A stretch of DNA of 37,388 nt from an uncultured Massilia sp. (GTDB taxonomy: Bacteria > Pseudomonadota > Gammaproteobacteria > Burkholderiales > Burkholderiaceae_D), in NCBI GenBank assembly GCA_913777025.1, contig CAJYQM010000497.1, positions 1 to 37,388 of the forward strand, written 5' to 3'. Position 1 is the stretch's first letter. Each line of letters begins with the position of its first letter. A model generated the notes under the pieces. It had not been told where the DNA came from. It made no database searches and saw only the letters and a list, made by a program, of their open reading frames with translations. The position numbers and the translations under genes are program-made. Of the stretch, positions 1 through 37,388 are shown one piece after another.

Positions 1-364
1 GCAGGTGGACGACACGGCGTGCTTCACCAAGACCCTGGAACGCTTCGAAGGCGACATGGACGCGATGCGCGGGCGCGCCAATGCCTGGGCCAACGGCAAC
101 ATCGCCGAGATCAGCCAGCTCGACTACGCCGACCGCGAGGATGCCTGCAATAACGCCGTCATGAACGGCAGCCTTGCGAAAAACCATCCGGCGATGCAGA
201 ACATGTTCGAACGTCGCTTCGCCGCCTGGATCAAGGCGGCGGAAACGGCGCTGGACAAGAACCGGGCGACTTTTGCCATGTTGCAGATGAACGAGATCCT
301 GGGGCCGAAGAGCTACCTGGCGGCCTTGCAGGCCAAGGGGTACACGGTCGAGAGCCCGAAGTGA
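1..364 (+). CDS. TraB/GumN-like protein, C-terminal part (truncated by window edge)
   Basis: Only the last ~120 codons are present; the reading frame enters from the left edge and stops at 362-364. The protein tail aligns almost without gaps with the tail of the next gene: both have a D-x-A-C-F-x-K-T segment, the shared motif RANAWANGNIA and an ending of the form YLAALQA(K/R)GYTV. It is therefore a tandem paralogue of the TraB/GumN-like protein downstream. The function of these bacterial proteins is not established. The next gene begins within about 15 bp, so the pair is probably co-transcribed. The internal GTG at position 5 is not a believable start. Confidence 0.8.
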   Translation, partial: QVDDTACFTKTLERFEGDMDAMRGRANAWANGNIAEISQLDYADREDACNNAVMNGSLAKNHPAMQNMFERRFAAWIKAAETALDKNRATFAMLQMNEILGPKSYLAALQAKGYTVESPK

Positions 365-375
365 ACGGAGACACC

Positions 376-1431
376 ATGATGAAACGGATCGCCGCCGCAA
401 TGGTGCTGGCTTGCCTGGCCGCGCCTGCCCTGGCCCAGCTTGAGGCGGCGCCGCCCCAACAGGCGGCGCCGGCCGAACCGGAGAACCTGCAGGCGCCGCC
501 CAGCCAGGTCCTGGTCTCGGGCAAGCGTCCCGGTCCCGGCGTGTGGAAGGTGTCGAAGGACGGCCACGTGATGTGGGTGTTCGGCGTGTATTCGCCGCTG
601 CCGCGCGACATGGAATGGGATGCCGTCCGCGTCGAGCGCCTGGTGGCGCAATCGCAGGCCCTGCTGTTGCCGCCCTCGGCCAGCGCCAAGGTCGGCTTCT
701 GGAAAGGCCTCACTTTGCTGCCCCAGCTGCCGCGCCTGATCGGCATCCAGAACAACCCGGACGGCGCCACGCTGCACGACGTGCTGCCGGCCGAGGTCTA
801 TGCGCGCTGGACCGTGCTGAAGGCAAAATACATCGGCGAGGACAAGGACAAGAACAAGAACAAGGACATCGAACGCCAGCGGCCGATCTTCGTGGGACAG
901 CGCCTGATGCAGGCCGGCCGCGACAAGTACGGGCTGTCGACCAGCGGCGTGGTGAAGGACAAGATCTACCAGATCGCCAGGGCGAACAAGCTCAAGTTTG
1001 TCGCATCGGGGTTCGAGATCCCGCTGGACAATGTTGGCAAGGCGATCAGCGAGTTCAAGCAGAACCGCTTGAACGACGTCGCCTGTTTCAGCAAGACCAT
1101 GGACACCATGGAAGACGACATCGACGCCATGCGCGTGCGCGCCAATGCCTGGGCCAACGGCAACATCGCCGACATCGAGAAGCTGGATTTCAATACGCTC
1201 GACGACGCCTGCGACGAGGCCATCCTGGGCAGCACCATGGCGCAGCAGGTCGACCAGGATGCGCGCTCGATGCGCGAGCGCCTGCGTGCCGCCTGGCTGG
1301 ATGCCGCGGAACAAGCGATGGCGAAGACCGACGCGGTCTTCGCCGTGCTCGACATGAAGGACGTGTTCGACCAGAAAGGCTACCTGGCCGCGCTGCAGGC
1401 CAGGGGCTACACGGTCGACGCGCCCAGGTAA
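376..1431 (+). CDS. TraB/GumN family protein, exported
   Basis: This is a 351-residue protein. The N-terminus (MMKRIAAAMVLACLAAPALA) is a typical Sec signal peptide, so it should be periplasmic or outer-membrane associated. The segment VWKVSKDGHVMWVFG followed by SPLPRDMEW is the N-terminal signature of TraB/GumN-like proteins, which are thought to share a fold with Tiki-type metalloproteases; activity in bacteria is unproven. A lysine/asparagine-rich insert (DKDKNKNKD) sits near residue 160. The frame is open from GTG 361, but GGAG at 367-370 favours ATG 376 or ATG 379; 376 is used here. Only 3 bp separate its stop from the convergent acetyltransferase gene. Confidence 0.75.
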   Translation: MMKRIAAAMVLACLAAPALAQLEAAPPQQAAPAEPENLQAPPSQVLVSGKRPGPGVWKVSKDGHVMWVFGVYSPLPRDMEWDAVRVERLVAQSQALLLPPSASAKVGFWKGLTLLPQLPRLIGIQNNPDGATLHDVLPAEVYARWTVLKAKYIGEDKDKNKNKDIERQRPIFVGQRLMQAGRDKYGLSTSGVVKDKIYQIARANKLKFVASGFEIPLDNVGKAISEFKQNRLNDVACFSKTMDTMEDDIDAMRVRANAWANGNIADIEKLDFNTLDDACDEAILGSTMAQQVDQDARSMRERLRAAWLDAAEQAMAKTDAVFAVLDMKDVFDQKGYLAALQARGYTVDAPR

Positions 1432-1434
1432 GCC

Positions 1435-2358
1435 TCAGACCGGATCGCCCTGGCCGCCCGGCGCATCGTTCTCGCGCGACGCCGCCTGGGTCACGTGCGC
1501 GCCTGGCGCCACGTCGTGCGTCACCCAGACGTTGCCGCCGATGACGGCGCCACGGCCGATCGTGATGCGGCCGAGCACGGTGGCGCCGGCATAGATGACG
1601 ACGTCGTCCTCGACGACCGGATGGCGCGGCAAGCCTTTCTGCAGCGTGCCGTCGGCATGGGTCGGGAAACGCTTGGCGCCCAGCGTGACGGCCTGGTACA
1701 GGCGCACGCGCTGGCCGATGACGGCGGTCTCGCCGATCACGATGCCGGTGCCGTGGTCCATGAAGAAGCCGGCGCCGATGGTGGCGCCGGGGTGGATGTC
1801 GATCCCGGTTTCGGCGTGCGCCTGCTCGGCGACGATGCGCGCCAGCAGGGGCAGGCCGAGCTTGTACAGGCAGTGCGCCATGCGGTGGTGGATCATGGCC
1901 AGGATGCCCGGATAGCACAGCAGCACTTCGTCGACGCTGCGCGCGGCCGGGTCGCCCTGGTAGGCGGCCAGCACGTCGCTGTCGAGCATGAAGCGGATGT
2001 CCGGCAGTGCGGCGCCGAAGGCTTGCGTGGCCGCCAGCGCCTGGCCGGCGACGTCGGTATCGGTGCGCTGCTGCAGGGCGGCACTGTAGCGCAGCTCGAT
2101 CTCGACCTGGCGCAGCAGCGCGTGCAGCGCCGAGTCGAGCGCGTGCGCGACGTGGAATTCCTCGCTTTCCTGGCGCAGTCCGGGCGGCCCCAGGCGCATC
2201 GGGAATAGCACGCCCTTCAGCTGCGCGACGATCGTCGCCAAGGCGTCGCGCGAGGGGAACTCGGTGCGCACCTCACCGGCGGGACGATGGGCCTGGCGCC
2301 ATTGCTGGCGGGCGTCGTGCAGCCCTTGCACGATGCCGGCGATGTCGAACTCGGCCAT
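1435..2358 (-). CDS. epsC: serine O-acetyltransferase (EpsC type)
   Basis: The 307-residue product should transfer acetyl from acetyl-CoA to L-serine, giving O-acetylserine for cysteine synthesis. The C-terminal half is a left-handed beta-helix of hexapeptide repeats (about residues 185-290: IHPGATIGAGFFMDHGTG, VVEDDVVIYAGATVLG, ITIGRGAVIGGNVWV). Asp187 and His202 are spaced 15 residues apart, as are the catalytic Asp and His of E. coli CysE. The long helical N-terminus and a length near 307 fit the EpsC-like branch rather than classical CysE (~270). The ATG at 2358 follows a G-rich ribosome site. A strong sigma70 promoter lies at 2436-2464. Confidence 0.85.
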   Translation of the reverse strand: MAEFDIAGIVQGLHDARQQWRQAHRPAGEVRTEFPSRDALATIVAQLKGVLFPMRLGPPGLRQESEEFHVAHALDSALHALLRQVEIELRYSAALQQRTDTDVAGQALAATQAFGAALPDIRFMLDSDVLAAYQGDPAARSVDEVLLCYPGILAMIHHRMAHCLYKLGLPLLARIVAEQAHAETGIDIHPGATIGAGFFMDHGTGIVIGETAVIGQRVRLYQAVTLGAKRFPTHADGTLQKGLPRHPVVEDDVVIYAGATVLGRITIGRGAVIGGNVWVTHDVAPGAHVTQAASRENDAPGGQGDPV

Positions 2359-2435
2359 CAGGCGGGCCCTCCCGCCTGCAAACGGGTTGATTCATGCGGC
2401 ACGGCGCTTCCTCCGGAGGATATGGACGAGATTTC

Positions 2436-2464
2436 AATATATGAGTCCGTTCTCCGGAATTCAA
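2436..2464 (-). promoter_or_regulatory. sigma70 promoter of epsC
   Basis: On the minus strand TTGAAT (2464-2459) and TATATT (2441-2436) are separated by exactly 17 nt. Transcription would begin near 2429, leaving a leader of about 70 nt before the start at 2358. The rest of the gap 2359-2500 is AT-rich compared with its surroundings and holds no gene. Confidence 0.7.
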
Positions 2465-2500
2465 ACGAAGAAATTAGAGCAAGATCATGCGGAAAACGTA

Positions 2501-3127
2501 TCAGCCGTATAAGTCGTGCCGTACCGAATGATCGTAATGGGCGTCGATCTGCGCGACGGCCGCCTGGTCGACTGGCTTGCCCTCGAAGCCAGCACTCATC
2601 GCGGCCACCATCTGGCCGGGCGTGGGCAGCGTGCGCCGGTCCAGTTGCCGTTCGGCCTGCCACAAACCGGCGCGGTTGATCGCCTTGCCGCAATGGAAGA
2701 GCACCTCGTCGATGGCGACGATCACCGCCGTCTTCGGCAGCTTGCCGCCCTCGGCCAGCTCCGCCCGCAAGTCGGGATTGGTGGTGGCGCGGGCGCGGCC
2801 GTTGATGCGCATGAAGATGTCGAGGCCGGGAAACAGGAACAGCATGCCGACGCGGTCGTCGTGCTCCAGGTTGCGCAGCGATTCGATGCGGTTGTTGCCG
2901 GGCCAGTCGGCAAAGGCCACGTGGCGCTCGTCGAGGACGTGCACGAAACCCGGCGGCCCGCCGCGCGGCGAGGCGTCCAGGCCGCGTTCGCTACCCGTGG
3001 CCAGGCAGAAGAAGGTGGCCGCCTGCAGGTAGGCGAGGTGGAAATCGACCAGCCGGTCGAGCACGCTTTTCTGGATGCGTTCGGCGGGCGGGTCGTACAG
3101 GGCGTCGAGGTCGGGTCGGGTGTCCAT
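2501..3127 (-). CDS. pyridoxamine 5'-phosphate oxidase-like flavin protein
   Basis: This 208-residue soluble protein has the split-barrel pattern of the PPOX/flavin reductase-like family. It resembles the FMN-dependent MSMEG_1061-type group: FFCLATGSERGLDASPRGG, then VLDERHVAFADWPGNNR, then RVGMLFLFPG and a C-terminal CGKAINRAGLW segment. Members bind FMN or F420 and reduce or oxidise small molecules; the substrate here is unknown. The frame stays open upstream to 3232, but ATG 3127 is preceded by AGGAG at 6 nt and begins the family-like sequence MDTRPDLDALYDPP, so that start is chosen. It is divergent from the AraC-type regulator, a common arrangement for a regulator and its target. Confidence 0.75.
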   Translation of the reverse strand: MDTRPDLDALYDPPAERIQKSVLDRLVDFHLAYLQAATFFCLATGSERGLDASPRGGPPGFVHVLDERHVAFADWPGNNRIESLRNLEHDDRVGMLFLFPGLDIFMRINGRARATTNPDLRAELAEGGKLPKTAVIVAIDEVLFHCGKAINRAGLWQAERQLDRRTLPTPGQMVAAMSAGFEGKPVDQAAVAQIDAHYDHSVRHDLYG

Positions 3128-3215
3128 GCGGGTCTCCTGGTAGGGAGGACCAGTGTAGAACGCCGCAGGATGGCGCCTGTACAATAGTCGAGCCAACCAA
3201 TATCGATTTGACGCC

Positions 3216-3998
3216 ATGGCCGATTTCACCACCTATGATTTCCCGGGCGACGTCCAGGACGGCCCGGTCGTGATCGTCTTCGCCGGCAGCCGCGATGAAG
3301 GCGGCGCGCCGCCGCACCACCACCCGCGCGGGCAGCTGTTCGGGTCGACGCATGGCTTGCTGTCGGTGGGACTGGAAAGCGGGATGTGGGTGGTGCCGGC
3401 GACGCACGCGGTCTGGGTGCCGCCGCACCAGTTGCACTGGGCGGCCTCGCACGGTCCGTTCCAGGGCTATGCCGTGTACGTCGACGAAGCCCATTGCGCG
3501 GACCTGCCGGCCCGGCCGTGCAGCATCCGCAGTTCCGGGCTGCTGCGCGAAGCGGTCCTGCGCGCGGCGCAGTGGCCGCCGGGGGCGCTCGACGCGTCCG
3601 CGGAACGGATCGCCGGCGTCATCCTGGACGAGATCCGCACCCTGCCGGCCGACGCGCTCGGCCTGCCGCTGCCGCGCGACACGCGCCTGCAGCGGATCGC
3701 CCAGGCGCTGCTGGCCGATCCGGCCGACGAGCGCGATCTCGACACATGGGCCCGCTGGGCCGGGACCAGCGCGCGCACGCTGAGCCGGCGTTTTGTGGAG
3801 GAAACCGGCTTCACCTTCACCGCCTGGCGCCAGCGCGCGCGCCTGATGCGGGCCCTGGAAATGCTGGCCGACGGGGTGCCGGTAACGCGCATCGCGCTCG
3901 ATCTCGGCTATTCGACACCCAGCACCTTCATCGCGCTGTTCCGCCGCACCTTCGGTGAAACGCCGGCCGTCTACCGCAGGCGTTTCGAGAACGAATGA
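3216..3998 (+). CDS. AraC family transcriptional regulator
   Basis: This is a 260-residue regulator. Residues ~30-95 (beginning HHHPRGQLFG and including AVWVPPHQLHWAAS) form a small cupin-like effector domain. Residues ~170-257 contain the two helix-turn-helix motifs of AraC/XylS proteins: LDTWARWAGTSARTLSRRF, then ALDLGYSTPSTFIALFRRTFG. It should act as a DNA-binding activator or repressor; the ligand is not predictable. It is divergent from the PPOX gene with an 88-bp gap, and that gene is the most likely target. A TACAAT at 3180-3185 could be the -10 of its promoter, but no good -35 is visible. Confidence 0.85.
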   Translation: MADFTTYDFPGDVQDGPVVIVFAGSRDEGGAPPHHHPRGQLFGSTHGLLSVGLESGMWVVPATHAVWVPPHQLHWAASHGPFQGYAVYVDEAHCADLPARPCSIRSSGLLREAVLRAAQWPPGALDASAERIAGVILDEIRTLPADALGLPLPRDTRLQRIAQALLADPADERDLDTWARWAGTSARTLSRRFVEETGFTFTAWRQRARLMRALEMLADGVPVTRIALDLGYSTPSTFIALFRRTFGETPAVYRRRFENE

Positions 3999-4059
3999 CA
4001 AGCCGTGTCCGGCAGTACACTAGTCAAACCGGCACAAAGCCGCGTAGAATGCGGCTAAC

Positions 4060-4133
4060 GCGGGTGTAGTTCAATGGTAGAACGGCAGCTTCCCAAGCTT
4101 CATACGAGGGTTCGATTCCCTTCACCCGCTCCA
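4060..4133 (+). tRNA. tRNA-Gly (anticodon CCC)
   Basis: A 74-nt cloverleaf with encoded CCA. The acceptor arms GCGGGTG and CACCCGC pair fully, the D arm contains AGTTCAATGGTAGAAC, and the T arm GAGGG-TTCGATT-CCCTT is canonical. The anticodon loop is TTCCCAA, giving CCC, and the overall sequence closely follows E. coli glyU. The second pair of the anticodon stem (GCAGC/GCTTC) is a C-T mismatch where a C-G pair would be expected. TAGAAT at 4045-4050 is a plausible -10 box. Confidence 0.95.
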
Positions 4134-4169
4134 GTCTTCCGCGTTCCCCTCTTCGATATCAAGCCCGGC

Positions 4170-5384
4170 TCAGCAAGCCGACGGCTTCACCCGCTCGACT
4201 TCCAGCCCGAACAGCGGACGCAAACGCGTACCGAACACGTTGCCGACAAAGGCGGCAACCAGCCACAGCCAGCCGTGCAGGCTGCCCGACACGATGCCGC
4301 TGAAGTAGGCGCCGATGTTGCAGCCGTAGGCCAGGCGCGCGCCATAGCCCAGCATCAGTCCGCCGACCACGGCCGCCAGCAGCGAGCGCAGCGGCACGCG
4401 CCAGACCGGCGCATAACGGCCGGCCAGGGCGGCGGCCAGCATCGCGCCCAGCACGATGCCGATGTCCATCACCGAGGTCACGTCATGTGTCACCGGCGCG
4501 GCCAGCGCGGCGGCGTTGGCCTTGGTCGACCAGTAGGTCCAGCTGGCGGTATCGATGCCGATGGCGGCTGCCGCCTTGGCGCCCCACAGCGCGAACGCCG
4601 AGGTCACGCCCCATGGACGGCCGGACAGCGCCAGCGTCGCGAAGTTGAGCACGACCAGCGCCAGGGCGCCGGCCACCAGCGGCCACGGACCATGCAACCA
4701 GGGCGACGCCTTGGACGGATGCACCGGGTTCACCAGGCGGCCGTGGCGGCGCTTCTCGACCACGACGGTGATCGCCGCGATGGCCGCGAACACGATCCAG
4801 TTGAGCAGCAGCGCCGGCGCCAGGCCCAGGGTCTTGACCAGCGAGACCGGTTTCAGCTGCGGCAGCGAGGTCCAGAACGGCATGTGCGCGGTGGCGATGA
4901 CGGAGCCGGCGATGAAGGCGAGCAGGGTCACGATCATGCGCGTGCTGCCGCCGCCGACCGTGTACAGCGTGCCGGAGGCGCAGCCGCCGCCCAGCTGCAT
5001 GCCGATGCCGAAGATGAAGGCGCCGACCACCACCGAGGTGCCGGCCGGCGAGACCAGGCCGGTGACGGGCGTGCCGAACAGGGTACCGGCGGACAAGGCC
5101 GGGAAGAACAAGGCCACGCCGACGGCGAGCATGATCATTTGCGCGCGCAGGCCGGCGCCGCGGCCGTCCGCGATGAACACGCGCCAGGACGAGGTGAAGC
5201 CGAACGCCGCGTGGTACAGCGCGACGCCGAGCAGGGCGCCGACCACCCACAGGGCGGCCTGGCGCGCGCTCACGGCCTGCGCCAGGTAGAGGGCGCCGAG
5301 CACGATGAGCAGCAGGGCCACGCCCATCGGCACCGGATTGATATCGACGCGCTGGCGTACAGGCAAGGAAGCAGTATTAGACAT
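4170..5384 (-). CDS. YeeE/YedE family transporter (thiosulfate/sulfur uptake)
   Basis: This 404-residue polytopic inner-membrane protein has about ten hydrophobic segments arranged as two repeats of the sulf_transp (DUF395) domain. Each repeat carries the family cysteine motif: GGGCASGTLYTVGGGS (Cys135) and YGCNIGAYFSGI (Cys355). In the thiosulfate transporter TsuA such cysteines line the path for thiosulfate, so uptake of thiosulfate or another reduced sulfur compound is likely. It stands alone, convergent with the tRNA and divergent from the hybrid kinase. Start ATG 5384 has only a weak ribosome site. The nearby epsC would use the sulfur, but no shared control is visible. Confidence 0.85.
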   Translation of the reverse strand: MSNTASLPVRQRVDINPVPMGVALLLIVLGALYLAQAVSARQAALWVVGALLGVALYHAAFGFTSSWRVFIADGRGAGLRAQMIMLAVGVALFFPALSAGTLFGTPVTGLVSPAGTSVVVGAFIFGIGMQLGGGCASGTLYTVGGGSTRMIVTLLAFIAGSVIATAHMPFWTSLPQLKPVSLVKTLGLAPALLLNWIVFAAIAAITVVVEKRRHGRLVNPVHPSKASPWLHGPWPLVAGALALVVLNFATLALSGRPWGVTSAFALWGAKAAAAIGIDTASWTYWSTKANAAALAAPVTHDVTSVMDIGIVLGAMLAAALAGRYAPVWRVPLRSLLAAVVGGLMLGYGARLAYGCNIGAYFSGIVSGSLHGWLWLVAAFVGNVFGTRLRPLFGLEVERVKPSAC

Positions 5385-5548
5385 GAATAAATGGAGCCAA
5401 AGAATTGCAAGTCCTTATTTTCTCTCGTTTTTTTGTTTCGTGCAGGCGAGCGGCCGCTTTTCGCCGCTGTGCAGGGCTGGCTGCCCGCCCGTGCGCGCCT
5501 TCACTTGCCCTTATGGCAAACTGGTAGCCTTTCCCGGCAGTACCGATC
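5385..5548. promoter_or_regulatory. divergent intergenic region, yeeE-like / hybrid kinase
   Basis: This 164-bp gap must contain promoters for both divergent genes. It has an AT-rich part at 5385-5440 and a short perfect inverted repeat, TTGCC-CTTAT-GGCAA, at 5505-5519, about 30 bp before the kinase start. The repeat could be an operator; no confident -35/-10 pair is seen. Confidence 0.3.
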
Positions 5549-7600
<2,052 letters not shown>

Positions 7601-7602
7601 AC

Positions 7603-7620
7603 CCCGTTGTCATCAACGGG
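7603..7620 (+). terminator. possible weak hairpin terminator after the hybrid kinase
   Basis: A perfect 7-bp stem CCCGTTG-TCAT-CAACGGG begins 2 nt after the stop codon. No run of T follows, so it may only stabilise the mRNA end or be part of the next gene's leader. Confidence 0.35.
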
Positions 7621-7681
7621 TAACCTTCCGTCACTACACTCATTGCTCGTGAGAAACTAGACGTCCCGGACAGGCCCCCGC

Positions 7682-10381
7682 ATGAGCAAACCCAGCGCGC
7701 ACACCGCCCCGCGCACCCACCGCTTCCTGGCGCTGCTGTGGCCAGCGCTCGCGCTGCTGGCCTGCATCGCGCTATGGGGAGCCGCCTTGCTGCGCGCGAA
7801 CGCCGAGCAGCAGCGCGCGAACGAACAGGCGTTCAAGGAAGCCGACGCCTACGCCGAAGCCTACGAGCAGTACGTGACGCGCTCGGTCGCGCAGATGGAC
7901 CAGATCACGATGCAGCTCAAGCACAGCTGGGAGCACTCGCACAGTCCCACGCTGGTCGAGGACATGCGGCGCGACGGCATGTTCACCGACGCCGCCTTCC
8001 TCAACGTCAGCGTGATCGGGCGCGACGGCAAGGTGCGCTCGTCCAGCCGCATCCTCGGGCGCAACCTCGACCTCTCCGCCACCCGCTTCTTCATCCAGCA
8101 CCGCGACAGCAACTCGACCGCGCTGCGCATCGGCACCCCGCCGCCGGAGCTGGCCGGCGCCCCCGACGCCGACCTCCATGATGCGATCCTGTTCACGCGC
8201 CGCCTCGATACCGGCGACGACGAATTCGACGGCGTGCTGCTGATGGCGGTCGACGCCGCCTATTTCACGTCCTTCGTGAGCGCGCCGACGCTGGGACCGG
8301 GCAGCCTGCTGGCGCTGGCCGGCATCGACAACGGCCTGCGCGTCGAACAGGATGGCACCGGCGCCCTGCGCACGCGCGCAGCCGGCTCGATCCTGCCGGC
8401 GAACGCCGAGCGCTGGCCGGTGGCGCGCGGCGTGCAGCTGCTGCAAGGGCCGAGCGGCTTCAAGGACGGCCGCGCGCGTGTGCTGGGCTGGCGCCGCTCG
8501 AGCGCCTACCCGATGGTGGCGATGGTCGCGCTGTCGCACGAGGCCGCACTGGCCGGCGCCGTGGCCTACTGGATCGACAGCCGCAACCACACGCTGGTGG
8601 CCACCGTGGTGCTGCTGGCGCTGGCCTTTGTCGCCACCATGCTGTCGCTGCGCGCGGCGGGGCGGGCCCGCGAGCAGGACGCGGTGCAGCGCGCCTACCG
8701 CACCGCCACCGAGAGCGGCAACGACGGCTTCTACATGGTCGCCCCGGTACGCGACCGCAAGGGCCAGATGGTCGACTTCCGCATCATCGACTGCAACGAG
8801 CGCGGCGCCTACTTCTACGGCCTGACGCGCGACATGCTGGTCGGCAGCCTGGTCTCGGAGGTCGACCGCGGCGTCGACAGCGCGGCCCTGATCGCCAACT
8901 ACCGTCAGGCGATGACGGCCGGCTTCCACCAGGAAGACCGGCGCATGCCCGACGATAACCGCCTGAACATCCGCTGGGGCCACCGGCGCCTGGTGCGCGT
9001 CGGCGACGGCCTGGCCGTCACGCTGCAGGACATCAGCCAGCGAAAGGAACACGAGACCCAGCTGGCGCGCCTGGCCAACGAGGACAGCCTGACCGGCCTG
9101 CCGAACCGCCACTGGTTCCTGAACTTCGTGCCCGCGGCGCTGGCGCATGCGAAGGCGGGCGGGCACGAGGCGGCGCTGTTGTTCATCGATCTCGACGAAT
9201 TCAAGCAGGTCAACGATTCGCACGGCCACGCCATCGGCGACCGCCTGCTCAAGGCCGCCGCCACGCGCCTGCTGTCGCAGCTGCGCCCGAGCGACCGCGT
9301 GGCGCGCTTCGGCGGCGACGAGTTCATCGTGCTGCTCTCGCCCTTCGACAGCGAACACCAGGTGGCAACCGTCGCCGGCCGCATCATCCAGGCCTTCAGC
9401 AAGCCCTTCACCATCCTTGAAGAACAGCACATGATCGGTGCCTCGGTCGGCATCAGCGTGTTCCCGCGCGACGGCACCGATGCCGCCACCCTGATCCGCC
9501 ACAGCGACATCGCCATGTACGCCGGGAAGAACGAGGGCAAGGGCCAGTACCGCTTCTTTGACCCGGCCCAGTCCAGCACCCTCAAGACACGCGCCCAGCT
9601 GCGCCAGCGCATGCTGGAAGCGATCGAGAAGAACCAGTTCGTGCTGCACTACCAGCCGCGCGTCGACACCCGCAGCGGCGCGCTGCTCAGCATGGAGGCG
9701 CTGCTGCGCTGGGAGCATCCGCAGCTGGGCATGATCCGCCCCGACGAATTCATCCCGCTGGCCGAGTCGAGCGGCCTGATCGTGCCGATCGGCGCCATCG
9801 TGATCGACCAGGCCTGCGCCCAGCTGGCGGCGTGGGCCGCGCAAGGGGCCCGTCCCGTGCCGGTCTCGATCAACGTCTCGCCCAAGCAGTTCCTGCGCGG
9901 CGGCGTCGAGCGCGAGCTGGCCGAAGCCCTGGCGCGCCACGGCGTGGCGTCCGGCCTGCTGGAAGTCGAGATCACCGAGTCGGCGATGATGGGCGACCAG
10001 GAAGAGATCCTGGCCGAACTGGCGGCGATCCGCGCGCTCGGCATCAAGCTGCACGTCGACGACTTCGGCACCGGCTACTCGTCGCTGTCGCAGCTGCAGC
10101 GCATGAAGATGGACGTGCTGAAGGTCGACCGCTCGTTCACCGCCGAACTGGGGCGCTCGAAGGAAGGGCAGGTGTTCTTCCAGGCGATCGTGTCGATGGC
10201 CCAGGCGCTGGGCATGGAAGTGGTGGCCGAGGGCGTCGAGACCGCCGAACAGCTGGCGATCCTGCGCGCGCTCGGGTGCAACGAGGTGCAGGGCTACCTG
10301 ATCGCGCGGCCGATGCCGGCGCAGGCGGTCAAGGCCCTGCTGGCGAAGCGCTACCTGCTGGAGGCGGCGGTGGCGGCGTGA
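7682..10381 (+). CDS. membrane-bound GGDEF-EAL cyclic-di-GMP protein
   Basis: This is an 899-residue inner-membrane signalling protein. TM1 (~15-37) and TM2 (~303-323) flank a periplasmic domain of ~265 residues resembling dCache/PDC sensors. A PAS-like domain (~335-450) follows, then GGDEF (~460-625) and EAL (~640-890). The synthase signature is intact (FGGDEF, residues 543-548), with the inhibitory I-site RPSD at 535-538. The phosphodiesterase side is also intact: MEALLRW (Glu672), [21 protein letters not shown] and EGVET. Both making and degrading c-di-GMP are therefore possible, and the net activity cannot be read from sequence. Its stop is 4 bp from the convergent deacylase gene. Confidence 0.92.
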
Positions 10382-10385
10382 GGCC

Positions 10386-11501
10386 TCACTGCCCCAGCAG
10401 GCTGCCCGTGCGCCAGGCTTCCTGCCCGGCGATCTTACAGACGTGCATCCCGCGCAGCAGGTGGCGGTGCGCGGTGCTGGCGAACAGGATGCCCGTCTGC
10501 GTGCAGCGCAGCGTCGTCACCTGGCCGCTGACCGGGTTCACGATGTCGGCCACCGCATCGCCCGCCTGCACCCGGTCGCCCAGGTTCTTCAGGAAGACCA
10601 GCACGCCCGAATGCGGCGCCGCGATCGGTTCCACGCCTTCCAGCGGCGTCGGCTCGGCCACCAGCGCCGGCAGCGGATCGAGCGGCAAGTCCAGGACCCC
10701 CTGGCGCGCCAGGTATTGCAGCAGGGCGCGCGCATCCTTCTCGGCCAGCGCGTAGCGCACGTCCATCTCGCCGCGCAGTTCCACCGTCACGCCGATGCAG
10801 CCCATCGGGACGGCGGCATCCGGGAAGGCCGCGGCCAGCTCCCACCACAGGCGGCTGCAGGCTTCGTCGAAGGGTTCGCCGCCGGATTCGCGCGCCAGCA
10901 GCGTGGCGTGCGCCCCCATCAGCGCGGCCAGCGGTTTCACCTGCTCGGCCAGCGGCGTGCCGGTGTACAGGTGCAGCACCGCCTCGTTGTCGCAATGCAG
11001 GTCGAGCATGATGTCGGCGTCGATCGCCATGCCGAGCAAGGTCTTTTTCAACGCCTGGGTCGCGTTCTCGGTCTCCCATCCGGCCACGGAGCGGCGCGCG
11101 TGTTCGCGGATGAGGGCTGCGTTGGCCTGCGCATCCGGGCCCAGCTGGCCGTCCAGGGACGCCTTCAGGTCGTCGGCGACGTGCTTGTACGCGCGGTTGA
11201 AATTGATGCCGTTGGCCAGGTCGAAACGGCCGAAGGGGATACCCTGCACCACCTGCGACAGGCCGATCGGGTTCGCGGCCGGCACCAGGATGATCTCGCC
11301 CTGGACGCGGCCCTCGGCCTCCAGCCGTTCCAGTTCGCGCTTGAGCGTGTGCGCCACCAGCATGGCCGGCACCTCGTCCGCGTGCAGGGAAGCCTGGATA
11401 TAGACTTTCTTGCCCGTGCCCGGACTGCCGAAGTGGAAGGAGGTCAGCTGGAAGCTGGCGACGTTGTCTTCGGTGGCGATCGGATGGTTCTGCTGCTGCA
11501 T
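10386..11501 (-). CDS. succinylglutamate desuccinylase/aspartoacylase family zinc hydrolase
   Basis: This is a 371-residue M14-like amidohydrolase. Zinc ligands are recognisable as SLHADE (His40, Glu43) and DLHCDNE (His169), with the catalytic Glu near VTVELRGEMD (Glu241). The C-terminal ~85 residues, starting PIAAPHSGVLVFLKNLGDRV, form a lipoyl/biotinyl-like beta-barrel seen in part of this family. Family members remove acyl groups from acylated amino acids. No arginine-catabolism (ast) genes are nearby, so the substrate is unknown. The frame is open far upstream, but ATG 11501 is preceded by GGAG and begins MQQQNHPIATEDN. The extension would run antisense through trmB and is rejected. It is divergent from trmB. 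Confidence 0.8.
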   Translation of the reverse strand: MQQQNHPIATEDNVASFQLTSFHFGSPGTGKKVYIQASLHADEVPAMLVAHTLKRELERLEAEGRVQGEIILVPAANPIGLSQVVQGIPFGRFDLANGINFNRAYKHVADDLKASLDGQLGPDAQANAALIREHARRSVAGWETENATQALKKTLLGMAIDADIMLDLHCDNEAVLHLYTGTPLAEQVKPLAALMGAHATLLARESGGEPFDEACSRLWWELAAAFPDAAVPMGCIGVTVELRGEMDVRYALAEKDARALLQYLARQGVLDLPLDPLPALVAEPTPLEGVEPIAAPHSGVLVFLKNLGDRVQAGDAVADIVNPVSGQVTTLRCTQTGILFASTAHRHLLRGMHVCKIAGQEAWRTGSLLGQ

Positions 11502-11618
11502 GGGCGTCTCTCCAGTCTGCGAAGCAGACATTATGTCCGAGAACCCGGCGCGACAGCGCCGCGCAGCGCCGGGCGGACGGTATAATGACCGCCGTTTTTT
11601 CGTCCTCATTGTGATCCC
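11502..11618. promoter_or_regulatory. divergent promoter region, deacylase / trmB
   Basis: TATAAT at 11581-11586 on the plus strand is a consensus -10 about 33 bp before the trmB start, though its -35 is poor. A perfect palindrome GACAT-T-ATGTC lies at 11527-11537 on the deacylase side. Confidence 0.45.
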
Positions 11619-12338
11619 ATGTCCGCAGATACGCCCACCAACAGCCAAGGCCGTCCGATGCTCTACGACCCGACCGAGCACCGCATCCGCAGTTTCGTCA
11701 CGCGCGCCGGCCGCCTGTCGACCGGGCAGGCGCGCGCGCTCGAGGAATTCGGCCCGCAATTCCTGGTCGAGTACCGCAAGGAAGCCTTCGATTTCCACGC
11801 GCCCTTCGGCCGCAACGCGCCCCTGATCCTGGAAATCGGCTTCGGCATGGGCGGCACCACCGCCCACATCGCCAAGGCGATGCCGGACAAGGATTTCATC
11901 GGCGTCGAAGTGCACACCCCGGGCGTGGGCAGCCTGTTGAAAATGATCGGCGAAGAGGGCATCACCAACCTGCGCCTGATCCAGCATGACGCGGTCGAGG
12001 TGCTGAACAACATGATCGCCGACGACACGCTGGCCGGCGTCCACATCTTCTTCCCGGACCCGTGGCATAAGGCGCGCCACAACAAGCGCCGCCTGATCCA
12101 GCCGGACTTCGTCAAACTGCTGTGCAGCAAGCTGCAGCAGGGCGGCTACATCCACTGCGCCACCGACTGGGAAGACTACGCGGTCCAGATGCTGGAAGTG
12201 CTGGGCGCCGAGCCGCAGCTGGCGAATACCGCCGACGGCTATGCGCCGCAGCCGGCCTACCGTCCGCTGACCAAGTTCGAGAACCGCGGCCTGAAGCTGG
12301 GCCACGGGGTGTGGGACCTGGTGTTCACGAAAAAGTAA
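11619..12338 (+). CDS. trmB: tRNA (guanine-N7-)-methyltransferase
   Basis: This 239-residue enzyme methylates G46 in the variable loop of many tRNAs using S-adenosylmethionine. The SAM-binding motif [15 protein letters not shown] (~residues 70-84) and the TrmB signature [15 protein letters not shown] (~147-161) are both intact, and the length is normal for the family. It is a single-domain cytosolic protein. The -10-like TATAAT at 11581 suggests its own promoter, and the downstream kinase gene has a separate start region. Confidence 0.95.
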
Positions 12339-12416
12339 GCCTTCGTCGTTCGTTCCTCTGGAATCGTCGCTCGTCCCTTTTCGCTGGCGAGCGCCGGCCG
12401 ATCTGCCTAGACTGTA

Positions 12417-12438
12417 ATCGTTGCTATATATTAACGAT
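12417..12438. promoter_or_regulatory. inverted repeat upstream of the LytS/LytTR-type pair
   Basis: ATCGTT and AACGAT (6-bp arms) flank GCTATATATT just upstream of the kinase ribosome site (GGGAGGG, 12442-12448). The AT-rich centre could contain a -10 element, making this a candidate operator for the LytTR regulator encoded two genes on. Confidence 0.35.
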
Positions 12439-12452
12439 CATGGGAGGGCGGC

Positions 12453-13643
12453 ATGTGGACCAAAGTCGGCAACTGGTATCGCGAGTGGGAAGACGAGCAG
12501 GTGGCGGTGCTGAGGCAGCCTGAGCTGGCTGCACACGTCAAGCCCGGCTATCGGCGTTATTTCGCGGATTGTCTGGCGGCGATGGACTCGCCGAAGCGCC
12601 GACAGATCTGCGAATTTTCCCTCAAATACCGTGGTGCGCGCCTGCGCGGCGCCATCGCCAGGCTGGCACTGGTGTTCACCCTGTGCGGCGTCCTCCTGCA
12701 TTTCACGAGCGAACGCTACGGTTGGATCGGCCCTATCCTGTTCGCCAACACCATCGGCTTTTCCTTGACCCTGGCCGTCATCGGCGCCTGGTTCGACTAC
12801 GACAGGATCCTCAAGAAGACGCGCCGGATGGTACTGGCCATGGTGGCCTTCTCGCTGCTCGGCCTGGCCATCGGCATGACGCTATGGGGGCAGGCGCCGG
12901 GCAGTTGGCTGGCAAGGTTGCCGAACATGATGTGGGGCATGCTGGTGGGCATACTGTCCGTCGGCGCCCCGGTGCTGGGCATCAGCCTGTGGCGCAACAA
13001 CCAGGCCAAGGCGATCCAGGCCCGCCTGGAGCAGCAAGCCGAGCAGGACCGCCTGGCACGCGAACTTTCCGAATCCCAGCTGCGCCTGCTGCGCGCCCAG
13101 ATCGAGCCGCACTTCCTGTTCAATACCCTGGGCGCGGTCCAGCAGCTGGCCCAGCACGGCGCGCCGCGCGCCGCCGAACTCACCGCCAACCTGATCGACT
13201 TCCTGCGCAGCAGCATGCGCGACATGCGCTGCGAACAGGTCAGCCTGGCCACCGAATTCGCGCTGGTCGAATCCTATCTGAAAGTGATGCAGGTACGCAT
13301 GGGCGAGCGCCTGCGCTACACGCTGGCCCTGCCGCGCGCGCTGGAAGCCGTGAAACTGCCCAGCATGCTCCTGCTGACCCTGGCCGAGAACGCGATCAAG
13401 CACGGCATCGAGCCGTCGCTGCGCGGCGGCGAGGTCAGGCTGTCGGCGCGGCCCGAAGACGGCCTGCTCCGCATCCGCGTCGAAGACACTGGCGTCGGCA
13501 TGAGCACGACCCCGGGCGCCGGCACCGGCCTGGACAACGTGCGCAGCCGCCTGGCGCTGGCCTTCGGCGCCGCGGCCGGCCTGGCCCTGCAGGACGGCGA
13601 GCCTACCGGCCTGGTCGCCGACATCACCATTCCCAACCCATGA
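12453..13643 (+). CDS. sensor histidine kinase, LytS/YehU-like (His_kinase domain)
   Basis: This is a 396-residue inner-membrane kinase. Four hydrophobic segments (~67-84, 91-112, 126-145, 158-179) are followed by a coiled linker and a His_kinase domain. The phospho-acceptor box is AQIEPHFLFNTLGAVQQLA (His220), characteristic of kinases paired with LytTR regulators. The ATPase domain has LAENAIKHGIEP, VEDTGVGMS and GTGLDNVRSRL. The first ~60 residues are soluble and unlike a known sensor. The start has an excellent ribosome site (GGGAGGG). The partner regulator starts 4 bp after the stop, so the two are one operon. The signal sensed is unknown. Confidence 0.9.
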   Translation: MWTKVGNWYREWEDEQVAVLRQPELAAHVKPGYRRYFADCLAAMDSPKRRQICEFSLKYRGARLRGAIARLALVFTLCGVLLHFTSERYGWIGPILFANTIGFSLTLAVIGAWFDYDRILKKTRRMVLAMVAFSLLGLAIGMTLWGQAPGSWLARLPNMMWGMLVGILSVGAPVLGISLWRNNQAKAIQARLEQQAEQDRLARELSESQLRLLRAQIEPHFLFNTLGAVQQLAQHGAPRAAELTANLIDFLRSSMRDMRCEQVSLATEFALVESYLKVMQVRMGERLRYTLALPRALEAVKLPSMLLLTLAENAIKHGIEPSLRGGEVRLSARPEDGLLRIRVEDTGVGMSTTPGAGTGLDNVRSRLALAFGAAAGLALQDGEPTGLVADITIPNP

Positions 13644-13647
13644 CTGC

Positions 13648-14415
13648 ATGACGATGACGACGATCCTGGTTGCAGAAGACGAACCGCTGATGCGCGAACG
13701 CCTGCTGGAAATGCTGGCGCACGCCTGGCCCGAGGCGACGGTGGTGCAGGTGGCGGAAAACGGCAACGATGCCTGGGATGGCTTCCTGGCGCACGAGCCC
13801 GACGTCGCCTTCCTCGACATCCGCATGCCTGGCCTGTCCGGCCTGGAAGTGGCCGAACGCATCGGCAAGCTGGCCCACGTGGTGTTCGTCACGGCCTACG
13901 ACCAGTACGCGGTCGATGCGTTTGACGCCGGCGCGGTCGACTACCTGTTAAAACCCGTGCAGGCCGACCGCCTGGAGCGGGCCGTGGGGCGCCTGCGCGA
14001 GAAACTGTCGCCGGCTGCGGGGAATGCGCCGCCCGCCGACCTGGGGCACTTGCTGCATCATCTGAAATCGGCGCTGCCGGGCATGCGGCCGGAGCGGATC
14101 AAGTGGCTGAAGGCCAATGTCGGACGGCAGATCCGCCTGATCGACGTCGAGGATGTCCTGTTCTTCCAGTCGGACACCAAGTACACGCGGGTGAAACTGC
14201 GCGATTCGGAAGCGCTGGTGCGCACGCCCTTGAAGGACCTGCTGTCCGGGCTGGACCCGGACCGGTTCTGGCAGATCCACCGCGGGATCGTGGTGAACGC
14301 CGGCGCGATCGCGGCGGCGGAGCGGGTCGATGCCGAGCGCCTGCAGGTGCTGCTGCGCGATTGCGACGAAAAGCTGCCGGTCAGCCGGACTTTTGCCTAC
14401 CTGTTCCGGGATTAA
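13648..14415 (+). CDS. LytTR-type response regulator
   Basis: This is a 255-residue two-domain regulator. Residues 4-120 are a receiver with acidic Glu10-Asp11-Glu12, phospho-acceptor Asp57 (AFLDIRMPGLSG) and Lys102 (DYLLKP). Residues ~150-253 are a LytTR DNA-binding domain (RQIRLIDVEDVLFFQSDTKY, then VRTPLKDLL, FWQIHRGIVVN and LPVSRTF). It should bind DNA as a dimer once phosphorylated by the kinase immediately upstream. Likely targets are its own operon (see the inverted repeat at 12417-12438) or distant genes; nothing adjacent suggests a specific pathway. A palindromic repeat copy follows the stop. Confidence 0.92.
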   Translation: MTMTTILVAEDEPLMRERLLEMLAHAWPEATVVQVAENGNDAWDGFLAHEPDVAFLDIRMPGLSGLEVAERIGKLAHVVFVTAYDQYAVDAFDAGAVDYLLKPVQADRLERAVGRLREKLSPAAGNAPPADLGHLLHHLKSALPGMRPERIKWLKANVGRQIRLIDVEDVLFFQSDTKYTRVKLRDSEALVRTPLKDLLSGLDPDRFWQIHRGIVVNAGAIAAAERVDAERLQVLLRDCDEKLPVSRTFAYLFRD

Positions 14416-14420
14416 TAGCG

Positions 14421-14527
14421 CCTGACAAGACCTTCAGGGCAAGGGATGCGGCCTACCGACGCATCATCGAAGACAGTACGAATAGTACGGCGAGACGATG
14501 CAACGCAGCCATGGAGGTTTTGTCAGG
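14421..14527 (+). repeat. palindromic MITE-like repeat, copy A
   Basis: This ~107-bp element fills the gap between the convergent regulator and recQ genes. Its ends are inverted repeats: CCTGACAAGACCTTC at the left, and GGAGGTTTTGTCAGG at the right (13 of 15 match after reversal). The middle is also palindromic (CATCATCGAAGACAGTACG / AGTACGGCGAGACGATG), so the RNA would fold into a long hairpin. A related copy in opposite orientation lies at 23038-23129. No coding capacity is seen. In this position it may act as a shared terminator-like structure. Confidence 0.75.
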
Positions 14528-14529
14528 TG

Positions 14530-16398
<1,869 letters not shown>

Positions 16399-16414
16399 GG
16401 TCGGTCCTGTCAGT

Positions 16415-16456
16415 TTAGTCGGCCCAGCTTAGTCGGCCCAGCTTAGTCGGCCCAGG
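16415..16456. repeat. three tandem 14-bp repeats at the uppP 3' end
   Basis: TTAGTCGGCCCAGC occurs at 16415-16428 and 16429-16442, and TTAGTCGGCCCAGG at 16443-16456. Read on the minus strand, each unit encodes the last residues and stop of UppP (TGG GCC GAC TAA). The first stop reached is in the unit at 16443, so the two further units lie just outside the gene. This looks like slippage duplication of the gene end between uppP and recQ. Confidence 0.85.
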
Positions 16457-17276
16457 TCACCCAGCCGAAATGGGCGGTGACCAGCACGACGATGCCGAAC
16501 ACGATACGGTACCAGGCGAATCCCGTGAAGTCGTGCGAGCTGATGAAGCGCAACAGCCAGCGGACGCAAAGGAAGGCCGAAACGAAGGCCGCCAGGCCGC
16601 CGATGCCGAACAGCGGCAGGTCGGCCGCCGACAGCTCGTGACGGGCCTTGAACACGGAATACACGGTCGCCGCCAGCAGGGTCGGGATCGCCAGGAAGAA
16701 GGAGAATTCGGTGGCCGCCTTGCGCGACAGGCCGAACAGCATGCCGCCGATAATGGTCGCGCCGGAACGGCTGGTGCCCGGGATCAGGGCGAAGCACTGG
16801 GCGCAGCCGACCTTCAGCGCGTCCAGCACCGTCATGTCGTCGACGGTCGCGATGCGGTGCGCACCCGGCAGCGTCTTGTGGCGGCGTTCGGCCCACAGGA
16901 TGATCAGCGCGCCGACGATGAAGGCCAGCGCCACCGGCACCGGGGTGAACAGGTGTTCCTTGATCGCCTTGGCGAACAGGAAACCGAGCGCCGCCGCCGG
17001 CAGGAAGGCGACGATCAGGTTGATCATGAACTTCTGCTGGCGCGGGTCCGACCCGATGCCACCCAACACGGCCGCGATGCGCGCCCGGTATTCCCACATC
17101 ACGGCCAGGATCGCGCCGGCCTGGATGGCGATATCGAAGACCTTGGCCTTTTCGGTCGTGAAATCGAGCAGGCTGCCCGCCAGGATCAGGTGACCCGTGG
17201 AGGAGATCGGCAGGAATTCGGTAAAGCCCTCGACGAGGCCCATGATGATCGCTTTCAGGGCGAGAATGATGTCCAT
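16443..17276 (-). CDS. uppP: undecaprenyl-diphosphatase
   Basis: This 277-residue integral membrane enzyme dephosphorylates undecaprenyl pyrophosphate, recycling the lipid carrier for peptidoglycan and other envelope polymers; overproduction gives bacitracin resistance. Both family motifs are intact: [14 protein letters not shown] (residues ~16-29) and the catalytic loop [16 protein letters not shown]. About eight hydrophobic segments are present and the length is normal. The start at ATG 17276 has no strong ribosome site. The gene end has been duplicated as 14-bp repeats. It is followed by recQ and preceded by the PH-domain gene, all on the minus strand. Confidence 0.95.
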
Positions 17277-17557
17277 GAAATTCTGGTAAGGATGTTATTG
17301 TGGTTCGAACGCCGGATGCCGGACGCGGAAGGGATATTGCGCGGGCTACAGCAAAGCAGGGCGCAAGCTTACCACGGGTGGCATGCCGGCCGTCGAGTTA
17401 CCCGCATCAAGTGGTGGCTTTTTTGCTGGAGGCAAGAGTCTGCGCCACTTGGGGGCGTGGCGGTGGGCCCGGGGCGGGCCCGCATGGAGCGCTATGGTGC
17501 CAGGGCGGCCTGGTGCCCGAGCGGCCTGGCGGCCGTGGGCTTGCGTCGCACAGGCTG
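17277..17557. other. intergenic gap between uppP and the PH-domain gene
   Basis: A 281-bp gap without a convincing gene. Its part at 17450-17545 is very GC-rich with several overlapping short complementary tracts (GGGCCCGG/GGGCCCGC, GGCGGCCTGG/GCGGCCTGGC) that could fold, but no T-run marks a terminator. I saw no clear promoter for uppP. Confidence 0.4.
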
Positions 17558-18358
17558 TTATCGGAAGCGCGCCTTGTCGACGCGACTGGCTTCGATTTGC
17601 CCGGCATTACGGATCAGGTCGCGTACTGCTTCGGCATTGCGGATGCCGCTCAGCCAGAGACCGACCCAGAGATTGGAGCGCCCGAAGAGCCTGGGAAAGA
17701 ACGGGCTCTGGATCTGGCCGCTGGAACTGAGTGTGTGCAGTTCGTGGGTCGTGGTCGTCTTGCTGAAGATGCCGGATTCGATCATCAAGCGCTGCGACGA
17801 CATTTTGTATTTGATGTTTTTCAGTCTCAAAGCCCATGCGCAGTGCTGATACACCTGATAGACGATGACCAGGGCGCCGATTGCCAGGGTAAGGAGGTAG
17901 GCGTTGTCGTTGGGCTTCCCGGGCGAAGCGGGTTGCGCCGTACTCGCGGCGGCGCTGGACTCGGCGGGCGCACTCGCGGCCTTGCCTCGCGTCTTCGTCT
18001 TTTTGCCATGGCCGTGGGTGTCGGCGGCGGCAGGCACCGGCGCCGGCTGGGCGGTCTGGACTTCCGGCAGGGCAGGTCGGGGCGCAAGATAGGCGAGAGC
18101 GCCGATCCACACGAGAATGAGAATGGCCCACTTGAGCAGGCTGGAGAGCATGAGCGACAGGGAGGGCGAATCTTGCCAGACCTGGGCTTCCGGGTCGTAA
18201 TTCAGGATATTTTGCGCGATTCCCGTGACACGGCCATTGCCGATATTGGCCCCCACATTGGTCCGGAGGCTGTCGACATGATGAAGCGGCATCACATTGT
18301 CGGGATGGGCGACACTACCCTGATCTTGGTCACTGCGCACGTCGAGAACACTACTCAT
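17558..18358 (-). CDS. PH domain-containing membrane protein
   Basis: This is a 266-residue protein with an unusual layout. Residues 1-70 are polar and precede TM1 (~72-92). Next comes a low-complexity Ala/Pro/Lys linker (~93-150, including a HGHGKKTKTRGK stretch), then TM2 (~153-172). The C-terminal ~180-250 resembles the bacterial PH (bPH2/YdbS-like) domain: KYKMSSQRLMIESGIFSK, then HELHTLSSSGQIQSPFF and GRSNLWVGLW. The family is of unknown function. ATG 18358 is chosen because a strong promoter at 18397-18425 would start transcription near 18390, which excludes the longer open frame. The gene upstream is the cysteine-cluster protein. Confidence 0.7.
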   Translation of the reverse strand: MSSVLDVRSDQDQGSVAHPDNVMPLHHVDSLRTNVGANIGNGRVTGIAQNILNYDPEAQVWQDSPSLSLMLSSLLKWAILILVWIGALAYLAPRPALPEVQTAQPAPVPAAADTHGHGKKTKTRGKAASAPAESSAAASTAQPASPGKPNDNAYLLTLAIGALVIVYQVYQHCAWALRLKNIKYKMSSQRLMIESGIFSKTTTTHELHTLSSSGQIQSPFFPRLFGRSNLWVGLWLSGIRNAEAVRDLIRNAGQIEASRVDKARFR

Positions 18359-18396
18359 AGGGGAATCCGAAAAAAGTAGAAAAAATAGACAAAAAC

Positions 18397-18425
18397 AGTA
18401 TATCCATCGCATCTTATTTTGCCAA
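18397..18425 (-). promoter_or_regulatory. sigma70 promoter of the PH-domain gene
   Basis: On the minus strand TTGGCA (18425-18420) and TATACT (18402-18397) are separated by 17 nt. Transcription would start near 18390, giving a leader of about 30 nt. It lies in an AT-rich 98-bp gap, so the gene can be expressed separately from the cysteine-cluster gene upstream. Confidence 0.75.
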
Positions 18426-18456
18426 TAAGCAATACTTTTTTCGTGGTGTTTCCGCC

Positions 18457-18747
18457 TTATGTTCCCAGTCCCGGTGGTGCCGTCAGCTTCTCCAGTTCGC
18501 CGATCCAGTGCAAGGCATGTTCCCGGCTGCTGCCACACATGTCGATGTCCGGTTGGAGCGAGCCGCATACATGGGGGCGCTCGGGGCGCCCGAAGATCTT
18601 GCATCGCATGTCGCCGTCGAGCTGGACGCAGCGCACGCCGGCCGGCTTGCCGTTCGGCATGCCAGGTATCGGCGAGCTGATCGAAGGCGCAGTGCAGCAG
18701 GCGCCGCAGCCTGGGCGGCAAGCTAAGGGTTCGGGCGAGGAGATCAT
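18457..18747 (-). CDS. YkgJ family cysteine-cluster protein
   Basis: This is a 96-residue protein with eight cysteines. The CRPGCGACC start (Cys10, 14, 17, 18) is followed by [32 protein letters not shown] and DMCGSS. This is the CxxxCxxCC-type putative zinc or iron-sulfur cluster family (UPF0153/YkgJ-like), whose function is unknown. The frame is open upstream to GTG 18774, but the likely promoter at 18776-18805 places the transcript start near 18769, so ATG 18747 is preferred. It has no obvious ribosome site. The gene is divergent from tetR. Confidence 0.75.
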
Positions 18748-18775
18748 CGGTAAACACAGCCAAGAACAACACACC

Positions 18776-18805
18776 AGTATACTATCTACACAGCGTCGAT
18801 GTCCT
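18776..18805 (-). promoter_or_regulatory. probable promoter of the cysteine-cluster gene
   Basis: On the minus strand AGGACA (18805-18800) and TATACT (18781-18776) are 18 nt apart. Its -35 box touches that of the divergent tetR promoter at 18805, so a protein bound there would affect both genes. Confidence 0.5.
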
Positions 18806-18833
18806 TGACTGCCCCCGGACCCAGGTCTATATT
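18805..18833 (+). promoter_or_regulatory. sigma70 promoter of the tetR gene
   Basis: TTGACT (18805-18810) and TATATT (18828-18833) are separated by 17 nt, close to consensus. Transcription would start near 18840, leaving about 27 nt to ATG 18867. This rules against the in-frame TTG at 18852 as the main start only weakly, but the ATG is the better codon. Confidence 0.75.
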
Positions 18834-18866
18834 TGCTGACTCAACAGTTAGTTGTCGGACAGAAGC

Positions 18867-19529
18867 ATGCCATGCCCTTTTGACACCAAGCCACGCTGGG
18901 AGCGCCGCAAGGATGCGCGGCCACAGGAGTTGCTGGAGGCAGCCATCGACCTGTTCGTCGAGCGTGGCTACGCCGCCACACGCCTGGAAGACGTGGCGCG
19001 CCGCGCCGGCGTTTCCAAGGGCACGCTCTACCTGTACTACGAGAACAAGGAAGAACTGTTCAAGGCCGTCGTCCGTTCCAGCATCGTGCCGGCCATCGGC
19101 GAGGCCGAAGTGTCCGTCGCCGAATTCGAAGGCCACAGCGCCGACCTGCTGCGCCACCTGATCCACAACTGGTGGCAGCGGGTGGGCGCGACCAAGGCAT
19201 CCGGCATCATCAAGCTGGTCACCGCCGAGGCCGGCAATTTCCCCGAGCTGGCCAAGTTCTACCAGGAAGAAGTCATCAACCGCGGCACCGCGGCCATGTC
19301 GGGCATGCTCGAGCGCGGCGTGGCGCGCGGCGACTTCCGCCCGATCGACATCAAGCTGATGACCCAGGTATTGACGGCGCCGATGCTGATGCTGATTACC
19401 TGGAAGCATTCGGTCGGCCCATGCCCGCGTACCGAACTCGAGCCGCTGGCCTTCCTCGACACCTTCCTCGACATGGCGCTGCACGGCCTGCTTCCCCAGG
19501 GAGCCCAGGCCAGCCCCGGCGCCAGGTGA
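18867..19529 (+). CDS. TetR/AcrR family transcriptional regulator
   Basis: This is a 220-residue repressor-type regulator. The N-terminal TetR helix-turn-helix (~15-62) is intact: LLEAAIDLFVERGYAATRLE, then VARRAGVSKGTLYLYYENKE. The C-terminal ~130 residues are all-helical and probably bind a ligand; they resemble the TetR_C group beside efflux systems, but identity is uncertain. The genes downstream are PIMT-like, rhodanese and a TolC-type channel. An effect on tolC is possible but is separated by 163 bp and two genes. It is divergent from the cysteine-cluster gene, with overlapping -35 boxes. Confidence 0.88.
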   Translation: MPCPFDTKPRWERRKDARPQELLEAAIDLFVERGYAATRLEDVARRAGVSKGTLYLYYENKEELFKAVVRSSIVPAIGEAEVSVAEFEGHSADLLRHLIHNWWQRVGATKASGIIKLVTAEAGNFPELAKFYQEEVINRGTAAMSGMLERGVARGDFRPIDIKLMTQVLTAPMLMLITWKHSVGPCPRTELEPLAFLDTFLDMALHGLLPQGAQASPGAR

Positions 19530-19692
19530 TCCCCCGCGACGTCGACACGCCATTATTTTGGCGTTTCAACCCCGCCAAATTGCAGACTGTCGCAATTTCC
19601 GCTGGTCTCGGCATGCATGTCGTTAAGATATGTTTGCTGAAGCCGTTCAACGATAAAATATCGGATTATTTCTTTTACCACCGAGTATCAAG
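19530..19692 (+). promoter_or_regulatory. intergenic region before the PIMT-like gene
   Basis: An AT-rich gap containing a hairpin-forming pair (ATTTTGGCG at 19555-19563, CGCCAAAT further right) and a perfect short palindrome CGATA-AAA-TATCG. The latter holds a TAAAAT that could be the -10 of the following operon. No consensus -35 is at the right distance. Confidence 0.35.
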
Positions 19693-20343
19693 ATGAATAT
19701 CGAACAAGCCCGCTTCAACATGATCGAACAGCAGATCCGCCCGTGGAACGTGCTGGACCAGGATGTACTCGACCTGCTGCACGTGGTCAAGCGCGAACAG
19801 TTCGTGCCGGCCGCCTACCAGAGCCTGGCGTTCGCCGACGTCGAAATCCCGCTGCCGGGCGGCGATGTGATGCTGGCACCGAAGTTCGAAGCGCGCATCC
19901 TGCAGGAACTCAATGTGAAGAAACACGAGACCGTGCTGGAAATCGGGACCGGTTCGGGCTACATGGCCGCCCTGCTGGCGCACCGCGCCGCCAAGGTGAC
20001 CACGGTGGAAATCAACCAGGACAACAAGGCCCTGGCCGAGCAGAACCTGGCAAAGGCCGCGATCGGCAATGTGAAGGTGGAGCTGGGCAATGGCGCCGCG
20101 GGCTGGGGCCAGGAACAGTACGACGTGGTCGTGGTCTCGGGCGCGCTGGAAGTGCTGCCGGAAGCCCTGCTCAAGCAGGTGAAGGTGGGCGGCCGCATTG
20201 CCTGCATTACCGGCCAGCCGCCGGTCATGGAATTCAACATCATCACCCGCATGAGCGAAACCGCTTACAACACGGTGAAGGTGTTCGAGACCAACATCCG
20301 CTACCTGGCCGGCGCCCCGGTGCCGTCGCACTTCCAGTTCTGA
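19693..20343 (+). CDS. protein-L-isoaspartate O-methyltransferase family protein
   Basis: This is a 216-residue SAM-dependent methyltransferase. Its opening (MNIEQARFNMIEQQIRPWNV) and the SAM loop VLEIGTGSGYMAALLAHRA (~residues 81-99) match the PIMT-like family found directly before rhodanese and tolC in betaproteobacteria. True PIMTs methylate isoaspartyl residues in damaged proteins; whether this branch keeps that activity is unsure, so the symbol pcm is not assigned. The rhodanese gene starts 7 bp after its stop, indicating one operon. Confidence 0.8.
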   Translation: MNIEQARFNMIEQQIRPWNVLDQDVLDLLHVVKREQFVPAAYQSLAFADVEIPLPGGDVMLAPKFEARILQELNVKKHETVLEIGTGSGYMAALLAHRAAKVTTVEINQDNKALAEQNLAKAAIGNVKVELGNGAAGWGQEQYDVVVVSGALEVLPEALLKQVKVGGRIACITGQPPVMEFNIITRMSETAYNTVKVFETNIRYLAGAPVPSHFQF

Positions 20344-20350
20344 GGCCAGG

Positions 20351-20674
20351 ATGCAGCACATTACCGCTCCCGAACTGGCCACCTGGCTGGCCGACCCATC
20401 GCGCCCGAAACCGCTGCTGCTCGACGTGCGGGAAAACTGGGAAGTCGAGACCTGCCATATCGAGGGCTCGACCCAGATCCCCATGAACCTGATTCCGATT
20501 CGCGTGGGCGAACTGGATGACGACCGCGAGATCGTCTGCGTGTGCCACCACGGCGCGCGCAGCATGCAGGTGGCGGCTTTCCTGGAACGTAACGGATTCA
20601 GCAACGTAACAAATTTAACGGGCGGCATACACGCCTGGGCCGTGCAGGTCGATCCTTCGATGCCGAAGTATTGA
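20351..20674 (+). CDS. single-domain rhodanese-like protein
   Basis: This 107-residue protein is one rhodanese domain: LLLDVRENWEVETCHIEGS, IPMNLIPIR, then the active-site loop CVCHHGARSMQVAAFL. The cysteine in CHHGARS is the expected persulfide carrier, so sulfurtransferase activity is plausible; the donor and acceptor are unknown. It is translated just after the PIMT-like gene and before the TolC-type gene. Confidence 0.88.
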   Translation: MQHITAPELATWLADPSRPKPLLLDVRENWEVETCHIEGSTQIPMNLIPIRVGELDDDREIVCVCHHGARSMQVAAFLERNGFSNVTNLTGGIHAWAVQVDPSMPKY

Positions 20675-20692
20675 CGATCTGTTTCCAAAACA

Positions 20693-20752
20693 GGGCGCCC
20701 CGAAAACCGTAGCGAGCGGCAGTGCAACGCGCAGCAGGTTTGCGGGGTGTCC
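20693..20752 (+). repeat. imperfect palindrome between rhodanese and tolC genes
   Basis: GGGCGCCCCGAAAACC (20693-20708) and GGTTTGCGGGGTGTCC (20737-20752) are inverted repeats with about 13 of 16 positions matching, so the transcript can form a hairpin of ~60 nt. No T-run follows. It may be a processing or attenuating structure between the two genes. Confidence 0.45.
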
Positions 20753-20783
20753 GCTTGATGACCACTCCGATGGAGAGACAATA

Positions 20784-22106
20784 ATGCAGAAACCCCTGAT
20801 CGCCGTGCTGATGGCTGGCGCGTTCTTCTCGCTGAATGCCCGGGCGGCGGATTTGCTCCAGGTGTACCAGCAGGCATTGGCGAACGACGCCACCTATGCC
20901 AGCGCCCGCGCCTCCGCGGATGCGGGACGCGAACGCATCACCCAGGGGCGTGCGGGGTTGCTGCCGACGGTCGGCATCAACGGCGGCTACGGCAAGACCG
21001 ATACGGACGTGACGCCCTGGAACGCATCCTCGGCGGTGAACACGAACCTGCGCACCAACCAGGTCCAGGTCGCGCTGACGCAGCCGCTGTTCCGCTGGGA
21101 CCGCTGGGAAACCTACCAGCAGAGCAAGCTGCAACAGGCGATCGCCGAAGCCCAGTTCGCCCAGGCCCAGCAGGACCTGATCACGCGCGTGGCCCAGGCC
21201 TATTTCGACGTGCTGTCGGCCCAGGACACGCTGGAATCGACGCGTGCCCAGAAGGTCGCCACCACCGAGCAGCTGGCCTCGGCCAAGCGCAACTTCGAGG
21301 TCGGCACCCAGACCATCACCGACACGCATGAAGCCCAGGCCGCCTATGACCTGGTGGTGTCGCAGGAACTGGCGGCCGTCAACGACCTGGAAAACAAGAA
21401 GACCGCGCTGCAGGCCATCATCGGCACGCCCCCCAGCGCACTGGCCACGCTGCGTGCGGGCGTGGCCCTGAAGTCGCCGGAGCCGGTCAGCGTCGACCAG
21501 TGGGTGTCGGCGGCCGAGAACCAGAACTATGCGGTGACCGTGGCCGAGCTGTCGCTGGAAACGGCCAAGCGTGAAATCTCGCGCCGCCGTTCCGGGCATT
21601 ACCCGACGCTGGACCTGACCGCAAGTTCGTCGTACAACAAGACCAACGGCCAGACCGTACAGTCCGGCAAGACCACCAGCAACGCCATCGGCATCAGCTA
21701 CACGATCCCGCTCTTCAACGGCTTCGCCGTCACCAGCCAGGTCCGCGAGGCGATCGCACTGGAAGACAAGGCGCGCAACGATCTCGAAGCGAATCGCCGC
21801 AACGCCGCCCTGAACGCACGCCAATCCTTCCTCGGCGTGAACACCGGCCTGGCCCAGGTGAAAGCGCTGGAAGCGGCCGAGGTGTCGAGCAATTCGGCGC
21901 TGGAATCGAACAAGCTGGGTTACCAGGTCGGCGTGCGCATCAACATCGACGTGCTGAACGCGCAGCGCCAGCTGTACCAGACCCGCACCGACCTGGCCCG
22001 CGCGCGCTACAACACGATCCTGGCCGGCCTGCGCCTGAAGGCGGCAGCCGGTTCGCTGCGCGAGGACGACCTGCAATCGATCAATGCCCTGTTGCAGCAG
22101 CCTTGA
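20784..22106 (+). CDS. tolC: TolC family outer-membrane channel protein
   Basis: This is a 440-residue outer-membrane efflux or type I secretion channel. Residues 1-22 are a signal peptide (MQKPLIAVLMAGAFFSLNARA), and the mature protein begins with the TolC-like ADLLQVYQQALANDATY. Two repeats of long helices with Gln/Ala-rich heptads follow (ALTQPLFRWDRWETYQQSK; later YTIPLFNGFAVTSQVREA). The length and the ending (LRLKAAAGSLREDDLQSINA) are those of the type I secretion branch. No pump or adaptor genes adjoin it, so it probably serves several systems. A strong terminator follows. Confidence 0.88.
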   Translation: MQKPLIAVLMAGAFFSLNARAADLLQVYQQALANDATYASARASADAGRERITQGRAGLLPTVGINGGYGKTDTDVTPWNASSAVNTNLRTNQVQVALTQPLFRWDRWETYQQSKLQQAIAEAQFAQAQQDLITRVAQAYFDVLSAQDTLESTRAQKVATTEQLASAKRNFEVGTQTITDTHEAQAAYDLVVSQELAAVNDLENKKTALQAIIGTPPSALATLRAGVALKSPEPVSVDQWVSAAENQNYAVTVAELSLETAKREISRRRSGHYPTLDLTASSSYNKTNGQTVQSGKTTSNAIGISYTIPLFNGFAVTSQVREAIALEDKARNDLEANRRNAALNARQSFLGVNTGLAQVKALEAAEVSSNSALESNKLGYQVGVRINIDVLNAQRQLYQTRTDLARARYNTILAGLRLKAAAGSLREDDLQSINALLQQP

Positions 22107-22120
22107 TTCGTTGTCGACGT

Positions 22121-22149
22121 AAAAAAAGGCGCCGCGGCGCCTTTTTTTT
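22121..22149. terminator. bidirectional intrinsic terminator, tolC / ribB
   Basis: AAAAAAA-GGCGCC-GC-GGCGCC-TTTTTTTT: a perfect GC stem with a T-run on each strand. It serves both the convergent tolC and ribB transcripts. Confidence 0.95.
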
Positions 22150-22154
22150 CGACC

Positions 22155-22174
22155 GTCGCCCGCGCAGGCGAGAC
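22155..22174. repeat. possible degraded REP-like hairpin
   Basis: GTCGCCCGCGCAGGCGAGAC shares the core CCGCGCAGGCG with the palindrome at 35146-35165. It may be a worn copy of the same short repeat. Confidence 0.3.
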
Positions 22175-22178
22175 CGTT

Positions 22179-22835
22179 TTATGCTGCCAGCTTTTCCTCG
22201 CGCTTGCGCCACTCGATCAGCTCGGCAATCGTCAGGATCGGATAGCCGCGCTCGCGCGCGAATTTCTCGATCGCTTCGCCGCGCATCATGGTGCCGTCTT
22301 CGTTCATCAGTTCGCACAGCACGGCGGACGGCTGCAGGCCGGCCAGGATCGACAGGTCGACCGAGCCTTCGGTGTGGCCCTTGCGGCCCAGCACGCCGGC
22401 CGGGTTGGCGCGCAGCGGAAATACGTGGCCCGGGCGCACCAGGTCGTGCGGCTTGGCGCCAGGCGCGATCGCGGTGCGGATCGTGGTGACGCGATCGAGC
22501 GCGGAGACGCCGGTGGTGACGCCTTCGCGCGCCTCGATCGAGACGGTGAACGGGGTACCGTACTTGCTGCCGTTCTCGAGCGCCATCGGCGGCAGTTCCA
22601 GCGCGCGCACGGTCTCTTCGGTCAGGCACAGGCAGACGATGCCGCTGCATTCGCGGATCATGACGGCCATGGTTTCGACGGTCAGCTTTTCGGCGGCGAC
22701 GATCAGGTCGGCCTCGTTCTCGCGGTCGAAATCGTCGAGCAGGATGACCGGGATGCCGGCCTGGGTGGCTTCGATGGCGGCGGCGATGCGGCCTTCCAGA
22801 TCGTTGCTCTCGAGAGTGAAGGTATTGATGGTCAT
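22179..22835 (-). CDS. ribB: 3,4-dihydroxy-2-butanone-4-phosphate synthase
   Basis: This is a 218-residue enzyme of riboflavin synthesis that converts ribulose 5-phosphate to 3,4-dihydroxy-2-butanone 4-phosphate and formate. The acidic metal and substrate loop [16 protein letters not shown] and the sequence [17 protein letters not shown] are diagnostic. The protein is RibB alone, without a GTP cyclohydrolase II (RibA) domain. The frame extends to a TTG at 22853, but ATG 22835 has AGGAG at 22844-22848 and begins the family-like [10 protein letters not shown]. An FMN riboswitch lies upstream, so FMN should repress it. It ends at the shared terminator with tolC. Confidence 0.95.
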
Positions 22836-22968
22836 TTGAGACGCTCCTCGCAATGGGCAGATTCATGCACGTTTCAACGTGCAATGGTTAGCGAAAAACG
22901 CATCAGGGCAAAGCGAAACGGCGCGGTCCTGCATGCCGTGGAGACACGCGGGTGCGTAATGACGCTAC
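22836..22968 (-). promoter_or_regulatory. ribB leader between aptamer and start (expression platform)
   Basis: This segment links the FMN aptamer to ribB. It holds a 7-bp perfect hairpin TGCACGT-TTCA-ACGTGCA (22866-22883) about 18 nt before the ribosome site at 22844-22848. No GC hairpin plus T-run is seen, so control of translation start is more likely than transcription termination. Confidence 0.5.
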
Positions 22969-23210
22969 ATCTTCTTTCATCCGGACTATACCGTCGGCCC
23001 TGGCTTCTCACCAGATCTGCTGACCCCGCATAGCGCGCCTAACAAAGCCCTCATGGCGGCGTTGCATTCGTCTCGCCGTACTAGCGTACTGTCTTCGACG
23101 ATGCGCCTTGCCCTGAGGGCTTTGCTAGACGCGCTGCAATTGCAGGCGCTCGCGGGCTCGGCCGTGATGGCCATACCGCCGGTGGGGAATCGCACCCCGC
23201 CCCGAAGACG
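22969..23210 (-). ncRNA. FMN riboswitch (RFN element) upstream of ribB
   Basis: The minus strand holds the conserved 5' part (GGGGCGGGGTG, ATTCCCCACCGGCGGTA, GAGCCCGCGAGCG) and the 3' part (GTCAGCAGATCTGGTGAGA, GCCAGGGCCGACGGTATAG, TCCGGATGAAAGAAGATG). The outer helix P1 is formed by GTCTTC near 23208 and GAAGAT near 22971. The two halves are separated by ~120 nt instead of a short variable stem, because a palindromic repeat (copy B, 23038-23129) sits there. FMN binding should lower ribB expression. Confidence 0.95.
23038..23129 (-). repeat. palindromic MITE-like repeat, copy B, inside the FMN riboswitch
   Basis: This ~92-bp element has inverted ends: CCTAACAAAGCCCTCATGG on the plus strand, and the right end reverse-complements to TCTAGCAAAGCCCTCAGGG. 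Its centre is palindromic (TCGTCTCGCCGTACTAG / CGTACTGTCTTCGACGA). Reversed, it aligns with copy A at 14421-14527 through GGCAAGG, GAAGACAGTACG and AGTACGGCGAGACGA. A ~13-bp stretch of copy A is absent here. It lies exactly in the variable loop region of the aptamer. Confidence 0.8.
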
Positions 23211-23244
23211 TATTGATTGTGTCCGCGGAATGCGGACGCGAAAG

Positions 23245-23253
23245 ATTGTAGCA
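23245..23253 (-). promoter_or_regulatory. probable extended -10 promoter of the riboswitch-ribB transcript
   Basis: On the minus strand TGCTACAAT (23253-23245) is an extended -10 element (TGn plus TACAAT). Transcription would start near 23238, about 28 nt before the aptamer. No good -35 box is present, as is common for extended -10 promoters. Confidence 0.5.
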
Positions 23254-23291
23254 GGCCCGGCGGAAGCTTGCCGGGACCGCCGCTGTTGGGT

Positions 23292-23705
23292 TTAGTTGCT
23301 CAACCCACCACCGCCGGCATTGTCGGCGCGCTCGATCAGCTCGACCTTGTAGCCATCCGGATCGGTGATGAAGGCGATCACGGTGGTGCCGCCCTTGACC
23401 GGGCCCGGCTCGCGCGTGATGTTGCCGCCGGCCGCGCGCACTTCGTCGCAGGTTTTGTAGATGTCTTCGGTCGAGAGGGCGATGTGGCCGTAGGCGGTGC
23501 CCATCTCGTACTTGTCGGTGCCCCAGTTGTAGGTCAGTTCGATTTCCGCGTGGTCCGGGTTGTTGCCGTAGCCGACAAAGGCCAGGCTGTACTTGTACTC
23601 CGGGTTTTCGCTGGTGCGCAGCAGTTTCATGCCCAGCACCTTGGTGTAGAAGTCGATGGAGCGCTGCAGGTCGCCGACGCGTAACATGGTGTGCAGGAGG
23701 CGCAT
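23292..23705 (-). CDS. gloA: lactoylglutathione lyase (glyoxalase I)
   Basis: This 137-residue metalloenzyme isomerises the glutathione-methylglyoxal hemithioacetal to S-lactoylglutathione. The four metal ligands of the E. coli type enzyme are all at their standard positions: His5 (MRLLHTML), Glu56 ([10 protein letters not shown]), His74 (AYGHIAL) and Glu122 (GYKVELIE). The body matches the family strongly ([20 protein letters not shown]). It is transcribed alone toward ribB. A short Gly-rich tail (NAGGGGLSN) is the only variable part. Confidence 0.97.
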
Positions 23706-23817
23706 TATTGTCCTTGGTAGAAGTTGCGGAAAGCAGGAATTCTATGCGCTCGGGCGATTCTTTGCAGGCGGGTGCGCGGCAATGCGCCGCGCACCCGCGC
23801 CGGTCCGACCTGGAGGA

Positions 23818-24249
23818 TCAGGCTTGCAGCTTGGCGTCCAGCGTGATCTCGGCATTGAACAGCTTCGACACCGGGCAGCCTTCCTTGGCCTTGCGCGCCG
23901 CTTCCTGGAACGCCGCTTCATCGGCACCGGGGATGACCGCCACCAGGTCCAGGTGCACCGCGGTGATCGCAAAGCCTTCGCCGACCTTGTCCAGCGACAC
24001 GGTGGCCGTGGTTTCCAGCTTTTGCGCCGTCATGCCGGCCTGGCCCAGCTGGCCCGACAGGGCCATCGTGAAGCAGCCGGCGTGCGCGGCGCCCAGCAGT
24101 TCTTCCGGATTGGTGCCCGGACCGTCTTCGAAGCGGGTGTTGAAGCCGTACTGCTGCTGGTTCAGCACGCCGCTCTGGGTCGAGACCGCACCCTTGCCGT
24201 CCTTCAGTCCGCCGCTCCAGACGGCACTTCCCTTGCGTTTGATTGCCAT
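23818..24249 (-). CDS. osmC: OsmC family peroxiredoxin
   Basis: This is a 143-residue hydroperoxide reductase of the OsmC/Ohr superfamily. The two catalytic cysteines are present: Cys59 (GAAHAGCFTMALS) and Cys124 (AKEGCPVSKLF). The pattern NPEELLGAAHAGCF and the start MAIKRKGSAVWSGGLKDGKG place it with OsmC rather than Ohr. It should reduce organic peroxides using a thiol donor. It is 18 bp downstream of the sorbosone dehydrogenase-like gene, and the small hydrophilic gene lies before that, so the three form a likely stress operon. Confidence 0.92.
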   Translation of the reverse strand: MAIKRKGSAVWSGGLKDGKGAVSTQSGVLNQQQYGFNTRFEDGPGTNPEELLGAAHAGCFTMALSGQLGQAGMTAQKLETTATVSLDKVGEGFAITAVHLDLVAVIPGADEAAFQEAARKAKEGCPVSKLFNAEITLDAKLQA

Positions 24250-24267
24250 GATTGCTCCCTGAGTTGG

Positions 24268-25581
24268 TTATTTGGCTGCCGGCGTGATCCGCCAGACAAT
24301 GTTGCCGACGTCGTCGGCCAGCAGGATGGCGCCGGTCTTGTCGATCGCGACGCCGACCGGGCGGCCGTAGGCCTTGCCATCCTTGCTCAGGAAACCGGTC
24401 AGCACGTCTTGCGGCGGGCCACCCGGTTTACCGTTGGTGAAGGGCACGAAGATCAGCTTGTAGCCCGAATGCGGCTTGCGGTTCCAGGAACCGTGCTGGC
24501 CGATCAGGGCGCCGTTCTTGAATTGCGGCATCAGGTCGGCGTCGTAGAACGCCAGGCCGAGCGACGCCGTGTGCGCGCCCAATGCGTAGTCCGGCGCGAT
24601 GGCCTTGGCCACCAGCGCCGGGTTCTGCGGTTTCACGCGCGTGTCGACGTGCTGGCCGTAATAGCTGTAGGGCCAGCCGTAGAAGGCGCCTTCCTTCACG
24701 GAGGTCATGTAGTCCGGCACCAGTTCGTTGCCGATCTCGTCGCGTTCGTTGACGGCGGCCCACAAGACCTTGGTCTGCGGCTGGAAGTCCAGGCCGTTGG
24801 GATTGCGCAGGCCGCTGGCGTAGATGCGGCTCTTGCCGCTGGCGATGTCGTATTCCCAGATCGCCGCGCGGCCCTTCTCGATATCCATGCCCTTGTCGGC
24901 GACGTTGCTGTTCGACCCCACGGTCACGAACAGCTTCTTGCCGTCCGGGGACGCGACCACGTTCTTGGTCCAGTGGTGGTTGATCCCGGCGGGCAGGTCC
25001 ATCACTTTCACCCCCTTGCCGGACAGTGCGGTTTCACCGGTCTTGTACGGGAACCGCCACAGCGCATCCGCATTCGCGATGTACAGGTCGTTGCCGACCA
25101 GCGTCATGCCGAAGGGCGAGTTCAGGTCTTGAGCGAAGGTGGTTTTGGTTTCCGCGGTGCCGTCGGGCTTGAGGCCGCGCAGCAGGACGATCTTGTTGGG
25201 CGATTCGACGCCGGCGCCGGCTTCCTTCTGCACCAGGCCCTGCACCTTGGCGCGCACGCCGTTTTCCTTGGGCGCGTTCTTCGGCTTGTTGCTCTCGGCC
25301 ACCAGCACGTCGCCATTCGGCAGCACGTACAGCCAGCGCGGGTGGTCCAGGCCGCTGGCGTAGGCGGTGACCGCGAGGCCGGCCGCCGGGGTCGGACGCG
25401 TGCCCTGTGGCCAGGGTTCGGCCGGCGCGATGTTCATCGTCGGGATCAGCGACGTTTCGGGTGCCGGCAGGTTCGGGTTCGGACCGAAGCCGGCGGGGTA
25501 CTGCTGGGCCATGGCAGACAGGGTGGCCGCTGCCAGGCCGAGGGTGGTCAACGCGTGAACGAGCGTCCTGGATGGTCTCAT
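24268..25581 (-). CDS. PQQ-dependent sugar (L-sorbosone) dehydrogenase-like protein
   Basis: This is a 437-residue periplasmic protein with a signal peptide (residues 1-26, ending LSAMAQ). The rest has the six-bladed beta-propeller pattern of soluble glucose/sorbosone dehydrogenases: [20 protein letters not shown], then [58 protein letters not shown] and [22 protein letters not shown] and calcium would be the cofactors, oxidising an aldose or aldehyde; the substrate is unknown. Its start overlaps the stop of the upstream small gene by ATGA, a sign of translational coupling. Confidence 0.8.
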
Positions 25582-25901
25582 CGGTTCTTCCCTTCATCGA
25601 CGGGAACGACGGAATCGTGGTCGCGCATGTCGCGGTTGCGGTCCGGCTGCGGCTTGGCCTGGCCATTGCTGTCCGGACGCGGCTCCACGGCCTGTTCCAG
25701 GCCCGGCGTGCCGCGGCCTTCGTAGTTTTCGGTGTCGACCAGGCCCTGCTGCAGGTCTTCGGCGGCTTGCTTCATGATGCCGCGCGGCTTGATGCTCTGG
25801 CCGTCCGGCGATTCGTCGCGCTCGTGCGGTTCCCGTTTGTAGCTTTGCTCTTCGATCTTGCGGTCGGTGTTGACGACGCGGTCCTTTTCTTCCTGCGGCA
25901 T
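25578..25901 (-). CDS. small hydrophilic protein of unknown function
   Basis: This is a 107-residue, very polar protein rich in Glu, Asp, Arg, Gln and Pro, with no hydrophobic core or signal ([20 protein letters not shown] ... [12 protein letters not shown]). It is probably mostly disordered. I do not recognise a family; the composition resembles stress-associated hydrophilins, which is only an analogy. ATG 25901 has a good ribosome site (AAGGAG, 6 nt), so the longer start at 25925 is rejected. It overlaps the dehydrogenase start by 4 bp and heads the operon with osmC. Confidence 0.7.
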
Positions 25902-26027
25902 GGCAATCTCCTTGGGTACACTCAAATTGCTTAAATCCTAACGCGCGTCGTTAATCACAGTCGCGCAATTGAATGTCGGTTTTATATGATGCTTTTTTGC
26001 AATTAACTAGATAACATAGGAGTTTGA

Positions 26028-26057
26028 ATGTTGATTGCCGGGAATTGCCGTGAATAA
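26028..26057 (+). CDS. possible 9-codon leader ORF before the DUF3667 gene
   Basis: ATG at 26028, preceded by the best ribosome site of the region (AGGAG, 26018-26022), opens MLIAGNCRE and stops at TAA 26055-26057. The stop overlaps the GTG start of the next gene (26050). Either it is a coupled leader peptide or the true start of the membrane protein was lost by a small indel. Confidence 0.35.
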   Translation: MLIAGNCRE

Positions 26058-26997
26058 CGAAGTTGCCCTCCATCATGCCGCCAGCGATTGCGCGAATTGC
26101 GGCGCCACCGTTTCCGGACATTTCTGCCACGAGTGTGGCCAGGAAACGGTGTTGCATCCGCCCAGCGCGCGCGAATTCATGCACGAGTTCATCGGGCATT
26201 ACGTGGCACTCGAAGGCAAGCTTTGGAAGTCGCTCGGGCTGTTGTTGTTCCGGCCGGGGCAACTTACTCTCGAATACATCAAGGGGCGGCGCGTCCGTTA
26301 CGTGCAGCCCTTGCGCATGTACCTGACTTTCAGCTTGATCTTTTTTGCCGTGCTGAAGTTTTCGCTGCATGAGGTTGCGACACATGTCAGCGAAGGGAAC
26401 AAGCAAGCGGCCGCCGCAACGGCCACGCAGCCGTCCGGTAACGGGACCGACGCCCGGTCAGGTCATGCCGAGGCCGGCAAGACGGCGGTACTGGTCAAGG
26501 AAGACCGTCCAGGCGAGATCATCGACGGGACCCGCGCCGTGAGCGACTGGCTTCGGCCCCACAGTAACTTCCTGGCCAGCAAGGTGGAGCATTTCAGCGC
26601 CCTCTCTTTCGATCAACGAAAAGAGTTGCTGGAGAATTCTTTCTATCACTACACACCCTACGCGATCTTCTTCATGATGCCGGTGTTCGCCCTGTACCTG
26701 AAGATGCTATACCTGGGCTCGGGACGGCGCTACGGCGAACATCTGCTGTTCGCCCTGCACAGCAATGGTTTTGCTTTCCTGGTGATGACCCTGATGCTGC
26801 TCATGCCGGGGAACATCGCATTTGTCGAGTTCATCCTGTGGGTGTGGCTGACCTTTTACCTGCCGATGGCGATGCGGCGCGTGTACGGCGGCTCGCGCAA
26901 GCTGACGGCATTGCGCTGGGTGGTGCTGATGCTGCTACACCTGGTGACCATCCTGCTGGCCTTGTTTGGCGCGGTGGCGTTCGGGCTGCTCCATTGA
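26050..26997 (+). CDS. DUF3667 domain membrane protein
   Basis: This is a 315-residue protein of unknown function. It begins with a zinc ribbon (CANCGATVSGHFCHECGQE: two CxxC pairs). The DUF3667 signature follows (GKLWKSLGLLLFRPGQLTLE, RRVRYVQPLRMYLTFSL). Hydrophobic segments occur near ~95-110, 215-235, 245-265, 270-290 and 295-313, so it sits in the inner membrane with the zinc ribbon in the cytoplasm. A polar Ala/Lys/Asp-rich stretch (~120-185) separates the first segment from the rest. The start is uncertain: GTG 26050 lies in frame with the whole protein but has a weak ribosome site. In related genomes nadK is often preceded by hrcA; this gene occupies that place. Confidence 0.75.
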   Translation: MNNEVALHHAASDCANCGATVSGHFCHECGQETVLHPPSAREFMHEFIGHYVALEGKLWKSLGLLLFRPGQLTLEYIKGRRVRYVQPLRMYLTFSLIFFAVLKFSLHEVATHVSEGNKQAAAATATQPSGNGTDARSGHAEAGKTAVLVKEDRPGEIIDGTRAVSDWLRPHSNFLASKVEHFSALSFDQRKELLENSFYHYTPYAIFFMMPVFALYLKMLYLGSGRRYGEHLLFALHSNGFAFLVMTLMLLMPGNIAFVEFILWVWLTFYLPMAMRRVYGGSRKLTALRWVVLMLLHLVTILLALFGAVAFGLLH

Positions 26998-27028
26998 CGC
27001 CCTTGCCGGAATCCTGTTCGCCCAACTA

Positions 27029-27048
27029 TACTGTGCGTTTGTACAGTA
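27029..27048. promoter_or_regulatory. LexA (SOS) box over the nadK-recN promoter
   Basis: TACTG-TGCGTTTGTA-CAGTA: outer arms of CTGT at 27031-27034 and ACAG at 27043-27046 with exactly 8 nt between, extended by one TA on each side. This is the gammaproteobacterial/betaproteobacterial LexA consensus. It overlaps the -35 of the promoter at 27039-27067. Confidence 0.85.
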
Positions 27049-27067
27049 CTTGATGAGTTGCGATATA
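27039..27067 (+). promoter_or_regulatory. SOS-controlled promoter of nadK-recN
   Basis: TTGTAC (27039-27044) and GATATA (27062-27067) are spaced by 17 nt. The LexA box at 27029-27048 covers the -35, the usual position for repression. The transcript would run through nadK into recN. Confidence 0.65.
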
Positions 27068-27127
27068 GCAGAAGCCGAACGAATCGGTTAATCTTCTGTG
27101 TCCAACCACCTGCTGCCGAGACCCTGT

Positions 27128-28030
27128 ATGCCCGCAACGCCTGAACCGCAACACATTATCGCGCTGGTCGTACGGCAAAATACAGCCGGCATCGACGAGC
27201 CGGTACAGGCCATCGTCGACTTCCTGCGCGGCGCCGGCTACCGTCCCGTGCTCGAGGCGGACACGGCCACCTACGTGCAGGTGGCGGGCGTGGACGCCAT
27301 GACGGTGGAGGAATTCGGCGAGCGGGCGGTGGCCGCCATCGTGATCGGCGGCGACGGCACCATGCTGGGCATCGCGCGCCGCCTGGCCGGCTACAGGATG
27401 CCCCTCATCGGCATCAACCAGGGCCGCCTGGGTTTCATTACCGACATCCCGATCGACCGCATGCTGCCCGCGCTGGGAGAGATCCTCAGCGGCAAGGCCA
27501 AGGCCGAGGAGCGCACGCTGCTCGAAGCGCGCGTGGTGCGCGGCGGCGAGGAGATCCACTGCTCGGTCGCGGTCAACGACGTGGTGGTGGCGCGCGGCAC
27601 CGGCGCCGGCATGGCCGAACTGAAGGTCACGGTGGACGGCGCCTTCATGTACAACCAGCGTTCGGACGGCCTGATCATATCCACGCCCACCGGCTCCACG
27701 GCTTACGCGCTGTCGGCCGGCGGCCCGCTGCTGCATCCTACGCTGGCCGGCATCGTGCTGGTGCCGATCGCGCCGCACGCGCTGTCGAACCGCCCGATCG
27801 TGGTGCCGGACACCAGCGACATCGTGGTCGAGATCGTGAATGGCCGCGACATCAGCGTGAACTTCGACATGCAGACCTTCACGAGCCTGCAACACGGCGA
27901 CCAGATCATGATCTCGCGTTCGCCCAACACCATCACCTTCCTGCATCCGGAAGGGTGGAGCTACTACCATACGCTGCGCGAAAAGCTGCACTGGAACGAG
28001 TACCCGTCCGGCGACGGCAAACTCAAATAA
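27128..28030 (+). CDS. nadK: NAD kinase
   Basis: This 300-residue cytosolic enzyme phosphorylates NAD to NADP with ATP. The catalytic GGDGT motif (residues 74-78, Asp76) and the NAD-binding pair Asn150-Asp151 ([10 protein letters not shown]) are intact, followed by [23 protein letters not shown] 27128 begins the usual NadK sequence, while the open frame to GTG 27098 adds ten residues without support. recN starts 31 bp downstream, so both are on one transcript under a LexA box. Induction of nadK by DNA damage is inferred from this layout. Confidence 0.95.
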
Positions 28031-28061
28031 ACCGCATCCGACCCTGGAGACACGTCTTTTC

Positions 28062-29726
28062 ATGTTGCGCACACTGACCATCCGCGACTTCGTCATCGTC
28101 GACACGATCGAACTCGAGTTCTCGAATGGCTTCTCGGTATTCACCGGCGAAACCGGCGCCGGCAAGTCCATCCTGATCGATGCGCTCCAGCTGGCGCTCG
28201 GCGGGCGCGGGGAGGCGAGCATGGTGCGCGAGGGCGCGGCCAAGGCCGACATCAGCGCCGACTTCGCGCTGACGCCCGCGGCCAGCAGCTGGCTCGAGCA
28301 GAACGAATTCGGCACCGAGGACGGCGGCGCGCTGCTGCGCCGCGTGATCGACAATGCCGGCCGCTCCAAGGCCTACATCAACGGCATCGCCGCCACCGCC
28401 GGCCAGCTGCGCGAGCTGGGCGAGATGCTGGTCGACATCCACGGCCAGCACGCGCACCAATCGCTGCTCAAGGGGGACGCCCAGCGCGCACTGCTGGACA
28501 ATCAGATCGCCGTGCGCGATCCCGCCGCCACCGCCCAGGTGCAGCTGGTCGCCAGCACCTACAAGGCCTGGCGTGCGCTGGCGCGCCAGCGCGAGGAATA
28601 CGAGACCAACGCCAGGAACGTGCTGCTCGAGCGCGAACGCCTCGAGTGGCAGGTCAGCGAGCTGGACAAGCTCGCGGTGAAGCCGGGCGAGTGGGTCGAG
28701 ATCGCCAACGAGCACAGCCGCCTGTCGCACGCGGCCAGCCTGATCGCAGGCGCGCAGGAAGCGCTGAACGCGATTTCCGAATCCGAGCAGCCGATCCTGT
28801 CGCAGCTGTCCTCGCTGAACCAGAAGCTGGTCAAGCTGGTCGACGTCGATGCCGGCCTGCAAGCCGTGCTCGACTGCATGGAACCGGCGCGCATTCAGCT
28901 GCAGGAAGCGGTGTACGCGCTGAACAACTACGTCGACAAGGTCGAACTCGATCCGGAGCGCCTGGCCCAGGTCGACGCGCGCATGGACGCGATCCACAGC
29001 ACGGCGCGCAAATTCCGCGTCACGCCCGAGGATTTGCCGGAAGAGCATGCGCAGCTGAAGGCCAAACTGAAACAGCTGGCCGACGCCACCGATGTCGAAG
29101 GCCTGCGCCGCCAGGAAGACAAGGCGAAGGGCGTCTACATGGAGGCGGCGCGCAAGCTGTCGGCCACGCGCACCGCGGCCGCGCAGCGCCTGTCCTTGCA
29201 AGTGTCGGAAGCGATGCAGGAACTGTCGATGTCGGGCGGGCGCTTCGTGGTGTCGCTGAACCCCTGCGAGCCGGCCGCGTACGGCCTGGAACAGGTCGAA
29301 TTCCTGGTGGCCGGCCACGCCGGCGTGGCGCCGCGGCCGCTGGCCAAGGTCGCCTCCGGCGGCGAGCTGGCGCGTATCTCGCTGGCCATCGCCGTCATCA
29401 CCTCGCACGCGACCACGGTGCCGACCCTGATCTTCGACGAGGTCGACACCGGCATCGGCGGCGGCGTGGCCGAAGTCGTGGGGCGCCTGCTCAAGCGCCT
29501 GGGCCAGAACCGGCAAGTGCTGTGCGTGACCCACCTGCCGCAGGTGGCGAGCCAGGCCAACCAGCACTTCCAGGTGGCCAAGGGCACGACGGATGGCGGC
29601 AAGACCGTCTCGCGCATCGACGTGCTGGACAAGAAGGAGCGCGTGGAAGAGGTGGCGCGCATGCTGGGCGGGATCGAGATCACGGAAACGACGCGCAAGC
29701 ATGCACGGGAGCTGCTGGCGTCCTGA
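28062..29726 (+). CDS. recN: DNA repair protein RecN
   Basis: This 554-residue SMC-like ATPase acts early in double-strand break repair and recombination. The N-terminal Walker A GETGAGKS (29-36) follows MLRTLTIRDFVIVDTIELEF. The middle (~150-360) is coiled coil with many Glu, Gln and Leu repeats. The C-terminal half has the signature VASGGELARISLAIAVI and Walker B LIFDEVDTGIGG, then CVTHLPQVAS. Length and order are normal for RecN. It is classically an SOS gene, and the LexA box before nadK explains how it would be induced. Confidence 0.95.
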   Translation: MLRTLTIRDFVIVDTIELEFSNGFSVFTGETGAGKSILIDALQLALGGRGEASMVREGAAKADISADFALTPAASSWLEQNEFGTEDGGALLRRVIDNAGRSKAYINGIAATAGQLRELGEMLVDIHGQHAHQSLLKGDAQRALLDNQIAVRDPAATAQVQLVASTYKAWRALARQREEYETNARNVLLERERLEWQVSELDKLAVKPGEWVEIANEHSRLSHAASLIAGAQEALNAISESEQPILSQLSSLNQKLVKLVDVDAGLQAVLDCMEPARIQLQEAVYALNNYVDKVELDPERLAQVDARMDAIHSTARKFRVTPEDLPEEHAQLKAKLKQLADATDVEGLRRQEDKAKGVYMEAARKLSATRTAAAQRLSLQVSEAMQELSMSGGRFVVSLNPCEPAAYGLEQVEFLVAGHAGVAPRPLAKVASGGELARISLAIAVITSHATTVPTLIFDEVDTGIGGGVAEVVGRLLKRLGQNRQVLCVTHLPQVASQANQHFQVAKGTTDGGKTVSRIDVLDKKERVEEVARMLGGIEITETTRKHARELLAS

Positions 29727-29774
29727 GGCGCGGTACACACGCTATCGCGCCGATCGTAAATAGTTAATCCGGGT

Positions 29775-29815
29775 GGAGGCAATGCCAATTTATAATGGCA
29801 TTCCCGAGTGCCTCC
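29775..29815. promoter_or_regulatory. nested inverted repeats overlapping the hemH promoter
   Basis: Inner arms AATGCCA (29781-29787) and TGGCATT (29796-29802) flank 8 nt; outer arms GGAGGCA (29775-29781) and TGCCTCC (29809-29815) enclose them. TATAAT at 29791-29796 lies in the centre and is a consensus -10 for hemH. The position suggests an operator or a leader hairpin. It is not a CIRCE element. Confidence 0.6.
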
Positions 29816-29824
29816 AGCCCTGTC

Positions 29825-30928
29825 ATGCCTTTTCGTAAAGAACCGTCTCATCAGCACGGCACCACGCCCAAGCACGCCATCGTGCTCGTCAACCTGGGTA
29901 CGCCCGATGCGCCGACCCGCAAGGCGGTGCGGCGCTACCTGAAGCAATTCCTGTCGGACCCGCGCGTGGTGGAAATCCCGCGCGCCGTCTGGAGCCTGAT
30001 CCTGAACCTGGCGATCCTGCCGTTCCGCTCGGGCGCGTCGGCGAAGAAATACCAGAGCATCTGGACCCGCGACGGCTCGCCGCTCAAGGTGTATACCCAG
30101 CAGCAGGCGGTGCAGCTGCAAAAGATGCTGGCCGCGCGCGGCCACCAGGACGTCGAGGTCGCGATGGCGATGCGCTACGGTTCGCCCGCCTTGCCGGACG
30201 TGCTGGACGAACTCAAGGCGCGCGGCTGCGAGCGCATCGTCGTGCTGCCGGCCTATCCGCAGTACTCGGGCACGACCACGGCCTCGATCTGGGATGCGGT
30301 GTTCGACCATTACCGGCAGGTGCGCAACGTGCCGGAGCTGCGCCTGGTCCGGAATTACCACGACCATGAAGGTTATATCGAAGCCCTGGCGCAGTCGGTG
30401 GAGGGCTACTGGGAGGCGCACGGCCGCGGCGAGAAGCTGGTGATGAGCTTCCATGGCGTGCCAAAGCGTACCCTGGAGCTGGGCGATCCCTACCACTGCG
30501 AATGCCACAAGACGGCGCGCCTGCTCGCGGCACGCCTGGGCCTGGGGCCGGACCAGTACATGGTGACCTTCCAGTCGCGTTTCGGCCGCGCCGAATGGCT
30601 GCAGCCCTACACGGCGCCGACCGTGCAGCAGCTGGCGCGCGACGGCGCCAAGCGCATCGACGTCATGTGCCCGGGGTTCACCAGCGATTGCCTGGAGACG
30701 CTGGAAGAGATCAACATGGAAGTGCGCCACGACTTCGAGTCGAACGGCGGCACGGACTACCACTACATCCCTTGCCTGAACGGCAATCCGGCCTGGATCA
30801 CCGGCCTGGCCGAGATCGCCGAACAGCACCTGGTCGGCTGGCCGACCATCCTGACGCCGGCGCAGCAGGCCACCCGCAAGCGCGACGCGCAGATCGGCCG
30901 CGAATACGCAATCACCCTCGGCGCCTGA
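29825..30928 (+). CDS. hemH: ferrochelatase
   Basis: This 367-residue enzyme inserts iron into protoporphyrin IX, the last step of protoheme synthesis. Typical blocks are present: HAIVLVNLGTPDAPT, RYGSPALPDVLDEL, LPAYPQYSGTTTASIWDAV, the metal/porphyrin histidine His210 in VMSFHGVPKRT, and PGFTSDCLETLEEI with the acidic partner near Glu291. The start at ATG 29825 lies just after the nested inverted repeat; the longer frame from 29795 would begin inside the -10 box and is rejected. It has its own promoter, and grpE follows after 295 bp. Confidence 0.95.
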   Translation: MPFRKEPSHQHGTTPKHAIVLVNLGTPDAPTRKAVRRYLKQFLSDPRVVEIPRAVWSLILNLAILPFRSGASAKKYQSIWTRDGSPLKVYTQQQAVQLQKMLAARGHQDVEVAMAMRYGSPALPDVLDELKARGCERIVVLPAYPQYSGTTTASIWDAVFDHYRQVRNVPELRLVRNYHDHEGYIEALAQSVEGYWEAHGRGEKLVMSFHGVPKRTLELGDPYHCECHKTARLLAARLGLGPDQYMVTFQSRFGRAEWLQPYTAPTVQQLARDGAKRIDVMCPGFTSDCLETLEEINMEVRHDFESNGGTDYHYIPCLNGNPAWITGLAEIAEQHLVGWPTILTPAQQATRKRDAQIGREYAITLGA

Positions 30929-31126
30929 GCCGGGGCATCCGAAAGGCAGGGACGGCTGCTTGTTTTTTTGGCAGGATGCCGCCCTTCAAGCGCCAAGCTG
31001 TTAGAATGGCACGTTTTCCGTGCTGCTTACAGACGCACTCATGCGCGTTCCCCGGTAAGCAAGATGCGCGGATGGCCGATGAGGGACCGGGCTTGCCAGC
31101 TTTCTCGTATTGAATGCGCAATTCCC
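30929..31126 (+). other. gap between hemH and the grpE heat-shock promoter
   Basis: About 200 bp with no convincing protein gene. It has a TTTTTTT run at 30963-30969 after a weak 5-bp stem (AGCCG/CGGCT), which may end hemH. A TAGAAT at 31002-31007 could be a -10 box without a matching -35. A foldable stretch pairing GCTTAC with GTAAGC lies near 31024-31060. A small RNA or second grpE promoter is possible but unproven. Confidence 0.3.
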
Positions 31127-31154
31127 CTTGAAAATGTAGGAGATTGCCGCATAT
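31127..31154 (+). promoter_or_regulatory. sigma32 heat-shock promoter of grpE
   Basis: CTTGAAA (31127-31133) and CCGCATAT (31147-31154) are separated by 13 nt, matching the RpoH pattern CTTGAAA-N11-16-CCCCATNT with one mismatch. Transcription would begin near 31160. No CIRCE (HrcA) site is seen nearby. Confidence 0.85.
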
Positions 31155-31223
31155 GCGGGCCTGTATGACAAGCAGTAATCATCCTATTCATCAGCTAAGT
31201 CCTTGATTCCAGGAGTTTTTTCG

Positions 31224-31769
31224 ATGCAAGACCAAGAAAACCAAGAGGTGACCAACCAGCCCGAGGGCGATGCCGCCGCGCAAGCGCCCCAGGCAGCCCA
31301 AGCCGCGGAACCCGGCCTCGAAGAACAGCTGAGCGCAACCGAAGCCAAACTGGCGGAGATGCACGATGCCTTCATGCGCGCCAAGGCGGATGCCGAAAAC
31401 ATCCGCCGCCGTGCCCAGGAAGACGTGAGCAAGGCGCACAAATTCGCGATCGAAAGCTTTGCCGAAGCCATGGTGCCGGTGCGCGACAGCCTCGAGATGG
31501 CCCTGAAAGTCGAGGCCCCGACTGTGGAATCGATCAAGGAAGGCGTCGAGATGACGCTCAAGCAGCTGACCACCGCCTTCGAGAAGAACCGCCTGGTCGA
31601 AGTCATGCCGCAGCCGGGCGACAAGCTCGACCCGATGAAGCACCAGGCCGTGGCCGTGGTGCCGGCGGAGCAGGAAGCGAATACCGTGGTCGCCGTGCTG
31701 CAGAAGGGCTACATGATCGCCGACCGCCTGCTGCGCCCGGCCATCGTGACTGCTGCGGCACCGAAATAA
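31224..31769 (+). CDS. grpE: GrpE nucleotide exchange factor
   Basis: This 181-residue protein releases ADP from DnaK during the chaperone cycle. An acidic, Gln/Ala-rich head (1-45) is followed by the long helical dimerisation segment ([20 protein letters not shown], then [20 protein letters not shown]) and the beta-domain with [19 protein letters not shown] at the end. ATG 31224 is preceded by AGGAG at 8 nt, so the longer frame from 31203 is rejected. It has a sigma32 promoter and is followed 93 bp later by dnaK with its own promoter. Confidence 0.96.
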
Positions 31770-31794
31770 ATGTTGCACTGGGGCTGAACAAGCT

Positions 31795-31822
31795 CTTGAA
31801 AGCAAGCGTTATTTCCCTATAT
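31795..31822 (+). promoter_or_regulatory. sigma32 heat-shock promoter of dnaK
   Basis: CTTGAAA (31795-31801) and CCCTATAT (31815-31822) are separated by 13 nt, the same spacing as the grpE promoter. The leader to ATG 31863 is about 35 nt and contains AAGGA as ribosome site. Confidence 0.88.
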
Positions 31823-31862
31823 TCGAGACATCTGAAAACTGAGTACTAAAAAGGAAAATATT

Positions 31863-33824
31863 ATGGGCAGAATTATCGGTATCGACCTGGGCACGACCAA
31901 CTCCTGCGTGGCAATCATGGAGAATGGCCAACCCAAGGTGATCGAGAATGCGGAAGGCGCCCGTACTACGCCTTCGATCATCGCTTATCAGGAAGATGGC
32001 GAGATCCTGGTGGGCGCGCCGGCGAAACGCCAGGCCGTCACCAACCCGAAGAACACCCTGTTCGCCGTCAAGCGCCTGATCGGCCGTAAATTCGACGAGA
32101 AGGAAGTCCAGAAGGACATCGGCCTGATGCCGTACGCGATCGTCAAGGCCGACAACGGCGACGCCTGGATCGGCGTGCGCGACAAGAAACTGGCGGCACA
32201 GCAGGTGTCGGCTGAAGTCCTGCGCAAGATGAAGAAGACCGCCGAAGACTACCTCGGCGAAGAAGTGACCGAAGCCGTCATCACCGTTCCGGCCTACTTC
32301 AACGACTCGCAGCGCCAGGCAACCAAGGATGCCGGCCGCATCGCCGGCCTGGACGTCAAGCGCATCATCAACGAGCCGACCGCGGCTGCGCTGGCATTCG
32401 GCCTGGACAAGACCGACAAGGGTGACCGCAAGATCGCCGTGTACGACCTCGGCGGCGGTACCTTCGACGTGTCGATCATCGAAATCGCCGACGTCGAAGG
32501 CGAGAAGCAGTTCGAAGTGCTGTCGACCAACGGCGACACCTTCCTGGGCGGCGAAGACTTCGACCAGCGCGTGATCGACTATATCATCGACGAATTCAAG
32601 AAGATCAACGGCCTGGACCTGTCGAAGGACCCGATCGCCCTGCAGCGCATCAAGGCCTCGGCCGAGCGCGCCAAGATCGAACTGTCGTCGTCGCAGCAAA
32701 CCGAGATCAACGAGCCGTACATCGCCATGGCGAACGGCGCGCCGGTCCACCTGAACCTCAAAATTACCCGCGCCAAGCTGGAAGCGCTGGTCGAGGAACT
32801 GATCGCCAAGACCATCGAGCCGTGCCGCGTCGCCATCAAGGACGCCGGCGTCAAGGTCTCCGACATCGACGACATCATCCTGGTCGGCGGCATGACCCGT
32901 ATGCCGAAGGTGCAGGAGAAGGTCAAGGAGTTCTTCGGCAAGGATCCGCGCAAGGACGTCAACCCGGACGAGGCCGTCGCTGTCGGCGCCGCCATCCAGG
33001 GTTCGGTCCTGTCGGGCGAGCGCAAGGACCTGCTGCTGCTGGACGTGACCCCGCTGTCGCTGGGTATCGAAACCCTGGGCGGCGTGATGACCAAGATGAT
33101 CCAGAAGAACACCACGATCCCGACCAAGTTCTCGCAGGTGTTCTCGACCGCCGACGACAACCAGCCGGCCGTGACCATCAAGGTGTACCAGGGCGAGCGT
33201 GAAATCGCCGCCGGCAACAAGGGCCTGGGCGAATTCAACCTGGAAGGCATCCCGCCGGCAGCGCGCGGCACCCCGCAGATCGAAGTGACCTTCGACATCG
33301 ACGCCAACGGCATCCTGCACGTGAGCGCGAAGGACAAGGCCACCGGCAAGGAAAACAAGATCACCATCAAGGCGAACTCGGGCTTGTCGGAAGAGGAAAT
33401 CCAGAAGATGGTGAAGGACGCCGAGCTGAACGCGGAAGAAGACAAGAAGGTCAAGGAACTGGCCGAGTCGCGCAACCAGGCCGACGCGCTGGTCCATTCG
33501 ACCCGCAAGTCCCTGACCGAATACGGCGACAAGCTGGAAGGCGGCGAGAAGGAAAAGATCGAAGCGGCGATCACCGAGCTGGAAGCCTCGATCAAGTCGG
33601 GCGACAAGGCCGACATCGACGCCAAGGTAGCCGCCCTGTCGACCGCTTCGCAGAAGCTGGGCGAGAAGATGTACGCCGACATGCAGGCCCAGCAGGGCGG
33701 TGCGGCCGGTGCGCAGCCGGGCGGCCAGCCGGGTGCTGACGCAGGTGCCGGCGCCGGCGCCGGCGCCAAGCAGGACGACGACGTGGTCGACGCCGACTTC
33801 AAGGAAGTCAAGGACGCCAAGTAA
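31863..33824 (+). CDS. dnaK: molecular chaperone DnaK (Hsp70)
   Basis: This is a 653-residue ATP-driven chaperone. The N-terminal actin-like ATPase begins with [19 protein letters not shown] and contains [15 protein letters not shown] and [13 protein letters not shown]. The substrate-binding domain has [20 protein letters not shown]. The helical lid ends in a Gly/Ala/Gln-rich linker and the conserved tail [15 protein letters not shown], which helps bind clients. Length is typical of proteobacterial DnaK. It has its own sigma32 promoter and is followed by paired hairpins with a T-run, so much of its mRNA should stop before dnaJ. Confidence 0.98.
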
Positions 33825-33843
33825 TTGCCGTTATAGGTAACAA

Positions 33844-33871
33844 ACGGGGCAGGCACGACATGCTGCCCCGT
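33844..33871 (+). terminator. first hairpin after dnaK
   Basis: ACGGGGCAG (33844-33852) pairs perfectly with CTGCCCCGT (33863-33871) across a 10-nt loop. No T-run follows directly. It may stabilise the dnaK mRNA end, with the next hairpin as the real terminator. Confidence 0.6.
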
Positions 33872-33882
33872 CGCGGAACCCG

Positions 33883-33920
33883 CCGAGCCGATGCGACCTA
33901 CGTGCCGGCTCGGTTTTTTT
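33883..33920 (+). terminator. intrinsic terminator between dnaK and dnaJ
   Basis: CCGAGCCG (33883-33890) pairs with CGGCTCGG (33906-33913), followed by TTTTTTT (33914-33920). It should end part or all of the dnaK transcript, leaving dnaJ to read-through or to an unrecognised promoter in 33921-33959. Confidence 0.85.
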
Positions 33921-33959
33921 GCATATTGGTTTAGTAGATAAATAGCAAGGTGCCGACAA

Positions 33960-35084
33960 ATGGCAAAGCGTGATTTTTACGAGATCCTCGGGGTCGCGAA
34001 GACAGCTTCGGAAGAAGAGATCAAGAAGGCCTATCGCAAGCTTGCGATGAAATACCACCCTGACCGCAACCCCGACAACAAGGAAGCGGAAGAGAAGTTC
34101 AAGGAGGTCAAGGAAGCCTACGAGATGCTGACCAACCCGGAGAAGCGCGAAGCCTATGACCGCTACGGTCACGCCGGCGTCGATCCGAACAGCGGCATGG
34201 GCGGCGGCGGTTTCGGCGCGGGCGGCTTCGGCGATGCCTTCGGCGACATCTTTGGCGACATCTTCGGCGGCGGCCGTGGCCGCAGCGCGGGCCCGCAGGT
34301 GTACCGCGGCGCCGACCTGCGCTACAACCTCGAGATCACGCTGGAGCAGGCCGCCAGCGGTTACGACACCACGATCCGCGTGCCGAGCTGGGACAAGTGC
34401 GACACCTGCCACGGCAGCGGCGCCAAGCCGGGCACCCAGCCGGTCACCTGCTCGACCTGCGCTGGCCACGGCCAGGTGCGCATGCAGCAAGGCTTCTTCT
34501 CGATCCAGCAGACCTGCCCGAAGTGCCACGGCAGCGGCAAGATCATCCCGGAACCGTGCGCGGCCTGCGGCGGCGCCGGACGCATCAAGCGCAACAAGAC
34601 GCTCGAAGTGAAGATCCCGGCCGGTATCGACAATGGCATGCGCATCCGCTCCTCGGGCAATGGCGAGCCGGGCACCAACGGCGGTCCGCCGGGCGACCTG
34701 TACGTCGAGATCCACATCAAGCCGCACCAGGTATTCCAGCGCGAAGGCGACGACCTGCACTGCGAAATGCCGATCTCCTTCGTCAAGGCGGCGCTGGGCG
34801 GCGAGATCGAGGTCCCGACCCTCGGCGGCAAGGTGTCCTTCACCATTCCCGAAGGCACCCAGACCGGCAAGACCTTCCGCCTGAAGGGCAAGGGCATCAA
34901 GGGCGTGCGCTCGGGCTATTCGGGCGACCTGTTCTGCCACGTCGCGGTCGAGACCCCGGTCAAGCTGACCGACAAGCAGAAGGACCTGCTCAAGGAATTC
35001 GAGCGCCTGACCAACGACGGCGGTTCGAAGCACAGCCCGCAGAGCAAGGGCTGGATGGATAAGGTGAAGGACTTCTTCGAGTAA
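33960..35084 (+). CDS. dnaJ: co-chaperone DnaJ (Hsp40)
   Basis: This 374-residue protein stimulates DnaK ATPase and delivers unfolded substrates. In order: the J domain (~4-70) with the HPD motif in [10 protein letters not shown]; a Gly/Phe-rich linker (~75-115); the zinc domain with four CxxCxGxG repeats ([32 protein letters not shown]); and two C-terminal beta-domains ending in the dimerisation region. All zinc ligands are intact. The start follows AAGG. No sigma32 promoter is seen directly before it, and a terminator separates it from dnaK. Confidence 0.97.
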
Positions 35085-35096
35085 GAGGTCCGCAAG

Positions 35097-35133
35097 ACCG
35101 CTGAACGGTGAAAAACCTTCAGCGGTTTTTTTT
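35097..35133 (+). terminator. intrinsic terminator after dnaJ
   Basis: ACCGCTGAA (35097-35105) pairs with TTCAGCGGT (35118-35126), followed by a run of T to 35133. The stem is 9 bp and starts 12 nt after the dnaJ stop. Confidence 0.92.
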
Positions 35134-35145
35134 AGTTAACGCGTC

Positions 35146-35165
35146 GTTCCCGCGCAGGCGGGAAC
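35146..35165. repeat. REP-like short palindrome
   Basis: GTTCCCGC-GCAG-GCGGGAAC: perfect 8-bp arms with a GCAG loop, of the kind scattered between genes in many Burkholderiales genomes. It sits in the dnaJ/can gap. A weaker relative lies at 22155-22174. Confidence 0.65.
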
Positions 35166-35262
35166 CCAGGTTTGCATGCGGTTCGATCATCACGATGTAT
35201 CGAGCAGTGCGCATATACTTGGGCCGCCGCCTCCGCGCGGGCGACGAACGGAAGGAATTTAC

Positions 35263-35931
35263 ATGGCAAAAACCCCCACTGGCCTCACCGCGGCCGACCT
35301 GTTCGAACGTAACCGCAAATGGGCCGCCTCGATGGTGGAACAGGATCCGCGTTTCTTCTCGGACCTGGCCTCGCAACAAGCTCCCGAATACCTGTGGATC
35401 GGCTGCTCGGACAGCCGCGTCCCCGCCAACGAACTGCTCGGCATGGCGCCGGGCGAACTGTTCGTCCACCGCAACATCGCCAACGTCGTCTCGCACTCGG
35501 ACCTGAATGCGCTGACCGTGCTGCAGTTCGCGGTCGACGTGCTGAAGGTCAAGCATATCATCCTGTGCGGCCACTACGGCTGCTCGGGCGTGGGCGCCGC
35601 CTTGAACAATACCCGCGTCGGCCTGGCCGACAACTGGCTGGGCCACGTGCGCGACGTGCGCGACAAGCACGGCAAATACCTGGGCAACGTGGCCGGCTTG
35701 GCCGCCACCAACCGCCTGGTCGAACTGAACGTGGCCGAGCAGGTGATCAACATCGCCCAGACGACGGTCGTGCGCGACGCCTGGGAACGCGGCCAGGAAC
35801 TGACCATTCACAGTTGGGTCTACGGCGTGCACGACGGCCTGCTGCGCGACCTCGGCATTACCGTCAGCAGCCACGCGGAAATCGCGCCCAAGCTCGACGT
35901 GGTGTTGAAGGGCTACGGCGACAGCAAATAA
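35263..35931 (+). CDS. can: beta-class carbonic anhydrase
   Basis: This 222-residue zinc enzyme interconverts CO2 and bicarbonate in the cytosol. Zinc ligands Cys48, His104 and Cys107 (IGCSDSRVP; CGHYGCSG) and the Asp50-Arg52 dyad are present, as is LFVHRNIANVV. The length matches the E. coli Can (YadF) type. ATG 35263 is preceded by GGAAGG, so the longer open frame from 35176 is rejected. It is transcribed alone after the dnaJ terminator. Its stop is only 31 bp from the end of the convergent, decayed porin gene. Confidence 0.96.
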   Translation: MAKTPTGLTAADLFERNRKWAASMVEQDPRFFSDLASQQAPEYLWIGCSDSRVPANELLGMAPGELFVHRNIANVVSHSDLNALTVLQFAVDVLKVKHIILCGHYGCSGVGAALNNTRVGLADNWLGHVRDVRDKHGKYLGNVAGLAATNRLVELNVAEQVINIAQTTVVRDAWERGQELTIHSWVYGVHDGLLRDLGITVSSHAEIAPKLDVVLKGYGDSK

Positions 35932-35962
35932 GCGAACGCCCACCAAGCGGACGACGAAGGCA

Positions 35963-36401
35963 TCAGAAGCGGTGGCGCAGACCCACCGCGAACTGGCGCG
36001 TTCCCGTGCCGGGCTCTTCGCTGTTGCCTTCCGTGTAGGCGGCGCCGTTGCGGTTGCGGATCACGCCGTAGGACGCATACACATCGCTGCACGATCGCAG
36101 TGCGCCCGAACAGCGTGTTGTTCTGGGTCGAGGTGCCGTTGTCGGCATGGATGCCGCTTTCAAGCACGAAGAACGCGGTCATGTCCCGGCCCAGGTCTTC
36201 GACGCCGCGCAAGCCTCAATGGTTCTGGGTCGCCATGCCGCTGGTCAAGCGAGTCGAGGTACCGGCCATGCCGCCACCGTCGACCGACACGCCGACATCC
36301 ACCACGCCATAGAACGCGAACGATCCGTCTGCCAGCACCGCATTGCCACATAAGATCGCGCTGCACAGCATCGCGCCGCGCAGCAGGGTTTTTAACAGCA
36401 A
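35963..36401 (-). pseudogene. decayed Gram-negative porin gene (nonsense mutation plus internal deletion)
   Basis: Reading leftward, the start of a Burkholderiales porin is clear: a signal peptide (TLLRGAMLCSAILCGNAVLA) followed by SFAFYGVVDVGVS. The frame stops at TGA 36218-36216, where TGG (Trp) is expected in NHWGLRG. The same frame continues as GLRGVEDLGRDMTAFFVLE and NTLFGRT. It then joins, out of frame near 36100, a porin C-terminal end (YASYGVIRNRNGAAYTEGN, then TRQFAVGLRHRF and a stop at 35965-35963). A full porin has ~350 residues; fewer than half remain. The first codon is now TTG and the upstream sequence belongs to the IS607 element. Confidence 0.8.
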
Positions 36402-36415
36402 AGCCGGAACTTAAA

Positions 36416-36451
36416 TAACCTTGCCTAATCATAGTCAATATGGGCAAGTTA
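36416..36451. promoter_or_regulatory. inverted repeat at the IS607 left end / tnpA start
   Basis: TAACCTTGCC (36416-36425) and GGGCAAGTTA (36442-36451) are inverted repeats with 9 of 10 matching. The right arm contains the tnpA start codon region. It may be the recombinase binding site at the element end, an operator for it, or both. Confidence 0.5.
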
Positions 36452-37063
36452 CTTTCCATTGGAGCGGCTGCAAACGCACTGGGCGTGTCGACGGGTACGC
36501 TCCGGCGCTGGGAAGCCAGTGGCCGCCTGGTGCCGGCGCGTACCGAAGGTGGACAGCGTCGCTACGACCTGGCCGCGTTGAAGCCCGGCATGACGCATCG
36601 CGCGCCGACTGCACGTAAAACGATAGCGTATGCCCGCGTGTCCAGCCATGATCAAAAAGACGACCTGGCACGCCAGAAGCAGGTACTGGAATGGTATTGT
36701 GCACGCCAGGGCTGGGAATTCGAGCTCGTCGACGATCTCGGCTCGGGCATGAATTACCAGAAGAAGGGGCTCAGCCGCCTCCTAGGTGCCATCATCGATG
36801 GAGAGGTCGGCCGGCTGGTACTCGTGCACAAGGACCGCTTGTTACGATTCGGTGCGGAACTCGTGTTCGCGATCTGCCAGGCCAGAAAAGTCGAGGTGGT
36901 CATTATCAACCAGGGCGAGGACAGCATGTTCGAGGAAGAACTGGCCAATGACGTGCTGGAGATCATCACGGTCTTTTCGGCCCGGCTGTACGGCAGCCGC
37001 AGCCATAAAAATCGCAAGCTGATCAACGGCGTGCGCGCAGCAGTGAAGGATGCGCAATGCTGA
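36440..37063 (+). CDS. tnpA: IS607 family serine recombinase TnpA
   Basis: This 207-residue transposase has a MerR-like helix-turn-helix at the N-terminus (LSIGAAANALGVSTGTLRRW, then SGRLVPARTEGGQRRY), placed before the catalytic domain as in IS607. The serine-resolvase domain follows from ~60, with TIAYARVSSHDQKDDLARQK (catalytic Ser in ARVSS), LDELGSG-like VDDLGSGMNYQKKG and LVHKDRLLRFG. The gene looks intact. IS607 TnpA makes circular intermediates and inserts at loosely specific sites. The start sits inside an inverted repeat and its end overlaps tnpB. Confidence 0.93.
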   Translation: MGKLLSIGAAANALGVSTGTLRRWEASGRLVPARTEGGQRRYDLAALKPGMTHRAPTARKTIAYARVSSHDQKDDLARQKQVLEWYCARQGWEFELVDDLGSGMNYQKKGLSRLLGAIIDGEVGRLVLVHKDRLLRFGAELVFAICQARKVEVVIINQGEDSMFEEELANDVLEIITVFSARLYGSRSHKNRKLINGVRAAVKDAQC

Positions 37064-37388
37064 AGGCACATCGCATCCGACTCGATCCGAACAATACGCA
37101 ACGTACTCATCTGGCGCGCGCAGTCGGCGTTGCGCGCTTCGCGTACAACTGGGCGCTGACCGAATGGAAAGTCCAGTACACCGCATGGAAGGCCGACCCG
37201 GCCTTGCAAAGACCGAGCGAGGCCGCCTTGCGGCGCCAGCTCAACGCCATCAAGCGAGAGCAGTTTCCCTGGATGCTGGACGTGACCAAGTGCGCGCCAC
37301 AGATGGCGATCATGCAGCTGGGCCGGGCTTTCGAAAATTTCTTCGCCGGGCGCGCACGCTATCCGACCTACCGGTCCAAGGGCGTGGA
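37057..37388 (+). CDS. tnpB: TnpB RNA-guided nuclease, N-terminal part (truncated by window edge)
   Basis: About 110 residues are visible, beginning MLKAHRIRLDPNNTQRTHLA and containing ARFAYNWALTEWK, WMLDVTKCAPQMAIMQL and ARYPTYRSKG, all typical of the TnpB (OrfB) N-terminal wedge and helical region. TnpB proteins are RuvC-like nucleases guided by an RNA from the element's right end; they are ancestors of Cas12. The ATG lies within the last codons of tnpA (7-bp overlap), suggesting coupled translation. The RuvC and zinc-ribbon parts lie beyond the window, so intactness is unknown. Confidence 0.9.
   Translation, partial: MLKAHRIRLDPNNTQRTHLARAVGVARFAYNWALTEWKVQYTAWKADPALQRPSEAALRRQLNAIKREQFPWMLDVTKCAPQMAIMQLGRAFENFFAGRARYPTYRSKGV

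Follow-up and report, generated by a model that had tools for sequence, protein, structure and literature searches.

REP/RAYT palindromes are short, dispersed elements that lie near gene ends. In Betaproteobacteria, the BRE has been described as a short repeat with many copies, mostly intergenic and sometimes arranged in tandem with a few bases between them (Hot et al. 2011, PMC3110155). It is reported from several families of the class, with Alcaligenaceae, Rhodocyclaceae and Comamonadaceae given in a table, and has features of mobile elements; full-length copies from Bordetella measure 75-91 bp and have a mean GC of 69.0% (PMC3110155). All BRE copies are described as chromosomal, the passages of the report considered here mention no copy in a riboswitch, and the word "hairpin" is absent from its main text (PMC3110155). 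Palindromes have also been reported inside structured RNAs: Rickettsia palindromic elements (RPE) of 105-146 bp are inserted, possibly neutrally, in the tmRNA and M1 RNA genes (PMC2229807). In riboswitches, extra stem-loops are reported to be tolerated where they leave the core undisturbed (PMC2258182).

We analyzed a contig of 37,388 nucleotides from an uncultured Massilia sp. (CAJYQM010000497.1; hereafter the window), in which an FMN riboswitch aptamer (RFN element) containing a repeat lies on the minus strand at 22965..23213. Cmscan matched this aptamer to RF00050 over model positions 1-138 of 138 (23213-22965; 104.6 bits against a gathering threshold of 66.2, E-value 1.7e-23), which bears out the original prediction that both conserved halves are unbroken. 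The gap between the halves, earlier put at ~120 nt, is indeed long, with 128 nt from GCCCGCGAG to GCAGA. Outside P4, the aptamer had no changes private to the source genome in an alignment of 8 leaders, 7 of them from relatives. The riboswitch is upstream of, and on the same strand as, ribB (3,4-dihydroxy-2-butanone-4-phosphate synthase; 22179..22835, minus strand; NCBIfam TIGR00506, 224.8 bits against a cut-off of 177.45), whose frame of 218 aa is intact and starts with an ATG at 22835. The next gene upstream of the ribB leader encodes lactoylglutathione lyase (23705-23292, minus strand).

Within the P4 loop we found a dispersed, BRE-like palindrome of 102 bp (23033..23134, minus strand), delimited by the ends that it has in common with other copies and matched by a covariance model of the repeat, R1, with 113.8 bits (23031-23136). 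The repeat had been recognized before, at ~92 bp (23038-23129); the repeat stands, and the shared ends correct its size. The long hairpin proposed for it was also recovered: the segment 23029-23136 folded at -66.6 kcal/mol, whereas 200 shuffles averaged -35.06 (sd 3.21), giving a z of -9.83, and the longest uninterrupted helix in the folded repeat was 22 bp. We differ on the suggestion that the repeat replaces the variable stem, because it lies rather in the P4 loop, with the stem base CCUGCA/UGCGGG kept in folds with and without the repeat. The 5' strand of the P4 base, together with the left flank of the insert (GCCUGCAAUUGCA; 23135..23147, minus strand), was assigned from folds with and without the insert and from the P4 of relatives, and the 3' strand (UAUGCGGGG; 23024..23032, minus strand) from the fold and the same relatives. 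RNase III needs a helix about as long as the one of 22 bp predicted here, and the long helix might therefore be an RNase III site at which the leader would be cut within P4 and the aptamer split. However, the aptamer could stay folded after cleavage of a peripheral loop, and we regard this outcome as rather improbable.

Comparison with relatives demonstrated that the ribB-leader palindrome is an inserted copy of a dispersed repeat, absent from this position in other species. RF00050 matches were present in 45 of the 62 genus genomes including the source, whose riboswitch measures 249 nt; those of the remaining 44 are 140-171 nt long. The segment from GCCCGCGAG to GCAGA, with its 128 nt in the source, spans 19-33 nt in these 44 riboswitches (the set includes G197, a leader flagged by the orientation check, whose P4 was read). 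Apart from the source, the longest of the matches listed was 197 nt in a family sample (RF00050 in 43/116 genomes) and 185 nt in an order sample (42/250 genomes, 41 of them above the cut-off); in both samples the comparison was one of match lengths rather than of each P4 stem, and samples of more than 40 genomes were run with stricter filters, under which weak matches may be lost. In addition, an exact pattern in which the repeat precedes the P5 motif, intended for both orientations, gave no second P4 insertion in genome_contigs (84,980 species, one genome each). This pattern requires exact letters, so that diverged or truncated copies escape it, and records near the window were possibly left out; its match to the window itself is a control for one orientation only.

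A long stem native to the riboswitch could appeal to the variable P4 of relatives, whose length between the two conserved motifs covers the 19-33 nt given above. Against this, the source assembly holds 14 further matches to the repeat, the other FMN matches are no longer than 171, 197 and 185 nt in the genus, the family sample and the order sample, respectively, and the exact pattern gave no second case. Nor did we see the long stem shared by relatives that lack the repeat elsewhere: P4 is short in relatives, and 12 of 13 selected other genus genomes carry copies elsewhere (13 of 14 including the source; none in G113 and one weak match in G192), in agreement with an inserted repeat as originally proposed. 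The short P4 of relatives and the dispersed copies contradict a native long stem, to which we attach almost no probability. Among genus members without repeat matches, G113 has a 171-nt FMN riboswitch (locus L128) that is apparently expanded in the stem before P4.

BLAST of the source assembly gave 15 repeat matches, including the ribB-leader copy and a second copy in the window. Two draft contigs begin at repeat copies (G000:C537:1-78 and G000:C79:1-53), and the copy number in the source genome is therefore probably underestimated. The second window copy (14414..14534, plus strand; model R1, 80.8 bits) lies between two convergent reading frames identified with a crude gene caller, both of which end within 5 bp of it, and carries ~15 extra bases in one arm. 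It belongs to a longer size class comprising 11 of the 57 genus copies analyzed, which match over 118-121 nt compared to about 105 (the window copy and L259, L265, L261, L235, L238, L251, L240, L254, L256 and L263). Beyond the source, BLAST detected the repeat in 42 of 145 family genomes, with 3 of the 8 genus genomes in that search lacking a match (G098, G113 and G126). Across the order, model R1, which was built from 41 copies picked by a core regular expression and in which core conservation is thus partly by construction, had matches in 106 of 300 genomes, spread over 59 of 134 genera. Of the 35 pairs in the consensus hairpin, 21 showed at least one compensatory change among the 41 copies, with both sides altered and the pair kept.

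Among 72,556 plasmid records one carried the repeat, a Massilia litorea plasmid with 83.7% identity, and phage records gave no repeat match. A search by exact pattern for copies of this type arranged in tandem gave 8 stretches, namely 5 from Janthinobacterium, 2 from Duganella and 1 from an Oxalobacteraceae MAG. We found no Rfam family for the repeat, the two microRNA matches being far below gathering scores, and no Rfam match overlapped a repeat copy in 60 loci scanned (54 copy loci from four genus genomes, a further 5 loci from the genus, and L021; L130 repeats L217). One of the loci examined, L004, has a match to RF02278, a Betaproteobacteria toxic small RNA, at 2927-2989 (50.4 bits against 50), ~1.3 kb from the repeat copy. 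Inspection of the aligned copies by eye revealed no common target-site duplication; the ribB site is in a variable loop, where the empty site can be placed only approximately. With model R1, the repeat was inside none of 57 other FMN aptamers. In only one of these loci, L021 of genome G014 (same family, different genus), the repeat lies at 1754-1857 beside the aptamer, between it and the ATG of the next gene, which we take to encode lumazine synthase. A terminator-like hairpin was seen by eye in L021 after the FMN aptamer and ahead of the repeat copy.

A draft assembly of 542 contigs and 83.5% completeness, in which two repeat matches begin at the first base of contigs C537 and C79, raises the question of whether the assembler misplaced a repeat copy into the aptamer. 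The flanks of the insert, however, are the two halves of one aptamer, in order and with the P4 strands on either side, whereas false joins at repeats would normally unite unrelated flanks. We consider such an artefact very improbable.

The gene context of the repeat was derived from 57 copies in four genus genomes (L217-L267), with genes called crudely from length and codon-position GC. These copies were kept from 74 match rows after leaving out opposite-strand duplicates, copies truncated at the end of a contig or stretch (L003, L008 and the second of L249) and a weak second match (L255). The caller mislabelled the ribB copy as "divergent", as the lactoylglutathione lyase gene upstream is also on the minus strand. 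Flanking stop codons were at a median distance of 2 bp and within 50 bp in 57/67 cases, compared to a median of 80 bp for flanking start codons (within 50 bp in 16/47). In gaps between genes of the same direction the copy was nearer to the stop in 19 of 21 cases (binomial P 0.0002), and in 16 of 23 convergent pairs both stops were within 25 bp of the copy. Copies often fill the entire gap between convergent genes. In uncontrolled counts over 56 copies, the best 8-nt window had a median of 5 U in the 3' arm and of 4 A in the 5' arm; the ribB copy has 5 U. Because of this placement at stop codons and the U and A runs in the arms, a role resembling that of a bidirectional terminator is plausible for the repeat family. 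The ribB copy, located within a 5' leader, is atypical of the family. We found no reports on terminator-like repeats of this kind in the literature searched.

If the ribB copy acted in the same way, the repeat would be an intrinsic terminator in the aptamer, and many ribB transcripts would end ~180 nt in, regardless of FMN, which would be tolerated because ribB is accessory. The position of copies at stops, in same-direction gaps and convergent pairs alike, and the U-rich run in the 3' arm of the ribB copy are consistent with such termination. However, a pattern scan of 22800-23400 that allowed only loops of 3-8 nt found no terminator, the U-run is short and paired within the fold, 16 of the 47 flanking starts are also within 50 bp of a copy, and the L021 copy follows an FMN aptamer and stands ahead of a gene. 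The coding capacity of relatives bears on the same reading. In 61 of the 61 other genus genomes there was a second match of ribB type (68-71% identity), as an accessory ribB would lead one to expect, and in one relative this match is a 368-aa frame that resembles RibBA by eye. In the source assembly, which is 83.5% complete, no second ribB-type protein was found; a second DNA match was counted there and is not among the matches listed. Because the second match occurs in all of these relatives, gene redundancy may help the riboswitch tolerate the repeat. On the other hand, ribB and the aptamer appear constrained. Pairwise dN/dS of ribB was 0.144 and 0.161 against the two nearest relatives, values that merge the time before and after the insertion, and 0.18-0.39 against six other relatives, for which misplaced start codons may inflate dN. 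Weighing these observations, we find constitutive termination within the aptamer possible and unlikely. For the original idea that such palindromes spread harmlessly, the stop-codon placement and terminator-like look of the copies, a helix that may suit RNase III and the second ribB-type gene of relatives are reasons for caution.

We also asked how the computed fold of the leader depends on the repeat, in models at 37 C that include neither ligand nor tertiary contacts nor pseudoknots. The minimum-energy structure outside the repeat was identical with and without it, and over the whole leader 0.984 (98.4%) of the insert-free pair mass was kept. Dinucleotide-shuffled repeats in its place kept a mean of 0.616 and a maximum of 0.876, so that 0 of 200 reached the value of the native repeat. 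Insulation is unequal among copies, since the 41 aligned copies of the family (the own one among them) kept 0.867 on average and 0.418 at minimum when placed in the same site; the own repeat when reversed kept 0.938. Fold-model energies were nearly additive (-64.2 and -106.0 compared to -171.7). The aptamer-like state, in which the P1, P2, P5 and P6 pairs were enforced, was 1.1 kcal/mol above the free state both with and without the repeat (4.07 and 4.08 for the ensemble). The computed balance of the switch is thus almost unchanged because the closed hairpin is insulated from the remaining RNA.

Downstream of the aptamer, the folds and the leaders of relatives revealed a conserved strand of the expression platform (GCUUUGCCCUGAUGCG; 22899..22914, minus strand). 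In the free fold the platform sequence GCCCUG is paired to the CAGGGC of the aptamer. When the aptamer-like fold is adopted, the 3' end of the platform pairs around the Shine-Dalgarno sequence, a stretch that is largely paired in both folds. This predicted pairing fits translational control of ribB. The first 12 nt of the conserved platform strand (22903-22914) are complementary to a repeat arm (23105-23116; 12 bp, -21.1 kcal/mol), and a longer platform stretch reached -28.1 kcal/mol against the whole repeat, an energy equalled by 1 of 500 mononucleotide shuffles. Capture of the platform by the repeat was nevertheless rejected, as the pairing of platform and aptamer persists across the ensemble (mean probability 0.954). 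With this pairing retained, and with duplex energies from -20.3 to -32.2 across the 41 aligned copies, we interpret the complementarity as a property of the family that is masked by the hairpin.

In the models, truncated transcripts behaved differently before and after completion of the repeat. When the repeat was unfinished (transcripts of 90-175 nt), 4.8-17.3 pairs were expected between it and the 5' part of the aptamer, dropping to 0.4 at 181 nt, where the repeat is complete. At 12 stop points between 190 and 378 nt, transcripts kept 0.925-0.991 of the pairing computed for the corresponding RNAs that lack the insert. In these models the complete repeat appears to fold alone, which suggests that the aptamer and the platform fold nearly as before. 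Because the incomplete repeat engages the 5' half of the aptamer in pairing, folding kinetics may change, as allowed for originally, or be delayed during that interval; a lasting change was not seen in the models.

Taken together, these results make it likely that a dispersed palindrome of a type widespread in Burkholderiales has inserted in the P4 loop of the ribB FMN riboswitch, sparing the core and leaving the switch in place. According to the mechanism that we propose, a repeat of about 102 bp would have entered the P4 loop of the riboswitch preceding ribB. Since almost the entire repeat is self-complementary, its RNA would close into a hairpin that sits on the remaining P4 base and points away from the core that binds FMN. 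The riboswitch would then still bind FMN and control ribB by governing how accessible the ribosome-binding region is; transcription of the repeat would cause a kinetic delay at most, and ribB would be an accessory gene in this organism. The locus points to a specific source of the variable insertions of riboswitches, namely the entry of a self-complementary repeat into a peripheral loop, and offers a natural test of the modularity of aptamer folding. It also draws attention to a widespread and possibly terminator-like palindrome family that has no Rfam match here. We put forward tentatively, as a speculation that is probably too broad, that variable stems of riboswitches are safe harbours for mobile palindromes, that some long variable insertions are domesticated or decaying copies, and that the copy described here may add a second control point inside the aptamer, through termination or RNase III.

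Compared to the systems described so far, the window repeat resembles REP/RAYT palindromes in being a short dispersed palindrome near gene ends, and differs from them in having no visible link to a Y1 transposase. Y1 matches were present in 7 of 9 genomes searched and absent from 2, although both of these carry the repeat, and none of 16 Y1 loci had a repeat copy beside the Y1 gene within the stretches examined. A RAYT link was rejected on these grounds; with Y1 genes present in 7 of the 9 genomes, a distant Y1 helper may still serve the repeat. The nearest published family is probably the BRE or a close kin of it, as compared by description and not by letters. By description, the two share a similar size, intergenic placement, tandem copies and a wide spread in the class; in contrast, the window repeat is about 102 bp long, its GC ranges from 0.51 to 0.70 over model matches, and one relative is on a plasmid. 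The 8 stretches that matched the exact tandem-copy pattern of the window's type include none from Bordetella, which argues mildly against close identity with the BRE.

The host RNA is an ordinary member of RF00050 in its full-length match, its conserved core and its position upstream of ribB, and departs from it in the dispersed repeat within P4 and the resulting 249 nt, compared to 140-171 nt in the genus. With the RPE it shares a dispersed palindrome of similar size inside a structured RNA, but here the host RNA is a ligand-sensing riboswitch, the organism is another one, and the repeat family is set apart by description. We found no report, in the literature searched, of a dispersed repeat forming the variable stem of a riboswitch. 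As in the variable riboswitch stem-loops described earlier (PMC2258182), a stable stem-loop occupies a site that is tolerant of length and leaves the core unaffected, whereas here the source of the insertion is recognizable as a genomic repeat. Stem-loop insertions in riboswitches and palindromic repeats in structured RNAs are each known already; what is new at this locus is their meeting.
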